Source of the DNA: Magnetovibrio sp.
GTDB lineage: Bacteria; Pseudomonadota; Alphaproteobacteria; Rhodospirillales; Magnetovibrionaceae
DNA length: 64,000 nt
Assembly (NCBI GenBank): GCA_026196495.1
Contig: JAPHSY010000001.1
Location: forward strand, 62,001-126,000
Reading direction: 5' to 3'
Part shown: positions 1 through 64,000 of the stretch, piece after piece
Numbering within the stretch: the first letter of the stretch is position 1
How the letters are laid out: every line of letters starts with the position of its first letter
Notes under the pieces: model-generated
Databases searched by the model: none
Told to the model about the DNA's origin: nothing
The model's input: only the letters and a program-made list of their open reading frames with translations
Program-made: the position numbers and the translations under genes

Positions 1-1
1 A

Positions 2-1270
2 GGTTACGGGGCCAGCGATGACCCCAAAGGCGCCGATATGGTGATTTTGAACACCTGTCATATTCGCGAAAAGGCGGCTGAAAAGGTTTATTCTGAGCTG
101 GGTCGCCTGCGCATTCAAAAAGAAGCCATGGCCAAAAAAGGCCAACGTATGGTCTTGGCCGTGACCGGCTGCGTTGCCCAGGCCGAAGGCGAAGAAGTTC
201 TGCGACGCGCCCCGTATGTGGATATGGTTTTTGGCCCACAAACGTATCACCGGTTGCCGCAAATGGTCGCCGAAGCCACCCGTGCCACGGGCCAAGTACT
301 GGACACAGACTTTCCCGAAGAAAGCAAATTCGATGCCCTGCCTGTAGACCGCCAAGTCGAAGGCTCTGCCGCATTTCTGGCGATCCAAGAAGGTTGTGAT
401 AAATTCTGCACCTATTGTGTGGTGCCTTATACCCGCGGTGCTGAATATTCCCGTCCTGCATCTGACGTTTTGGCGGAAGCCAAACGCTTGGTTGCAGCGG
501 GTGCTCAGGAAATCACGTTCTTGGGCCAAAACGTCAACAGCTATCATGGCGAAGCCGCGGATGGTTCGGAATGGAACTTGGCGCGCCTGATCCGTGAAGC
601 CGCTGACATTGACGGCCTGGAACGAATTCGCTTTATGACCAGCTATCCGGCAGAAGTGGATGACGACTTGATCGCGGCACACCGTGATGTGGATAAGTTG
701 ATGCCCTATTTGCACCTTCCGGTTCAGGCCGGATCGGATCGGGTTCTGCAAGCCATGAATCGCAATCATTCGGTTGATGAGTATCGTGCCCTGGTGGACA
801 AGCTCCGCACTGCGCGGCCCGACATCGCTTTGTCGTCGGATTTCATTGTTGGTTTTCCTGGTGAAAACGATACAGATTTTCGCGATACCTTAAAGCTGGT
901 CGAAGACATCACCTTTATTCAGGCCTATTCGTTCAAATATTCCGCACGTCCTGGTACACCAGCGGCGTTGATGGACTTTCAGGTGGACGAAGCGGTGAAG
1001 GCGGAACGCTTGGCAGAACTGCAGGCATTGCTGAACACCCAGACCTTGGATTTTAACAAAGCCATGATTGGTAAGACCATGGCGGTGTTGTTTGATCGCA
1101 GCGGCAAAAAGCCCGGCCAGCTGGTGGGGCGTAGTCCTTACATGCAAGCCGTTGTTGTCGATGCGCCAGAAGATTTGATGAACACAACAATTGATGTCAC
1201 CATTGAACAAGGTGGTCCGAACTCTTTGATGGGCCGTATCTTTGACGACAATACGAAAGCCTGCGCGTGA
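2..1270 (+). CDS. miaB: tRNA-2-methylthio-N6-isopentenyladenosine synthase MiaB (5' truncated)
   Basis: Radical-SAM methylthiotransferase that adds the 2-methylthio group to i6A37 of tRNAs reading UNN codons. The frame is open from base 2, so roughly the first 40 residues, including the first cluster cysteines, lie before the window. Visible are NTCHIREKAAEKVYSEL of the N-terminal UPF0004 domain, a further cluster cysteine in VTGCVAQ, the radical-SAM CDKFCTYC motif (CxxxCxxC) followed by VPYTRG, and a C-terminal TRAM domain (about the last 65 residues). The stop codon overlaps the GTG start of the PhoH gene by four bases, so the two are probably translationally coupled. Confidence 0.96.
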   Translation, partial: GYGASDDPKGADMVILNTCHIREKAAEKVYSELGRLRIQKEAMAKKGQRMVLAVTGCVAQAEGEEVLRRAPYVDMVFGPQTYHRLPQMVAEATRATGQVLDTDFPEESKFDALPVDRQVEGSAAFLAIQEGCDKFCTYCVVPYTRGAEYSRPASDVLAEAKRLVAAGAQEITFLGQNVNSYHGEAADGSEWNLARLIREAADIDGLERIRFMTSYPAEVDDDLIAAHRDVDKLMPYLHLPVQAGSDRVLQAMNRNHSVDEYRALVDKLRTARPDIALSSDFIVGFPGENDTDFRDTLKLVEDITFIQAYSFKYSARPGTPAALMDFQVDEAVKAERLAELQALLNTQTLDFNKAMIGKTMAVLFDRSGKKPGQLVGRSPYMQAVVVDAPEDLMNTTIDVTIEQGGPNSLMGRIFDDNTKACA

Positions 1271-2316
1271 TCAAAAAAACTAAAACTCCATTAAAACCCA
1301 AAAAAAGAAAACCCACGCCTGAACCGGAACTCCGCACAGCGCAGTTGAGCTTTAGCGACAATCACTTGGCGCAAGCTTTGTTTGGAGCCCATGCGACGCA
1401 TTTGGTTCAGGTGGAAACAGAATTGGGTGTAACCATTGATGCACGCGGTGCGGACCTAAGCATTCAAGGTGGTCCCGGTGCGGTGGATATGGCGGAACGT
1501 GTTTTGATGAGCCTTTATAACCGTCTTGTCGAAGGCTCTGAGGTTTCATCCCAAGAAGTGGGTGCTGCCTTGCGCATGGTGCGTCAGCCCGGTGGTCGTC
1601 TCGCTGATGTAAATATGGAAGTGCACACCAAGCGTCGGGTGATCTCGCCGCGCTCTGCCACCCAGGCCACTTATTTGCAAGCCATTGATGATTGTGAACT
1701 GGTGTTTGGTACCGGGCCTGCAGGTACGGGTAAAACTTATTTGGCTGTGGCCAAAGCGGTTGAGTTGCTGGTGCGTGGTGAAGTGGATCGCATTATCTTG
1801 TCACGCCCGGCCGTCGAGGCCGGGGAACAGCTGGGCTTTTTGCCCGGCGATATGCAGGAAAAAGTCGATCCTTATCTGCGCCCGCTTTACGATGCATTGT
1901 ATGACATGATGCCATCGGACCAAGTGGTGAAGCGTTTGGAAAATGGTGAGATTGAGGTTGCCCCCTTGGCGTTTATGCGGGGGCGCACACTGGCCAATGC
2001 TTTTGTGATTTTGGATGAAGCCCAAAACACCACAGCGGTGCAGATGAAAATGTTTCTGACCCGTTTGGGTGAAAATGCGCGGATGGTGGTGACCGGTGAT
2101 TTGTCCCAGGTTGATTTGCCGCGTGGCACCCGGTCGGGTCTGCGTGACGCGCGTGACATTTTACAAGATGTTGAAGGTTTAGCGTTTGTTGAATTTGGTG
2201 CCGCCGATGTTGTTCGGCACAAAATTGTGACCCGAATTGTCAATGCATATGATGCGGCCGAAAAGAAACGCAAAGCGGCTGCACGCTATGAAAAAAACGA
2301 GAGCAAAAAGAAATGA
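1267..2316 (+). CDS. ybeZ: PhoH-like ATPase (YbeZ)
   Basis: Cytoplasmic P-loop NTPase of the PhoH family, thought to work with YbeY in RNA maturation or ribosome quality control. A basic N-terminus (KKTKTPLKPKKRKP) precedes a KH-like region. The Walker A motif is GPAGTGKT (about residue 150) and the Walker B is VILDEAQNTT. The length of 349 residues is normal. The start is GTG, overlapping the miaB stop, and the end overlaps the ybeY start (ATGA), which argues for one tightly coupled transcript. The exact biochemical activity of the family is poorly defined. Confidence 0.95.
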   Translation: MIKKTKTPLKPKKRKPTPEPELRTAQLSFSDNHLAQALFGAHATHLVQVETELGVTIDARGADLSIQGGPGAVDMAERVLMSLYNRLVEGSEVSSQEVGAALRMVRQPGGRLADVNMEVHTKRRVISPRSATQATYLQAIDDCELVFGTGPAGTGKTYLAVAKAVELLVRGEVDRIILSRPAVEAGEQLGFLPGDMQEKVDPYLRPLYDALYDMMPSDQVVKRLENGEIEVAPLAFMRGRTLANAFVILDEAQNTTAVQMKMFLTRLGENARMVVTGDLSQVDLPRGTRSGLRDARDILQDVEGLAFVEFGAADVVRHKIVTRIVNAYDAAEKKRKAAARYEKNESKKK

Positions 2317-2819
2317 CATGCACGCTTCTTCCTAAACTGTGGATTGATATCGCAGTGGATAAGGGTGCTTGGGTTGAAACTCTGCCCGATTACCAAGCAA
2401 TCATAGAGCGTGCCATCAATGAGACTGTGGCTGTGGCCGCTGAATTTGAAGGTGAGGCTGAATGGGAAATTAGCGTTTTGCTCACCGACAATGATGCAGT
2501 TCAAATTTTGAATCGCGATTGGCGCGGCAAGGATAAGCCCACCAACGTCTTGTCGTTTCCGGCCAGCGGTGGCGATCAGCCCATTGATGCACCGCAGATG
2601 CTCGGTGACATCGCCATGGCCTATGAAACCGTGATCTGTGAAGCACAAGATATGGACAAATCTGTATCAGATCATTTTTGTCATTTGGTGGTTCATGGTA
2701 TGCTGCATTTGTTAGGCTTTGATCACATTTGCGATGAACAAGCAGATGAAATGGAGCCCTTGGAAATTGAAATTTTGGACGGACTGGGTATGCCGAGCCC
2801 TTACCCCGACCGTGCTTAA
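2313..2819 (+). CDS. ybeY: Endoribonuclease YbeY (rRNA maturation factor)
   Basis: Metal-dependent single-strand endoribonuclease needed for 16S rRNA 3'-end maturation and ribosome quality control. The zinc-binding signature HGMLHLLGFDH (HxxxHxxxxxH) is intact near residue 130, preceded by the family motif NVLSFPA. At 168 residues it is of usual size. Its ATG overlaps the last codon and stop of ybeZ, so it lies in the same operon as its usual partner. No anomaly seen. Confidence 0.96.
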   Translation: MTCTLLPKLWIDIAVDKGAWVETLPDYQAIIERAINETVAVAAEFEGEAEWEISVLLTDNDAVQILNRDWRGKDKPTNVLSFPASGGDQPIDAPQMLGDIAMAYETVICEAQDMDKSVSDHFCHLVVHGMLHLLGFDHICDEQADEMEPLEIEILDGLGMPSPYPDRA

Positions 2820-2839
2820 GTGAGGTTACTGAAAAGCGG

Positions 2840-3826
2840 ATGAACGACGAGTCCCCCTCTATAGAGCCGACCCGCTCTGACACTTCAGAAGACGGTCGGC
2901 GTGATAAATCCTTATTCAAATCCATGATCGATTGGATTAGCGGGCGCAACGGCGAGACCGCACGTGACCAATTGGAAGAAATCATCGAAGACACGGAAGA
3001 TGGTGAATCTTCTTTGGGTGCGGATGAACGTCAGCTCTTACTCAATATTCTTGAGCTTAAAGATCAGACTGTATCTGATGTTATGATTCCGCGTGCCGAT
3101 ATTGTTGCGGTCAAAGTTGATGCGGATTTGGAAGAACTGATTTCCATCATCATTGAAGAAGCACACTCTCGCATGCCGCTGTTTCGCGAAACCTTAGACG
3201 ATGCGTTTGGGATCGTTCACGTCAAAGACGTGTTGGCATGGAAGGGGCGTGATGCTGATTTTTCCGCGTCCAGTATTGTCCGCCCGGTGTTGTTTGTTGC
3301 GCCGAGTATGCAGGTGTTGGAACTGCTGTTGGAAATGCGTGCCAAGCGAGTTCACATGGCGTTGGTGGTTGATGAGTTCGGCGGCATTGATGGTTTGGTG
3401 ACCATTGAAGATTTGGTTGAAGAAATTGTCGGTGAAATTGAAGATGAGTTTGACCAAGACGAAAAGCCCAGCTTGGAAAAACGCTTTGATGGCAGCTGGG
3501 ATGCCAGCGCACGCACACCGTTGGAAGATTTGGAAACAGCGTTAAGTATCGAGTTGTTCAATGAAGAAGAACACGATGAAATTGATACTTTGGGCGGCTT
3601 GGTCTTTTCCATTGCAGGTCGGGTGCCTTCACGTGGTGAACTGTTGACGCATTCCAGTGGCATTGAATTTGAAATTTTGGATGTTGATCCACGCCGCATC
3701 AAACGACTGCGCTTGCGTGTACCCAAAACAGTATTGGGAGACGTGTTAAGCTTCGAAGTCTCACAAGGTGACGATAGCGTCAAGGCGTCGGACGATTCCG
3801 ACCCGCCTAAAGCGAATGAGGCCTGA
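2840..3826 (+). CDS. corC: CBS-domain protein of the CorC/YbeX (HlyC/CorC) family
   Basis: Soluble short form of the hemolysin-C/CorC family, with no DUF21 membrane domain before the CBS pair. After an acidic N-terminus, the CBS region starts around VSDVMIPRADIVAV and contains the family signature GGIDGLVTIEDLVEEIVGEI. A C-terminal transporter-associated (CorC_HlyC) domain follows (about residues 230-310, ending RLRLRVP). It is linked in the family to magnesium/cobalt homeostasis and, through its neighbours, to ribosome maturation. It lies 20 bases after ybeY and 3 bases before lnt, which is the classic proteobacterial order. Confidence 0.92.
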   Translation: MNDESPSIEPTRSDTSEDGRRDKSLFKSMIDWISGRNGETARDQLEEIIEDTEDGESSLGADERQLLLNILELKDQTVSDVMIPRADIVAVKVDADLEELISIIIEEAHSRMPLFRETLDDAFGIVHVKDVLAWKGRDADFSASSIVRPVLFVAPSMQVLELLLEMRAKRVHMALVVDEFGGIDGLVTIEDLVEEIVGEIEDEFDQDEKPSLEKRFDGSWDASARTPLEDLETALSIELFNEEEHDEIDTLGGLVFSIAGRVPSRGELLTHSSGIEFEILDVDPRRIKRLRLRVPKTVLGDVLSFEVSQGDDSVKASDDSDPPKANEA

Positions 3827-3829
3827 TCG

Positions 3830-5440
3830 TTGGTGGGGGGGCTTTCTCTAAAGTTGTTCGCACTGCGCCAAAGATTGGCGGGCCTGAGTACGTGGCAGAT
3901 ACGTTTTGTGGCTTTTGTTTTGGGCTTGTTGGCGGTATTTGCGATGCCGCCGATTTATCAAATCTATCTTTTGATACCGGCCTTTTCAGGGTTGTTGTGG
4001 ATGGCTGTCGATGCCCCAACACGCTGGAAAGCCTTTGTCGTTGGTTGGTGGTTTGGTGCGGGCTTTTTTACCGGGGGGCTATATTGGGTGTCGTTTGCCC
4101 TGTTGGTGGACGCTGAAAAATTTGCATGGTTGATGCCCATTGCGATTTTTGGTTTTGCGTTTGGTTTGGGGCTGTTTGTCGCCTTGAACACATTGGTGGT
4201 ACGGATGATTCCGGGTGACTTAACCGCCAAGGCAATGGTGTTGGCCGGAACCTGGGTCTTGTTGGAATGGATCCGCAGTTGGATATTTACGGGCCTGCCT
4301 TGGAATCCCCTGGGCAGTGTTTGGGCCTTTGCAGATGCCCCCTTACAGGTGACGTGGCTGGTGGGTGTGTTTGGTTTGAGTCTGTTCACGGCCTTGCTGG
4401 CGGTTATGCCGGGAACCTTTGGGCAAGCTTCCCAAAACAACAATCCCCAAGACAATGGTCCAATACGATTGTTGATTGCGTCAGTGGCTGCGATGGGCGT
4501 TGTGTGGGTGGGCGGAAGCTATCGTTTGGCGGATGCGACGGATGCGGTGGTGGATGGGGTGCGCTTGCGCTTGATACAACCCAACATCCCCCAAAACGAA
4601 AAATGGAAACCGGAATTGCGCCAACGCAACATCATGGCGCAAGTGGACTTGGCTTTATCTCCGCCCAAGGTGGGGGAGCCTACGCCTACGCATATTATCT
4701 GGGCGGAGACTTCGGCCCCCTTTTTTATTGAAAACAGTCCGGAATGGCGCCGTTTAATTGGTGCGGCGACGCCAAAGGGGGGGCTTACCATATTGGGCGC
4801 CCCACGGGTGTTGCCTGATGCGTCCGATGACGGCTCTTTCAAAGTCGCCAACGCTTTGTTGGCACTGGATGATAAGGGCCGTGTGACCGACACCTATGAC
4901 AAATTTCATTTGGTGCCATTTGGCGAATATGTCCCTTTGTCGGACTGGCTGCCATTGGACAAAATCACCCAAGGGCAAGGGGCCTTTACCCCTGGACCAG
5001 GGCTGCAGACTTTGAACTTGAAAGGCCTGCCCCCGGTCAGTCCATTGATTTGTTACGAAGTGATTTTCCCCGGTGCGGTTGTGAATCCAGATGACAATCT
5101 TGATCGTCGGGCCCAGTGGTTATTGAACCTTACCAATGATGCTTGGTATGGCGCGACGGCTGGTCCACATCAACATTTTGTGAGTGCACGATTGCGCGCT
5201 GTTGAAGAAGGTTTGCCTGCGGTGCGGGTGGCTTTTACGGGGATATCCGGCATTGTTGATGCCTATGGACGCACTCAATCAATACGCGCATTGGGAGAAA
5301 AAGGCTTTGTTGACGGGGGCTTACCTATAGCTGTGAAAGCTATCGGTCCATACAGTCAGTATGGAGATGTGATTCCCGTGTTGATGGCCTTGCTGACCTT
5401 GTTACTTGCAAGTCTGCACGTCATAAGAAACCGCACATAA
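3830..5440 (+). CDS. lnt: Apolipoprotein N-acyltransferase
   Basis: Inner-membrane enzyme that N-acylates the cysteine of apolipoproteins, the last step of lipoprotein maturation. The N-terminal half is strongly hydrophobic with several membrane spans, for example WQIRFVAFVLGLLAVFAM. The periplasmic nitrilase domain carries the three catalytic elements: Glu in WAETSAPFF, Lys in DKFHLVPFGEYVPL and Cys in LICYEVIFPG. A last hydrophobic segment ends the protein. The frame opens with TTG at 3830 and GTG follows immediately at 3833; either could be the start. 536 residues is typical. Confidence 0.95.
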   Translation: MVGGLSLKLFALRQRLAGLSTWQIRFVAFVLGLLAVFAMPPIYQIYLLIPAFSGLLWMAVDAPTRWKAFVVGWWFGAGFFTGGLYWVSFALLVDAEKFAWLMPIAIFGFAFGLGLFVALNTLVVRMIPGDLTAKAMVLAGTWVLLEWIRSWIFTGLPWNPLGSVWAFADAPLQVTWLVGVFGLSLFTALLAVMPGTFGQASQNNNPQDNGPIRLLIASVAAMGVVWVGGSYRLADATDAVVDGVRLRLIQPNIPQNEKWKPELRQRNIMAQVDLALSPPKVGEPTPTHIIWAETSAPFFIENSPEWRRLIGAATPKGGLTILGAPRVLPDASDDGSFKVANALLALDDKGRVTDTYDKFHLVPFGEYVPLSDWLPLDKITQGQGAFTPGPGLQTLNLKGLPPVSPLICYEVIFPGAVVNPDDNLDRRAQWLLNLTNDAWYGATAGPHQHFVSARLRAVEEGLPAVRVAFTGISGIVDAYGRTQSIRALGEKGFVDGGLPIAVKAIGPYSQYGDVIPVLMALLTLLLASLHVIRNRT

Positions 5441-5473
5441 ATCAGGGTTTTTGTCTGCATAAGATATACGGTC

Positions 5474-5504
5474 TTGTTATACTAAAGATTGCATACCATA
5501 TAAT
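5474..5504 (+). promoter_or_regulatory. Possible sigma70 promoter for the XRE regulator gene
   Basis: TTGTTA (5474-5479) and a perfect TATAAT (5499-5504) lie 19 bases apart in the 199-base gap before the regulator gene. An alternative is TTGACC at 5528 with TAAGAG 17 bases further on. The leader after these can form nested pairs CCCTT/AAGGG (5525-5529 with 5564-5568) around ACCCC/GGGGT (5531-5535 with 5547-5551). This is read by eye only. Confidence 0.35.
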
Positions 5505-5639
5505 GCTGTATGGGAGCAGAACATCCCTTGACCCCTACACGCGACGGGGGTAAGAGATGACTTAAGGGCTAAACCAAAATTAGCACCATTATAAAGAAAA
5601 ACAATCACCCCTGACCTCTTGAACGAGAAGGACCCCCCT

Positions 5640-6110
5640 ATGCCAGCAAATACCGCAGCTTCTCAATCTGCTGACCGTCCGCCTCTTGGCACCCCCCGTC
5701 CCGTCGATGTCCATGTCGGCGCGCGTTTGCGTCAACGTCGGACCCTGTTGGGTATGAGCCAAGAAAAATTAGGCGAAGCTGTTGGCCTCACATTCCAGCA
5801 AATCCAAAAATATGAACGTGGCGCCAACCGTATTGGTGCGTCACGTTTGTATCAACTCAGCAATGTATTGGATGTTTCCGTCAGCTATTTCTTTGATGAA
5901 ATGCCTGGCGAAGTGCAAAAAACCCGTGGTGATTACGCGGGCCTGTCCCAAGCTGATGATATTGAATCGGTTCAGTCTGGTGATCCTATGGCGCGTCGTG
6001 AAACTTTGGAATTGGTGCGGGCGTACTATCGCATTGAAGATCCCAAAGTCCGCAAGCGTGTTTTCGAACTGACCAAATCCATTGCCAACGCAGCGGATTT
6101 CGAAGACTGA
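5640..6110 (+). CDS. XRE-family (Cro/CI-type HTH) transcriptional regulator
   Basis: Small DNA-binding regulator. The helix-turn-helix spans about residues 25-80 (RLRQRRTLLGMSQEKLGEAV, then LTFQQIQKYERGANRIGASR), followed by a short C-terminal helical part, a layout common in alphaproteobacteria immediately upstream of metK. The ATG at 5640 was chosen because AGAAGGA lies seven bases before it; the frame is open from TTG at 5619 without a better ribosome site. A clear terminator follows the gene. Its target is not known; the conserved position next to metK hints at a link to methionine/SAM control, but that is inference. Confidence 0.9.
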   Translation: MPANTAASQSADRPPLGTPRPVDVHVGARLRQRRTLLGMSQEKLGEAVGLTFQQIQKYERGANRIGASRLYQLSNVLDVSVSYFFDEMPGEVQKTRGDYAGLSQADDIESVQSGDPMARRETLELVRAYYRIEDPKVRKRVFELTKSIANAADFED

Positions 6111-6142
6111 TTGCCATTGGTGACAAAAGAATGTAACAAGTT

Positions 6143-6171
6143 CGGGCGCTGAGTGTTCTCAGTGCCCGTTT
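6143..6171 (+). terminator. Rho-independent terminator after the XRE regulator
   Basis: An 11-base-pair stem (CGGGCGCTGAG with CTCAGTGCCCG, one G-U pair) closes a TGTT loop and is followed by TTTCTT. It separates the regulator from the metK leader, so metK must have its own promoter or depend on read-through. Confidence 0.8.
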
Positions 6172-6180
6172 CTTGTAAAT

Positions 6181-6324
6181 GGAGTGCCTCTTTTTGGGGC
6201 CGTGGATGGATTTGGATCGCTTGCCACCACGTTAAAAAAGGCTAAGTGGGTGTACTCCGGCTATACCTAAATTGCCAAGACGCCCCGGATCCATTGGATC
6301 AACTCAAGACGGGGATAATGAACC
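6181..6324 (+). promoter_or_regulatory. Structured metK leader, candidate riboswitch-like element
   Basis: By eye the leader forms a three-way junction: closing stem GGAGT/ACTCC (6181-6185 with 6254-6258), hairpin GCCTC-TTTTT-GGGGC (6186-6200) and stem CGTGG/CCACG (6201-6205 with 6227-6231). Downstream, GATCC-ATT-GGATC (6288-6300) sits inside CCCC/GGGG (6283-6286 with 6311-6314), and that GGGG is the likely Shine-Dalgarno of metK. The position upstream of SAM synthetase suggests SAM sensing. I cannot assign it to a known SAM riboswitch class, and no folding was computed. Confidence 0.5.
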
Positions 6325-7518
6325 GTGGCGAAAGAAAACTACTTATTTACATCTGAATCTGTTTCCGAAGGTCATCCGGACAAAGTCTGTGACCGCATTT
6401 CGGATGCTGTTGTCGACGCCTTTTTGGCAGCCGACCCCGAAGCCCGTGTGGCTTGTGAAACTCTGACCACCACCAACCGCATTGTGCTGGCTGGTGAAGT
6501 GCGCGGCCCCGAGCCACTGGTAAGCTCCTCAGGTGCCGTCGACAAAGGCCGCATTGAACAGATTGCACGCGATTGTGTCAAAGACATCGGCTACGAACAA
6601 AATGGCTTTCACTGGCAGAACTGTTCCGTAGAAGTGCACCTGCATGCCCAATCTGCCGATATCGCCCAAGGTGTTGATGCAGGTTCCGGTGTCGATACCG
6701 AAGAAGGTGCTGGAGACCAAGGCATCATGTTCGGTTACGCTTGCCGCGAAACCGAAGTTTTGATGCCGGCGCCGATCTTTATGTCGCACGAAATTTTGCG
6801 CTCTATGGCTGATGCACGCCACTCCGGTGCGGACAAAGGCATTTTGCCCGATAGCAAAAGCCAAGTGACGCTGAAATACGAAAACGGTAAACCGGTTACG
6901 TGTACGTCCGTAGTTGTTTCCACGCAGCATGAAGAATCCTTGTCCCGTGACGATGTGGCCTCTCTTGTGATACCGCACATCGAACACGTCTTGCCTGATG
7001 GTTGGATGCCGCCAGAAGACGAAATCTACATCAACCCGACGGGCAAATTTGTCATCGGTGGTCCCGATGGTGACTGTGGTCTGACAGGCCGTAAAATCAT
7101 CGTTGATACCTATGGCGGTGCTGCACCGCACGGTGGCGGCGCGTTCTCGGGTAAGGACCCGACCAAGGTTGACCGTTCTGCAGCATACGTTTCTCGTTAT
7201 TTGGCGAAAAACGTTGTGGCGTCCGGCGTTGCCGACAAATGCACGATCCAATTGGCTTATGCGATTGGTATCTCCAAACCGTTGTCGGTTTATGTGGACA
7301 CCCACGGCACGGGCCAAGTGGACGAAGACAAGTTGGCAGAAGTTCTGCAAAATTTGGTTGACCTGTCACCCAAAGGTATTCGTACGCATCTCGGCATGAA
7401 CCGTCCGATTTATGCGCGTACCGCTGCTTATGGCCACTTTGGGCGTCAGCCCGACGGTGATGGTGGTTTTTCTTGGGAACAAACCGATATCGCGGAAGCG
7501 ATTAAGGGTGCGTTCTAA
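6325..7518 (+). CDS. metK: S-adenosylmethionine synthase
   Basis: Makes S-adenosylmethionine from methionine and ATP in the cytoplasm. Diagnostic motifs are intact: [14 protein letters not shown] near the N-terminus, [12 protein letters not shown] (methionine-loop/ATP region) and the P-loop-like [19 protein letters not shown]. 397 residues is usual for alphaproteobacterial forms. The start is GTG, with GGGGA about ten bases upstream; that Shine-Dalgarno can be paired in the leader helix described for this gene. trmB follows after 14 bases, so the two are probably cotranscribed. Confidence 0.97.
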
Positions 7519-7532
7519 GAGACGACACACAA

Positions 7533-8231
7533 ATGACTTCAGATACCGATCATAACGGTCCTGGATATCTACGTTCTTACGGCCGGCGGCAAGGCAAAAA
7601 GCTTCGCCCCGGCCGCGAACGTTTGGTAACTGAGCTGTTGCCGCAAATTGCGGTGTTGCCTGGCACGCCGGTGCGCGACTTGTTTGATGCGGATATCAAA
7701 TCACTGTGGATGGAAATCGGTTTTGGCGGTGGCGAACATTTGAGCGCCCAAGCCCAGGCCCATCCAGAAGTCGGCATCATTGGCTGTGAGCCCTTTATCA
7801 ATGGGGTTGCCAAGCTGCTCAGCGAAATTGATGAGCATGATCTGCAAAACGTGCGCATTCATGCCGATGATGCCCGTGATATGTTTCCAGATGTCGCCGA
7901 TGGTGCGTTGGAACGGGTGTTTATTTTATTTCCTGATCCCTGGCCCAAGGCCAAGCATCACAAACGCCGTTTAATCCAAACCCCATTGTTAAACGAATTG
8001 GCGCGTATGCTTGAAGATGGTGGTGAGTTTCGTTTTGCCTCTGACCATATGGGTTATGTGCGTTGGGTCTTGGCGTTTGTGCTGAAACACCCCGACTTTG
8101 AATGGTTGGCTGAAGGCCCCGATGATTGGCGCCAGCCCCCGGAAGGTTGGACCACTACGCGCTATGAGCAAAAGGCCTTAGCGGGTGATAAGATGGTCTA
8201 TTTGCGTTTCCGTCGAATACCGCGTGGCTAA
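7533..8231 (+). CDS. trmB: tRNA (guanine-N7-)-methyltransferase TrmB
   Basis: SAM-dependent enzyme that methylates G46 of tRNA. The SAM-binding motif I is MEIGFGGGEHL. The family signature FPDPWPKAKHHKRRL (about residues 131-145) and the C-terminal TTRYEQKA segment are present. 232 residues, ATG start. It follows metK, the source of its cofactor, by 14 bases. In related genomes rimP usually comes soon after; here a four-gene cassette intervenes. Confidence 0.95.
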   Translation: MTSDTDHNGPGYLRSYGRRQGKKLRPGRERLVTELLPQIAVLPGTPVRDLFDADIKSLWMEIGFGGGEHLSAQAQAHPEVGIIGCEPFINGVAKLLSEIDEHDLQNVRIHADDARDMFPDVADGALERVFILFPDPWPKAKHHKRRLIQTPLLNELARMLEDGGEFRFASDHMGYVRWVLAFVLKHPDFEWLAEGPDDWRQPPEGWTTTRYEQKALAGDKMVYLRFRRIPRG

Positions 8232-8337
8232 CACACCTATTAAATTCCAATTTACGAATATATGACCCTAGACAGGGCTGATTAGACGTGTATTTCTTTT
8301 GTTGAGTTAAATTCGTGTGTTATAGGCATTTCCCAAT

Positions 8338-8754
8338 ATGGCCACATTTGATCCTGCTGATCATAAAGTGATTGCGACGACCAGCACCCCGGCATTGGGG
8401 CAGGCGATGAAGATCATGCTTATGGCTATGGGCTTTGGTGGTGTTGAGATTGTACAGCCTGAAGATATCTGCAAGCGTGCAGAAGAATTAAAACCAACAT
8501 TTATCCTCTACACCCCTGAATATTTAACGATGCCGATGGCAGAGATAGTTAAAATTGGCTGTCCGTGTTCGCAAAAAAAAGAATGCCGGAATGCTCTGAC
8601 CGTTATTTTTCTTAAAAAGAAGACGTTCGAAAGTATCCAGGCGTCCAAGCAGATTGGCTTTGACGGGATCATTTTCGCGGACCAATCCATGGATCGATTG
8701 CTCACCGCTTTGGAAACGGTCTACCAAGTCGGCTTAGATCAAGAGACTTTGTAA
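8338..8754 (+). CDS. Receiver-like (pseudo-REC) protein of unknown function
   Basis: A 138-residue protein whose pattern of hydrophobic strands and helices matches a CheY-type receiver fold. The site expected to hold the phospho-accepting Asp reads FILYTP (residues 55-60), and the usual C-terminal Lys-Pro reads FADQ, so it should not be phosphorylated in the normal way. An insert with three cysteines (75, 77, 83; CPCSQKKEC) precedes the fourth strand (TVIFLKKK) and might bind a metal. It is the first gene of a compact cassette. The fold assignment is pattern-based. Confidence 0.6.
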   Translation: MATFDPADHKVIATTSTPALGQAMKIMLMAMGFGGVEIVQPEDICKRAEELKPTFILYTPEYLTMPMAEIVKIGCPCSQKKECRNALTVIFLKKKTFESIQASKQIGFDGIIFADQSMDRLLTALETVYQVGLDQETL

Positions 8755-8769
8755 ATTAGGAGATACCCC

Positions 8770-8964
8770 ATGAAGGACATCGTCAAACGCTTAAAACAGA
8801 TTAACGATGAAAGCCTTATTATGGAGGTGGTTAATGATTGCCTTGATGCAGCAGAGGAAATTGAATCTCTACGGGTGGAGTGCAACAAAAAGTCAGAAGC
8901 CTTAAAACAAATTAAAATGATTGCGGCCCGCGAAGAAAAAATCAGCACGAAGAAAAAGAAGTAA
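8770..8964 (+). CDS. Small coiled-coil protein, unknown
   Basis: A 64-residue, highly charged protein predicted to be nearly all helix: heptad-like leucine/isoleucine spacing through LKQINDESLIMEVVNDCLDA, then a lysine-rich end (STKKKK). A good ribosome site (AGGAGA) sits eight bases before the ATG, and it starts 15 bases after the receiver-like gene, so I regard it as real despite its size. It may be an adaptor or partner for the neighbouring proteins; this is inference. No family recognised. Confidence 0.65.
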   Translation: MKDIVKRLKQINDESLIMEVVNDCLDAAEEIESLRVECNKKSEALKQIKMIAAREEKISTKKKK

Positions 8965-8994
8965 GCTAAGCCTGGGACTATTTAGGAACACAAG

Positions 8995-10257
8995 ATGTCT
9001 AAACGGAAGATCTTTTCCCCGGCAGAGATGTCTCGAACCCTTGTGGATCACCGACATTGGTTGAAGCATGACGGCGGTGCCATGGCTGACCTGACCATGT
9101 CGAACTTGCGCGGCTTTAATTTAACCCGTGTGGATTTGCGCAAAGCCAAATTGGTTGGTGCGGCTATGTGTGATTGTATCTTAATCCGGGCTGATTTACG
9201 TGAAGCCGATTTGTTTGCCGTTGATTTTTGTGACGCTAACTTATCCCAGGCTGATTTACGTGGATGTGATCTGCGTGGAACCTATCTTCGCGGTGCAATT
9301 TTAGATCATGCCAATTTGGAAAATACTGATCTTCGCGATGGCAATTTGATCATCAGTGATGATCAAGAGCTTCGATTCCTCACCCATCGTCATGATCCAG
9401 CCGGGCGCGAGTTGGCCGACCTGAGCGGGGTGCAAATGGTGGGCGCACGTTTATCACAGGCCACAATCATTCAAACAGATTTGACGGGGGCATCGCTGCA
9501 AGGTGCCATTCTCAATGGTGCTGATTTGCGTGATTCCAACTTAACGGATGTGGATCTAAGCGGTGCCAATTTGGCAAAAGCAAACTTGTCCAATGTTGAT
9601 TTGTGTGGGACGGACCTCTCCGGAGCGGATGTGAGCGGTACAAATTTTGAAAATGCCAGTATGGCAGCGTGCAATTTAGAAGGTGTTGATCTTTCCACCG
9701 CCAAACTGAACGGTGCACGAATGGTGCGGGACCTCTCCGAACTCGATATCGATATTCGCAAGGTATTGCGCGAGCACGGCCAGTGGGTGTCATCGTTTGG
9801 GGCCGCGGGAACCCGTGCGGTTTTGGATGGTTATGATTTCAGCTACGTGGATTTTCGGGGCTTCAACATGAGCGGTGCAACCCTAAAAGGGGTTGATTTC
9901 ACCGGATCAAATCTTGCCGGAATGGAAGTCAACATGGCGGACTTCACAGGCGCGAAATTATGTAAGGCCAACATGATGGGAGTGGTCATGTGCGGTGCTA
10001 ATTTTAAAGATGCAGATCTAAGTGGGGCCAACTTGCGCAATGCGGATGCCGGCCCCCAGGAGATTCTCACCCGATCCGGGGAAAAGACCGATAAAGATTG
10101 GCCGACAAAATTTACCAATGCCAATCTGAGCGGCACCAATTTGATACGTGCTGATTTTAATAATGCAGATTTGACAGGCGCCAATTTAATGCAGGCGAAA
10201 ATTACTCACATCAATTTGATGGATGCCAATTTGACCTCTGCCATTATGGAAGAATAG
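8995..10257 (+). CDS. Pentapeptide-repeat protein with two internal modules
   Basis: A 420-residue protein built mostly of A(D/N)Lxx pentapeptides, which form a right-handed quadrilateral beta helix. Two modules are visible. Each opens with the same L-x2-H-x2-W pattern (L16-H19-W22 and L258-H261-W264), followed by a Gly-rich turn and then repeats such as ADLREADLFAVDF and ANFKDADLSGANLRNAD. The repeat run is broken around residues 120-140 and 345-365 by charged linkers. No signal peptide or enzymatic domain is seen, so it is probably a cytoplasmic scaffold. DNA-mimic function is known for some family members but is not indicated here. Confidence 0.85.
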   Translation: MSKRKIFSPAEMSRTLVDHRHWLKHDGGAMADLTMSNLRGFNLTRVDLRKAKLVGAAMCDCILIRADLREADLFAVDFCDANLSQADLRGCDLRGTYLRGAILDHANLENTDLRDGNLIISDDQELRFLTHRHDPAGRELADLSGVQMVGARLSQATIIQTDLTGASLQGAILNGADLRDSNLTDVDLSGANLAKANLSNVDLCGTDLSGADVSGTNFENASMAACNLEGVDLSTAKLNGARMVRDLSELDIDIRKVLREHGQWVSSFGAAGTRAVLDGYDFSYVDFRGFNMSGATLKGVDFTGSNLAGMEVNMADFTGAKLCKANMMGVVMCGANFKDADLSGANLRNADAGPQEILTRSGEKTDKDWPTKFTNANLSGTNLIRADFNNADLTGANLMQAKITHINLMDANLTSAIMEE

Positions 10258-10332
10258 ATTAAGGCGCGGCCTTTTGTGAGCACGCTATACTCACCATCGC
10301 CCCCCAAACTGAACAGGCCTGATCACAAGACC

Positions 10333-11010
10333 ATGTCCAAAAAAACCAAAGCTGCGACACCGGGTACTTTTCGCAAAATTTTTGATTTCTTTGATGCTCC
10401 GATCATGAGTGTTGATTGTGGCAAACATTGCATGCCGTTAAACGATGGCGTTCCGGTTTGCTGTGATACGGGAAATGCCATTCCGGTGATGCAAAAAGCG
10501 GAATGGAAGCATTTGCGCACGCGTTCGAAAATGTGGGGCAAGTTCACGCCTTATGATGAAAACTCACAAGAAATTGTTGATGAACTCAGCGACAGTTGCA
10601 AAGCGGTAGAATGCAAAGGCTTCAAAAAGTGTGAGCGTGACAATCGCTCTTTGGCCTGCCGCACCTTTCCGTTTTTCCCCTATTTCACCAAAGACGGGGA
10701 ACTCCTGGGGTTAAGCTACTACTGGCACTTTGAGGACACCTGCTGGGTGATTTCAAATATGAAGAAGGTCGATCAGCGATTTATTGACCAATTTCTCGAA
10801 GCTTATGAAATTTTATTTGCCGATGATGATGAAGAATTGGAGGTTTTTCAGGATTATTCGGCAAGTCAACGCCGGGTGTTCTCACGCCGAAAACAAGATA
10901 TTCCCGTTATCAATCGCAAAGGTAAGGTCTTGCTGATCCGACCCAAGGGTAAGGGGGTCAAGAAGGGCAGCCTCAAAGACTTACCCAAATTTGCACCATT
11001 TGATGAATAA
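10333..11010 (+). CDS. Cysteine-rich YkgJ-like (zinc/iron-chelating) protein
   Basis: A 225-residue protein with nine cysteines in the first 140 residues (29, 33, 43, 44, 89, 94, 100, 109, 137). The segment RSLACRTFPFFPY resembles the CRxFPF signature of the YkgJ family of putative zinc- or iron-chelating proteins. The C-terminal third is basic and cysteine-free (GKGVKKGS). The frame is also open from GTG at 10276, but the ATG at 10333 gives a more natural N-terminus; neither has a strong ribosome site. It is the last gene of the cassette. Function and metal are unknown. Confidence 0.65.
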   Translation: MSKKTKAATPGTFRKIFDFFDAPIMSVDCGKHCMPLNDGVPVCCDTGNAIPVMQKAEWKHLRTRSKMWGKFTPYDENSQEIVDELSDSCKAVECKGFKKCERDNRSLACRTFPFFPYFTKDGELLGLSYYWHFEDTCWVISNMKKVDQRFIDQFLEAYEILFADDDEELEVFQDYSASQRRVFSRRKQDIPVINRKGKVLLIRPKGKGVKKGSLKDLPKFAPFDE

Positions 11011-11114
11011 AGAGTGAAATGTAAAGTGATCGAGAACCCCTTGCGCTTTTGTGCCCATGGGTGTAAAAACCAGCTCAGTTAACAGTCTCGCTGTCCACGT
11101 TGATGGATAATCGG

Positions 11115-11145
11115 GGTGGGTTCCGAGAGGAAACCCGCCTTTTTT
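11115..11145 (+). terminator. Terminator/attenuator hairpin upstream of rimP
   Basis: GGTGGGTTCC and GGAAACCCGCC pair with one bulged A around a GAGA loop and are followed by TTTTTT. It lies 57 bases before rimP. It may end the cassette transcript, or act as an attenuator in the rimP-nusA leader, where premature terminators are known in other bacteria. Confidence 0.75.
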
Positions 11146-11201
11146 GTTTTCAAAATTCAACGGTGGTGAGACTCGTAAGTGGATGAACAAGAGACCGTTA
11201 T

Positions 11202-11696
11202 ATGGATTTGGCCAAACGCATCGCAGACATGATTGCCCCGACCATCGAAGACTTGGGCTTCGAAGTGGTGCGCGTGCAATTGACCGGGGCGAAACACCCG
11301 CGTTTGCAAGTGATGGCCGAACGCATCGACGGGACCGGGATTGATGTAGAAGATTGCGCCAAAATTTCGCGCTCGATTTCTGCAATCTTGGATGTGGAAG
11401 ACCCGATTGCCAGCGAATATGCTTTGGAAGTCAGTTCTCCCGGTATTGATCGTCCGCTAACACGACTGAAAGATTACACGACCTGGGCTGGTTTTGACGC
11501 CAAGGTCGAGTTGGGCGTGGGCCTTGACGGGCGCAAACGCTTTACCGGGCGCCTTATGGGCCTGGACGATAACGATATGATTTTAATGGAAAGTGAGGAC
11601 GGTGATGAATTCGTCCTGCCTTTCGATGACGTTCAACGTGCGAAACTGTTGCTGACCGACGAATTGATCGCGGCAGTCACCTCGGAGCAGACCTAA
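11202..11696 (+). CDS. rimP: Ribosome maturation factor RimP
   Basis: Needed for 30S subunit maturation. The N-terminal alpha/beta domain holds DLGFEVVRVQLTG, and the conserved YALEVSSPGIDRPL lies near residue 70-85. The C-terminal Sm-like barrel contains KRFTGRLMGLDDND. 164 residues, ATG start. Its stop codon shares one base with the nusA start (TAATG), and it heads the classic nusA-infB operon. Confidence 0.95.
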   Translation: MDLAKRIADMIAPTIEDLGFEVVRVQLTGAKHPRLQVMAERIDGTGIDVEDCAKISRSISAILDVEDPIASEYALEVSSPGIDRPLTRLKDYTTWAGFDAKVELGVGLDGRKRFTGRLMGLDDNDMILMESEDGDEFVLPFDDVQRAKLLLTDELIAAVTSEQT

Positions 11697-13279
11697 TGAA
11701 CACTACCCCTCAGACCACCGGCGTGCATGTGCGCCCTGAACTCCTCACCGTTGCAGACACGGTTGCCCGTGATAAAGGCATCGACCGTAACGAAGTGCTG
11801 GAAGCCATGGAACAAGCGATTCAACGCGCCGGCCGTTCGAAATACGGTCATGAGCATGATATCCGCGCTCACATCGATCGCTCCACCGGTGAAATCACCT
11901 TGGCGCGCTACATCGAAGTGATGGAAGACGATGCTGAGATCGAAAACGAACACATGCAACAGCCTATTTCTCGTGCCAAGCGCAAGAAAGAAGACTGTGT
12001 CGTGGGTGAATTCATTGTAGACCCGCTGCCGCCGATTGATTTCGGTCGTATTGCCGCACAAACCGCGAAGCAAGTAATCGTACAAAAAGTCCGTGAAGCT
12101 GAACGCAAGCGTCAGTTCAACGAATACAAAGATCGTATCGGCGAAGTTATCAACGGCGTGGTCAAACGCATCGAATTTGGCAACGTTATTGTCGACATGG
12201 GCCGTGGCGAAGCGCTTTTGCGCCGCGACGAAACCATTCCGCGCGAACATTTCAACAATGGTGATCGCGTTCGCGCCATCATCATGGATGTGCGCGAAGA
12301 ACAACGCGGTCCGCAAATCTTCCTGTCGCGCACTCACCCTGACTTCATGGTCAAGCTGTTTGCCCAAGAAGTTCCGGAAATTTATGACGGCGTGATCCAA
12401 ATCATGGCCGCAGCCCGCGATCCAGGATCCCGCGCTAAAATTGCCGTGCATTCCAACGATAGCTCCATTGATCCGGTGGGTCCGTGTATCGGTATGCGCG
12501 GTTCACGCGTTCAAGCTGTTGTGGGTGAGCTACAAGGCGAAAAAATCGATATCATTCAACACTCTGAAGACCCGGCAACGTTCATTGTGAACGCCTTGGC
12601 TCCGGCTGAAGTGGTCAAAGTGGTGTTGGACGAAGAAAAGAACACCATTGAAGTTGTGGTGCCGGATGATCAATTGAGCCTCGCCATTGGCCGCCGCGGT
12701 CAAAACGTACGTTTGGCGTCGCAATTGTCGGGCTGGAACATTGATATCCTTACCGAAGCGGAAGAATCCGAACGTCGTCAGGCTGAATTCCTGGCGCGCA
12801 CCCAGCTCATCATTGATGCGTTGGATGTGGACGATGTGATTGCACACCTGCTGGTGACCGAAGGCTTTACATCGATTGAAGAGGTTGCATTTGTGCCGCT
12901 TGACGAGCTCAGCACCATCGAAGGCTTCGATGAAGACGTGGCTGAAGAATTGCGCATGCGTGCCCGGGGCTATCTGGAACGTCGTGACGAAGAGCTGGGC
13001 GAAAAATGTCGTGAACTGGGCGTCTCCGAAGATCTCTTGAATCTCGATGGTGTCAGCGCTGAAATAGCCGTTGCGCTGGGTGAACAAGGCGTGAAAGAGC
13101 GCGATGATCTGGCTGACTTGGCCGGTGACGAGCTGGTGGAAATGCTGCCGCCGTTGCTGAAAATGGGCGAAGACCAAGCCAACGAACTGATCATGGCGGC
13201 CCGTGCACACTGGTTTGCTGATGAAGCCAGCGGTGAAGAAGGAAATGAAGAAGCCCCGGCTGAAGGCGAAAGCGCTTAA
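11696..13279 (+). CDS. nusA: Transcription termination/antitermination factor NusA
   Basis: RNA-polymerase-associated factor for pausing, termination and antitermination. Domain order: N-terminal polymerase-binding domain (EAMEQAIQRAGRSKYG), S1 domain (about residues 140-200), then KH1 and KH2 with VGPCIGMRGSRVQAVVGEL and SLAIGRRGQNVRLASQLSGW. Two C-terminal helix-hairpin-helix-type acidic repeats follow (about residues 355-510), typical of proteobacterial NusA. 527 residues. The ATG overlaps the rimP stop. Confidence 0.97.
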   Translation: MNTTPQTTGVHVRPELLTVADTVARDKGIDRNEVLEAMEQAIQRAGRSKYGHEHDIRAHIDRSTGEITLARYIEVMEDDAEIENEHMQQPISRAKRKKEDCVVGEFIVDPLPPIDFGRIAAQTAKQVIVQKVREAERKRQFNEYKDRIGEVINGVVKRIEFGNVIVDMGRGEALLRRDETIPREHFNNGDRVRAIIMDVREEQRGPQIFLSRTHPDFMVKLFAQEVPEIYDGVIQIMAAARDPGSRAKIAVHSNDSSIDPVGPCIGMRGSRVQAVVGELQGEKIDIIQHSEDPATFIVNALAPAEVVKVVLDEEKNTIEVVVPDDQLSLAIGRRGQNVRLASQLSGWNIDILTEAEESERRQAEFLARTQLIIDALDVDDVIAHLLVTEGFTSIEEVAFVPLDELSTIEGFDEDVAEELRMRARGYLERRDEELGEKCRELGVSEDLLNLDGVSAEIAVALGEQGVKERDDLADLAGDELVEMLPPLLKMGEDQANELIMAARAHWFADEASGEEGNEEAPAEGESA

Positions 13280-13299
13280 GTCGGGCGGAGACGAGAACC

Positions 13300-13956
13300 A
13301 TGGCCGCCCCGTCAAAACACAACGTTGAAAGGCGTTGCATCGTGACCGGGGAGACGAAATCCACAGCCCAGATGCTGCGGTTCGTCATTGGTCCGGAACA
13401 AGTTGTGGTGTTTGACGCCGCAGGGAAGTTGCCGGGTCGGGGTTTATGGTTGAGCGCTCGGCTAGATATGGTAAAAACGGCCGCAGCTAAAGGCCTTTTT
13501 GCCCGTGCCGCCAAGGCCCGCGCCGAGGTCCCCGCGACCTTGGTGGAAGATGTCCAGCGGTTGTTGTTGAAGCGCTGTTTGGACCGTTTGGGTTTGGCGC
13601 GTCGCTCAGGCGATTTGGTGCAAGGCTTTGATAAAGTCAGTGCCAGCCTGAAAAACACAAGCCAGAAAAGTGCTCTGGCGGGTGTGCTTGTCGAAGCCTC
13701 TGATGGGGGTGAGGATGGGCGAGAAAAGATTACGCGCTTGGCCCCCGGTGTTCCGGTGGTGGCGCTATTTACGGCCGAACAAATCGGCCACGCCATTGGC
13801 CGCGATAATGCGGTGCATGCCCTGATCGGGGCTGGTAAAATGGCTGAGAGTTTTTTGCAAGACGCACGTCGATTGGCGGGTGTTTTGGACGTGCCGCTTG
13901 ATGGTTTAAAAACCACCGACGGCGAAGAATTCGAGCAGGGCTCGAAAACGGAGTGA
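13300..13956 (+). CDS. ylxR: YlxR-family RNA-binding protein with C-terminal L7Ae-like domain
   Basis: N-terminal YlxR (DUF448) domain with the signature RRCIVTGE near residue 10 and the conserved GRGLWLSA. The C-terminal part (about residues 90-200) looks like a ribosomal L7Ae-like fold, a fusion often seen in alphaproteobacteria. It probably binds RNA and acts in transcription/translation with its operon partners. It sits between nusA (20 bases) and infB (1 base), its standard location. The molecular role is not settled. Confidence 0.88.
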
Positions 13957-13957
13957 T

Positions 13958-16585
13958 ATGAGCGATACAAACGACACCGGTAAAAAGCCGCTAACCCTAA
14001 AAAAGCCGGGTAAGCTTGAGCTGAAAAAGACTGTTGATGCCGGCACGGTGAAGCAGAGCTTCTCGCATGGCCGTTCCAAAATGGTCGCGGTTGAGGTGAA
14101 GAAAAAACGCACCTACGCTCAAGACGCCAGTGGTAAAATGTCTCAGGTCCGCGAAGGTCAGGCTGCTCCGGCTGCCCCCGCCGCGCCGAGTACGGCAACA
14201 CCTGCGCCCACACCTGCACCTAAGTCTGTGAAGGCTCCTGCCAAGCCTGCCGCCGATGACAATCTGACCGATGATGAGCGCGAAAAACGCATGAAGGTTT
14301 TGGAGCAATCCAAGGTCCGTGCCGTCGAAGAAGAAAAACGCAAAGCCGAAGATGCTGCGCGCGCTGAAGAAGAAGCCAAACGCAAGGCTGCTGAAGAAGC
14401 GGAAGCTGCGAAACAAGAAGCGGAGCGCAAAGCTAAGGAAGAAGCTGAAACGGCGCAAAAACCTGCTGAAGCTGCCCCAGTTGAAGAAAAGCCCAAAACG
14501 GCAGCGAAGCCTGCTCCGGCAGCAGAGCCGAAGCCTGCTCAGGCGAAAACTAAGGATGAAGGCCGTTCAGTTCCAGCCCAACCGCCTGCCAAAGAAGAAA
14601 CCAAGAAAAGCAAAAAGGCCAAGAAAAAGCCTGGCGATAACAAGAACGCCCAACCGACCCGTGGTCGTGGCGGCGATCAACGTCGTCGTTCGGGCAAGCT
14701 GACCATTTCCTCTGCCTTGTCAGGTGATGATGGCGAACGGCAGCGTTCCTTGGCGTCTGTGAAACGCAAACGCGAAAAAGAAAAACTACAGCAACAACAG
14801 GCACGTGCCGAAAACAAAAAAATCGTGCGTGATGTTGTTGTGCCGGAAACCATTTCTGTGCAAGAGCTTGCCAACCGTATGGCGGAACGCGGCGTGGATG
14901 TTATCCGTGAATTGATGAAAATGGGTGTGATGGCGACCATCAACCAAATCATCGATGCCGACACTGCGGAACTGATCGTTACAGAATTCGGTCACAACCT
15001 CCAACGTGTGTCTGAATCTGACGTTGAAACCGGTTTGGCTGGCGGAGATGATAGTGATGAAGATTTGGTCAAACGTCCCCCGGTTGTTACCGTTATGGGT
15101 CACGTTGACCATGGTAAAACGTCTCTGCTGGATGCCTTGCGTTCTACGGACATCGCTGATGGGGAAGCGGGCGGCATCACCCAGCACATTGGCGCTTATC
15201 AGGTGACCATGGAAAGTGGTGATAAAATCTCATTCGTGGATACACCGGGTCACGCAGCGTTTACCGATATGCGCGCTCGTGGTGCCAAAGTTACCGATAT
15301 TGTGATCTTGGTGGTTGCTGCTGACGATAGTGTGATGCCGCAAACCATTGAAGCCATTCACCACGCCAAAGCGGCTGAAGTTCCGATTATTGTTGCCATC
15401 AACAAATGCGACAAACCTGCTGCTGATGCGAATAAAGTGCGCACCGAACTTCTGCAACACGAAATCGTGGTTGAAGAAATGGGCGGCGATGTGTTGGCGG
15501 TGGAAGTATCAGCCAAAGCACGCACCGGTTTGGAAAAATTGGAAGAGGCAATCTTGTTGCAGGCTGAGATCTTGGATCTCAAAGCCAATCCTGATCGCCC
15601 TGCCGAAGGCGTCATTGTTGAAGCGAAAATGGAACAGGGCCGTGGCTCCGTTGCCACCGCACTGATCCAACGCGGTACGCTGCGCAAAGGCGACATATTT
15701 GTTGCGGGTTCCGAATGGGGCCGTGTCCGTGCGTTAATCGATGATCATGGTAACCAAATTGAAGAGGCCATTCCGGGTATGCCGGTTGAAATTCTTGGCC
15801 TCAACGGCACGCCTGATGCAGGTGATGAAGTTGTGGTGGTTGGCGAAGAAGGCCGCGCGCGTGAAGTCACCGAGTATCGCCAACGCAAAAAACGCGATCT
15901 GCGTTCCGCAGCCGCCAGCCGTGGCACCTTGGAACAAATGTTTGAAAAAATCAAAGAAGGCGAAGCTGCAACACTGCCTGTGGTGGTCAAAGCCGACGTG
16001 CATGGTTCCTTGGAAGCCATCAACGCTGCTTTGGACAAAATGGGTACAGATGAAGTGAAAGCCCAAGTGCTGCACGGTGCAGTGGGTGGTATTAACGAAT
16101 CTGACGTGATTTTGGCCCGAGCATCTGGGGGGTTCATCATTGGCTTTAACGTTCGTGCCAATGCCCAGGCCCGTGATTTGGCTAAGCGTGATGGCGTTGA
16201 TATCCGTTATTATTCGATCATCTACGATGTCACCGATGATATGCGCAATGCTTTGTCGGGTCTGTTGGCACCGACGTTGAAAGAAGAGTTCCTCGGTTAC
16301 GCACAAGTGCGTGAAGTGTTCTCCATCACCAAGGTTGGCAAAGTTGCCGGCTGTATGGTCACGGACGGTATGGTCAAACGTGGTTCCAAAGTTCGCCTGC
16401 TGCGTGATGATGTTGTCATCCATGAAGGTGAGTTGAGCCAGTTGAAACGCTTCAAAGATGACGCCAAGGAAGTCAAAGAGGGTACCGAATGTGGTATGTC
16501 CTTTGCCAACTACGACGACATCAAAGAAGGTGATGTGATCGAATGCTTCGATGTGATTGAGGTTGCACGCCAACTCGAAGAGTAG
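13958..16585 (+). CDS. infB: Translation initiation factor IF-2
   Basis: GTPase that brings initiator tRNA to the 30S subunit. The first 300 residues are a low-complexity Ala/Glu/Lys/Pro region, as usual for this class. The G domain follows with G1 [14 protein letters not shown], the switch region [13 protein letters not shown]3 DTPGHAAF and G4 NKCDKP. Domains II, III and IV complete the C-terminus ([20 protein letters not shown]). 875 residues. The start lies directly after the ylxR stop. Confidence 0.97.
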
Positions 16586-16632
16586 GCTCGTGTATTTCGA
16601 TTGGCACTTCTGTCTTTGAAAAGGGCAATGGC

Positions 16633-17085
16633 ATGACTCGTCACGGCCATCATAATTCAGCCAAAGGTCCAAGCCAGCGCCAATTGCGCGTGGGTGAAGA
16701 GCTACGCCATGCGTTGGCGTGGATTTTGGAACGCGGTGAAATGCGCGACCCCGTCTTGGCGACCACCCCAGTGACAGTTACCGAAGTGCGTGTCAGCCCG
16801 GATTTGAAAAATGCCACTTGTTTTGTCACGCCCTTGGGCGGCGGCGATGCCGAAGCCATCACAGAAGTGGTCGATGCCTTGGGGCGTGCACGCAAATTTT
16901 TGCGTCATGAAGTGGTGCGCAAGGTGAACCTTAAATTTGCACCGCAACTGCATTTCGAACATGACACTTCGTTCGATACCGCAGGACATATTGACGAATT
17001 GCTCCACCGTCCAGACGTTGCCAGAGACCTACGGCATGATCTCCATCGCGATGATGATGATTATGAAGGCGATGAGGACGCCTAA
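16633..17085 (+). CDS. rbfA: Ribosome-binding factor RbfA
   Basis: KH-like 30S assembly factor that helps 16S rRNA 5' processing and cold adaptation. Conserved pieces are RQLRVGEELRHALAWIL near the N-terminus, VRVSPDLKNATCFV in the middle, and LKFAPQLHFEHDTSFD before an acidic tail (RDDDDYEGDEDA). 150 residues. Another ATG five bases upstream is out of frame. truB starts two bases after its stop. Confidence 0.95.
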   Translation: MTRHGHHNSAKGPSQRQLRVGEELRHALAWILERGEMRDPVLATTPVTVTEVRVSPDLKNATCFVTPLGGGDAEAITEVVDALGRARKFLRHEVVRKVNLKFAPQLHFEHDTSFDTAGHIDELLHRPDVARDLRHDLHRDDDDYEGDEDA

Positions 17086-17087
17086 GA

Positions 17088-18032
17088 ATGGCGCGCAAAC
17101 GCAAAGGCAACCCAATTCACGGCTGGGTGGTTTTCGACAAACCTAAAGGCATGAGCTCATCCCAAGCGGTGGGCAAAGTGCGTTGGTTGTTGCAGGCACA
17201 AAAGGCGGGGCATGGTGGAACGCTCGACCCGTTGGCCACCGGAATTTTGCCGATAGCTTTGGGCGAAGCCACCAAAACTGTTTCCTACGTCATGGATGGT
17301 GCAAAAACGTACCGCTGTTGGGTGCGTTTTGGCGAGTCCCGCACCACCGATGATGCCGAAGGCGACGTGGTCGACACATCCGATGTACGCCCGACAGCCG
17401 CAGAAATCGAAGCTGTTTTGCCCGAATTTGAGGGTGAAATTGAACAAATTCCACCGATTTATTCTGCCCTGAAGGTCGATGGTGTCCGCGCTTATAAGCT
17501 GGCCAGAAATGCAGCGGTGGATAATCATGACGTGGAAATGAAACCACGCACAGTAAATATCAATTCTGTGCGCTTGATTGAGATGCCGGAACCCGATCTC
17601 GCCGTGATTGATGTAGATTGCGGAAAAGGTACTTATATCAGGAGTTTAGCGCGTGATTTGGCCCAAAAACTCGGCACAGTCGGCTATGTAGCTGATTTGC
17701 GTCGCACAAAGGTCGGTGGATTCGCAGAAAACCAAGCAATTTCACTGGATTCCTTGGAAAGCTTGGGGCATAGTGCGCGCCTCGAAGAAGCTGTGCTTTC
17801 GGTTATGACCGCGCTGGACGACATCCCGGCTCTGGCCTTATCGGAAGCTGAGGCTGGAAAAATGCGACATGGTATGTCCGTGAACGCTGAAACCGTACTG
17901 GCCCGCACCCCTGAATTGGTGGTGCAAGATGGGCAAGCGGTGGTGGCGATGGACCAAGACGTGCCGCTGGCTCTGGCCCGGATCGAAAACGGAGAAATCC
18001 GTCCGGTCCGTGTTCTCAATATAAAAATATAG
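17088..18032 (+). CDS. truB: tRNA pseudouridine(55) synthase TruB
   Basis: Makes pseudouridine 55 in the T-arm of tRNAs. The catalytic Asp lies in HGGTLDPLATGILPIALGEA. Further family motifs are KTYRCWVRFGE, PPIYSALKVDGVRAYKLAR and CGKGTYIRSLARDL. A C-terminal PUA-like part is present. 314 residues, ATG start, cotranscribed with rbfA. rpsO follows nine bases later with its own ribosome site (AGGAG). Confidence 0.96.
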   Translation: MARKRKGNPIHGWVVFDKPKGMSSSQAVGKVRWLLQAQKAGHGGTLDPLATGILPIALGEATKTVSYVMDGAKTYRCWVRFGESRTTDDAEGDVVDTSDVRPTAAEIEAVLPEFEGEIEQIPPIYSALKVDGVRAYKLARNAAVDNHDVEMKPRTVNINSVRLIEMPEPDLAVIDVDCGKGTYIRSLARDLAQKLGTVGYVADLRRTKVGGFAENQAISLDSLESLGHSARLEEAVLSVMTALDDIPALALSEAEAGKMRHGMSVNAETVLARTPELVVQDGQAVVAMDQDVPLALARIENGEIRPVRVLNIKI

Positions 18033-18041
18033 GAGTACACG

Positions 18042-18311
18042 ATGTCGATTACTGCAGAGCGTAAGCAAGAGCTTATCACTGAATATGCAACAAAGCCGGG
18101 TGATACCGGTTCCCCCGAGGTGCAGGTTGCCGTTCTCACCGAACGCATCGTTAACCTGACCGAACACCTCAAAACCCACAAAAAAGATCACCACTCCCGT
18201 CGTGGTTTGTTGATCATGGTGGGTCAGCGCCGCCGTCTTCTGGACTATACCAAGAAGAAGAACCAGGCGCGCTACGAAGACCTGATCAAGCGCCTCGGCC
18301 TCCGTCGCTAA
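18042..18311 (+). CDS. rpsO: 30S ribosomal protein S15
   Basis: Primary 16S-rRNA-binding protein of the small subunit. The 89-residue sequence has the standard family blocks: [17 protein letters not shown], then [20 protein letters not shown] and DYTKKKN near the end. An AGGAG site sits seven bases before the ATG. A terminator hairpin follows directly. Confidence 0.97.
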
Positions 18312-18318
18312 GGTGCTT

Positions 18319-18358
18319 ACGGCCAGCTTCGAGACCGGGGCTGGCCGTTGGTCTTTTT
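18319..18358 (+). terminator. Terminator after rpsO
   Basis: ACGGCCAGC pairs with GCTGGCCGT over a 12-base loop, followed after TGGTC by a run of five T. It lies immediately behind rpsO and suggests that pnp, although next in line, is at least partly transcribed from its own promoter. Confidence 0.75.
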
Positions 18359-18400
18359 ATTCGTGTAAATTCTTAACAAATTTCGGATAAAAAGACCGCG

Positions 18401-18425
18401 CCCCACAGCGGATGGCCGCTTGGGG
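18401..18425 (+). promoter_or_regulatory. Hairpin in the pnp leader
   Basis: CCCC/GGGG and AGCGG/CCGCT stems stack around a GATGG-side loop 70 bases before pnp. In enterobacteria a pnp leader hairpin is cut by RNase III and lets PNPase repress itself; this hairpin is in the corresponding place, but the function here is inferred. Confidence 0.35.
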
Positions 18426-18493
18426 TTAAGGCAGGACCATTGGTAGGCAAGATCAAGCAATAGGCCTGCCAAAATATGTAAGGAAATATAAGT

Positions 18494-20617
18494 ATGTTTA
18501 AAGAATTCCGTAAAGAACTTGAATGGGGCGGTCGCACGCTGGTTTTCGAAACCGGTAAGATTGCACGCCAAGCCAGCGGTGCCGTAATGGTAACGTACGG
18601 CGAAACGAAAGTACTGTGCACCGTGGTCGCTATGGATAGCGAACGCCCGGGCATCGACTTCTTCCCGCTGTCAGTTCACTACCAAGAAAAAACCTATGCT
18701 GCTGGCCGTATCCCCGGTGGCTTCTTCAAACGCGAAGGTCGTCCGTCTGAAAAAGAAACGTTGACGTCTCGTTTGATTGACCGTCCGATCCGCCCGCTGT
18801 TCGCCAAAGGCTTCAAAAACGAAGTTCAAGTGATCTGTACTGTTGTTCAACACGACATGGAAAACGATCCGGATATGGTTGCCATGGTTGGTACATCTGC
18901 TGCGATGTGCATTTCCGGTGCTCCGTTCATGGGCCCCATCGGTGGTGCTCGCGTTGGCCGCATAGATGGTGAATACGTTTTGAACCCACTTTTGGACACC
19001 ATGCCTGATTCCGATTTGGATCTGGTTGTAGCGGGTACCAAAGAAGGCGTGTTGATGGTTGAATCCGAAGCTTCTGAGCTCAGCGAAGAAGTGATGTTGG
19101 GTGCCGTGGCTTTCGGTCACGAAGCATTCCAACCGGTTATCGACGCGATCATCGAATTGGCTGAACATTGCGCTAAAGAGCCAATGGAACTGAAAGCCGA
19201 AATCGAAGGCACCGACGCTGTCAAAGCGAAAGTCAAGGAATTGGCTGAAGCGGGTCTGCGCGACGCTTACAAAATCTCTGACAAGCTCGAACGTCAAGCG
19301 GCTGTTGCTGCGGCAAAAGATGCAGCCAAAGCCGCGATCACCGAATCTGGTGAATTTGACGCTGATCTGCTGGAAGCCACTTTGGGCGATGCGCTCAAGT
19401 CCGTGGAAAAAAGCATCGTGCGCATGTCCATCTTGGAAACCGGCGTTCGTATTGACGGTCGCGACACCAAAACGGTTCGCCCGATCAACACCGAAGTTGG
19501 CATCTTGCCGCGTTCACACGGCTCTGCCCTGTTCACGCGTGGCGAAACCCAGTCCATCGGTGTTGCCACCTTGGGCACGGGTTCCGATGAGCAAATCATT
19601 GATGCGCTCGAAGGTTCTTACCGTTCGCACTTTATGCTGCACTACAACTTCCCGCCGTACTCTGTCGGTGAAGCGGGTCGCTTTGGCGCTACGGGCCGTC
19701 GTGAAATTGGTCACGGTAAATTGGCATACCGTGCCATCAATCCGGTTATGCCAACCAAAGAAGATTTCCCCTACACCATCCGTGTGGTCTCTGAAATCAC
19801 TGAATCCAACGGCTCTTCGTCGATGGCGACTGTGTGCTCAACCTCACTGGCATTGATGGATGCTGGTGTTCCTCTGGCTCGCCCGGTCGCGGGTATTGCC
19901 ATGGGCTTGATCAAAGAAGACACTGGCGTTGCTATTTTGTCCGATATCTTGGGTGATGAAGATCACTTGGGCGACATGGACTTTAAAGTTGCCGGTACGG
20001 ACAAGGGCATCACGTCCTTGCAGATGGACATCAAAATCACGTCCATCACGTCTGACATCATGGAAACGGCATTGGAGCAAGCTAGAGACGGTCGTTTGCA
20101 CATCCTGGGCGAAATGGGTCACACCATCGACCATGGTCGTGAAACCGTTGCAGCAACGGCACCGCGCATCGAAACCTTCAAAATTAACAAAGACAAAATC
20201 CGCGACGTTATCGGCGCGGGCGGCAAAGTCATTCGTGAAATTTGCGAAACGACGGGTGCCAAAGTTGATTTGGATGATGATGGTACCGTCAAGGTCGCAG
20301 CCGTAGATGCAGAAGCGATGCAAAAAGCCATCGATTGGATCAAAGGCATCACCGCTGAACCTGAAGTTGGCGTAATCTATCCTGGCAAAGTCGTGAAGAT
20401 CATGGACTTTGGCGCATTCGTGAACTTCATGGGACCGCGCGATGGTTTGGTACACATTTCCGAACTGGCTAACTACCGTGTCGACAAAGTCACCGACATT
20501 GTAAAAGAAGGCCAGGAAGTGAAAGTCAAACTGATCGGCATCGATGATCGTGGCAAAGTTAAATTGTCCATGAAAGTTGTCGACCAAGAATCCGGTGAAG
20601 AAATTAAACCGGAATAG
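18494..20617 (+). CDS. pnp: Polyribonucleotide nucleotidyltransferase (PNPase)
   Basis: Phosphorolytic 3'-5' exoribonuclease of the RNA degradosome. It has two RNase-PH-like domains (the first opening with [20 protein letters not shown], the second around residues 310-540 with [14 protein letters not shown]), then a KH domain ([19 protein letters not shown]) and an S1 domain ([17 protein letters not shown]). 707 residues, full length. The ATG has AAGGAA eight bases upstream. Two hairpins follow the gene. Confidence 0.97.
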
Positions 20618-20644
20618 AGACGACGACGGTCTTTCTGAAAACCG

Positions 20645-20712
20645 GGGGCGATCGGGCTATTTGGCCTTGATCGCCCCGTGGGTTTCCCCTGGGGGGTTAC
20701 CAGGGGATTTTG
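20645..20712 (+). terminator. Tandem hairpins after pnp
   Basis: First stem GGGGCGATC/GATCGCCCC (20645-20653 with 20669-20677), second CCCCTGG/CCAGGGG (20686-20692 with 20700-20706) followed by ATTTT. The strong stems with a weak T tract may serve as terminator and 3'-end stabiliser. Confidence 0.6.
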
Positions 20713-20819
20713 GGAGAGACCAAAAAGTCACCACAATTTATCGGCATATTGACGTATGCTGAACAAGGGCTCCCCATTGTTTGTTATGTATTTGTGGGGG
20801 CTGGTCTATCGGAGGTCCC

Positions 20820-22220
20820 GTGAAAGCGCTCAATTCATTTGAAATGTCTGGCAAAGAAGTTTTGCCCCTGGTTGAAGGCGGCAAAGGTGTTGCTGTATCT
20901 AATGGGACCACGGCGGGCGCCTGGGCCAAGGCTGGCGGGATCGGCACGTTTTCGTGTGTGAACCCTGACAGCTACGGCGAAGATGGCACCTACATTCCGC
21001 AAATTTATTACGGTAAAACCCGTTCTGAACGGTTTGAAGAGTTGAAAGCCTACGCCATTCGCGGCGGTATCGAACAAGCCAAAATTGCGCGCGACGTATC
21101 CGGCGGTGAGGGTCGTATCCACATGAACGTATTGTGGGAAGCGGGTGGCACCATTCCCATTTTGCACGGCGTCTTGGACGAAGTGTCGGAACTGGTCAAC
21201 GGCATCACCTGCGGCGCAGGTATGCCTTATAAAGTCGCTGAAATTGCAGCGAGTTACGGCATCAACTACTACCCGATTGTATCATCGGGCCGCGCATTTA
21301 ATGCATTGTGGCGCCGTTCATACAAAAACTATGCAGAATTTTTGGGTGGCGTGGTTTACGAAGATCCGTGGTTGGCCGGTGGTCACAATGGGTTGTCCAA
21401 CTCTGAAAATGCCGATGAACCACAAGAACCCTACGGTCGCTGTGTTGAGTTGCGCAAAATTATGAACGGCTATGGACTAAACCATGTGCCCATCATCATG
21501 GCGGGCGGCGTTTGGTTTTTACGCGATTGGGAAGATTGGCTGGATAACGAAGAGCTGGGGCCGGTGGCGTTCCAATTCGGCACCCGTCCGTTGCTTACAC
21601 AAGAAAGCCCGATTATGCAGGAATGGAAAGACCGTTTGTTGAATTTGAAAGAGGGTGATGTGTACCTCAACCAATTCAGCCCCACAGGTTTCTATTCTTC
21701 TGCCGTTCGCAACCCGTTCTTGCAAGATCTGGTGGAACGTTCGGAGCGCCAAATTGAATACCGTGCCAAAGCTGGCGAAGAAGGCTTTACCGCCGAATTG
21801 CCCTTGGGCCCGCGTCAACGTATTCACTATGTTAAGCCAGAAGACCTGCCCCGTGCCCAGGAATGGATTGCGGCTGGTCAGTCAGAAGGCATGAAAACAC
21901 CAGATGATACGATGGTGTTTGTAACACCTGAAAAATCAAAGAAAATCCTCAAAAGCCAAGCTGAATGCATGTGCTGCTTGAGCCAATGCCGTTTTTCCAA
22001 CTGGGCCGACAATGAAGAGGGCACCACGGGCAAGCGCGCTGATCCCCGTTCTTTCTGTATTCAGAAGGCATTGCAATTGGCTGCTCACGGTGGTGATTTG
22101 GATCAAAGCCTGATGTTTGCGGGCCACAATGCCTACAAATTTGGTCAAGATCCGTTCTATGACGGTGGCTTCATTCCGACCGTTAAGGAATTGGTAGATC
22201 GCATCATCACAGGTGATTAG
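20820..22220 (+). CDS. Nitronate monooxygenase (2-nitropropane dioxygenase)-like flavoprotein
   Basis: TIM-barrel FMN protein of the NPD family, whose known members oxidise nitronates; the true substrate is unclear. Family features are GGKGVAVSNGTTAGAWAKAG near the N-terminus, the loop WLAGGHNGLSN, and VPIIMAGGVW before the phosphate-binding part. The C-terminal extension carries a cysteine cluster (C383, C385, C386, C390, C413) that could hold an Fe-S cluster or zinc. The GTG start was chosen because GGAGG lies just upstream; the frame is open 13 codons earlier. 466 residues, isolated gene. Confidence 0.8.
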   Translation: MKALNSFEMSGKEVLPLVEGGKGVAVSNGTTAGAWAKAGGIGTFSCVNPDSYGEDGTYIPQIYYGKTRSERFEELKAYAIRGGIEQAKIARDVSGGEGRIHMNVLWEAGGTIPILHGVLDEVSELVNGITCGAGMPYKVAEIAASYGINYYPIVSSGRAFNALWRRSYKNYAEFLGGVVYEDPWLAGGHNGLSNSENADEPQEPYGRCVELRKIMNGYGLNHVPIIMAGGVWFLRDWEDWLDNEELGPVAFQFGTRPLLTQESPIMQEWKDRLLNLKEGDVYLNQFSPTGFYSSAVRNPFLQDLVERSERQIEYRAKAGEEGFTAELPLGPRQRIHYVKPEDLPRAQEWIAAGQSEGMKTPDDTMVFVTPEKSKKILKSQAECMCCLSQCRFSNWADNEEGTTGKRADPRSFCIQKALQLAAHGGDLDQSLMFAGHNAYKFGQDPFYDGGFIPTVKELVDRIITGD

Positions 22221-22447
22221 ATGATACTACTTTCTAGAATTGGTTGAATATGCGTAAAAAATGTAAAACCCTACGTAGTTTGGTGTTTTTCTGTTTTGCG
22301 TGATTATTCAACATGTGCTTTACTGTCTACAATGAGTATAAACTAAATGTACTTGTTGAGGGATTGGGGCATAAGATCATCTGGATTGTCCGCAGGGCTG
22401 GGGGGTTCTGTTTTCAGAAGGTCTAGCCAGTCACAAAGGGAGTTAAC

Positions 22448-22855
22448 ATGAGACCTTACGCACAAGTCCTCGAACAGCTTCGAGGTGCAGGTTTGCGTCC
22501 TACACGCCAGCGCCTCGCTCTTGCTAAGTTACTGTTTGAAAACGGCCCGCGCCACATCACTGCTGAAATGTTGCACGCTGAAGCACAAGAAGCATCGATT
22601 CGCGTGTCTTTGGCAACGGTTTACAACACCCTGCACCAATTTACGGATGCAGGATTATTGCGCGAAATCGTTGTTGATCCGACCCGTTCTTATTTCGACA
22701 CCACCACCACCGAACACGGTCACTTCTTCCATGAAGACACTGGCGTGTTGGAAGATATCCCCGGTGGTCAGTTGCACTTGGCTCAATTGCCCAGCGCCCC
22801 GGATGGATCAAAGATTACCGGCGTCGACGTTGTCATTCGTCTAGCCGCTGCATAA
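22448..22855 (+). CDS. irr: Fur-family iron response regulator, Irr type
   Basis: A 135-residue Fur-superfamily regulator. The winged-helix N-terminus reads LRGAGLRPTRQRLALAKLLF, with VSLATVYNTLHQFTDAGLL as the recognition region, and the dimerisation part contains the His-rich TTEHGHFFHEDTG typical of Irr. In alphaproteobacteria Irr represses iron-using genes when haem is scarce. It lacks the C-terminal CxxC zinc sites of true Fur. A terminator closes the gene, and rubrerythrin is next; the adjacency suggests, but does not prove, shared iron/peroxide control. Confidence 0.85.
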   Translation: MRPYAQVLEQLRGAGLRPTRQRLALAKLLFENGPRHITAEMLHAEAQEASIRVSLATVYNTLHQFTDAGLLREIVVDPTRSYFDTTTTEHGHFFHEDTGVLEDIPGGQLHLAQLPSAPDGSKITGVDVVIRLAAA

Positions 22856-22872
22856 TTCAGCAAAATCAATGA

Positions 22873-22906
22873 GATGGAGTGCTTTTTAGAAAGCCTCCAT
22901 CTTTTT
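22873..22906 (+). terminator. Terminator after irr
   Basis: GATGGAG-T-GCTTT pairs with AAAGC-CTCCATC (12 pairs, one bulged T) around TTAG, followed by five T. A textbook intrinsic terminator. Confidence 0.88.
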
Positions 22907-23016
22907 GTTTGACCCCTCTAAACAAAAGCGTATAGTTATGGCCTTGCAGCGCAATATTGAGCTGCATTCCTATTCACATTTTTTGTATTCATCCGCTTTA
23001 TCAGGAGGCCTTTCTC

Positions 23017-23433
23017 ATGGGTTTGAAAGACAGCAAAACCGAAGACAACCTCAAAGCCGCATTTGCTGGCGAGTCCCAAGCGAACCGCCGTTATTTGTAT
23101 TTTGCACAAAAAGCCGACATTGAAGGCTACAACGATGTCGCCACCGTGTTCCGTTCCACCGCCGAAGGTGAAACCGGCCATGCCCACGGCCACTTGGAAT
23201 TTTTGGAAGAAACCGGTGATCCCGCAACGGGCCTGCCCATCGGTGGTACCGGCGAAAACCTCAAAGCCGCAATTGCTGGTGAAACTCACGAATACACCGA
23301 CATGTATCCGGGTATGGCCAAAACCGCACGCGACGAAGGTTTTGATGAAATTGCTGACTGGTTTGAAACCCTGGCGAAAGCGGAAAAATCCCACGCCGGT
23401 CGTTTCCAAAAAGCATTGGACAACCTGGACTAA
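23017..23433 (+). CDS. Rubrerythrin (short form, no rubredoxin domain)
   Basis: Ferritin-like diiron protein, usually an NADH-dependent peroxidase component. Diiron ligand motifs are visible: [46 protein letters not shown] and AEKSHAGRF. At 138 residues it ends without the C-terminal rubredoxin CxxC domain, so an external electron donor is needed. The ATG at 23017 was chosen because AGGAGG lies eight bases upstream; the frame is open 20 codons earlier. Downstream are the Fe-S oxidoreductase and DUF3501 genes with which it commonly clusters. Confidence 0.92.
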
Positions 23434-23464
23434 TAGAGTCCCGAGGTTGACGGCATTTGCGATG

Positions 23465-23489
23465 CGGGGGGCTTGTCTTTAGCTCCCCG
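23465..23489 (+). other. Hairpin between rubrerythrin and Fe-S oxidoreductase genes
   Basis: CGGGGGGCT pairs with AGCTCCCCG (9 pairs, one G-U) over TGTCTTT. There is no proper T tract after it, so it may reduce rather than stop read-through to the next gene. Confidence 0.45.
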
Positions 23490-23546
23490 TATAGCTGTTT
23501 TCAGACAATTTATTGATCCCCTGATTTATGAACAGGACCTGTAGTT

Positions 23547-24890
23547 ATGCGTGAAGGCAGCCTGGACGCCCCAATACGTCACCCCCTGAACTGGCGTGAT
23601 GAAGATTTTTTGAATGAAGACAAAATTTTCACCGAGTTGGAGCGGGTGTTTGACCTATGCCATGGATGTCGGCGATGCTTCAATCTGTGCGACAGTTTCC
23701 CCACCTTGTTTGATTTGGTGGATGCGTCGCCTACGGAAGAGGTTGATGGTGTAGCCAAGGCTGATTACTGGAAAGTGGTTGATGCCTGTACGCTATGTGA
23801 TATGTGCTTTATGACAAAGTGTCCGTACGTGCCGCCGCATGACTGGAACATTGATTTTCCGCATTTGATGTTACGCGCCCGGGCGATGCAATTTAAGCAG
23901 GGCAAAACCAACAAAAAGCAAGACAAGCTAACCGAAATCGACAAAAACGGCCCTATGGGCGTGAGGTTTTCAGGCCTTGTGAACTGGGCATCCAGTCGTT
24001 CCAATGGCTTAACCCGTCCGATCATGTCTGTGACCCATGATGTACACAAAGATGCATCGTTACCGGAATTTGCCAAACAAACGTGTCGGGATCGGGCCAA
24101 GGCAGAACCCGTAGAGATCAACACCTCAGCCCCGGCACATGGGACGCGCAAAGCTGTGATCTATGCGTCGTGCTTTGGTGAATACAACGACCCGGACATC
24201 GTCTTGGATGCCCGTTCCGTGTTGGCCAAAAACGGTATTGAAGCCGACATCGTCTATCCCGAATGTTGCGGTATGCCGCAATTGGAACAAGGCGATTTGG
24301 AACGTGTTGCAGGTAAGGCTCGTGGTGTGGCCGCGGCATTGAAGTCTTATGTGGATGCTGGCTTTGATATTGTTGTGCCTGTGGCAAGCTGTGCCTTGAT
24401 GCTAAAATTTGAATGGCCTTTGATTGAAACCGATAATGCAGATGTGCAAGCACTGTCTCAGGCCACTTATGATATTACCGAATATATTGTTGATATCTCG
24501 GATAAGGAAGGCCTCGCCGATGGTATCCAGGCCCTGGAAGGTGGCGTGACGGCTCACATCGCGTGCCATGCACGGGCCCAAAATATGGGTCGCAAAGCAC
24601 AAGAACTGCTGAAATTGATACCTGACACCCCCGCGACCATTATTGAACGTTGTTCAGGCCATGGTGGCACCTGGGGCGTTACCAACCAATTTTTTGATGT
24701 TGGCATGAAAGTCGGCGATGCGGTTTTTCGGGATGCTGCAAAGCATGACAGTGCATATGTGGTCAGTGAATGTCCCCTGGCCCGTGATCACATTATTCAA
24801 GGGCTTGCACGTAAAGACAAAACCATAGAAGGTCCAGGGAAAGCATTGCGCCACCCAGTTCAGGTTCTGGCCCGCGCTTACGGACTATAA
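23547..24890 (+). CDS. HdrD/GlpC-type iron-sulfur oxidoreductase
   Basis: A 447-residue soluble protein with two 4Fe-4S motifs (C38-C41-C44-C48 in CHGCRRCFNLC; C81-C84-C87-C92 in CTLCDMCFMTKC). Two cysteine-rich CCG-type domains follow (PECCGMPQLEQGD and ERCSGHGGTWG), as in heterodisulfide reductase subunit D and glycolate/glycerol-3-phosphate oxidase Fe-S subunits. There is no flavoprotein partner nearby. Its conserved position between rubrerythrin and a DUF3501 gene makes electron delivery to rubrerythrin a reasonable guess. The substrate is unknown. Confidence 0.82.
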   Translation: MREGSLDAPIRHPLNWRDEDFLNEDKIFTELERVFDLCHGCRRCFNLCDSFPTLFDLVDASPTEEVDGVAKADYWKVVDACTLCDMCFMTKCPYVPPHDWNIDFPHLMLRARAMQFKQGKTNKKQDKLTEIDKNGPMGVRFSGLVNWASSRSNGLTRPIMSVTHDVHKDASLPEFAKQTCRDRAKAEPVEINTSAPAHGTRKAVIYASCFGEYNDPDIVLDARSVLAKNGIEADIVYPECCGMPQLEQGDLERVAGKARGVAAALKSYVDAGFDIVVPVASCALMLKFEWPLIETDNADVQALSQATYDITEYIVDISDKEGLADGIQALEGGVTAHIACHARAQNMGRKAQELLKLIPDTPATIIERCSGHGGTWGVTNQFFDVGMKVGDAVFRDAAKHDSAYVVSECPLARDHIIQGLARKDKTIEGPGKALRHPVQVLARAYGL

Positions 24891-24907
24891 TTGATTTGGA
24901 GACCACC

Positions 24908-25501
24908 ATGTCCCGCGAAACCCATTCCATCACCCATGATGACATTATGGATATGGCAGAATATGCCAAGGTCAGAGTGGGACGCCGCAAGGCTGTGACC
25001 GAACTGAAAAAGAACCGTCGGGTTCATATTGGTCCTGATGCCACCGCGTATTTTGAAAACTATGACACCATGTGGCACCAAATTCATGAAATGCTGCACA
25101 TTGAACAGGGTGGCGCAGAGCAGGTCGAAGATGAACTGCGGGCCTACAACCCGTTGATTCCCAATGGCCGCGAATTGGTCTGCACGTTGATGTTTGAAAT
25201 TGATGACGAAGATCGGCGCAATACATTTTTGGCCGGGCTGGGCGGGGTAGAAGGCACCGTTAGTCTAACGGTTGCAGGAGATAAAATTACGGCTGTTCCT
25301 GAAGATGATGTGGACCGCACCAATGCCGAGGGCAAGGCCTCATCAATCCAGTTTTTGCACTTTAATTTTACAGATGACCAGGCCGCAGCCTTCAAACAGC
25401 CGGAAACAGAGATCATCCTGTCTATCGGTCATGATGCTTATGGACATATGGTCAAACTGCCACAGGCCGTTCGCACAGCCCTGGCGGGTGATTTAGACTG
25501 A
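24908..25501 (+). CDS. DUF3501 family protein
   Basis: A 197-residue protein of the uncharacterised DUF3501 family. Recognisable parts are ITHDDIMDMAEYAKVR at the N-terminus and TMWHQIHEMLHIEQGG around residues 55-70, whose His/Glu residues could bind a metal. The ATG at 24908 has GGAG six bases before it. It begins 17 bases after the Fe-S oxidoreductase and almost certainly shares its transcript. No biochemical role is established for the family; the context suggests oxidative-stress or iron metabolism. Confidence 0.82.
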   Translation: MSRETHSITHDDIMDMAEYAKVRVGRRKAVTELKKNRRVHIGPDATAYFENYDTMWHQIHEMLHIEQGGAEQVEDELRAYNPLIPNGRELVCTLMFEIDDEDRRNTFLAGLGGVEGTVSLTVAGDKITAVPEDDVDRTNAEGKASSIQFLHFNFTDDQAAAFKQPETEIILSIGHDAYGHMVKLPQAVRTALAGDLD

Positions 25502-25835
25502 TTTTTCCAATTGATCCCTGCTTAGGGGCGGCTGTTGTCGTCATAACCTATTGAAATATTAAGGGTAACGATACTTTATGGGGACATGGCTCGGATAAAG
25601 AGTTTCGTTACGAATGGTCAATAAACATCACTTTGTTGATGATATTTTGAGATGGTTGAGTGGCAACTTTGTGTGAATTTAAGATGTTATTAACCATAAA
25701 ACGCTGATCAGATCGCATGACTTCGTCTGATGCTCAACATATCATCTGACGGATTCAGCCGTTTCGTCATTTATCTGATATTTTTCAGTGAATTGCGGTA
25801 AAGACTTATGCTCAAACTTTTGTCATAAATTTTTC
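25502..25835. other. AT-rich gap with hairpin and repeated TCTGA motifs
   Basis: A 334-base noncoding stretch between two converging genes. It holds a two-part inverted repeat: GTAACG/CGTTAC (25565-25570 with 25606-25611) enclosing CTTTAT/ATAAAG (25574-25579 with 25595-25600). Further on are a CTGATCAG palindrome (25704-25711) and TCTGA at 25726, 25745 and 25774. I see no gene or RNA that I can name. Confidence 0.4.
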
Positions 25836-26336
25836 TTATTCAAAGGCTTCGCCCTTGAGAATCCCCCAAAAATCAGCCCTGTTGAGCCAGCCATCAAAGC
25901 CTTCAACCTCAACCCGACAAAAGGTACTGGCACCGGGACAGGCCAATAGCCGCCCGGAGACGTTGGATTGGACCTGTGCGACAATAGCCGATTTGGCAGA
26001 AGCTTTGGCGCGAACATCACGACTGATCCCGGTGACGATAAATGTGCGTTTGGATGACAGCATGGTTTGGTGAACCCAACCCTGCGCGCCTTCCCAATCG
26101 CGAACTTTTCGCCACGCCTTGTATTCGGCGATGACTTCCAGTGGAAGGCCAGATTTGCGATAGACCCAATCGACCGGATATTGCACCCCGGGGCCAGTGC
26201 GCAGGTTCACTTCACCGGCACGTAAAGAAACGAAACGCGGCAAAGGCAGGCCAGACCCGGACACTTGGGCCAGGGCAGAACCAGCAGCAGATAAGATGAA
26301 ACCGCAGAGCAAAATGCCGGCGAGCGCTTGGCGCAT
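25836..26336 (-). CDS. Secreted SH3-domain protein
   Basis: A 166-residue exported protein: the signal peptide ends near SAAGSALAQ, and a bacterial SH3 (SH3b) domain follows with VNLRTGPGVQYPVDWVY and AQGWVHQTML. A second SH3-like stretch covers about residues 100-160 (GRLLACPG, FDGWLNRADFWGI). Such proteins act in the periplasm, often bound to peptidoglycan. The ATG at 26336 has AAGGAG eight bases upstream; a TTG two codons earlier is less likely. Single gene. Confidence 0.85.
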   Translation of the reverse strand: MRQALAGILLCGFILSAAGSALAQVSGSGLPLPRFVSLRAGEVNLRTGPGVQYPVDWVYRKSGLPLEVIAEYKAWRKVRDWEGAQGWVHQTMLSSKRTFIVTGISRDVRAKASAKSAIVAQVQSNVSGRLLACPGASTFCRVEVEGFDGWLNRADFWGILKGEAFE

Positions 26337-26428
26337 GGCCAAAGCTCCTTTTTAATTTGGGCCAATAGGGCGAACTGATCCGCCCATTTATAAAGCTCAA
26401 GGGGGACGGGTCAACTCTGAGAACCGGA

Positions 26429-26442
26429 CTATGATGTCATAG
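26429..26442. repeat. 14-base palindrome upstream of the SH3 gene
   Basis: CTATGATGTCATAG, arms of six around TG, lies in the 133-base gap between the tetR stop and the SH3-gene start. It could be an operator; the function is not known. Confidence 0.3.
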
Positions 26443-26469
26443 AATGGTTAGCCACGAGTTAAGGTGCTC

Positions 26470-27042
26470 CTAAGCGCCCAGGGATTGTTTGAGGTCTTCT
26501 AAAAGTGGATCCAAAAAGGCTGAAGACCCGCGTGTTTTTGCCAAAAGGGCCGCGCCTTCCAACAATGTGATGATGGCATCGGCTTTGACGCTGGGCTCAG
26601 CGGCATAAAACATAAAGCCGGAGTTGCGTCCCTGGGCCAAAACCCGGGTGAGCCACGTATGAATGATGAGGAAATACTCCGCATTCCGATCTCGCATGGT
26701 TTCAGGCAAGGTTTCCAGCTCTGCCGCAAGTATGCCGCCAGGGCTCATACGCGTACACGTGCGAATGCGTGAGATGAAGGGGGCTAAAAATGTGTCGAGT
26801 TGTTGCCAGGGGTCCAACTGCATTTGATCGATATGCTGAAGGCTGTTTAGCGCCCAGTTGGCATTGCGCTCAGCCAAGGCCGTGCCAAGGTCGGATTTGC
26901 CCGCGAAATGATAATGCACACTGGCTTTGCGAATGCCTAAGACATCGGCGATATCTTGGTAACTGAACGCGTTAAATCCACGGGTTTGCAAAAGATCGTC
27001 TCCGATCTCGACAATTTGTGCACGCGTGTCACCCTTAGTCAT
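26470..27042 (-). CDS. TetR-family transcriptional regulator
   Basis: A 190-residue repressor. The N-terminal helix-turn-helix is clear (FNAFSYQDIADVLGIRKASV followed by HYHFAGKSDLG), and the C-terminal ligand-binding helices include a TetR_C-like segment (AELETLPETMRDRNAEYF). It resembles regulators of efflux or fatty-acid genes, but no ligand can be named. It is divergent from the 2-hydroxyacid dehydrogenase gene, and an inverted repeat 32 bases before its start is a likely own operator. Confidence 0.88.
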   Translation of the reverse strand: MTKGDTRAQIVEIGDDLLQTRGFNAFSYQDIADVLGIRKASVHYHFAGKSDLGTALAERNANWALNSLQHIDQMQLDPWQQLDTFLAPFISRIRTCTRMSPGGILAAELETLPETMRDRNAEYFLIIHTWLTRVLAQGRNSGFMFYAAEPSVKADAIITLLEGAALLAKTRGSSAFLDPLLEDLKQSLGA

Positions 27043-27073
27043 AATATGCCCCTCAAAATATGAAGTATCAAAA

Positions 27074-27091
27074 GCCTATCAAAAGGTAGGC
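27074..27091. promoter_or_regulatory. Candidate TetR operator
   Basis: GCCTATC-AAAA-GGTAGGC, a 7-4-7 inverted repeat with one mismatch, lies 32 bases upstream of the tetR start. Its size and place fit autoregulation. Confidence 0.45.
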
Positions 27092-27270
27092 AATCACGCA
27101 AGAAGTCAATATTTGTAACGGTTTTGTGCGTTTGTGAATTGTATATATAAATTGATGGTCACTAGATTAATCTTAATGCAAAAATGGCTTAATCTTATTT
27201 TGCTAGTAATTTCATGTGCAAATTCTCCATACAAATGGGTTGTTTGGAAGAAATTATGCGAAAACATGTC

Positions 27271-27397
27271 TATAGGCCCGCCTTGGTTCTGGACAGGGTC
27301 TGTTTGAACTGGTACGCAAAAAGGTAAGAGTGTGTTTTGAAAACACATCATTTCCCCAGGTAGTGAAAGAAGCGCCCTAAGAGGGGGCGGGCCTATA
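27271..27397 (+). promoter_or_regulatory. Structured leader of the 2-hydroxyacid dehydrogenase gene
   Basis: A perfect 12-base inverted repeat, TATAGGCCCGCC (27271-27282) and GGCGGGCCTATA (27386-27397), brackets about 100 bases, and its 3' arm covers the ribosome-binding area and the A of the ATG. Inside are AGGG/CCCT, CTGG/CCAG and a terminal hairpin with perfect TGTGTTTT/AAAACACA arms around one G. The long irregular hairpin with a central bubble looks like a regulatory leader or an independent small RNA. The family is not recognised. Confidence 0.5.
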
Positions 27398-28383
27398 TGA
27401 ACAGTACACAAAAGCCCAAAGTCGTTGTAACGCGCAAACTTCCCGATCCGGTTGAAACCCGCATGATGGAACTGTTCGACGTTCAATTGAACATCGAAGA
27501 CGTTCCTATGACTCAAAACGAATTGGCCGAAGCGGTCAAAACGTGTGATGTTTTGGTACCAACCGTCACCGATGACATCAATGCAGGCATTTTGGCCCAA
27601 GCGGGTGACCAGTTCCGCCTAATTGCCAACTACGGCACCGGTGTCGATCACATTGATTTGGGCACTGCCCGTCAACGTGGCGTGACGGTGACCAATACCC
27701 CCGACGTGCTCACCGAAGATACGGCTGATATGACCATGTCGCTGCTGCTGGCGGTGCCACGTCGTTTGTTTGAAGGGGAGCGCAAGCTCCGTGAAGGCAA
27801 ATGGAACGGCTGGGCTCCAACCTGGATGTTGGGCCATCGAATCCACGGCAAACGCTTGGGCATCGTTGGTATGGGCCGCATTGGCCAAGCCGTCGCCAAA
27901 CGCGCCAAAGGTTTTGGGTTATCCGTCCATTACCACAATCGCACCCGTGTCCACAAAGACGTGGAAAATCAATTGGAAGCGACCTATTGGGAAAGCCTGG
28001 ATCAGATGCTGGCGCGCATGGATATCATTTCCGTGAACTGTCCGCACACTCCGGCAACCTATCACTTGCTATCGGCGCGTCGTTTGAAGCTGTTGCAACC
28101 GCATGCGTATGTGGTCAACACTGCGCGCGGTGAGATCATTGATGAAAGTGCCTTGATTCGTATGTTGAAAAAAGGTGATATCGCGGGTGCGGGTCTGGAT
28201 GTTTATGAAAATGAACCAGCCATCAATCCGAAATTCCTAGAGCTGGAAAATGTGTCGCTGTTGCCGCACATGGGCTCGGCCACCTGCGAAGGCCGCATTG
28301 ATATGGGTGAGAAGGTTCTTATCAACATCAAAACCTTTGCCGATGGACACTCACCACCCGATCGTGTTTTGTTGGATATCTAA
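27397..28383 (+). CDS. D-2-hydroxyacid dehydrogenase (glyoxylate/hydroxypyruvate reductase type)
   Basis: NAD(P)H-dependent reductase of the D-isomer-specific 2-hydroxyacid dehydrogenase family. The nucleotide-binding motif is GIVGMGRIGQAVAKRAKGFG. The catalytic Arg is in NTARGEIIDE, the Glu in AGLDVYENEP and the His in LPHMGSAT. 328 residues is normal for glyoxylate reductase/D-glycerate dehydrogenase, so reduction of glyoxylate or hydroxypyruvate is likely, but specificity cannot be read from sequence. The ATG is partly inside the 3' arm of the leader stem. Confidence 0.88.
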   Translation: MNSTQKPKVVVTRKLPDPVETRMMELFDVQLNIEDVPMTQNELAEAVKTCDVLVPTVTDDINAGILAQAGDQFRLIANYGTGVDHIDLGTARQRGVTVTNTPDVLTEDTADMTMSLLLAVPRRLFEGERKLREGKWNGWAPTWMLGHRIHGKRLGIVGMGRIGQAVAKRAKGFGLSVHYHNRTRVHKDVENQLEATYWESLDQMLARMDIISVNCPHTPATYHLLSARRLKLLQPHAYVVNTARGEIIDESALIRMLKKGDIAGAGLDVYENEPAINPKFLELENVSLLPHMGSATCEGRIDMGEKVLINIKTFADGHSPPDRVLLDI

Positions 28384-28390
28384 ATTGCAA

Positions 28391-28423
28391 AACGGCGGCC
28401 CGATTTGGAGCCGCCGTTTTTTT
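28391..28423 (+). terminator. Terminator after the 2-hydroxyacid dehydrogenase
   Basis: AACGGCGGC pairs with GCCGCCGTT over a ten-base loop, followed by a run of T to 28423. A strong intrinsic terminator. Confidence 0.9.
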
Positions 28424-28558
28424 GTGTAAAATATCTGACCTTAAGGAAAATCATGAAAATTTGGCAGTTAATGGTCCGAATCAGCCGAGTCATGACTAAA
28501 ATGAGTGCCTGAAAGATCAAAATACGGCGACTGATGGCGATTGAATATCGGGGTGTGC

Positions 28559-29011
28559 CTAGATAAAAAGTGCCGATCCATCCTTGTTGGCATCGTTGAG
28601 AAATGTCACAACACCGCCAATATCAAACAAGATATCGGATCTGAGGTCATTTCGGTCCAGGCCTAAGGCTTTGAGGCCCATTTCACACACCATGAAGCGT
28701 ACGCCCAGTTCTTTGCAAGCACCAAGCAGGGTTTCAAAGTCTGCAACTTGGCGATTTTTAAAGGTTATGTCCATTTGTCCGCCATTATCAAACCCGGCAC
28801 TGGTGGGTTGCTTGGCCCACGCGGGCTGGCCGTCGGCATCAGGGCCCAACATGGCCCGTGCCCCTTCCATGGTGAAAAACAGGGTCACGGCAGAATCTGT
28901 CGCCGCCGCCGCAGACGCCATCACCAAAGCATAGTGTACTTTGTCAAATTCCCCGGAAAACACCACAATTGATAATTTTTTTGGGCGATCTGGATTTAAC
29001 CCCTCTGCCAT
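28559..29011 (-). CDS. DsrE/DsrF-like family protein
   Basis: A 150-residue protein of the DsrE/F/H-like superfamily, small proteins often involved in sulfur transfer. It shows LSIVVFSGEFDKVHYALVMA at the start, then AVTLFFTMEGARAML, and a cysteine in RFMVCEMGLKALGL at the position used by sulfur-carrying relatives. The ATG at 29011 was chosen because it lies four bases after the E1-like gene's stop, so the two genes are coupled; the longer frame would overlap that gene. Membership in the cysK unit supports a sulfur role. Confidence 0.8.
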   Translation of the reverse strand: MAEGLNPDRPKKLSIVVFSGEFDKVHYALVMASAAAATDSAVTLFFTMEGARAMLGPDADGQPAWAKQPTSAGFDNGGQMDITFKNRQVADFETLLGACKELGVRFMVCEMGLKALGLDRNDLRSDILFDIGGVVTFLNDANKDGSALFI

Positions 29012-29015
29012 GGCC

Positions 29016-29822
29016 TCACGTATCCTTTTTGTGAATGGACAGGTCAGTGATGGTGGGGTGTTCGCCACACAAGGGGCAGCCCGAATCGCGCTTGACTTTG
29101 ATCTTGCGGACTTCTGTACCCAATGCATCATATATTAATAGTGACCCAGACAAGCTTTCGCCGATAGCAAGCAATTCTTTTAGGATTTCAGTAGCTTGTA
29201 GCGAGCCAACGGTGCCACACAAAACACCAAGGACACCGGCCTCAGAACAGGTGGGAACCTGACCCGGAGGGGGTGCTTCACGGAAAATACAGCGATAACA
29301 TGGGCCATCTTCGTCACCACCGGGGAAGTTCTTAAACGTTGCCACTTGGCCGTCAAAACGCAATATAGCGCCGGAAACCAGGGGGGTATGGCTGAAATAG
29401 GCAGCGTCATTCACCAAAAAACGGGTGTCGAAATTGTCCGAACCATCGGTAACAAGATCATATTGGCCCATCAGGTCCAGGGCATTGTCTGCATTGATGC
29501 GTTCTTTGTGCAACACAACATTGATATCAGGGTTAATTGCATGAATTGCTTGCTGTGCACTTTCTACCTTGGCGACACCAACACGATCCGTGGTGTGAAC
29601 AATTTGGCGTTGTAGGTTGGATAAATCCACCGTGTCGTCATCGACAATGCCGATGGTGCCCACACCGGCTGCGGCCAGATATAGCAATACGGGTGAGCCC
29701 AGCCCCCCCGCGCCAATGACCAAAACTTTGGAATTGAGCAGCTTTTCCTGTCCTTGGCCGCCCACTTGCGGCAACAGGATATGACGCGCATAGCGCTGAA
29801 TTTGATCTTCGCTGAAATCCAT
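29016..29822 (-). CDS. ThiF/MoeB/HesA-family adenylyltransferase (E1-like)
   Basis: E1-like enzyme that adenylates the C-terminal glycine of a small sulfur-carrier protein (ThiS, MoaD or a CysO-type carrier). ATP-binding GAGGLGSPVLLYLAAAG, catalytic RxxxQ-type and Asp segments (SNLQRQIVHTTDRVG, TDGSDNFDTRF), and paired zinc CxxC motifs (CYRC, CPLC) are present. There is no rhodanese domain. 268 residues from the ATG at 29822; the frame is open 29 codons earlier. Lying between cysK and a DsrE gene, it may serve cysteine synthesis rather than thiamin or molybdopterin. Confidence 0.88.
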   Translation of the reverse strand: MDFSEDQIQRYARHILLPQVGGQGQEKLLNSKVLVIGAGGLGSPVLLYLAAAGVGTIGIVDDDTVDLSNLQRQIVHTTDRVGVAKVESAQQAIHAINPDINVVLHKERINADNALDLMGQYDLVTDGSDNFDTRFLVNDAAYFSHTPLVSGAILRFDGQVATFKNFPGGDEDGPCYRCIFREAPPPGQVPTCSEAGVLGVLCGTVGSLQATEILKELLAIGESLSGSLLIYDALGTEVRKIKVKRDSGCPLCGEHPTITDLSIHKKDT

Positions 29823-29917
29823 GGTCGTTAAGCTGTCTCGTTTTAGAGCGGCAAAAAAAGAAGCGCCCCAGGCTGTGCTTGAGTATAGCAAGCCTGGGAT
29901 CGAAACCAACGTTGCCG

Positions 29918-30889
29918 TTAATCCAAGCCTAAGCCTTCGAACAACGGCGTAGAGAGGTAGCGTTCGGCAAAGGATGGCAAGATCACCACAATGGTTTTGC
30001 CTTCCATTTCCGGGCGTTGACCGATTTCTAACGCGGTCGCCAATGCCGCACCAGATGAAATGCCAATGGGAAGGCCTTCCAATCGGGCCGCTTTACGGGC
30101 TGTGGAAAAGGCCGTTTCGTTGCCGATTTGGACCACTTCATCAATCAAATCGCGATTCAAAACTTCTGGTACGAAACCAGCGCCGATACCTTGGATCTTG
30201 TGCGGGCCTGGAACGCCACCGGATAATACCGCACTGTCTTCGGGTTCGACGGCGATCATCAGAACGCTGCTTTTACGTTCTTTGAGGACTTCACCGATAC
30301 CGCTTAACGTTCCGCCTGTACCCACACCGCTGATCACAACATCAACGCCACCGTCTGTATCGGCCCAAATTTCTTCGGCCGTGGTGGATTTGTGAATGGC
30401 AGGGTTGGACGGGTTGGTGAACTGCTGCAACATCAAGTAGCCCTTTGATTTGGCCAACTCTGTGGCGCGGTCAATGGCGCCTTGCATGCCTTGGGCCGCA
30501 GGGGTCAGCTCGATGTCAGCCCCCAAAAAGGCCAACATTTTGCGACGTTCCACCGACATGCTTTCGGGCATGGTCAAGATCAGCTTATAGCCCTTGGCGG
30601 CACATACAAACGCCAGTGCGATACCGGTGTTTCCGGAAGTCGGTTCGACTAAAATATCGCCAGGCTTGATGCGGCCATCCTTTTCGGCGTCTTCGATCAT
30701 GGCGTAACCGATACGGTCTTTGACCGAAGCCAATGGGTTGAAAAACTCACATTTGCCCAAAATGGTGGCTTTGCAGTTTTCAGACGCGGCCAAACGCGAT
30801 AGTTTGATCAACGGTGTTGCACCGATGGTGTCTAAAATACTGTCATACACTTGACCCCGAAACGTGGGGGTATTTTCTTGGCTGCTCAT
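29918..30889 (-). CDS. cysK: Cysteine synthase A (O-acetylserine sulfhydrylase)
   Basis: PLP enzyme that makes cysteine from O-acetylserine and sulfide. The PLP lysine is in [11 protein letters not shown], the asparagine/substrate loop is [14 protein letters not shown], and the phosphate-binding glycines are in [12 protein letters not shown]. 323 residues. It is preceded by an Rrf2 regulator gene and followed by the E1-like and DsrE genes on the same strand. CysM-type use of other sulfur donors cannot be excluded. Confidence 0.95.
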
Positions 30890-30909
30890 AGTCCCTAATG
30901 CCCTCCCTG

Positions 30910-30922
30910 ACAGCGATACTGT
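30910..30922. promoter_or_regulatory. Small inverted repeat before cysK
   Basis: ACAG-N5-CTGT lies 21 bases upstream of the cysK start, in the 139-base gap behind the Rrf2 gene. It could be a binding site for that regulator; it is short and so weak evidence. Confidence 0.2.
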
Positions 30923-31028
30923 AGTTTATTTTGTTTTGCATGTCGTCGCTGTTCATAGGTAAAAAAATGTATCGTGGTTTGTGCGGTTCAACAAGTCCGC
31001 AGTTATGATTGTTCCACCCTCAATTCGA

Positions 31029-31484
31029 TTAAATGGTGAAGTCCAAGCTTTTGCGCCCCTCACTTTCGATGCCGGATTTATGTGCGCGGTTGCACATGTC
31101 ATCGATGGACACTTGGTCCAGCTGTTTCATTACGGAATCTTGCATTTCTTGCCACAAGGGGCGAACCACCTTGATGCCAAGCTCTGATCCCTTGGTTTCT
31201 TGCAATGGATCATCTGCCGTTTCCATTTTGCGCACGGCACGGACAATATCGCCAATCGAGATACGGCGACGTTCACGTGCCAATCGATAGCCACCGCGGG
31301 GGCCGCGCACACCGATCAAAATGTCTTCACGCACCAACTGTTGCAGGGCTTGTTCCAGATACCGCCTGGGAATGTCCTGGCGCCGTGTAATTTCACGGCT
31401 TTGGACCGGTTCGCTGCCTGCGTGATAGGCGATGTCGAGCACCGCTTCGATGGCAAACAGCATCTTTTTTGATAGTCGCAGCAT
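31029..31484 (-). CDS. Rrf2-family transcriptional regulator (CymR-like)
   Basis: A 151-residue winged-helix regulator of the Rrf2 family. The DNA-binding part reads VQSREITRRQDIPRRYLEQA, followed by the wing GVRGPRGGYRLARERRRISI. Only one cysteine is present (MCNRAHKSG), so the three Fe-S ligands of IscR are missing. This, with cysK next door, points to a CymR-like cysteine-metabolism regulator. The ATG at 31484 was chosen over upstream frame extension because family proteins start this close to the helix-turn-helix. Confidence 0.87.
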   Translation of the reverse strand: MLRLSKKMLFAIEAVLDIAYHAGSEPVQSREITRRQDIPRRYLEQALQQLVREDILIGVRGPRGGYRLARERRRISIGDIVRAVRKMETADDPLQETKGSELGIKVVRPLWQEMQDSVMKQLDQVSIDDMCNRAHKSGIESEGRKSLDFTI

Positions 31485-31509
31485 TTTTCGTTGCTCCCCG
31501 AAATACTTT

Positions 31510-31998
31510 TTAAGTCTTTTGCTCTGACGGACCTGATGTGTTGGGGTTGTCTTTCCCCGTAGATCCAAAGCCCCCAGCACCCCGTGCCGAGGTGTTTAAT
31601 TCGTTTTCTTCGCGCCACGTCACAAATGTAACTGGCGCCACGACCATTTGTGCGATGCGTTCACCACGATTGATGGTGAATGCGTCTTGGCCGTGATTGA
31701 TCAAGATGACGCAGACTTCCCCACGGTAATCTGCATCGATGGTGCCTGGTGAATTCAAAACCGTCACACCGTGTTTATTGGCAAGACCGGAACGTGGTCG
31801 CACCTGGGCCTCGAAACCCTCTGGTAATTCAATACTTAACCCCGTTTGTACCAAGGCCCGTGCCCCCGGGACTAATGTTACGGGTTCGTCAACGGCGGCC
31901 ATCAAATCCACCCCGGCACTGCCGGATGTGGCGTGTGCCGGCAACGGTAGATCGGCACCATGGTCTAAACGTTTAACGCCAATTTCAACTTGGTTCAT
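31510..31998 (-). CDS. dut: dUTP diphosphatase
   Basis: Hydrolyses dUTP to dUMP, keeping uracil out of DNA. All five trimeric-dUTPase motifs can be found: [28 protein letters not shown] with the catalytic Asp, RIAQMVV, and the C-terminal arm [10 protein letters not shown]. 162 residues, ATG start four bases from the coaBC stop. dut next to coaBC is common in proteobacteria. Confidence 0.96.
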
Positions 31999-32001
31999 GG
32001 C

Positions 32002-33240
32002 TTAACACTCCACCTGATCTGAAGTGTTGAGGTCCGTAAAATAATTGCCAATGCGTTCTGCCAATTGGCGCGCGACAGCGCGTTTGGACTGGTTGGGCCA
32101 GTTTTCAATGCCCGTGCGGCTGACCAGATGAACGGTGTTGGCATCGCCGCCAAAGGTGCCCGTTTCCGGCGAAACGTCATTGGCGCAAATCCAATCGCAC
32201 CCCTTTTTCGCCAGTTTGGCGCGGGCGTGTTCGATCACCGTTTCGGTTTCTGCGGCAAAGCCCACGACCAACGCTGGGCGGTTTGGACCGGGTTGGGACA
32301 ATCCGGCAAGGATATCGGGATTTTCTACCATCGTTAAGGTGGGAATGCCCCCATTGTCTTTGCTGTTGTCCTTTTTCAGTTTTTGGTCGGCCTCAGAATC
32401 GACACGCCAATCCGCCACAGCCGCTGCACAAACGGCGATGTCGGCGGGTAGCGCCGCATCAACTGCAGCTTTCATATCGCGTGCTGTTTCGATGTTGATC
32501 AGATTTACGCCACTGGGTGCGGGTAAGTTTACAGGCCCAGACACCAAGGTGACATCAGCGCCCATATCCCGCAGAGCTTCGGCAATGGCATGACCTTGTT
32601 TGCCGCTGGAACGGTTGGCGATGAAGCGAACCGGGTCAATGGGCTCAACGGTGGGGCCGCTGGTGACGATGGCCTTGCGTCCTTTCAAGGGGGCGTGTGC
32701 ATCAAAAAACGCACCTAAGCTAGCAACAATATCGGCAGGTTCAGACATGCGGCCTTCACCCCATTCACCACATGCCATATCGCCTTCGTCAGGTCCGATC
32801 ATTGTAACGTGACGGGCTTTCAGCAATTCGACATTATCTTGGGTGGCATCGTGTTCCCACATACGCACATTCATGGCCGGGGCGACCAAAACGGGTTTGT
32901 CGGTGGCCAACAACAATGTGGTGGCCAGATCATCGGCAATGCCGTGGGCCATTTTTGCCAGGGTGTTGGCGGTGGCGGGTGCAACCAAAAGTACGTCGGC
33001 TTCGCGGGACAAATTGATGTGCCCCATTTCGTGCTCATCCGTTAGGGAAAAGATATCCGTGTAAACTTTGTCGCCTGACACGCTGGACAACGTCAGAGGT
33101 GTGACGAATTGTTCGGCACCTTTGGTCATCACACATCGCACACTGGCACCAGCTTTGATCAGCTGGCGCACAAGTTCCGGCGTCTTATAGGCGGCAATGC
33201 CACCAGTGACGATCAAAAGGACACGTTTTCCGTTTAACAC
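32002..33240 (-). CDS. coaBC: Bifunctional phosphopantothenoylcysteine decarboxylase/synthase
   Basis: Two coenzyme A steps in one protein: the N-terminal flavin decarboxylase CoaC (VLLIVTGGIAAYKTPELVRQ; VAPAMNVRMWEHDATQDN with the active-site Asn; GDMACGEWGEGRM with Cys) and the C-terminal CTP-dependent ligase CoaB (VTSGPTVEPIDPVRFIANRS; FAAETE). 412 residues from a GTG start at 33240; the longer frame adds 26 unlikely residues. Transcribed ahead of dut. Confidence 0.93.
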   Translation of the reverse strand: MLNGKRVLLIVTGGIAAYKTPELVRQLIKAGASVRCVMTKGAEQFVTPLTLSSVSGDKVYTDIFSLTDEHEMGHINLSREADVLLVAPATANTLAKMAHGIADDLATTLLLATDKPVLVAPAMNVRMWEHDATQDNVELLKARHVTMIGPDEGDMACGEWGEGRMSEPADIVASLGAFFDAHAPLKGRKAIVTSGPTVEPIDPVRFIANRSSGKQGHAIAEALRDMGADVTLVSGPVNLPAPSGVNLINIETARDMKAAVDAALPADIAVCAAAVADWRVDSEADQKLKKDNSKDNGGIPTLTMVENPDILAGLSQPGPNRPALVVGFAAETETVIEHARAKLAKKGCDWICANDVSPETGTFGGDANTVHLVSRTGIENWPNQSKRAVARQLAERIGNYFTDLNTSDQVEC

Positions 33241-33381
33241 AGGCAGATTCCATAGACACGAATTCGAATTACGAAAAAATGGTGTGGATAAAGTAGATTG
33301 TGATACCCCACAGTGCAAGTGTTATTTAGCCAATTTGGCGTAAATATTAGGAAAAATTAAGATAAGAAAGGATCTATGAAC

Positions 33382-34932
33382 CTAAAGTGCTGCAAAGCCC
33401 AATCCGGCAACTGCAATGGCCAACAGCAAAATCAAGGGCCCGATAATGCGGGTGCGGCTGCGTTGTCCGCGCATGGCTGCAACCGTATCGGGATGGAGTT
33501 TTAGCCCATGTGAATCGAACTGACCGAGGGCGTTTTCAAGGCCTTCAACGATTCGCGGCAAACGGTTCAGGGCTGTCAGGCCTTGGGATACGGCTTCTTT
33601 GACCCGGGCTTCGGGGCCAAGATTTACTCGCATCCATTCTTCGATCAAGGGTCGGGCGATGACCCACATGTTGGCTTCGGGGGCCAAACGCCGTCCGGTG
33701 CCTTCGGCCACCAACATGGTTTTTTGCAACAACAACAATTGCGGCTGGGTTTCCATTTCAAAGGTTTCGGTGATTTGAAACAATTGACCCAACAAACGGG
33801 CAATGGAAATTTCGTTTTGGGGTCGGTCCAAGATTGGTTCTGCGATGGAGCGGCACGCCTGGGTAAACTCTTCCAAGGGCTGGTTTGCGGGAATCCAACC
33901 CGCTTCGAAGTGAACCTCGGCGGCACGACGGTAATCGCGAACCAAGAATGACATCAGCAGTTCGGCCAAATGGCGACGGCTGGCACGGTCCAGGCGACCC
34001 ATGATGCCAAAATCAACAATGGCAATGGCTCCGTCCGGCAAGACAAACAAGTTGCCCGGGTGCATATCGCCGTGAAAGAAACCATCACGAAATGCCATGA
34101 TGAAAAATGCTTCTGCGGTTTTGCGCAAAATTTCTTCGGTGTTGTGGCCTTGGGCTTTGATGGCATTCACGTCGCCAAAGGGGATGCCGTGAACACGTTC
34201 GGTGCACATGACCCGCTGGCCCGTACGCAACCAGTCGATTTTCGGCACGAAGATATCGTGGTTGCCTTCGAAGTTGTCACGCATTTCATCCGCAGCTGCG
34301 GCTTCGAAACGCAGATCCATCTCCATTTCCACGGAACGGGCCAAAGTGGCAACGGTTTCGATGGGTTTGAGACGACGCAGTTCCGGGCGGGTGCGTTCCA
34401 AAATGCGTGCACCCCAGAAGAACAGTTCCAGATCCTGTTTGAAGGCGTCTTCAATGTTGGGGCGCAGGACTTTAACGGCAACTTCTTCGCCCTCTTCACC
34501 ATCTTTGGCTTTGGTGACGGCAAAGTGCACCTGGGCGATGGATGCAGCGGCAATGGCTTCATCGTCGAAGCTTTCGAACAGCTCATCAATCGATTGACCA
34601 AATTCGTCTTCGATGGATTTGCGGGCCAAATCACCGGAAAATGGCGGCAATTTGTCTTGCAGCTTGGACAGATCCGCCGCCATCTCTTCGCCCAACAAAT
34701 CGGAACGAGTCGACAGCATTTGTCCCACTTTGATGAAGCTGGGGCCAAGCTTTTGAAAGGCGCGCGCCAAACGCTCACCGGGGCGCCCCGGGGCTTTGCG
34801 GCTGGAAATCAGCTTGGAAAACAGCACCACACCAGGGGCCAGTTGCAGTTCTTCCAAAATGAACAGGGCATCGTTGCGCGCCAAGGTGCGCGCAATCTTC
34901 AGCAAGCGGAGAATATGACGGATGGATTCCAC
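33382..34932 (-). CDS. ubiB: Ubiquinone biosynthesis ATPase/kinase-like protein UbiB
   Basis: Membrane-associated ABC1/UbiB atypical kinase required for ubiquinone synthesis. The family KxGQ motif is present as SFIKVGQMLSTRSDLL. Further on are the ExD-type segment, DMHPGNLFVLPDG and IVDFGIMGRLD. The C-terminus ends in a transmembrane helix (IIGPLILLLAIAVAGLGFAA). 516 residues. It follows ubiE after ten bases. Confidence 0.94.
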   Translation of the reverse strand: MESIRHILRLLKIARTLARNDALFILEELQLAPGVVLFSKLISSRKAPGRPGERLARAFQKLGPSFIKVGQMLSTRSDLLGEEMAADLSKLQDKLPPFSGDLARKSIEDEFGQSIDELFESFDDEAIAAASIAQVHFAVTKAKDGEEGEEVAVKVLRPNIEDAFKQDLELFFWGARILERTRPELRRLKPIETVATLARSVEMEMDLRFEAAAADEMRDNFEGNHDIFVPKIDWLRTGQRVMCTERVHGIPFGDVNAIKAQGHNTEEILRKTAEAFFIMAFRDGFFHGDMHPGNLFVLPDGAIAIVDFGIMGRLDRASRRHLAELLMSFLVRDYRRAAEVHFEAGWIPANQPLEEFTQACRSIAEPILDRPQNEISIARLLGQLFQITETFEMETQPQLLLLQKTMLVAEGTGRRLAPEANMWVIARPLIEEWMRVNLGPEARVKEAVSQGLTALNRLPRIVEGLENALGQFDSHGLKLHPDTVAAMRGQRSRTRIIGPLILLLAIAVAGLGFAAL

Positions 34933-34942
34933 GAACGGCCTC

Positions 34943-35722
34943 TTAGGTGCGCCAAGCGCTGTGAATACAAGCGATGCCGCCCGTTAAATTCTCATAGCTG
35001 GCTATGTCCATGCCAGCGTCCTCAATCATGGACTTAAAGGTTTCCTGATTGGGGAACTTGCGGATGGATTCGGCCAAATATTGATAAGAGTCGCGGTCAT
35101 TGGCGACAATTTCACCAATTTTCGGCAACAGTGAGAACGAGTACGTGTCGTAAATTTCTGACAAACCTGGGACTTGTACGGTGGAAAACTCCAAGCACAA
35201 GAAATGTCCGCCCGGTTTCAGTACACGGCGGGCTTCAGCCAGTGCGCGGTCAATGTGGGTGACGTTGCGAATACAAAAGGCAATGGTATAGGCATCGAAT
35301 GTGGCGTCGTCGAAAGGCAGCTCTTCGGCGTTGCCCTGTTGCCACTGAATGCCCGTCAACAACCCCTTGTCGATGGCACGGTCTTGGCCGACTGCCAGCA
35401 TTTCGTGGTTGATATCGAATACCGTCACATCGTCGCCACCAGCATCTAAATACTTAAAGGCGATATCCCCGGTGCCGCCACCGACGTCGAGCAGCTTTTG
35501 ACCCGCATGGGGGCGGAGCTTTTCAATCAGACGATTCTTCCACAGGCGATGTACGCCCATGCTCATCAAATCGTTCATGATGTCATATTTGGAGGCAACG
35601 GAATCGAACACGCCGCGCACCATATCGACTTTATCGTCTTCGCGCACAGTCTTGTAGCCGAAGTGGGTTGTGTCCTCTCCGGGTTCGATGATTTCAGGGT
35701 CTTTTGATGTATTTCTGGTCAT
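34943..35722 (-). CDS. ubiE: Ubiquinone/menaquinone C-methyltransferase UbiE
   Basis: SAM-dependent C-methyltransferase of quinone synthesis. Family blocks: FDSVASKYDIMNDLMSMGVH near the N-terminus, motif I LLDVGGGTGDIAFKYL, and the AFCIRNVTHIDRALAEARRV region with the VLKPGGHFLCLEFS motif. 259 residues from the ATG at 35722. Divergent from putA across 129 bases, and transcribed together with ubiB. Confidence 0.96.
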   Translation of the reverse strand: MTRNTSKDPEIIEPGEDTTHFGYKTVREDDKVDMVRGVFDSVASKYDIMNDLMSMGVHRLWKNRLIEKLRPHAGQKLLDVGGGTGDIAFKYLDAGGDDVTVFDINHEMLAVGQDRAIDKGLLTGIQWQQGNAEELPFDDATFDAYTIAFCIRNVTHIDRALAEARRVLKPGGHFLCLEFSTVQVPGLSEIYDTYSFSLLPKIGEIVANDRDSYQYLAESIRKFPNQETFKSMIEDAGMDIASYENLTGGIACIHSAWRT

Positions 35723-35851
35723 GGGCCAGACCATAACCCCAATTGGCTTTGTAAAAAAGCCCCTCTGCGCGTTTTTACGTCATGGTTGAGAAGCTCCTTA
35801 TCGATCCCAATATATAGAGCACAAGCCCGCACGGTTGAAATGAGGATCGCG

Positions 35852-38800
35852 ATGACGTCAAGACGGACGCCTGACAGCCTTCCCCGCGAAAGCCGCCTGG
35901 CTATGCAGGCCGCCCACCACCAGAACGAAACGGCCTGTATTTCGGCTTTGCTGGAACACGCGACGTTGTCGCGTGAGGCACGTGCGCGTGTCAGTGCGAA
36001 GGCCGAAGATTTCATTGGCCAAGTCCGGGCCGTACATAAAAACCCCTTAGGTTTTGATGCATTTATGCAGGAATATGAATTGTCTACACCCGAAGGTGTG
36101 GCGATGATGTGCCTTGCGGAAGCACTGTTGCGTATCCCCGATGCCGCCACCCAAGATGCGCTGATCCGTGACAAACTGGGCACGGCCGATTGGGCCAGTC
36201 ACAAAGGCCAAGGTGAAAACCTGTTTGTCAATGCGTCGACCTGGGCGTTAACGCTGAGTGGGCGTTTTTTGGACAAAGACAAAGATAAGGACAGAACCAA
36301 CCCTGCAGAGACGGGCTGGGGGGCGTTGTCAGGTTTGGCCACCCGTGCGGGCGAAGCCGTGGTCCGTGAAGCGGCGCGCACCGCCATGCGCATTATGGGG
36401 CATAAATTTGTGTTGGGCCGCACAGTTGTTGAGGCCCTGGACAACGCCCGCCCATTGCAAGAGCGCGGTTTTACCTACAGCTATGACATTCTGGGTGAAG
36501 CAGCGATGACATCAAAGCAAGCTATGCAACATTTTGAAGGTTATCAAAATGCCATCGTGACCCTGGGTGCTATCAGTCGGGATTGGCCGTTGGTCCAGTT
36601 GCCGGAAATTTCCATCAAATTATCTGCGCTGCATCCGCGCTATGAACCGCTGCAAGCCGGGTGTTTTGAGGATGAAATGATTGCCCGGGTGACAGAACTG
36701 GCCCGCCAAGCGGCGGAGGCCAACTTGGGTCTGACTATTGATGCGGAAGAATCGGAACGTTTGGATATTTCCTTGGATGTTTTGGATGCGGTGTCGCGCG
36801 ACAGGGCTTTGCGCGGATGGAATGGCTTGGGGATTGCCCTACAGGCTTATCAAAAACGTGCTTATGACCAAATCGGTTGGTTGGAAGAGCTGGCAAAACG
36901 GGACAAACGTCGCATCAAGGTGCGCTTGGTTAAGGGGGCGTATTGGGACCGTGAGATTAAACGGGCCCAGGTTCTGGGGCTTTACAATTATCCGGTCTTC
37001 ACCCGCAAAGCATCCAGTGATGTGTCCTATATCGCCTGTGCGCGACGCTTGTTGGCACGCCCAGATTTGTTTTTCACCGCCTTTGCCAGTCACAATGCCC
37101 ACACCATTGCGGCGATGATGGAGTTGGTGTCTGAAGCTGGGATAGAAGACTTTGAATTTCAGAAATTGCATGGCATGGGTGATGAGCTGTTTGATCTGCT
37201 CCGCCCTGAGGAGGATGTTGGTGAAGGGCAGGGTTGGCCGTGTCGGGTTTATGCACCGGTTGGGGAACATGAAGACCTGTTGCCGTATTTGGTACGCCGT
37301 CTGTTGGAAAACGGTGCAAACTCGTCATTCGTCAATCGTATTGGCGATACGGACATCTCCATTGCCAAATTAGTCCGCGATCCAGCGCAAGAAATTGGCG
37401 GCCTACACGCCACCCCCCATCCACGTATTGTTCTGCCCAAGGATTTGTTCGGTACAGATCGCAAAAATTCTCAAGGCATTGATGTCGATGATGTTGCACA
37501 GTTAGAGCCTTTGTTATCCAACATAGCTGCTCAAGCCAAAATGACATGGAGTGCTGGGGCCATTATTGGCGGGCACTTTGTAGGGGGGGCTGATGCATAT
37601 GAAGCCTTTGCCCCGTTTGATGAAAGTGTAAGTTTAGGCAAAGTCCACAATGCCAGCGCCACCCAAATTGATGAGGCGTTTCAGTTGAGCGCGGCGGCGC
37701 AACCGGACTGGGCCAGTGAAAGTGCAGATCATCGAGCGGCCTGTTTGGAACGCGCGGCGGATCTTTATGAAACACATCGGGCGCATTTGATGGCCATGTG
37801 TATGTATGAGGGCGGCAAGACGCTCACAGATGCTATGGCCGAAGTGCGTGAAGCGGTTGATTTCTTGCGCTATTACGCGCAACGGGCTCGGATTGATATG
37901 GCAGCACCGGAAGATAACCCCGGCCCAACGGGGGAGCGCAACCAAACCCATTTGGTGGGCCGCGGTGTGTTTAGCTGTATTTCGCCTTGGAATTTCCCGT
38001 TGGCGATATTCACGGGTCAAATCGCGGCAGCTTTGGTGAGTGGCAATGCGGTGGTGGCCAAGCCCGCAGGGTCGACCCCATTTGTTGCGGTACAGGCCGT
38101 CAATTTATTACATAAAGCTGGCATTCCTTTTGACATCCTACATTTGGCCGTGGGCTCCAGTTCGAAATTAAGCACGACATTGTTGGAGCATTCGACCCTG
38201 GGCGGTGTGGCTTTTACCGGATCGGTGGACGTGGCTCACACCATTCACAAAGCATTGGCCGCGCGCCAAAGTGCAATTTTGCCATTGATTGCGGAAACGG
38301 GTGGGCTCAATGCCATGATCGTGGATTCGTCCGCCTTGGCCGAACAGGTGGCGCGCGATGTCATCACTTCGGCTTTCCACAGTGGCGGGCAGCGGTGCTC
38401 GGCATTGAGAGCCTTGTTCGTTCAAGATGAAGTTGCCGACAAGATGATTGAGATGATCACCGGCGCCATGGATGTGCTCAACATTGGTGACCCGCGTGAG
38501 CCTAGCACAGATATCGGCCCCTTGATTGATCGAGCAGCGGTGCAGGCCATGCAAGCCCATGTCGATGACATTTCACAAAGATCGACCCTGTTGGCCCGTG
38601 CGCCGATGGATGACAGCCTAGCGGAACAAGGGGCATTTTTTACGCCCCATGCGTTTGAGGTCGAAACTTTGGATGCCATCGGTGGGGAAGTGTTTGGGCC
38701 GATTTTGCACATTGTGCGCTACCAAGCCGATAAGCTTGATGCCGTGATTGATGCCATCAATGCCACTGGGTTTGGTCTGACCTTGGGCATTCATTCGCGT

Positions 38801-39040
38801 ATCGAAGGCACGGTACAGCACGTTGTGGGTCGGGCGCGGGTTGGCAATATATACGTGAACCGTTCCCAAATTGGGGCGGTGGTCGGCGTTCAGCCCTTTG
38901 GTGGTGAAGGTTTATCCGGCACCGGACCGAAAGCGGGTGGGCCTAGATATTTGCATCGTTTTTGTACCGAACGGACTGTATCGGTCGACACAACGGCATC
39001 CGGTGGTAATGCCTCATTGATGACACTGGACGATGGCTAA
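35852..39040 (+). CDS. putA: Bifunctional proline dehydrogenase / P5C dehydrogenase PutA
   Basis: Oxidises proline to glutamate in two steps. The N-terminal FAD proline dehydrogenase barrel includes TIDAEESERLDISLDVL and RLVKGAYWDREIKRAQ. The C-terminal aldehyde dehydrogenase has SPWNFPLAIFTGQIAAALVS, the general-base Glu in AETGGLNAMIVDSS and the nucleophile Cys in HSGGQRCSALRALF. At 1062 residues it lacks the N-terminal ribbon-helix-helix of trifunctional PutA, so it is an enzyme only. The ATG at 35852 has TGAGGA five bases before it; the frame is open from 35786. Confidence 0.94.
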   Translation: MTSRRTPDSLPRESRLAMQAAHHQNETACISALLEHATLSREARARVSAKAEDFIGQVRAVHKNPLGFDAFMQEYELSTPEGVAMMCLAEALLRIPDAATQDALIRDKLGTADWASHKGQGENLFVNASTWALTLSGRFLDKDKDKDRTNPAETGWGALSGLATRAGEAVVREAARTAMRIMGHKFVLGRTVVEALDNARPLQERGFTYSYDILGEAAMTSKQAMQHFEGYQNAIVTLGAISRDWPLVQLPEISIKLSALHPRYEPLQAGCFEDEMIARVTELARQAAEANLGLTIDAEESERLDISLDVLDAVSRDRALRGWNGLGIALQAYQKRAYDQIGWLEELAKRDKRRIKVRLVKGAYWDREIKRAQVLGLYNYPVFTRKASSDVSYIACARRLLARPDLFFTAFASHNAHTIAAMMELVSEAGIEDFEFQKLHGMGDELFDLLRPEEDVGEGQGWPCRVYAPVGEHEDLLPYLVRRLLENGANSSFVNRIGDTDISIAKLVRDPAQEIGGLHATPHPRIVLPKDLFGTDRKNSQGIDVDDVAQLEPLLSNIAAQAKMTWSAGAIIGGHFVGGADAYEAFAPFDESVSLGKVHNASATQIDEAFQLSAAAQPDWASESADHRAACLERAADLYETHRAHLMAMCMYEGGKTLTDAMAEVREAVDFLRYYAQRARIDMAAPEDNPGPTGERNQTHLVGRGVFSCISPWNFPLAIFTGQIAAALVSGNAVVAKPAGSTPFVAVQAVNLLHKAGIPFDILHLAVGSSSKLSTTLLEHSTLGGVAFTGSVDVAHTIHKALAARQSAILPLIAETGGLNAMIVDSSALAEQVARDVITSAFHSGGQRCSALRALFVQDEVADKMIEMITGAMDVLNIGDPREPSTDIGPLIDRAAVQAMQAHVDDISQRSTLLARAPMDDSLAEQGAFFTPHAFEVETLDAIGGEVFGPILHIVRYQADKLDAVIDAINATGFGLTLGIHSRIEGTVQHVVGRARVGNIYVNRSQIGAVVGVQPFGGEGLSGTGPKAGGPRYLHRFCTERTVSVDTTASGGNASLMTLDDG

Positions 39041-39063
39041 CGCTTGTGTAAACTCAGCCCATC

Positions 39064-39909
39064 ATGCCTGAGCTTCCCGAAGTTGAAACTGTTCGTCGTG
39101 GTCTGGCCCCCGTTATCGAAGGGGCGACATTTACACGTGTGCACATTCGCAGACCTGATCTGCGCAAACCGTTCCCCCACGATATGGCCAAGCGGTTGGA
39201 GGGTGCGCGGATCATCAAGGCCGGACGGCGCTCTAAATACCTGTTGGTGGAAACTGAGCTGGATACCTTGATCTGGCATTTGGGGATGTCGGGCCAAGTT
39301 CGCATTTACGTCCCAGGTGACGCCGTGCCGCCACCCGCCAAGCATGACCATGTGCAGTTTGATTTGGACAGCGGTGCGCATATTGTTTTCACCGATCCCC
39401 GGCGTTTTGGGCTGATGGACCTGTGCCCGACCGAAGAACTTGCAGATCATCCTCTGATGAAATCCATCGGGCCGGAGCCTCTGGGCAACGCATTTTCCGG
39501 CCCCATCTTGGCCGCAGCACTGAAAGGTAAATCTCAATCGGTGAAACAAGCGATCATGGATGCCAAGGTGGTGTGCGGTGTTGGCAATATCTATGCATCG
39601 GAAAGTTTGTTTCGTGCAGGTATTTCCCCCAAACGCAAAGCGGGCACGGTTCAGGGTGTGCGTGCGGAAAAACTGGTGGTTGCTATTAAAGAAGTCCTGA
39701 GCGAAGCCATTCAGGCAGGGGGTTCTACTTTGAAAGACCATCGTACAACTGACGGCGGATTGGGTTATTTTCAGCACAATTTTGCGGTTTACGATCGTGC
39801 CGGTGAGGCCTGTCCGGGGTGTGATTGTGATATTTCCAAAACAAAAGGCATTCAACGCTTGGAACAAGGGGGTAGGTCCACCTATTATTGTCCCCGCAAA
39901 CAGAGATAA
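39064..39909 (+). CDS. mutM: Formamidopyrimidine-DNA glycosylase
   Basis: Base-excision repair enzyme for 8-oxoguanine and formamidopyrimidines. The N-terminal catalytic proline begins PELPEVETVRRGL, the conserved Lys is in GRRSKYLLVE, the helix-two-turn-helix lies around VCGVGNIYASESLF, and the C-terminal zinc finger is complete (CPGCDCDI, YYCPRKQR; its first two cysteines as CPGC, the last pair in altered spacing). 281 residues, ATG start, 23 bases after putA. Confidence 0.95.
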   Translation: MPELPEVETVRRGLAPVIEGATFTRVHIRRPDLRKPFPHDMAKRLEGARIIKAGRRSKYLLVETELDTLIWHLGMSGQVRIYVPGDAVPPPAKHDHVQFDLDSGAHIVFTDPRRFGLMDLCPTEELADHPLMKSIGPEPLGNAFSGPILAAALKGKSQSVKQAIMDAKVVCGVGNIYASESLFRAGISPKRKAGTVQGVRAEKLVVAIKEVLSEAIQAGGSTLKDHRTTDGGLGYFQHNFAVYDRAGEACPGCDCDISKTKGIQRLEQGGRSTYYCPRKQR

Positions 39910-39917
39910 GGTTTTTT

Positions 39918-40277
39918 ATGCGCTTAAACTCAATCATCTTGGCTCTTATGAGTGCGCTGCTGTTGAATATGACAGCCCATGCGGCTGACCCGGCACGTTT
40001 TTTTAGTGCCATAGATGATTTACCGATGATGGATAGCATGACGGAAGTTGGGGAAGGCATGGCCTTTTCCACCTCTGCGGGGCGGATTGCAGATGCGCTT
40101 GCCAGTACCAAAGATGGTCGTAAAGCCATCTTGGCATTTTATAGTGCGACGCTTCCTCAACTGGGCTGGTCGAAAACTGCCCAAGCTACGTTTACCCGAG
40201 AAGGGGAAATGCTCACCCTCACCTTTGAGGTTGTAGATAGCCTCACCCAAGTACAGTTTTCTCTCAAACCTTATTAA
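39918..40277 (+). CDS. Small secreted protein, unknown
   Basis: A 119-residue protein with a signal peptide ([20 protein letters not shown], cut after AHA) and no recognised domain. The mature part is about 97 residues with the pattern [18 protein letters not shown] and a beta-rich end ([11 protein letters not shown]), reminiscent of small periplasmic proteins with an alpha/beta fold. It follows mutM by eight bases, probably on the same transcript. The start ATG is the one directly before the signal peptide. Confidence 0.75.
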
Positions 40278-40338
40278 GTCACCCCTCCTCCAGAATGAAG
40301 CAGCCTTATATGAAGAAGGCCCTGACAGGATTTGTTGT

Positions 40339-41133
40339 ATGTCAAATATTGCTCCCCCCGCTTTTGAAACCATCCTGACCGAAGTTGAAGGCCAAGTGGG
40401 AATTATCACCTTTAACCGTCCCAAGGCATTGAATGCGCTCAATCAACAAATGATTGGGGAAATGGGTCGGGCCTTAGATTTGTTTGAGGCCAATGATGAT
40501 ATTCACGTCATTGTGCTGACTGGTTCTGAAAAAGCTTTCGCGGCCGGTGCTGACATTAAAGAGATGGCGGATAAGTCTTTTAACGATGCTTATATGGGTG
40601 ACTTTATTTCCGGTCCTTGGGACCGTCTGTCGACGTGTCACAAGCCCGTCATTGCTGCCGTGTCCGGATTTGCCTTGGGTGGGGGATGTGAAATCGCGAT
40701 GATGTGCGATTTGATTGTGGCCTCGGAAACGGCAAAGTTTGGACAGCCTGAAATTACCTTGGGCATTGTTCCGGGTATTGGTGGGACTCAACGTCTCACC
40801 CGGGCTGTGGGCAAAGCCAAAGCCATGGATATGGTGCTGACGGGGCGGATGATGGACGCCGAAGAGGCCGAACGTTCCGGTCTGGTCGCACGTGTGGTCT
40901 CAGCGGATCAATTTATGACGCAAGTGATGGAAATGGCGGCGACCATGGCGACATTTTCGCGCTCAACCATCAAAATGGCCAAAGAGTCCGTAAACCGCGC
41001 CTTTGAAAGCACTTTGAACGAAGGCGTGCGTTATGAACGACGTTTATTCCATGCCTGTTTCGCCACCTATGATCAAAAAGAAGGTATGAAAGCATTTATT
41101 GAAAAGCGCAAACCGAAGTTTGAGAACCGATAA
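40339..41133 (+). CDS. Enoyl-CoA hydratase
   Basis: Crotonase-family enzyme that hydrates trans-2-enoyl-CoA in beta-oxidation. The oxyanion-hole residues lie in [16 protein letters not shown] and [18 protein letters not shown]. The catalytic Glu pair is in [22 protein letters not shown]-terminal [14 protein letters not shown] matches the short-chain hydratase subgroup. 264 residues. mutM-hydratase-rpsT is a familiar alphaproteobacterial neighbourhood. Confidence 0.94.
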
Positions 41134-41168
41134 GGGTGAAAAAACGTCAAGAAACCGCGTTGTAAGGC

Positions 41169-41197
41169 TTGACGAGACCCCAGGACCCCTCTATAAA
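41169..41197 (+). promoter_or_regulatory. Sigma70-type promoter of rpsT
   Basis: TTGACG (41169-41174) and TATAAA (41192-41197) are separated by exactly 17 bases, 50 bases before the rpsT ATG. This is the best promoter match in the window. Confidence 0.75.
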
Positions 41198-41246
41198 CCG
41201 CGCTTCCGTTCGAACAAATCCGTTCAACGCAAAGGTTGATATAAAA

Positions 41247-41510
41247 ATGGCTAATCACAAGTCCGCTAAAAAGCGTATCCGTCAGACTGCACGTCGCACC
41301 GAAGTAAACGGCGCACGTCGCTCCAGCGTTCGCACCGCTATCAAAAAGGTAGAAACTGCGATCACCGCTGGTGACAAAGAAGCTGCTGCTACAGCATTGA
41401 AGGTTGCAGAGCCCGCAATGATGCGTGCTGCTCAGCTGGGTGTGTTCCACAAGAACACCATGTCCCGCAAAGTTTCTCGTCTGAGCGCTGGCATCAAAGC
41501 TATCGGCTAA
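41247..41510 (+). CDS. rpsT: 30S ribosomal protein S20
   Basis: An 87-residue basic 16S-rRNA-binding protein. It opens [17 protein letters not shown], as in all S20 proteins, and ends with [16 protein letters not shown]. The start at 41247 is fixed by that N-terminus; the frame is open 26 codons further upstream but runs through the promoter. Followed by a strong terminator and then the long gap before dnaA. Confidence 0.97.
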
Positions 41511-41573
41511 GACCTCAGTCTTTAGCTTTACGGCGATCGGTTCTGATCTCGCGATTGGGACTGTGAACAGTTT

Positions 41574-41605
41574 AAAAAAACCGCACCATATCGGTGCGGT
41601 TTTTT
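41574..41605 (+). terminator. Terminator after rpsT
   Basis: CCGCACC-ATATC-GGTGCGG is flanked by seven A on the left and six T on the right, so it can also pair further and could work from either direction. Confidence 0.92.
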
Positions 41606-41606
41606 G

Positions 41607-42370
41607 CGCGTATATATAGGAAGACGCACTCTCATGGCGCGTGGGCAGGCAAGTGAATATTGTCCGGATTTGCGACAATATTTCACACCCCTGTGAACTG
41701 TGCGTAAGTTATGCTCAAGTAACGTTGAATGCGCCTAATCCAATCCAACTAGATGCCTTGTGTGATTGCTGAATATGGCGTCCAAAGGCGTGCCAGTATC
41801 TATATATTGTGGTTTTGTATATACGCTGCTTGAAGTGTGATTTTCCCTTAATTTCTCAGAGTTTTAACCTCTCCTGTGGATTGCGTGGATGGTTTTAGGG
41901 GGGGGCTCTGAGTCAAGATAATTTTTTTATTATATATGCCATCAGACGTATTGAAAGCTCCGTCGGAGCCCTCTAGTATCCTCCCTGTCAGAAGGCAGAG
42001 CTTAGCCAAATGAGTAATGACGAAAATACTCATTCACCTTCAAAAGTGTGAATTGTTATTTTCTAAACTCTCTTGATTGTAATAATCGATGAGGGAATGG
42101 GGTTATTACTTGTGTGACTAAGTAATAAAAAACTGTTTTGATAATAATATAATTTTCAGCTCTTGGCCTTGTTTTGGGCAGTTTGGCGTTTGAAATTCGA
42201 AATTCATCGAATGCCAACGGGAAACCAACGATCTTTATTGAGGCGCCTTGTTAAATGATCAAATTTAGTTCATTGGCCGTAATGCCGACTGATATTTTCG
42301 GCACATTGTCAATTATTGCAAAGCAGGCCAATGCATTGTTTTCGGGCATGAGCGTTCAGGGGAATGAGTT
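41607..42370. other. Long noncoding gap before dnaA, possible replication origin
   Basis: 764 bases without a credible gene. It holds an inverted repeat GTGAATATTGTC/GACAATATTTCAC (41653-41664, 41674-41686; one bulge), a 13-base palindrome GCTCCGTCGGAGC (41957-41969), an AT-only run near 41918-41937, and several degenerate DnaA-box-like sites on the same strand. The best is TGTGACTAA at 42113, one change from TGTGNATAA; others are at 41692, 41875 and 42047. No perfect box was seen. The position before dnaA is compatible with an origin, not proof of one. Confidence 0.4.
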
Positions 42371-43834
42371 ATGAGTGTGGGGAGTATTGACGCTCATGTG
42401 GCTGAGCAGTGGGATGATGTCCTTGCCAGCCTGCGCAGTGAAATTGGCGAAGCCGCTTTTCAAAGCTGGTTAAAGCCCATGACTGTGCGCGAAGTGTCAG
42501 ATGGTCAGGTGCGCGTTTCCGTGCCGACACGTTTTATGAAGGACTGGGTTGTGGCCCACTACGCGGACCGTTTGGGTGAGCTGTGGAGTGCCGTAAACAC
42601 CGCCATCAAAGACGTAGAAGTCTTCGTGCAGGCCGATTACGGCCAAGATGATGGCAAAAAAGCAGCTTCTGAAGCATTGGCACACAACGATACGAAAACC
42701 GATACACAAGAAGGTGCCGCCATGCCGATCTTGTCTGCGGCGCCAACGGGCACACCGCGTGTGGCCACGGCACGCCCGGTTGCCAATGCTACCAATGACA
42801 CCAGCCTCGACATCAGTGCACCGCTGGATCTGCGCTACACCTTTGAAAATTTTGTGGTGGGCAAACCCAATGAATTTGCCCATGCTGCCGCCAAGCGCAT
42901 AGCCGAAAGCCCGACCGCACAGTTTAATCCGCTGTTTTTGTACGGTGGGGTCGGCCTGGGTAAAACCCACTTGATGCATGCCATTGCCTGGCACATTCGC
43001 GAACAAGACCCAACCCGCACCGTCATTTATATGTCGGCAGAAAAATTCATGTACCGCTTTATCCGTGCGCTGCGTGAACAAAACACCGTGGATTTCAAAG
43101 AACAGTTCCGCAATGTCGACGTACTGATGATTGATGATGTTCAGTTCATCTCTGGCAAAGATTCGACCCAGGAAGAATTCTTCCATACCTTTAATGCACT
43201 GGTGGACCAAGGTCGTCAGATTGTCATTTCTGCAGACAAATCTCCGTCGGATTTGGAGGGCATGGAAGAACGCCTGAAATCGCGCTTGAACTGTGGCTTG
43301 GTGGCAGACATTCATGCCACCACGTATGAGCTGCGCTTGGGTATTTTGCAGACCAAAGCCGAACGCATGGGTGTAGAAGTACCCAGCAAGGTGATGGAAT
43401 TTCTGGCTCACAAAATTACGTCTAACGTGCGTGAACTTGAGGGTGCTTTGAACCGCGTATCTGCCCACTCGTCGCTGGTGGGCCGTGATATTACTTTGGA
43501 AACGGCACAAGACGTCTTGCACGATTTGATCCGCGCCCATGATCGTCGCGTCACCATCGAAGAAATCCAGAAAAAGGTTGCGGCACACTTCAATATCCGT
43601 ACCTCAGACATGCATTCGGCTCGTCGCGCCCGTTCGGTTGCGCGCCCGCGCCAAGTCGCTATGTATCTGGCCAAGCAACTCACCAGCCGCTCATTACCTG
43701 AAATTGGCCGCAAGTTCGGTGGTCGCGACCACACCACCGTGATGCATGCCGTCAAAAAGGTCGAGGAGCTGCGCGAACGCGACGCCACCTTCGCCGAGGA
43801 CGTGGAGCTGCTGCGGCGTATGTTGGAAGGCTAA
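42371..43834 (+). CDS. dnaA: Chromosomal replication initiator protein DnaA
   Basis: AAA+ initiator that opens oriC. Domain I (about residues 10-90), a linker rich in Thr/Ala, then domain III with Walker A GGVGLGKTHLMHAI, Walker B VLMIDDVQFISGK and the sensor segments. Domain IV carries the DnaA-box-binding signature GGRDHTTVMHAVKKVEEL. 487 residues. GGGGA precedes the ATG by about seven bases. Followed by a strong terminator, so dnaN is transcribed separately. Confidence 0.97.
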   Translation: MSVGSIDAHVAEQWDDVLASLRSEIGEAAFQSWLKPMTVREVSDGQVRVSVPTRFMKDWVVAHYADRLGELWSAVNTAIKDVEVFVQADYGQDDGKKAASEALAHNDTKTDTQEGAAMPILSAAPTGTPRVATARPVANATNDTSLDISAPLDLRYTFENFVVGKPNEFAHAAAKRIAESPTAQFNPLFLYGGVGLGKTHLMHAIAWHIREQDPTRTVIYMSAEKFMYRFIRALREQNTVDFKEQFRNVDVLMIDDVQFISGKDSTQEEFFHTFNALVDQGRQIVISADKSPSDLEGMEERLKSRLNCGLVADIHATTYELRLGILQTKAERMGVEVPSKVMEFLAHKITSNVRELEGALNRVSAHSSLVGRDITLETAQDVLHDLIRAHDRRVTIEEIQKKVAAHFNIRTSDMHSARRARSVARPRQVAMYLAKQLTSRSLPEIGRKFGGRDHTTVMHAVKKVEELRERDATFAEDVELLRRMLEG

Positions 43835-43854
43835 GGCCTTTCTTATCGTAATAC

Positions 43855-43887
43855 AAAGCGGGCCGGATCATTCCGGCCCGCTTTTTT
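43855..43887 (+). terminator. Terminator after dnaA
   Basis: GCGGGCCGG pairs perfectly with CCGGCCCGC around ATCATT and is followed by six T. Confidence 0.93.
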
Positions 43888-44208
43888 GTGCATACAATCC
43901 AAAAATGCCATCCCCGAATATTTGCAGAATGTTGAATTCAAGTACACGTTGTCGATGACCTCGTTAATGTGTTTGGCCATCATCATGATCTATGGTGATA
44001 AATGCACTTTTTTGATGTGGTAGGCGTTAATAATTTATCCTTGCGTACTCGTAGCAATGGTTATTGCGAATCGCTAAAATCTATATTTTTTCGCCTCCCA
44101 TTTTACATGCAGCATATCCGGCTATTTTTGTCTTTGTAACTACCTGTATTTAAAGCTAAAAACAGCCTAAATCCGGCTTCAGAAAAGGCTTCGGATTTGG
44201 GGTTGTTT

Positions 44209-44217
44209 TGCTATAAT
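44209..44217 (+). promoter_or_regulatory. Extended -10 promoter element of dnaN
   Basis: TGCTATAAT (TG-N-TATAAT) is a consensus extended -10 box about 190 bases before dnaN. A -35 candidate TTCGGA lies 16 bases upstream. It is the only good promoter I see in this gap. Confidence 0.5.
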
Positions 44218-44294
44218 GAGCTCCCTTTTTCCAGGGGGGAATCTGGGAAGAATTCGGGGGGCGTTTTTCATGGCCTTTTGATGCGGATTTTCAG

Positions 44295-44315
44295 CGCCGA
44301 TTGAGCGGCGTTTTT
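44295..44315 (+). terminator. Terminator-like hairpin in the dnaN leader
   Basis: CGCCG-ATTGAG-CGGCG followed directly by TTTTT, lying between the proposed promoter and the dnaN start. Its short stem and position suggest attenuation rather than gene-end termination. Confidence 0.45.
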
Positions 44316-44403
44316 CGTATCGCTTGAGGCGCTTAGCCCCCAAAAGCTGTGGGCGCGGATATTGGATTTGCGCAACCTGTCATGAAAGTAAGTTGGACGA
44401 GAT

Positions 44404-45522
44404 ATGAAGCTGATCATCGAAAGAGCCGCCCTTTTGAAATCCTTGGGCCACGTGCAAAACGTCGTTGAACGCCGCAACACCATTCCCATTCTGTCCAACG
44501 TGAAGATGACCGCAGGCGATGGCAAACTCAGCCTCAATGCCACCGACATGGACCTGGACATCGTTGATGCCACCGAAGCCCAGGTGTCGGAGCCCGGTGA
44601 AACCACCGCCCCGGCCCACACGCTCTACGAAATTGTTCGCAAACTTCCCGATGGGGCCGAGGTTGAGTTGGACGCCACGTCCGGCGACGGTCAGATGGTC
44701 CTGCGCTCTGGACGTTCGCGTTTTACGCTGTCGTGCCTGCCCGCCGGTGAATTCCCGGTGATGTCCGGTGGCGATCTTCCGGTAAACTTTGGCTTGGCTG
44801 CGATTGAGCTGAAAGAGCTGATCGACAAAACCCGCTTTGCCATCTCCACCGAAGAAACCCGCTATTACCTGAACGGTATTTATTTGCACGGGGCAGAAGA
44901 AAATGGTGAGCCTGTGTTGCGTGCCGTGGCTACCGACGGTCACCGTCTGGCCAGCTGCGATGCCGTGCTGCCCGAAGGTGCCGATACCATGCCGGGTGTG
45001 ATCGTGCCGCGCAAAACGGTCAACGAACTGCACAAGCTGATCGAAGAAACCGAAACCGAAATTCGTGTTTCAATGTCTGAAGCCAAAATTCAATTTGCCT
45101 TCGATGGTGTGGTGCTGACGTCTAAATTGATTGACGGCACCTTCCCCGATTACGAACGCGTGATCCCGCAAGGCAATGACAAAGAAATGAAAGTTGCACG
45201 CAAACCGTTCGGCGATGCTGTGGACCGTGTGTCCGCCATCTCCACCGAAAAATCGCGTGCTGTGAAGCTAACCTTGGACAATGGCTCCTTGGTTCTGTCT
45301 GCATCCAGCCCCGAAAGCGGCAGTGCGACGGACGAGTTGGAAACCGATTACGCCGGGGAACGCCTGGAAATTGGCTTCAACTCTGCCTATTTGTTGGAAA
45401 TCATGCGCCAAGTGGAAGGCGACAACATTTCCATGTCGCTGTCCGATGCGGCTTCGCCCACCATCATTCGCGAAGAAGGCGACGAAAGCGCTCTCTACGT
45501 GTTGATGCCCATGCGTGTTTGA
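44404..45522 (+). CDS. dnaN: DNA polymerase III beta subunit (sliding clamp)
   Basis: Ring-shaped processivity clamp. The three repeated clamp domains are visible in the 372-residue sequence, which starts MKLIIERAALLKSLGHVQNV and has the conserved ERRNTIPILSNV. It ends in the hydrophobic-groove segment (SALYVLMPMRV), matching the classical VMPMRL end. ATG start. recF begins 31 bases downstream. Confidence 0.97.
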   Translation: MKLIIERAALLKSLGHVQNVVERRNTIPILSNVKMTAGDGKLSLNATDMDLDIVDATEAQVSEPGETTAPAHTLYEIVRKLPDGAEVELDATSGDGQMVLRSGRSRFTLSCLPAGEFPVMSGGDLPVNFGLAAIELKELIDKTRFAISTEETRYYLNGIYLHGAEENGEPVLRAVATDGHRLASCDAVLPEGADTMPGVIVPRKTVNELHKLIEETETEIRVSMSEAKIQFAFDGVVLTSKLIDGTFPDYERVIPQGNDKEMKVARKPFGDAVDRVSAISTEKSRAVKLTLDNGSLVLSASSPESGSATDELETDYAGERLEIGFNSAYLLEIMRQVEGDNISMSLSDAASPTIIREEGDESALYVLMPMRV

Positions 45523-45553
45523 GCGCGTGTGTAAAAGAAGTTAAAGGTCTAAC

Positions 45554-46774
45554 GTGACACAGAGCCAAGCTCTCGCGGGGTCGGATATCCCGGATGCGTC
45601 TTCAAGCGGCCAAAGTTCGGCTGTGGGAAGATTGGCCTGTGCACGCCTGACACTTACGGATTTTCGTTGTTATGACCAAGTTCGCCTGGAATCAGGCACT
45701 CAGCCGGTGGTGCTGACGGGTGCCAACGGTGCGGGCAAAACCAATGTGTTGGAAGCATTATCATTCTTGATCCCCGGTTCCGGCTTGCGCCGTGCTAAGC
45801 TGATGGATGTCGGGCGTCGCCAACCGGGTGAAGATGCAGGCCGTCCTTGGGCGGTGGCTGCTGAGATCGAAAGTGGTCTTACGTCTGTCAGTGTTGGCAC
45901 CGGGTTGGAAGCGGCAACAGGTTCCAAACGTGTTGTCCATGTGGACGGTGAAACGCAAAAAGCCCAATCGGTTTTGAGCCAACATTTTGCAGCCCACTGG
46001 TTGACGCCGCAAATGGACCGGTTGTTCTTGGATGGCTCGCAAGAGCGCCGCCGGTTTTTAGATCGCTTGGTATTTTCTTTTGACCCGGCCCACGCGGGAC
46101 GCATCACGTCCTACAATCACGCACTTCGTGAACGTGCACGTTTGTTGGCCGACAATAAAATGGATGATGCTTGGTTAAGTGCGTTGGAAGACACCATGGC
46201 CACCCGTGGCATGGCGGTTGCGGCTGCACGTCTGCAAGTGGCGGAACGTTTGGCGGGTGCGTGCACCGAAACATCAAGCCTGTTTCCCGCGTGCGAATTG
46301 GCCATCGATGGCTTGGCTGAAGGTTGGATCAGCGCCCTTCCGGCACTGGAAGTTGAAGACCGTTTACGTGCGGCATTGAAATCGTCACGTACTAAAGATT
46401 CCCACGTCGGTGGTGCCGGGAATTCCATTGATGGGCGATTGCCGCATCAATCGGATTTGCTGGTAACTCATGCGGCCAAGTCGATGCCGGCCGGGCAGTG
46501 TTCGACGGGTGAGCAAAAAATGCTGCTGGTGGGTTTGGTGTTGGCGGCGGCACGTCTGTCGGCATCTGATGAAGGCCGGGTTCCGGTGTTGCTGTTGGAT
46601 GAAGTCGCGGCGCACTTGGATGCGGATCACCGCCAAGCATTATTCAATGAAGTTTTGGCGCTGGGTTGCCAGGCCTGGTTCACCGGAACCGACGTAGAGC
46701 TATTTGCGCCCCTTCAGGGCACTGCAAAATTTTATGACGTGGCGGATGCATCCATCACCGACATGACCCCATAA
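45554..46774 (+). CDS. recF: DNA replication and repair protein RecF
   Basis: SMC-like ATPase that helps load RecA at gaps. Walker A is LTGANGAGKTNVLEALSFL, the ABC signature region CSTGEQKMLLVGLVLAAA and Walker B VPVLLLDEVAAHLDADHR. 406 residues with a GTG start; about 25 unconserved residues precede the first beta strand, so a later start is possible. It lies between dnaN and gyrB as usual. Confidence 0.94.
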   Translation: MTQSQALAGSDIPDASSSGQSSAVGRLACARLTLTDFRCYDQVRLESGTQPVVLTGANGAGKTNVLEALSFLIPGSGLRRAKLMDVGRRQPGEDAGRPWAVAAEIESGLTSVSVGTGLEAATGSKRVVHVDGETQKAQSVLSQHFAAHWLTPQMDRLFLDGSQERRRFLDRLVFSFDPAHAGRITSYNHALRERARLLADNKMDDAWLSALEDTMATRGMAVAAARLQVAERLAGACTETSSLFPACELAIDGLAEGWISALPALEVEDRLRAALKSSRTKDSHVGGAGNSIDGRLPHQSDLLVTHAAKSMPAGQCSTGEQKMLLVGLVLAAARLSASDEGRVPVLLLDEVAAHLDADHRQALFNEVLALGCQAWFTGTDVELFAPLQGTAKFYDVADASITDMTP

Positions 46775-46778
46775 CTGA

Positions 46779-49280
<2,502 letters not shown>

Positions 49281-49305
49281 GACGCCCAGGTCTTGACGTT
49301 CCCAT

Positions 49306-50688
49306 TTATGGCATTAATCCCAATGCCCTGATTTGCGTAACTTCTTTTGCGCAAACACTGGATGTTTGATTGCCCAGTTCGTCGAGCGTATCTATCGGAA
49401 GTGGCAGCTGCGACACAACAGCCCACAAACTTGCGGCCGCATCCGTATCGTTGAGACCCAGTCCGGTCAGGTGTTCAACAACTTTACTGCACATATCCGC
49501 ATAGCCCTGTTGCTTGGTCGCGGCGGTTGTGCTGGAAATTTTAGCGACAGATTGGGTGTACCAGTCTTGGCTATGGATGACGGTTGCGATGGTGGTGTTG
49601 GGGGCCAGCTTAAAATTCATAACCCGAGAGGCGGTGACACCTGTAAATGCGTTCCGACGCAAATTGGTGAAAGCACCACCACAATTTGATGCGCTTAAAT
49701 CAACGGATTGGGTTGCGAACATAGAAACCCTTGGATCGTTAATGCCAATTTTCCAGCGTCCGACCAAGAGGAATTCTTCCTCATTATCTGGGTGATCTAG
49801 TGTTAATGTGGCGACGATGTCTTGCCCATTTTCGGCAATGCTCATCGTTGCCCCGGAACGAATACGTTCAGCTACGGATGAGGAAAATAAACTGCTGATG
49901 GCGTTGTCGATGATGTTGCTTTCTTCACGAACGCTATCTTTTGATAGATCGGTTAGTAGTGCGGAGCCTGGATCCAATGCCTTTACGGATTGTTTCAAAA
50001 TGTTGAGCACCATGCCCACGCCCCTGGAAGACAGCTTGTCTTGTTCTTTAAAGTCCAAAGTCGTTTCCAGCTTCGTTTGTGGCTCCAATCTGAAATAAGG
50101 CCCAGGTATAGCTTGGATGTTAATTTCCCGGTCAATCATGTTGCCTTTTTTCAATGATTTCTCGTGGTATAAGGCCACAAGGGGTACCGAGAGAGATAGT
50201 TTGGGATTGCTCAATTCAATATTTGCGCTGAGTAAGGTGCTGTTGACTTTGTCACCAAATAACGCACTTAAAATTCGTTTGAGCTTCTTTTCATCTGCCT
50301 TTTGGGGATGCGTATCGTTTTTATTGCCCTTATCACGGCCATCGGCAAGGTCATCTGCAGAAATGAAAATCTGAGCATACATTCCAGTCAGATCGCGTGG
50401 ACAGCTGCGTACTGTGGCATGCGTTGCAGAAATGTAGCGTGTGATTGCGGTCTTTGGTTGGGGTGCTTGCTGCGTTGCGGATTGAACTGAGGCCGGATCT
50501 GGATCTGGACCTGGATCAGGATCTGGATTTGCCATTGCCATAGGCCTGGATTGACCTGGATCTGGCATCGAAGCGGTGGCCTGTGGGGCTTCTTCAGCAC
50601 CAGATGATGTGCCGGTTTGGGCACAGCCTGACAGTGTTAGGACTAATGTGACGAGTGGAACTGTGGCCTTAAACGGTAAAATGAACAT
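49306..50688 (-). CDS. Asp/Pro-rich lipoprotein, unknown
   Basis: A 460-residue lipoprotein: signal segment VPLVTLVLTLSGC with lipobox LSGC, then a linker with a Pro-Asp repeat (NPDPDPGPDPDPAS) that could form a stiff spacer. The globular part has no recognised domain; it is mixed alpha/beta and includes EEFLLVGRWKIGINDPR. The C-terminal third contains a few cysteines (SNCGG, DMCSKV, SSVCAK) that may pair in the periplasm. The ATG at 50688 has GGGAG eight bases upstream; the frame is open 36 codons earlier. Faces gyrB convergently. Confidence 0.75.
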   Translation of the reverse strand: MFILPFKATVPLVTLVLTLSGCAQTGTSSGAEEAPQATASMPDPGQSRPMAMANPDPDPGPDPDPASVQSATQQAPQPKTAITRYISATHATVRSCPRDLTGMYAQIFISADDLADGRDKGNKNDTHPQKADEKKLKRILSALFGDKVNSTLLSANIELSNPKLSLSVPLVALYHEKSLKKGNMIDREINIQAIPGPYFRLEPQTKLETTLDFKEQDKLSSRGVGMVLNILKQSVKALDPGSALLTDLSKDSVREESNIIDNAISSLFSSSVAERIRSGATMSIAENGQDIVATLTLDHPDNEEEFLLVGRWKIGINDPRVSMFATQSVDLSASNCGGAFTNLRRNAFTGVTASRVMNFKLAPNTTIATVIHSQDWYTQSVAKISSTTAATKQQGYADMCSKVVEHLTGLGLNDTDAAASLWAVVSQLPLPIDTLDELGNQTSSVCAKEVTQIRALGLMP

Positions 50689-50870
50689 TTTGCGGGCTCC
50701 CCTACTGACATCCAAAATTGCACATGAACACGCAAAGATTGTACACAGACCTTCGTGCCATAACAACCTATGGAAAATGCAGGAAATTAACTTCAATTAT
50801 ATGTATAAATTGACGGAAGCATGAGCGATCTTATAGAATGTCAACAAATGATTACTAATAGGGTCTAAAT

Positions 50871-51437
50871 ATGCGATCAGGCGAAGCCACTAAGAAAAAG
50901 ATCAAAACAGCGGCGCTTACTTTATTTGTTGAGCGTGGTGTCGATGCCAGCGGCATGCGTGATATTGCCAAGGCCTCTGACATCACCGAAGGGGCCATTT
51001 ACCGTCATTTCAAAAGCAAAGATGAACTGGTGTGGCGGCTGTTTGCGGATAATTTTGAGCATTTTGCCACTGAACTGAACAAGCTTCAGCAAGCTGAGGG
51101 ATCAACGGCGGCCAAATTGGAGGCCATGATCCAGGGTTTCTGCCGTTTTTACGATGATGACGAAATTTTGTTTCGGTTCTTGCTGCTGGTACAACATGGC
51201 CAGCTATCTAAAGTCACGGATGATATGGCAAGCCCCATAGAAGTGGTCAAAGGCGTGATCCAATCCGGGATTGATACGGGTGAAATCGTATATACAGACG
51301 CAACGGAAGTGACAGCGTGGGTGCTGGGAATCGTGTTGCAGACCGCAACGTTCCAAATCTATGGGCGATTGCAAGGCCCCATGGCGGGCCGGGCAGTTCA
51401 TCTTTCCAGTGCTTGCTTGGATGTTGTTGGTTTGTAA
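50871..51437 (+). CDS. TetR-family transcriptional regulator
   Basis: A 188-residue TetR-type regulator with a clear helix-turn-helix (GMRDIAKASDITEGAIYRHF, then KSKDELVWRLF) and a C-terminal ligand domain (TAWVLGIVLQTATFQIYGRL). The ligand and targets are unknown. A palindrome 115 bases after its stop, upstream of the DUF2339 gene, is a candidate target. It is divergent from the lipoprotein gene over 182 bases. Confidence 0.88.
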   Translation: MRSGEATKKKIKTAALTLFVERGVDASGMRDIAKASDITEGAIYRHFKSKDELVWRLFADNFEHFATELNKLQQAEGSTAAKLEAMIQGFCRFYDDDEILFRFLLLVQHGQLSKVTDDMASPIEVVKGVIQSGIDTGEIVYTDATEVTAWVLGIVLQTATFQIYGRLQGPMAGRAVHLSSACLDVVGL

Positions 51438-51551
51438 TCGAAATCAATACAATATTTCTTAAGTAACAGATTGATTTGTCGAGACTAAGTTCTGTGTGTT
51501 CTGTGCGCGCGGGGTCTTGGGTTGACATTTTATTGTCTTGGCCCTCATAAT

Positions 51552-51571
51552 AAGTAAACGATTGCTTACTT
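51552..51571. promoter_or_regulatory. Candidate TetR-type operator
   Basis: AAGTAA-N8-TTACTT, with the inner bases also partly symmetric (AAACGATTGCTT), lies 130 bases before the DUF2339 gene. Its shape fits TetR-family operators; the neighbouring TetR regulator is the obvious candidate. Confidence 0.4.
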
Positions 51572-51700
51572 AAGTGATGTTGTGCTGATTGCATATGATG
51601 GATTGGATATCAAGGGTCCATAATCGCAAAGCAAGCATATGGCGTTCTTTTGAAAACCCCATACATGCTATAACGCACGTATGGAGAGAGCGGGGGTGAC

Positions 51701-54421
51701 ATGTCTTCTTTATCTATAATTGTGATGGTCCTGGGGGCAGTGGCATATTGGTTTGTGATGCCAGCTTTGGCGTTTGTGAGTGCATCGCGGGCTGAGAAAG
51801 CACTCATAGCGATGAAGAAAAAGGTTGTAGCACTTGAGCACCGTCTTGCTACACAATCTCCCTTGCCGTCAAATTCAAAAGATACGGCCATTACGGAACC
51901 TGTTGCTGAACCAGAGAAGCCAAAACCAACTGTGGCGCAACAAAGTGCACCACCACGGCCTCAAGTCTCAAAGCCCGTTCATACACCACAACCAACAAAG
52001 ACGGAAAACGAACCCTCTATCTTCAAGGGGTGGGAGCGTAAAATTGGTGCGAACTGGTCGGTATGGGCCGGGGCCTTGGCCCTGGCTGTCGGGGCCATTT
52101 TGTTGGTGAAATACATGGTCGATGCCGGAGTGCTCAGTCCCATGGTACGCACAGGTTTGGGCGTGATGTCTGGCTTGGTGTTAATTGGATTGGGTGAGGT
52201 GTTGTCAAGACGGGGTTGGTCAAAACCGATTGCGGGGATTTCCATTGCATCGGTTCCCGAAGCCATTGCCGCCGCCGGTGTCGGAACCATTTATGGCAGC
52301 ATATATGTTGCTCATGGCTTTTATGATTTGATGTCTGCAAACGTTACCTTTGGGGTGCTGGCGCTGGTGTCGGTCGGGGCAATTGCATTGTCGTTGCGTC
52401 ATGGCATTTTGTTGGCCGTGGTTGGTTTGACGGGTGCTTATGTGGTGCCCGCATTGATTGGCAGCGATCATCCTTCAGCTCTCGGTTTGTTTGGGTATTT
52501 AACGCTAATTACTGCTGTGTGTCATGGTGTGGTGTGGTCCCGAGACTGGACCCACTTGTCCATGTTGGCGGTGGGCGCATCTGCGGTGTGGACCGGGCTT
52601 TGGTTTGGCTTCACCCCGCGTGCCATTGCTACGGAGGCTGGATATTTTGCCATTGTCTATACGCTGTATGTTATGGTCGGTGGGTATATGGTGGCGCGTT
52701 CTGAACGATCACAGTCGGTGGTTTGGACAACGCCTGAAAGTTGGACTTGGGTATCAATAACCGTTACGTGGCACACCTTGATGGGGCTGATCAGTGGCCT
52801 TGTCTTAGTGTCATCAATTCTTGCCCAGGTGCGGTTGTCTGGTTACGACTTGGTTTCCGTTCTGGTGGGCTCATTTGCCCTGATTTCAATGATTGCCTTA
52901 GCGCGCTGGGACGAACGCTTGATGGCCTTGGTGGTGTTGGCGTTGATGAATGCGGCAGGTTTGATAGTGGTGTGGGGATCAAGTGTTGATAATTTTAAAA
53001 TCATTGCTGATTACGCAGAGTTGCCCGTTGGGGGTTCAATTGCAATCCGCGTTTTGGGCATTGCAATTGCGGCTTGGATAATAACAGGAATAAGCGCGCG
53101 TTGGATGGTGCGATGGCCGATGGCCCTTCCGGGCTTATGGACGGCATGTGTGGCGGTAGCCCCTGTGGTCATGATTGCTGCTATTTTTGGGCGGGATTAC
53201 GTCCTAAACCAATCTGGTCCGTGGCTGTGGTGGGCGTTGGCAGCATCTGTCGTGAATGCAGTGTTGGCGGTGGTGACTTATCGTCGTAAGAACGATGAGA
53301 ACGGTTCGGAAGATTTTGTGGCTTATACCTTTGGGGCTTTGTTCGCTTTATGTTTGGCTGCAGCCATGCAACACAACGAGGTTTGGTTGAATGTTGCCTT
53401 GGCCTTGAGCTTGGGGGCAACGGCTGCCATGGGCATGCGCTTGAAATTAGCCTCAATGGTTCTGATCAGTGTCGGTATCAGCTTGGCTGTCATGTTGCGA
53501 CTGCTGATGGACCCGTTCCCATTGAATGATCTGCGGCATGATTGGTTCGATGTGTTGTGGGTGGTGCCGACCTATGCATTGCCAGCAACCATGATGGTGT
53601 TGGCTAGCCGTTGGTTGCGTGAGATTGCCCATGAATATGTGATCATCGTTTTTGATGTGGGCGCTTTGGCCTTTTCTGTTGTTATGGTCACGGCGGCATC
53701 ACGCATGACAATGGCTGTGGAAATCGATAGTCGCAGCTTGTCCTATTTTGATATCGCGGTGCAGACGTCAACATGGTTGGGCATGGCCTATGCTTTGTAT
53801 AAAGGGGATAAAATTGAAACCAATGTTCGGGGCTTCAAGATTACGTGGGTAACCTATGTTTGGGGCCTGATGGCGGGGAGCAGTCTGTTTATAGCTGTGA
53901 TGGGGCCGGGGGTCTCCTTTGGTGTGATGGGTTACTACGGTCGCATACTTGTGGGTGAGACACCGTTTTTTAACTTGCTGTTCATTGCTTATTTTGTCCC
54001 CGGTCTGATCACTATGATGTTTTCACGCACCGCGCGTGAACGGGGGCATAAAACGATCCAGCTGGCCTTTGGTGGATTGTCGCTCATGTTTTTATTTATC
54101 TATGTCAATATGAGTGTGCGCCATCTATTTCACGGCACGAACCTCTTTTCCGGCTACACCACAGATGCGGAAGTCTACAGCTATTCCATGGCGTGGATTG
54201 TATTTGCCGGGGCCGTGATGGTTTATGGTATGGTGCGCAAACTTGCGATCTTGCGCAAATTGGCTTTGGGCCTAATTGCCGTAACGGCTTTCAAAGTATT
54301 TGTATTTGATATGGGCACGTTGGAAGGACTGTATCGGGCACTGTCGTTCTTAGGCCTGGGGGCTGCATTGATTGCGTTGGGCTTTGCCTATCAGCGCATG
54401 GTACGTTTGGAATCTGCCTAG
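51701..54421 (+). CDS. DUF2339 family multi-spanning membrane protein
   Basis: A 906-residue protein. An N-terminal helix anchors it, followed by a cytoplasmic coiled-coil/Pro-rich linker (about residues 25-105, with PPRPQVSKPVHTPQPTK). Then come more than 20 hydrophobic segments, starting with WSVWAGALALAVGAILLVKY, a hallmark of the DUF2339 family. The function of the family is unknown; some members are linked to envelope stress or cell-wall matters. ATG start after GGGGG. PBP1a is the next gene, 53 bases downstream, so they may be cotranscribed. Confidence 0.85.
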   Translation: MSSLSIIVMVLGAVAYWFVMPALAFVSASRAEKALIAMKKKVVALEHRLATQSPLPSNSKDTAITEPVAEPEKPKPTVAQQSAPPRPQVSKPVHTPQPTKTENEPSIFKGWERKIGANWSVWAGALALAVGAILLVKYMVDAGVLSPMVRTGLGVMSGLVLIGLGEVLSRRGWSKPIAGISIASVPEAIAAAGVGTIYGSIYVAHGFYDLMSANVTFGVLALVSVGAIALSLRHGILLAVVGLTGAYVVPALIGSDHPSALGLFGYLTLITAVCHGVVWSRDWTHLSMLAVGASAVWTGLWFGFTPRAIATEAGYFAIVYTLYVMVGGYMVARSERSQSVVWTTPESWTWVSITVTWHTLMGLISGLVLVSSILAQVRLSGYDLVSVLVGSFALISMIALARWDERLMALVVLALMNAAGLIVVWGSSVDNFKIIADYAELPVGGSIAIRVLGIAIAAWIITGISARWMVRWPMALPGLWTACVAVAPVVMIAAIFGRDYVLNQSGPWLWWALAASVVNAVLAVVTYRRKNDENGSEDFVAYTFGALFALCLAAAMQHNEVWLNVALALSLGATAAMGMRLKLASMVLISVGISLAVMLRLLMDPFPLNDLRHDWFDVLWVVPTYALPATMMVLASRWLREIAHEYVIIVFDVGALAFSVVMVTAASRMTMAVEIDSRSLSYFDIAVQTSTWLGMAYALYKGDKIETNVRGFKITWVTYVWGLMAGSSLFIAVMGPGVSFGVMGYYGRILVGETPFFNLLFIAYFVPGLITMMFSRTARERGHKTIQLAFGGLSLMFLFIYVNMSVRHLFHGTNLFSGYTTDAEVYSYSMAWIVFAGAVMVYGMVRKLAILRKLALGLIAVTAFKVFVFDMGTLEGLYRALSFLGLGAALIALGFAYQRMVRLESA

Positions 54422-54474
54422 AAGGTGATTAAAATTCATCGCCTGTTAAGAGCCTATCGCCCATACAGGACAGC

Positions 54475-56421
54475 ATGAGCAAGAAATCAAAAAACGACGC
54501 CCCCTTCTTTGATGAAGGTGAAATTAAAAAAGGTCCACGCTGGAAACGGTTTCTGTATTGGACGGCTGTTGTTTGCGTGTGGGGGATCGCCATAGGTGGC
54601 ATTGGGGCGGCTTATATCGCCTGGGATCTGCCCGATGTCGATGAAGCCATCTCCGCAACGCGCAAGCCCACCATTCGTGTGGTGACTCAGTCGGGTGTTG
54701 AGCTGGCACGACGGGGGGATCGTTATGGCCAGCCGGTGTTGTTGGATGAGCTGCCGCCCGAATTGCCCCATGCGATTTTGGCGACCGAAGACAGACGTTT
54801 TTATGATCATTGGGGTGTGGACCCCATCGGTATTGCACGGGCGATGTGGGTGAATATACGTGCGGGCGGTATACGGCAAGGTGGATCGACTCTCACGCAA
54901 CAGGCGGCGAAAAATCTCTTTCTGACACCAAAGCGCACGTTGAAACGCAAACTTCAAGAAGTGGTTTTGGCGTTGTGGTTGGAAGCCAAGTTTTCCAAGG
55001 ATCAAATCCTCACCATCTATTTGAACCGGGTGTACTTTGGCCAAGGCACCTATGGTGTCGATGCAGCGTCACGGTTTTATTTTAAGGTTCCGGCGCGCAA
55101 GCTCAGCGCCTATCAAGCTGCCGTTTTGGCCGGGATGCTCAAAGGTCCCAACAAATACAATCCTATGTTCGAACCTGATCTGTCAAGACAACGTACTGCC
55201 GTGGTTTTGTCGAACATGGTCAAGGCTGGATATTTGACCGAAGCTGATCGCAAGTTGATTCAGCCGCCCAAAACGTGGTGGCGCTACAACAAAAAACGCA
55301 GCCAACCGATGGCACATTATTTTGTCGACTGGGTGTTGGACCAAGCGGGTGACTTTGTCACCTTGGACAAAGACGTCAATGTCATTGTGACCATTGATCA
55401 TCGCATGCAACACGCCGCTGAACGTTTGGTTGCAAATCTGATGAAGAAGGGTGGTGCCGCGGCCGCGCGTGATGTGTCGCAAGTGGCTTTGGTGGCGTTG
55501 TCACCCGAAGGTGCCGTATTGGCGATGATTGGTGGGGCGAATTATAAAACGTCGAAATTCAATCGTGCAGTTCAGGCCAAACGCCAACCGGGATCGGCGT
55601 TCAAGCCGATTGTGTTTTTGGCGGGGTTCGATACGGGCCTAAGTCCCGACAGCGTGATGGCGGATGAACCCATCACCATAGAAGAATGGTCACCGCAGAA
55701 TTTCAAAAAAGAATATTTGGGCGACATGACCTTAAAAGAGGCGATGAAGCGTTCCATCAATACAGTGGCGGTGAAAGTCTCTGAGCATGCTGGGCGTGAT
55801 AATGTACAGGCCATGGCGAAGAAGCTGGGTATTACGGCTCGTTTAACGGATGCGCCTTCCCTTGCTTTGGGGGTGAGCGAGTTGAGCTTGTTGGAAATCA
55901 CGGCCGCATATGGACCTTTTGCGAATGGTGGTTATGGTGTGTGGCCTTATGCCATTTCAGAAATTCAAGATGCGCACGGTAATGCCCTGTATGTACGTTC
56001 CGGTGGTGGTCCCGGTCGGGTTATTCCTAAGGGCTATGCGGGCGCGATGAATTCTATGCTGTCAGAAGTTATCAACAGCGACAAAGGCACCGGCAAGGGG
56101 GCGCGGATCAAACGCCCTGCGGCGGGCAAGACCGGAACCTCGCAAGGCTATCGCGATGCTTGGTTTGTGGGCTACACCCCGGACCTGATCACCGGTGTGT
56201 GGATGGGCAATGACAACGGGACGTCGATGAAGCGGGTCACGGGTGGTGGATTGCCAACACGGTTATGGCGTGATTTCATGACCCAAGCCTTAGCCAACAC
56301 CAAGGCCAAGGCCCTGCCCAGTGGTAAGGTTACGGACCGTTCCGATGAAGGCGGTGAAGTCCACGAAGAAAACCCGGTTGAAACCTTTATCAAAGGTATT
56401 TTCAATTCGATCTTCAATTGA
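54475..56421 (+). CDS. Class A penicillin-binding protein (bifunctional, PBP1A type)
   Basis: Peptidoglycan polymerase and crosslinker. A short cytoplasmic tail and one membrane helix (about residues 22-45) precede the GT51 transglycosylase with the catalytic Glu in ATEDRRFYDHWGVD, and QGGSTLTQQAAKNL. The transpeptidase carries the active-site SxxK (QPGSAFKPIVFL), SxN (KRSINTVAVK) and KTGTSQGYRDAWFVG. 648 residues is short for PBP1A, since there is no large insert. Its stop abuts the stop of the opposing efflux gene with no gap. Confidence 0.94.
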   Translation: MSKKSKNDAPFFDEGEIKKGPRWKRFLYWTAVVCVWGIAIGGIGAAYIAWDLPDVDEAISATRKPTIRVVTQSGVELARRGDRYGQPVLLDELPPELPHAILATEDRRFYDHWGVDPIGIARAMWVNIRAGGIRQGGSTLTQQAAKNLFLTPKRTLKRKLQEVVLALWLEAKFSKDQILTIYLNRVYFGQGTYGVDAASRFYFKVPARKLSAYQAAVLAGMLKGPNKYNPMFEPDLSRQRTAVVLSNMVKAGYLTEADRKLIQPPKTWWRYNKKRSQPMAHYFVDWVLDQAGDFVTLDKDVNVIVTIDHRMQHAAERLVANLMKKGGAAAARDVSQVALVALSPEGAVLAMIGGANYKTSKFNRAVQAKRQPGSAFKPIVFLAGFDTGLSPDSVMADEPITIEEWSPQNFKKEYLGDMTLKEAMKRSINTVAVKVSEHAGRDNVQAMAKKLGITARLTDAPSLALGVSELSLLEITAAYGPFANGGYGVWPYAISEIQDAHGNALYVRSGGGPGRVIPKGYAGAMNSMLSEVINSDKGTGKGARIKRPAAGKTGTSQGYRDAWFVGYTPDLITGVWMGNDNGTSMKRVTGGGLPTRLWRDFMTQALANTKAKALPSGKVTDRSDEGGEVHEENPVETFIKGIFNSIFN

Positions 56422-57612
56422 TCATTGAGCTGCGCAAAACTTTTTGGTGGTTCGGGCAAACAAGAAACCGATCAATCCAGTCATCGCAATGATTGCCATC
56501 ATCGGCACGGCCGTGCCGTCATGGACGATACCAAACAATGCCCCCATAGTTGCCGCAAGCGCCATTTGAATAAAGCCCATCAGTGCAGATGCCGCTCCCG
56601 CCATGTGTGGGAACGGACCGATGGACCCAGCCATGGAATTGGGCATCACGATGCCAACGGCACAGGTGTATAAAAACATTGGCCCAATCACGGTGGGGAT
56701 GGAAGGATAAATCATGACGGCAGCCAATCCAGTCGCGCCCGCGATCACGCCCATCAGTCCCCCTAAATGAACCAAGCGTGGCAAACTCATGCGTTTGACC
56801 AAACGTGCGCCTATTTGTGTTCCTGCCATGTACCCAAGTACGGGGGCGCTGAATGCAAAACCAAATGTTTGTGCTGTGAGGCCAAAGGTACCAATGAGCA
56901 CGAAGCTTGACCCGGAAATAAACGCAAACAGTCCCGAAAAGCTAAAGGCATTGGCAAAGGTGTAGGCCCGAAATTCGGGGTGCGCCAAAAGTGCACTGTA
57001 ATTGGCAATGATGCGCCGGGGGGCCAGCGCTTTCTCATCCAGTTGGCGATTGGTTTCGGGCAAAGTTAATGCCGTAAAAAACAAAACAATGGCGCCAACA
57101 CATGCTAAGGCCGTGAAGTTCGTGCTCCATCCAAAATAAAAAGTCAGTTGCCCACCCAACAGTGGTGCCACCAAAGGTGCAATTGCCATGGCCGTGCCCA
57201 TGTGCGCCAGCAAACGTGCGGCATCTTTGGTTTCATGAATGTCACGAACAGCGGCACGCCCGACGGCACCACCAGCGCAGGCCCCAATGGCTTGGAAAAA
57301 ACGCGCAATAATGAGCTGTTCGATCTGTAGAGATAGGGAACAGGCAATGGATGACAGCACAAAAATGACTGTGCCAGTGATTAACACCGGCCTGCGTCCA
57401 AAACGATCCGACAATGGGCCCCATGCCAATTGCGCACCTGCAAAGCCCAATAAGAAGACACTTAAGGTCAATTGAACTTCGGCCGTTGAGGCATGAAAGT
57501 ATGCCCCGATGGCGGGCATCGACGGCAAATACATATCGGTAGAAATGGGTGCAATGGCCACCAAGCTGGTGAGCAGGGCCGCCATTCCAAATGACCGGGG
57601 CTCAAGGCGCAT
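56422..57612 (-). CDS. Bcr/CflA family multidrug efflux MFS transporter
   Basis: Twelve-helix major facilitator pump of 396 residues. It has the Bcr/CflA N-terminal pattern SLVAIAPISTDMYLPSMPAI, the MFS loop GPLSDRFGRRPVLITG and the motif C-like ACAGGAVGRAAVRDI. It probably exports drugs or small metabolites by proton antiport, but the substrate cannot be predicted. The ATG at 57612 has GAGGA eight bases before it. Runs toward the PBP gene. Confidence 0.9.
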   Translation of the reverse strand: MRLEPRSFGMAALLTSLVAIAPISTDMYLPSMPAIGAYFHASTAEVQLTLSVFLLGFAGAQLAWGPLSDRFGRRPVLITGTVIFVLSSIACSLSLQIEQLIIARFFQAIGACAGGAVGRAAVRDIHETKDAARLLAHMGTAMAIAPLVAPLLGGQLTFYFGWSTNFTALACVGAIVLFFTALTLPETNRQLDEKALAPRRIIANYSALLAHPEFRAYTFANAFSFSGLFAFISGSSFVLIGTFGLTAQTFGFAFSAPVLGYMAGTQIGARLVKRMSLPRLVHLGGLMGVIAGATGLAAVMIYPSIPTVIGPMFLYTCAVGIVMPNSMAGSIGPFPHMAGAASALMGFIQMALAATMGALFGIVHDGTAVPMMAIIAMTGLIGFLFARTTKKFCAAQ

Positions 57613-57653
57613 TTCGTGTGTCCTCAAAAAGGGATCGGAAAGGGAGTGTGGCC

Positions 57654-59120
57654 CTATTGGCCCATACGGGCAATGGTGTTGGTGGTGCTTTGTCCGTCCA
57701 CCAATTCTGCTAACACAACTTTGCCGCCATAGCTTTGAACAATGTCGGCACCGACCACGGTGTCGATGGTGTAATCGGAACCCTTGATCAAGACATCCGG
57801 TTTCAGGGACTCAATCAACTGAAGCGGTGTTTCATCACTGAAGATCACGATGAGATCGACAACGCTTAACGCACCCAAAACGGCAGCGCGGGAGGCTTCG
57901 GTTTGTACCGGACGGGTTTCGCCTTTGAGCAAACGTACAGAGGTGTCGGAGTTTAAACCCACGACCAATTTGTCACACGCACCGCGCGCTTGGGTTAGCA
58001 AGGAAATGTGACCGGGGTGAAGCAAATCAAAACAGCCATTGGTAAAACCGACCTTCAGGTTTTGTCCGCGCCATTTGTTTAACTGAATGTCGGCTTGGTC
58101 GAGATCGGCCAGTTTGGCTTCGGCTTCGCCAATATCTTGGTGATGAAGGGCGCGCGAGAGTTCTGGTGCGCTGACCGTTGCGGTGCCGGATTTGGCAACC
58201 ACAATACCGGCGGCGGTGTTGGCAAGACTTGCGGCATCAACCATGTTGGCACCAGCCGCCAAGGCTAGCGCCATGGTCGCAACCACGGTATCGCCTGCAC
58301 CGGAAACATCGAACACTTCACGTGCCTGTGCGGTGAGGTGCTGCGGTTGGTCCAAGCGGGTGCTGACCAAGGTCATGCCTTCGGCACTGCGTGTGGCCAG
58401 CACCCCTTTAAGACCACAGGTGTTCATCAGATGTTGGCATGCGGCAATGACGTCTTCATCGGTTGCCACGGGCATTTGGGTGGCTTCGGACAATTCTTTT
58501 TTGTTGGGCGTAACCAGATCCGCGCCTTTGTAGCGACTGTAATCCACGCCCTTGGGATCCACGATGATGGGCACACCTGCTTTGTTGGCTGTTTCAATCA
58601 CACACGCGATCACGGCGTCAGATAAAAAGCCTTTGCCATAATCGGATAAAATGACCGCACCAAAGCCGTTACCCAAGCTGGACACCTGATCCAAGACCTG
58701 GGCTTCCAAGCCTTCGCGCATGGCATCTGTGGTTTCCGTATCGGCGCGCATCAATTGCTGTGTGCCGCCGACAAATCTGGTTTTCAACGTGGTCTTGCGG
58801 GCACAATCAATGACCAAGTCGGCGGTGATGGTGTCCAAGGATTTGACCAAGTACTGAACTTCGCGCCCGGCGTCGTCATCGCCCACCACGGCAACAAAGC
58901 GTGCACCGCCGCCCAAAGCCGAAATGTTGTTCACAACGTTGCCCGCGCCACCCAGCATGGCAGATTGCTTTTCGATACGCAGAACCGGGATTGGCGCTTC
59001 GGGTGAAATCCGTTCCACTGTGCCGGAAACGTAGCGGTCCAACATGACGTCGCCAACGCACAGAACGTGTGCGGTGCCTAATTGGTCGATGAGGTCGGTC
59101 AGATTGGAAAGTGCACTCAT
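57654..59120 (-). CDS. hldE: Bifunctional heptose-7-phosphate kinase / heptose-1-phosphate adenylyltransferase
   Basis: Makes ADP-heptose precursor for the LPS core. The N-terminal PfkB/ribokinase-type domain has GGAGNVVNNISALGG and the ATP-anion-hole motif FDVSGAGDTVVATMALALA. The C-terminal nucleotidyltransferase has VGFTNGCFDLLHPGHISLL. 488 residues, ATG start. Its presence implies a heptose-containing LPS inner core. A sugar-nucleotide SDR gene is just upstream on the same strand. Confidence 0.95.
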   Translation of the reverse strand: MSALSNLTDLIDQLGTAHVLCVGDVMLDRYVSGTVERISPEAPIPVLRIEKQSAMLGGAGNVVNNISALGGGARFVAVVGDDDAGREVQYLVKSLDTITADLVIDCARKTTLKTRFVGGTQQLMRADTETTDAMREGLEAQVLDQVSSLGNGFGAVILSDYGKGFLSDAVIACVIETANKAGVPIIVDPKGVDYSRYKGADLVTPNKKELSEATQMPVATDEDVIAACQHLMNTCGLKGVLATRSAEGMTLVSTRLDQPQHLTAQAREVFDVSGAGDTVVATMALALAAGANMVDAASLANTAAGIVVAKSGTATVSAPELSRALHHQDIGEAEAKLADLDQADIQLNKWRGQNLKVGFTNGCFDLLHPGHISLLTQARGACDKLVVGLNSDTSVRLLKGETRPVQTEASRAAVLGALSVVDLIVIFSDETPLQLIESLKPDVLIKGSDYTIDTVVGADIVQSYGGKVVLAELVDGQSTTNTIARMGQ

Positions 59121-59165
59121 GGCATTTCTCTTAGATCGTATACAGGTAACGACTTGTACTGGGAC

Positions 59166-60125
59166 TTAAGGCTGTTCGTCAATGAGGGCCTTAAAATGGT
59201 CAATGGTGTGCTTCAAGCCTTCGTCCAAAGAAACACTGGGTTGCCAGCCCAAATGCTTGCGTGCTTGGTCAATGTTGGGACAGCGTTGTAGGGGGTCATC
59301 CACGGGTAAATCTTGATAGATCAATTCAGAAGACGATCCGGTCTGGGATATAATCTGTTCGGCCAGTTCTTTGATGGTGAATTCGTTGGGGTTGCCCAGG
59401 TTAAACGGGCCAATGACATCGTCGTCTGCGGCCATAAAGGCCAAAAAACCGTCAATCAAGTCATCGACATAACAAAAAGAGCGCGTTTGTGATCCGTTCC
59501 CATAAATGGTGATGGGTTTGTTTTGCAGCGCTTGCATAATGAAGTTGGATACCACACGACCATCATTGGGGTGCATGCGTGGACCATAGGTGTTGAAAAT
59601 GCGTGCCACACGGATATTGGCGCCGTACTGGCGGTGGCTGTCGAAAAACAGGGTTTCGGCACAACGCTTGCCTTCGTCATAACACGCCCGTGGGCCAATC
59701 GGGTTGACGTTGCCATGGTAATCTTCGGTTTGGGGGTGGATTTCCGGGTCACCGTAGACTTCAGAAGTGGAGGCCTGCAAGATTTTGGCACCGATCCGCT
59801 TGGCCAATCCCAACATGTTGATGGCCCCGTGTACCGATGTCTTGGTGGTTTGCACCGGGTCGTGTTGGTAATGGATCGGCGATGCCGGACATGCCAGATT
59901 GTAAATTTCATCAACTTCTACATAAAGTGGGAAGGTGACGTCATGGCGCATCAGTTCAAAGCGGGGATTGTTGACCAAGTGGACGATGTTATCGCGTGGT
60001 CCGGTGAAAAAATTGTCCACACACAACACATCGTGGCCTTGGGTCAAAAGCCGCCCACACAGGTGTGAGCCCAAAAAACCGGCTCCGCCTGTCACCAAAA
60101 TGCGTTTGCGTTCAAAAATCGGCAT
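59166..60125 (-). CDS. UDP-glucuronate decarboxylase (UXS)-like SDR epimerase/dehydratase
   Basis: Extended short-chain dehydrogenase/reductase of the NDP-sugar type. The NAD site is [16 protein letters not shown]. The UXS-like stretch [17 protein letters not shown], the catalytic Tyr-Lys in [16 protein letters not shown], and [18 protein letters not shown] are all present. This pattern matches UDP-xylose synthases closely; an epimerase role is less likely. 319 residues from ATG at 60125, six bases after AGGAGG. It probably makes UDP-xylose for surface polysaccharide, next to hldE. Confidence 0.88.
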
Positions 60126-60248
60126 AAAAGTCCTCCTGGACCTGCACGGTATCATTACCGAACAGTCCTGAAAAGATCACATATGGCGAAAAGCGGCTGT
60201 GATTTCAGTCACGTGCCCGACACTGTATACGAAACGACATGTCTGCTT

Positions 60249-60989
60249 TTAGGTGGAGAGAAAGCGTTGTTCGGTGCCTTCCAGGGACACCGCCGTCAAG
60301 GTTCCGGAACACCACGCCCGGGTATCAATGGCAATGCGGTTGCTGAGTACGTCCGGCACGATTACGGGAGAATGGCCGTGCACAATCATGGCACCAAAAT
60401 CGTGTTGTGCATCAAGAAATGAAGCTCTGATCCACATCAGATCATCAGGATCTTGGTTTTGGAGGCTGACACCAGGGCGCACACCGGCATGAACGAAGGC
60501 ATAGCCCCCTTCGCGGTGTATGGATTTCATGGATTCCAACAAGCGGTGATGTGACGCGGGCATGGCTTGGTTGAGGCTGTCTCGCATGACTGAAACATCT
60601 TCGTCATCTGACAAATACGGGACGTTGTAGCTGGTCAAAGTCGCCATGCCACCACAATTAAACCAAATGTCGGGCTCGCTGCCGCTCATAAAGTCCTGCA
60701 TCAATTGCTCGTGGTTGCCCTTGATGAAGTGGATTTCAAACGTATCGAAGGGTGGTTGGGTGTGTAGCTCAGTCAATGCATTGAGCACACCAAAACTGTC
60801 CGGCCCGCGGTCCACTAAATCCCCCAGCATCACCAAAACCCGGCGATTTGGGGCTGTTTTGCTATCCTGGGCGATGGTGTTGAGCAGACGCTCCAACAAA
60901 TCCAAGCGCCCATGTACATCTCCAATAGCATAAACACGTGTGTTCTCAGGGATGTGGGCGTGTTTTTGGGGCAAGCTTTTGTCCATCAT
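60249..60989 (-). CDS. Calcineurin-like metallophosphoesterase (protein phosphatase/Ap4A hydrolase type)
   Basis: A 246-residue dinuclear-metal phosphatase. The metal-binding motifs are all present: YAIGDVHGRLDLLERLL (GDxHG), VMLGDLVDRGPDS (GDxVDRG), HFIKGNHEQLMQDF (GNHE), and histidines in YAFVHAGVRPGVS and MIVHGHSPVIVP. It resembles PrpA/PrpB-type phosphatases and symmetric Ap4A hydrolases; which one cannot be told. It is divergent from the degenerate GGDEF-EAL genes. Confidence 0.88.
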   Translation of the reverse strand: MMDKSLPQKHAHIPENTRVYAIGDVHGRLDLLERLLNTIAQDSKTAPNRRVLVMLGDLVDRGPDSFGVLNALTELHTQPPFDTFEIHFIKGNHEQLMQDFMSGSEPDIWFNCGGMATLTSYNVPYLSDDEDVSVMRDSLNQAMPASHHRLLESMKSIHREGGYAFVHAGVRPGVSLQNQDPDDLMWIRASFLDAQHDFGAMIVHGHSPVIVPDVLSNRIAIDTRAWCSGTLTAVSLEGTEQRFLST

Positions 60990-61118
60990 GCCGGTTATGT
61001 GGGGATTGGCCTTAAATTCTCAAGATACTCTAGAATAAAACCAAACAATAGGTCATTGCCTATTAACCACTTATCCGTACCATGGCAGAATCGATATTTT
61101 CAGGAGATTCGCGGCCCG

Positions 61119-62390
61119 ATGGCGGATATTTCGGCGGCCTATACTGGTGGACAGGAACAAAACGCGCCCAGCCATGAAAAACGGCTGTTGGATGTGCTGG
61201 ATCGTATGCGCAATAACCTTGCGGGTACGTTTGCCGTGCATTTGCATTTGTCGGCCTTACGCCCCAGTCATCGTCAGCCGCATTTTCTGCGTATGGTGTC
61301 GCGTTCTCTGGATAGTTTGGCATCGAACCAAGACGTGCAAATCTTCAATTTTTCCAATTTAGATGTGGTGCTGTTGTGCCGAAACACCCCCGTCGATGAT
61401 GTTGACGATGCGGTGTTTCGGGTCCGCGCTATGTTTAACGAAGACCCCCTGACCATGAGTGAAGATGGTTCTGCAGAAGACCGTTTTTCCACGTGGTATG
61501 ACGTCACCCAGCCAGGTGATTTGAAAGATTTCACCGAAACCGTGGTTGAGGCCATGGAGCACATTACCGAGGTTGCGGAGCAACAGGGTGAAGCCATGAC
61601 CACGGGCCGTGCGTCCAAAGCCATGCAAGGTGAACCTTTGCTGCCGGATAAGCTGCAACAAATTGCCCAGAAGTTGTTGGAAGTGCGTATTGGTGACTTG
61701 GTTCACCGCCAACCTGCGGTGATGGTATCGGGTGGTAAAAAACAAAAACTGGCATTTCGTGAGCACTACATCGCTATGGAAGAGCTCCGCCAACGCATTG
61801 CCCCGGACATCAACATTTTTTCCAGCCACTGGTTGTTCCAATATTTATCAGAATCCATCGATGCACGGGTATTGGAAGTTTTGTCGCGCCTCGACTTTGC
61901 CAACATGGATGTGCCGGTAAGCGTTAACCTGAATATTTCTACGGTGATGACGCGCCCGTTCCAAAACTTCCATGCTTTGATCGGCGATCACACCGATAAG
62001 GTGGTGGTAGAAATTCAAATTATTGATGTTTTTGCCGATATGGGTGCTTATACCGAAGTGCGCGATTGGCTACAGGACCAAGGCTACAAGGTGATGATTG
62101 ATGGGCTCAATCCACTGACCTTGCATTTCTTCGATCCATCCTTGTTGGATGCGGATATGATTAAAGTAACCTGGGGGCCGGAAGTCAGGGGTGGTATCAG
62201 CCATGATCAAACCGAGCAAATCCGTAATGTGGTTTCAAATATGCCTGCGGGTGGGGTTGTGTTGTCGCGGGTCGATTCTGAAGAAGGGGTGAGCTGGGGA
62301 CTCGGTTTGGGGATTCGGTGCTACCAAGGTCACTTCATCGATAAAGTTGTCGATGCGATGGTGAGCAAGGGGATGATCGGATGGGATTGA
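61119..62390 (+). CDS. Degenerate GGDEF-EAL-like protein 1
   Basis: A 423-residue cytoplasmic protein with two parts. The first (about residues 30-115) follows the strand/helix pattern of a GGDEF domain (VQIFNFSNLDVVLLCRN, VFRVRAMFNEDPL) without a GGDEF motif. The second (about residues 180-420) follows an EAL domain: PVSVNLNISTVMTRPF, VVVEIQIIDVFADMGAY, and a final CYQGHFIDKVVD in place of QGY. The EAL and DDFGxG catalytic motifs are missing (IDGLNP). Probably a c-di-GMP-binding or purely structural protein. The ATG at 61119 follows AGGAGA; the frame is open far upstream. Confidence 0.65.
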   Translation: MADISAAYTGGQEQNAPSHEKRLLDVLDRMRNNLAGTFAVHLHLSALRPSHRQPHFLRMVSRSLDSLASNQDVQIFNFSNLDVVLLCRNTPVDDVDDAVFRVRAMFNEDPLTMSEDGSAEDRFSTWYDVTQPGDLKDFTETVVEAMEHITEVAEQQGEAMTTGRASKAMQGEPLLPDKLQQIAQKLLEVRIGDLVHRQPAVMVSGGKKQKLAFREHYIAMEELRQRIAPDINIFSSHWLFQYLSESIDARVLEVLSRLDFANMDVPVSVNLNISTVMTRPFQNFHALIGDHTDKVVVEIQIIDVFADMGAYTEVRDWLQDQGYKVMIDGLNPLTLHFFDPSLLDADMIKVTWGPEVRGGISHDQTEQIRNVVSNMPAGGVVLSRVDSEEGVSWGLGLGIRCYQGHFIDKVVDAMVSKGMIGWD

Positions 62391-62429
62391 TGACAAACAT
62401 CTTGCGCTCAATGTGGGGGGATTGCTGAC

Positions 62430-63716
62430 ATGGCGATGCGTTCCAGCTCGACCCCCACTCATATGCACCGCCGCACCCAAGAACAATTGTTGTTGGAATA
62501 TTTACGCCGTTTGGAAAATCGTCGCGAAGGCCGTAAGGCCGTGCGCATCAACATTTCCAGCCTGATGCCTGCCAACCGCCGCGAACATCACATCCGTGCG
62601 GCCACCAACAGCTTTGAGGGCTTGGTCAGTGATTTGTCGGGTCAGTTGTTTGAGCTGAAAAATCTTGACATCTTTTTCATCTACAAATCCGAGGTTCATA
62701 CCCGCGTCGAAGACACGGTGCAAAAGGTAAAATTTCTGTTTTCCGATGACCCGCTGTTTGATGAAAAAGAACGTTCTGATGCTGAGTTCGTCAACTGGTT
62801 TGATGTTGAAACAGGCTATGACGACCTAATCAGAATGGTCCGTGAAATGAGCGATGAAGGGGCTGGCGAAAAACGCCCGGCGACCCGCTCCAACGTGCGT
62901 GCGTCTTTGAAGGCCCGCCAAGATCATGGCGATGCGTTGAACCCAGAAATCTTAGGTCGCGCGGTCAAGGCCTTGCAGCGGACCGATTTGACATCTTTGT
63001 TGCGTCGTCAATTTGTCTGTGGCGTTAGCAAAAAGTTGGTGCCTGAACCAATTTTTTCAGAGCTTTATATTTCCATCATGGATCTGCGTGAAACTATGAT
63101 GCCGGGGATTAACCTGACATCCAATCGTTGGCTGTTTCAGTATTTAACTGAAAGCTTGGACAAACGTGTATTGTCCTTATTGTCGAAAACCGATCGTCTT
63201 TCGATCACGGGTGATATTAGCTTTAACGTCAATGTTTCGACGTTGATGAGCCACGAATTCATGGCTTTTGATGACAGCGTTTCGGCGGCACGCCGGGGGT
63301 CCATGGTTCTAGAACTGCAAAAAATTGATATTTTTGCCGACTTGGGTGCGTTCTTGTTTGTGCGTGAATTTTGCCAAGAAAAAGGCTATCGCATTTGCCT
63401 GGATGGACTGACCCATCAAAACCTGTCGATGATCAATCGTGAGCGTCTGGGCGTTGATTATTTCAAGCTTATGTGGAACCCAGCTTTGATTGATGGTGGT
63501 GCGGAAATGCGCAAAAAATTGCGCGATATGATCAAAGAGGCTGGGCGTTCAAAAGTCATCATGGCACGTTGTGATAACCGTGAAGCGGTGGATTTTGGTC
63601 GCTCCGTAGGGATCAATATGTTCCAGGGTCATTTCATCGAACATCTGATTGCCGAAGATGAACGTCGTCGCCAGTTGCTGAAAATCAAGCATCGCATCGA
63701 ACGTGACACTACATAG
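62430..63716 (+). CDS. Degenerate GGDEF-EAL-like protein 2 (paralogue of the preceding gene)
   Basis: A 428-residue protein, 39 bases after its paralogue. Shared blocks include SNRWLFQYLTESLDKRVL (first protein SSHWLFQYLSESIDARVL), ISFNVNVSTLMSHEF, LELQKIDIFADLGAFL, YRICLDGLTHQNLS and GINMFQGHFIEHL. As in the first copy, the EAL catalytic Glu and DDFGxG motif are gone. The N-terminal part reads LDIFFIYKSEVHTRVEDTVQ, again GGDEF-like without the motif. The C-terminus is a charged helix (RRRQLLKIKHRIERD). Probably arose by tandem duplication. ABC transporter gene next. Confidence 0.65.
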   Translation: MAMRSSSTPTHMHRRTQEQLLLEYLRRLENRREGRKAVRINISSLMPANRREHHIRAATNSFEGLVSDLSGQLFELKNLDIFFIYKSEVHTRVEDTVQKVKFLFSDDPLFDEKERSDAEFVNWFDVETGYDDLIRMVREMSDEGAGEKRPATRSNVRASLKARQDHGDALNPEILGRAVKALQRTDLTSLLRRQFVCGVSKKLVPEPIFSELYISIMDLRETMMPGINLTSNRWLFQYLTESLDKRVLSLLSKTDRLSITGDISFNVNVSTLMSHEFMAFDDSVSAARRGSMVLELQKIDIFADLGAFLFVREFCQEKGYRICLDGLTHQNLSMINRERLGVDYFKLMWNPALIDGGAEMRKKLRDMIKEAGRSKVIMARCDNREAVDFGRSVGINMFQGHFIEHLIAEDERRRQLLKIKHRIERDTT

Positions 63717-63721
63717 TAAAT

Positions 63722-64000
63722 ATGGCTCTATTATCTGATCCCATCATTGAAGTAACGGACTTGTACAAGACCTTTGACGATGTTCATGCGGTCGAAGGCA
63801 TTTCCTTTCGTGTTGAACCCGGCCAAACCGTGGCGCTGTTGGGCGGAAATGGGGCGGGCAAAACCACCACCATCTCGATGCTGTTGGGGCTGCTGAGTCC
63901 GACTAAAGGTAGTGTAAAGGTATTGGGGGCTTTGATGCCCGCTGAGCGTCACAAGGCCTTAACCCGTTTAAACTTTTCCAGCCCTTACGTGGATTTACCC
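63722..64000 (+). CDS. ABC transporter ATP-binding protein (3' truncated by window end)
   Basis: The first 93 codons of an ABC ATPase: VTDLYKTFDDVHAVEGISF, then Walker A GGNGAGKTTTISMLLGLLSP. The frame is still open at base 64000, so the signature and Walker B motifs lie outside. The sequence resembles ATPases of ABC-2-type export systems. Its start is five bases after the second GGDEF-EAL-like gene, so they may form one operon. Confidence 0.9.
   Translation, partial: MALLSDPIIEVTDLYKTFDDVHAVEGISFRVEPGQTVALLGGNGAGKTTTISMLLGLLSPTKGSVKVLGALMPAERHKALTRLNFSSPYVDLP

Follow-up and report, generated by a model that had tools for sequence, protein, structure and literature searches.

Do four genes that lie packed on one strand of a marine bacterial genome, with a housekeeping block on either side, form a single system, or are they a composite of separate arrivals? 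The question is raised by a 64,000-nucleotide stretch of a Magnetovibrio sp. genome (the window), in which four plus-strand open reading frames, here called g1 to g4, lie between the metK-trmB and rimP-nusA blocks, on the same strand as these, with gaps of 15, 30 and 75 bp (Table 1). This row, flanked by trmB (PF02390) and rimP (PF02576), is as a first-pass annotation had described it. Since change between species conserves amino acids (pN 0.19-0.29 versus pS 0.62-1.02 in eight between-species comparisons), g1-g4 are real genes. In 500-base windows, GC content is 42-51% inside 8250-11249 and 50-56% in the flanks. None of the four proteins matched the PADLOC defence models at E up to 0.01.

Table 1. 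Features of the trmB-rimP interval and its flanks; positions are those of the window.
Feature	Position	Strand	Basis
trmB, left flank of the slot	7533..8231	+	PF02390, 4e-45
g1, predicted 138-aa stand-alone pseudo-receiver with Cys45, Cys75, Cys77 and Cys83	8338..8754	+	AlphaFold2 model, CheY fold, alignment
g2, 64-aa partner of g1	8770..8964	+	Alignment; adjoins g1 in each of the 5 genomes, of 317 in the order, that have either gene
g3, 420-aa pentapeptide-repeat protein with two related modules	8995..10257	+	PF00805, 7.9e-79
g4, 225-aa cysteine-rich protein	10333..11010	+	Alignment; no significant Pfam match
Promoter-like pair of the rimP operon, CTTGCG / GGTGTAAAA	11040..11068	+	Pair present in family loci
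Putative rimP-leader terminator hairpin (attenuator)	11113..11145	+	Hairpin score; motif published in PMC2965389
rimP, right flank of the slot	11202..11696	+	PF02576, 1.4e-24

The product of g1 had been read as a pseudo-receiver, and both its predicted fold and its alignment bear this out. The AlphaFold2 model (pLDDT 81, pTM 0.77, from five sequences) predicts a (beta-alpha)5 receiver fold, aligning with CheY (6chy) over 123 residues with a VIA-align Z of 15.2 and an rmsd of 2.4; in Foldseek (best E 7.5e-6), the matches among those listed are mostly receivers. At the level of sequence, g1 drew no Pfam match with E up to 1, none of the five members matched PF00072 at E up to 10, and a search of solved structures gave nothing useful (three matches, best E 0.69). 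The alignment of the five members indicates that the canonical receiver active site has been lost: the first Asp of the acidic pair is non-acidic in all five and the second in four (Asp in G008), and the active-site Thr is replaced by Lys or Arg and the active-site Lys by Ala in all five. Aligned without gaps, the phospho-Asp position holds Thr or Ser, which agrees with where the strand ends in the model; if the two-residue gap placed by MAFFT is accepted, it holds Glu (Asp in G030). Four of the five proteins carry all of Cys45, Cys75, Cys77 and Cys83, and all four cysteines are absent from the fifth, the protein of one species, M. blakemorei MV-1, in which g1 and g2 lie apart from g3 and g4. 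The g1 profile also weakly finds ordinary receivers; candidates from G226, G275, G148 and G598 were rejected, their sequences reading as ordinary receivers, as was a truncated remnant in G022. A search of wider genome contigs yielded four g1 loci, matching four genomes already found, and a search of viral contigs yielded none.

Two known groups of receivers are close to g1. The bacterial pseudo-receivers treated in PMC12632262 (PsR; for example FrzS, RitR and HP1021-type) share with g1 a CheY-like fold without the active-site residues, and redox-regulated cysteines are described there for RitR and the HP1021 group. Unlike the PsR of that text, g1 is free-standing at 138 aa, without a DNA-binding or other output domain, has no PF00072 match, carries a CPC-x5-C motif and is adjoined by g2 in all five genomes in which it was found. 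A PF00072 match is not required of a pseudo-receiver, since the same review counts six small families outside PF00072. The canonical single-domain, CheY-like receivers that occupy the corresponding slot in the sister species G005 have the same predicted fold and size as g1 and a similar N-terminal lead-in, xxFDxxxxxVL; however, they match PF00072 at 1.5e-27 and 1.5e-26 and by alignment retain the acidic pair, Asp, Thr and Lys, none of which is kept by g1 of the window.

The genes g1 and g2 constitute a conserved two-gene unit. Across 317 genomes of the order, both occur in the same five, adjacent in each, with g1 first, at unrelated sites: apart from the window, the pair has tRNA-Gln and a probable kinase with a LuxR-type regulator as neighbours at L086, UDP-sugar genes on both sides at L087 and superoxide dismutase next to it at L088, and lies downstream of an ATP12 gene at L089. 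The g2-type partners are 59-92 residues long with an invariant cysteine (Cys24), and their N-terminal half is conserved (MKDIVKRLK..SLIM..V..DC.DAA..I..LR). Our best guess is that g1 is a pseudo-receiver that works without phosphorylation, may sense metal or redox state and has g2 as its small partner; we infer that the two would act as a signalling or adaptor pair independent of phosphorylation. The first-pass interpretation is borne out in part: there is a pseudo-receiver, and g2 is its conserved close partner, but a joint function of the four genes, which occur together in one of 100 relatives, is not supported. In the mechanism that we propose, the receiver surface retained by g1 would bind the conserved N-terminal half of g2, and the four-cysteine site (45, 75, 77, 83) would bind metal or change redox state, altering the g1-g2 contact; the cysteine-switch step is offered tentatively, with odds below even.

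A different use of the same fold would make g1 a decoy receiver: its retained docking surface would engage a histidine kinase or a partner receiver, thereby blocking or biasing phosphotransfer, while g2 serves as an anchor. Such a role would suit a protein that has kept the receiver fold and shed the catalytic residues, and PMC12632262 considers heterodimer and competitor models for pseudo-receivers. In G001, the neighbours of the pair include a probable 7TM-type histidine kinase (three domain matches, none reaching its curated cut-off) and a response regulator of LuxR type; however, among nine neighbour proteins scanned across the other four g1 loci, kinase or regulator matches came from L086 only, on the strand opposite g1, and the decoy role would leave the cysteine motif unexplained. 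We consider it unlikely.

It remains to ask whether g3 and g4 belong with this pair. In a sample of 100 related genomes that included the window's own, g1 was present in 5, g2 in 5, close homologues of g3 in 5 and full-length g4 in 13 (a count that leaves out a 32-residue piece in G029 and an additional short one in G008), and all four were found together only in the window's own genome. The overlap of g1 with g2 was complete (5 of 5, P 1e-8), while g1 and g3 overlapped in 2 genomes, both within one genus (P 0.02), g1 and g4 in 2 (P 0.13) and g3 and g4 in 1 (P 0.5), all P values ignoring relatedness. The arrivals are independently distributed: g1-g4 mostly occur separately among relatives, the outcome that the first-pass annotation had itself named as counting against a joint function, and sister species have the slot filled differently or empty. 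That the four are nevertheless one signalling or scaffold system, with the pseudo-receiver and its partner acting through g3 as a scaffold and the cysteine-rich g4, is in our view very improbable. Because of their tight spacing and common direction, g1-g4 may be co-transcribed here, and joint use could follow; yet tight packing at one site of one genome is no evidence of a system, and four-gene co-occurrence limited to 1 of 100 relatives speaks against it. Receiver-type genes precede g4 in both G000, the window's genome, and G005, and the g4 start codon in G005 overlaps the stop of the preceding receiver, a hint of coupling; however, g1 is missing from 11 of the 13 genomes that carry g4 at full length. 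The start of g4 in the window at ATG 10333, which gives the 75-base gap, matches that of the G005 orthologue (GTG 10276 is an alternative). One further genome, G001, has both g1 and g3, but on separate contigs (g1-g2 on C196, g3 on C203), and G008 likewise has g1-g2 (C102) apart from g4 (C88).

Taken individually, g3 encodes a pentapeptide protein of the ordinary kind, built of two modules. It matches PF00805 at 7.9e-79 with 259 bits against a cut-off of 20.2, in 11 stretches, and its halves, each opening with a short H..W segment, align at 28% identity over 174 positions, in line with the two modules first noted. Close homologues (at least 45% identity and at least half the length) were found in 4 of the 99 other relatives (G001, G077, G067 and G057), and looser relatives (at least 330 residues, about 27-38% identity) in 16 of 100 genomes; the neighbours scanned vary, comprising PEPCK, a MazE-like protein with Mg-chelatase, and a molybdopterin enzyme. 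Against curated NCBIfam models, g3 reaches the cut-off of penta_Alr5209, does not reach that of HetL, and falls short of the gyrase-protecting proteins Qnr (83.6 of 240 bits) and MfpA (80.2 of 360 bits). No paper joining Magnetovibrio with pentapeptide repeats was found in the literature collection searched. With a fold that we take, from its family, to be a right-handed quadrilateral beta-helix, g3 would serve as a beta-helix scaffold or binding protein.

The fourth gene encodes a member of a widespread, uncharacterised cysteine-rich family, with eight cysteines conserved in all 41 aligned sequences and a profile that matches 45 of 385 genomes of the class. Its description as a cysteine-rich YkgJ-like protein holds for the cysteines, while membership of YkgJ finds no profile support. 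Both families are cysteine-rich, and RSLxCRxFP of g4 resembles RPxxCRxxP of the YkgJ (CxxCxxCC, PF03692) family; the likeness is confined to this short motif. Pfam gave no match for g4 at E up to 1, and none of 12 g4 members matched PF03692 (the sole match, in one member, was to an unrelated family at E 0.16), whereas three above-cut-off PF03692 matches lie elsewhere in the genome. Comparison by hhalign of 12 or 41 g4 sequences with 20 PF03692 proteins gave probabilities of 0.1-0.7%, and g4 was rejected as YkgJ; the two may be very distant kin. A literature search on YkgJ gave nothing relevant among the matches listed, a sequence search of solved structures gave no match, and the AlphaFold2 model of g4 was poor (pLDDT 55). 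Around 41 g4 loci from 19 families, no g1-like protein was found among surrounding open reading frames of at least 80 aa. The neighbours that recur, UbiA upstream of g4 in 6 of the 41 loci (families f96 and f123) and an unassigned 246-260-aa protein nearby in 3 loci of three families, are neither g1- nor g3-like. We propose that g4 would be a metal-binding protein.

How these genes came to share one interval is best seen across relatives. The flanking blocks normally lie close together, as had been stated: the trmB-rimP gap is at most 311 bp in 23 of the 26 loci, out of 30, for which it was estimated. In the other four (G000, G005, G002 and G007) trmB falls outside the 1.5-kb flank; the slot is filled in G000 and G005, the gap in G002 was measured separately, and the slot of G007 is not short, since about 740 bases of sequence precede rimP there before the contig ends, with no trmB among them. 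Four loci (L107, L108, L118 and L119) were rechecked by tblastn, since choosing the longest open reading frame hides genes under overlapping frames, and rimP was not found in G001. The contents of the slot vary. Within the genus, the window's genome has g1-g4 there and G005 has two ordinary receivers followed by g4, whereas G002 carries a spermine-synthase-like and a PCMT gene on the other strand and the slot is empty in G003 and G004; outside the genus, G038 has a GAF-GGDEF gene. The stretch as a whole is best explained, and we think probably so, as a composite of separate arrivals in a permissive slot rather than a system. Accessory genes would lodge between trmB and the rimP promoter, and in the window's species this site would have received three unrelated arrivals, the pair g1 and g2, g3, and g4, of which g4 is probably the oldest, because G005 has it at the same place behind two ordinary receivers. 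Gain of the whole block at once on a mobile element, as its GC content below that of the flanks and the empty site of several relatives might suggest, is highly doubtful, given the g4 orthologue at the same site without g1-g3 in G005, the presence of only short imperfect direct repeats and no long ones around the block (8100-11300), the absence of g1 relatives from the viral contigs searched and the lack of PHROG matches for g1, g2 and g4 at E up to 0.01.

In such a composite the housekeeping operons would stay unbroken, because rimP has its own promoter-like sequence and attenuator. A CTTG ... GGTGTA pair precedes rimP in all 14 family loci listed, and the terminator stands behind this conserved pair, within the rimP leader. 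Its stem (GGGTTCC..GGAAACCC) was found by a hairpin search allowing one mismatch and is absent from a simpler terminator scan. Of 57 rimP matches, 50 were analysed for a leader (G056, G015, G021, G035, G018, G055 and G048 were left out), and 47 upstream regions had a hairpin score of at least 25, versus 3 of 150 shuffles; the three below this score were L057 with 20.5, where the hairpin is still clear, L079 with 24 and L173 with 16. The hairpin precedes rimP by 60 nt in the window and by 14-112 nt across the 50 loci. Naville and Gautheret 2010 (PMC2965389) describe a GGGc..gCCC hairpin with a T run that precedes rimP-nusA-infB by 4-130 nt; the window hairpin agrees with that attenuator in form and place. 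Rfam gave no match at E up to 1 near the hairpin in the window or at six rimP loci. The sequence fits a terminator that is part of the rimP leader, with a putative role in regulation. The terminator at which the cassette was said to end is present, and is a rimP-leader element of a kind seen in 47 of 50 rimP upstream regions rather than a terminator belonging to the cassette; a nearby terminator may belong to the next operon.

For Magnetovibrio and its relatives, the genes of interest are g1 and g2. They may represent an undescribed two-gene signalling unit in which a receiver fold has exchanged Asp phosphorylation for a four-cysteine metal or redox site and passes the signal to a dedicated partner, a possibility that we hold to be less likely than not. 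The review PMC12632262 (2025) calls the on/off switching of bacterial pseudo-receivers a mystery; a pseudo-receiver that stands alone, is always accompanied by one small partner and has its site cysteines either all present or all absent among five proteins would offer a compact model for such switching.

The four genes between trmB and rimP, encoding a 138-aa pseudo-receiver (g1), a 64-aa partner (g2), a 420-aa pentapeptide protein (g3) and a 225-aa cysteine-rich protein (g4), lie on one (+) strand with gaps of 15, 30 and 75 bases, as the first-pass annotation described. Because non-synonymous change between species is well under synonymous change, with most change falling at third codon positions, the four are, judged from their sequences, real genes under purifying selection. 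The presence of each was counted in the same 100 relatives, the genome of the window among them. Five contained g1 and the same five contained g2; close homologues of g3 (at least 45% identity) were found in five and full-length g4 in 13 (14 counting a fragment). Only g1 and g2 coincided: g1 shared two genomes with g4 (P = 0.13) and two, of one genus, with g3 (P = 0.02), both values ignoring relatedness, and g3 and g4 had one genome in common. The proposal that the four genes form a joint system is thus unsupported, since all four occur together only in the genome of the window and their parts lie elsewhere on separate contigs (in G001, C196 for g1–g2 and C203 for g3; in G008, C102 for g1–g2 and C88 for g4).

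The trmB–rimP gap, estimated in 26 of 30 rimP loci (the contig of G007 ends before trmB), was at most 311 bp in 23 of the 26, with a median of 207. In the genome of the window this slot measures 2,970 bp, and GC per 500-base window is 42–51% within the insert versus 50–56% in the flanks. Among other genomes of the genus, G003 and G004 have an empty slot, and rimP was not found in G001. The slot of G002 (3,516 bp) is occupied on the opposite strand by a PCMT gene and a large spermine-synthase-like gene; that of G005 (1,854 bp) holds a tandem pair of canonical single-domain receivers (59% alike), just before a g4 orthologue (71%) whose ATG overlaps the stop of the second receiver. G038 and G033, from other families of the order, have a GAF-GGDEF gene and a slot of ~1 kb with an ORF, respectively, and the slot of G053 is also ~1 kb. 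The simplest history would be that accessory genes have lodged time and again at a site where they do no harm, g4 probably being in place before g1–g3 joined it.

The hairpin first read as the terminator of the cassette belongs instead to rimP-nusA-infB. Downstream of g4, a promoter-like pair (CTTG ... GGTGTA) is followed first by a short leader, then by a hairpin that has a T run, and family members lacking g1–g4 have the same elements ahead of rimP. The hairpin fits the published rimP-leader attenuator (PMC2965389). Of 50 rimP upstream regions, 47 had a hairpin score of at least 25, versus 3 of 150 dinucleotide shuffles; searches of the window and six rimP loci against Rfam left the hairpin unmatched at E up to 1. 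It may also halt read-through from g4.

Coordinates of features in the window and in compared loci
Feature	Sequence	Position	Remark
SAM-II riboswitch-like match	window	6201-6245	5' of metK; 37.5 bits, short of the gathering score (44)
trmB	window	7533-8231	left flank of g1–g4
g1–g4	window	8338-11010	+ strand
promoter-like pair, leader, hairpin	window	11040-11145	
rimP	window	11202-11696	right flank of g1–g4
tandem receivers (G005)	L090	8332-9278	
spermine-synthase-like and PCMT genes (G002)	L107	6281-9555	
GAF-GGDEF gene (G038)	L118	3525-4547	
ORF (G033)	L119	10588-11427	
tRNA-Gln (ctg) (G001)	L086	680-753	140 bases upstream of g1–g2
truncated g1 remnant (G022)	L168	1483-1617	
UbiA-type gene	L140	2912-3655	Pfam and blastp
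UbiA-type gene	L147	2919-3662	Pfam and blastp
UbiA-type gene	L159	2929-3666	Pfam and blastp
UbiA-type genes	L148, L149, L153		blastp

The pentapeptide protein g3 consists of two related halves and, scored against the Qnr and MfpA models, falls under the curated cut-off of each; the neighbours of its close homologues, where scanned, were PEPCK, a MazE-like gene with Mg-chelatase, or a molybdopterin enzyme. In g4, eight cysteines are conserved in all 41 sequences. Its AlphaFold2 model was of poor quality, no significant Pfam match was obtained, and its assignment as YkgJ-like was not supported, profile comparison with 20 PF03692 proteins yielding just 12 matched columns around CRxFP. The g4 profile matches 45 of 385 class genomes. 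Across 41 loci from 19 families, most of the shared neighbours that were followed were common within one family only, and none of the ORFs of at least 80 aa around g4 was g1-like. A UbiA-type prenyltransferase gene lies upstream in six of these loci (families f96 and f123), and a 246–260-aa protein is encoded nearby in three, one each from f96, f123 and f158. HlyD-type genes were seen upstream of g4 in L092 and L150.

Across the order, g1 and g2 were found in exactly the same five of 317 genomes, two further g1 rows being excluded, one as a truncated remnant and the other as an ordinary receiver. In each of the five the two genes lie side by side with g1 leading, and their neighbours differ from site to site. 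In G022, a 44-codon g1 start runs into unrelated DNA, which by eye resembles an ATPase-domain protein. Pfam did not recognise g1 as a receiver; its AlphaFold2 model from a five-sequence alignment is a receiver (pLDDT 81, pTM 0.77), superposing on CheY over 123 residues (VIA-align Z 15.2, rmsd 2.4). In an alignment with ordinary receivers, the acidic pair, Thr and Lys are all missing from the g1 of the window; the G008 homologue keeps one Asp of the acidic pair, and what occupies the phospho-Asp position, Thr/Ser or Glu (Asp in G030), turns on where a two-residue gap is placed. Four of the five g1 proteins have cysteines 45, 75, 77 and 83, and that of G004 lacks them all, an all-or-none pattern that, as a single event seen in sequence, would be compatible with a joint metal or redox site. 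The N-terminal half of g2 is conserved, with an invariant Cys24, and its tail is variable.

The routes noted for pseudo-receivers in PMC12632262 include protein–protein contacts, cysteine-based dimerisation (RitR, HP1021 group) and ligand binding. On the likeliest reading, g1 would act without Asp phosphorylation and would bind g2, and its cysteine site may switch it. The main rival reading, that g1 is a decoy receiver, draws slight support from G001, where a probable kinase and a LuxR-type regulator adjoin the pair. Taken together, the significance of the g1–g4 locus is modest and resides in the g1–g2 pair, for which a predicted receiver fold, the loss of the active site and a constant linkage are established.
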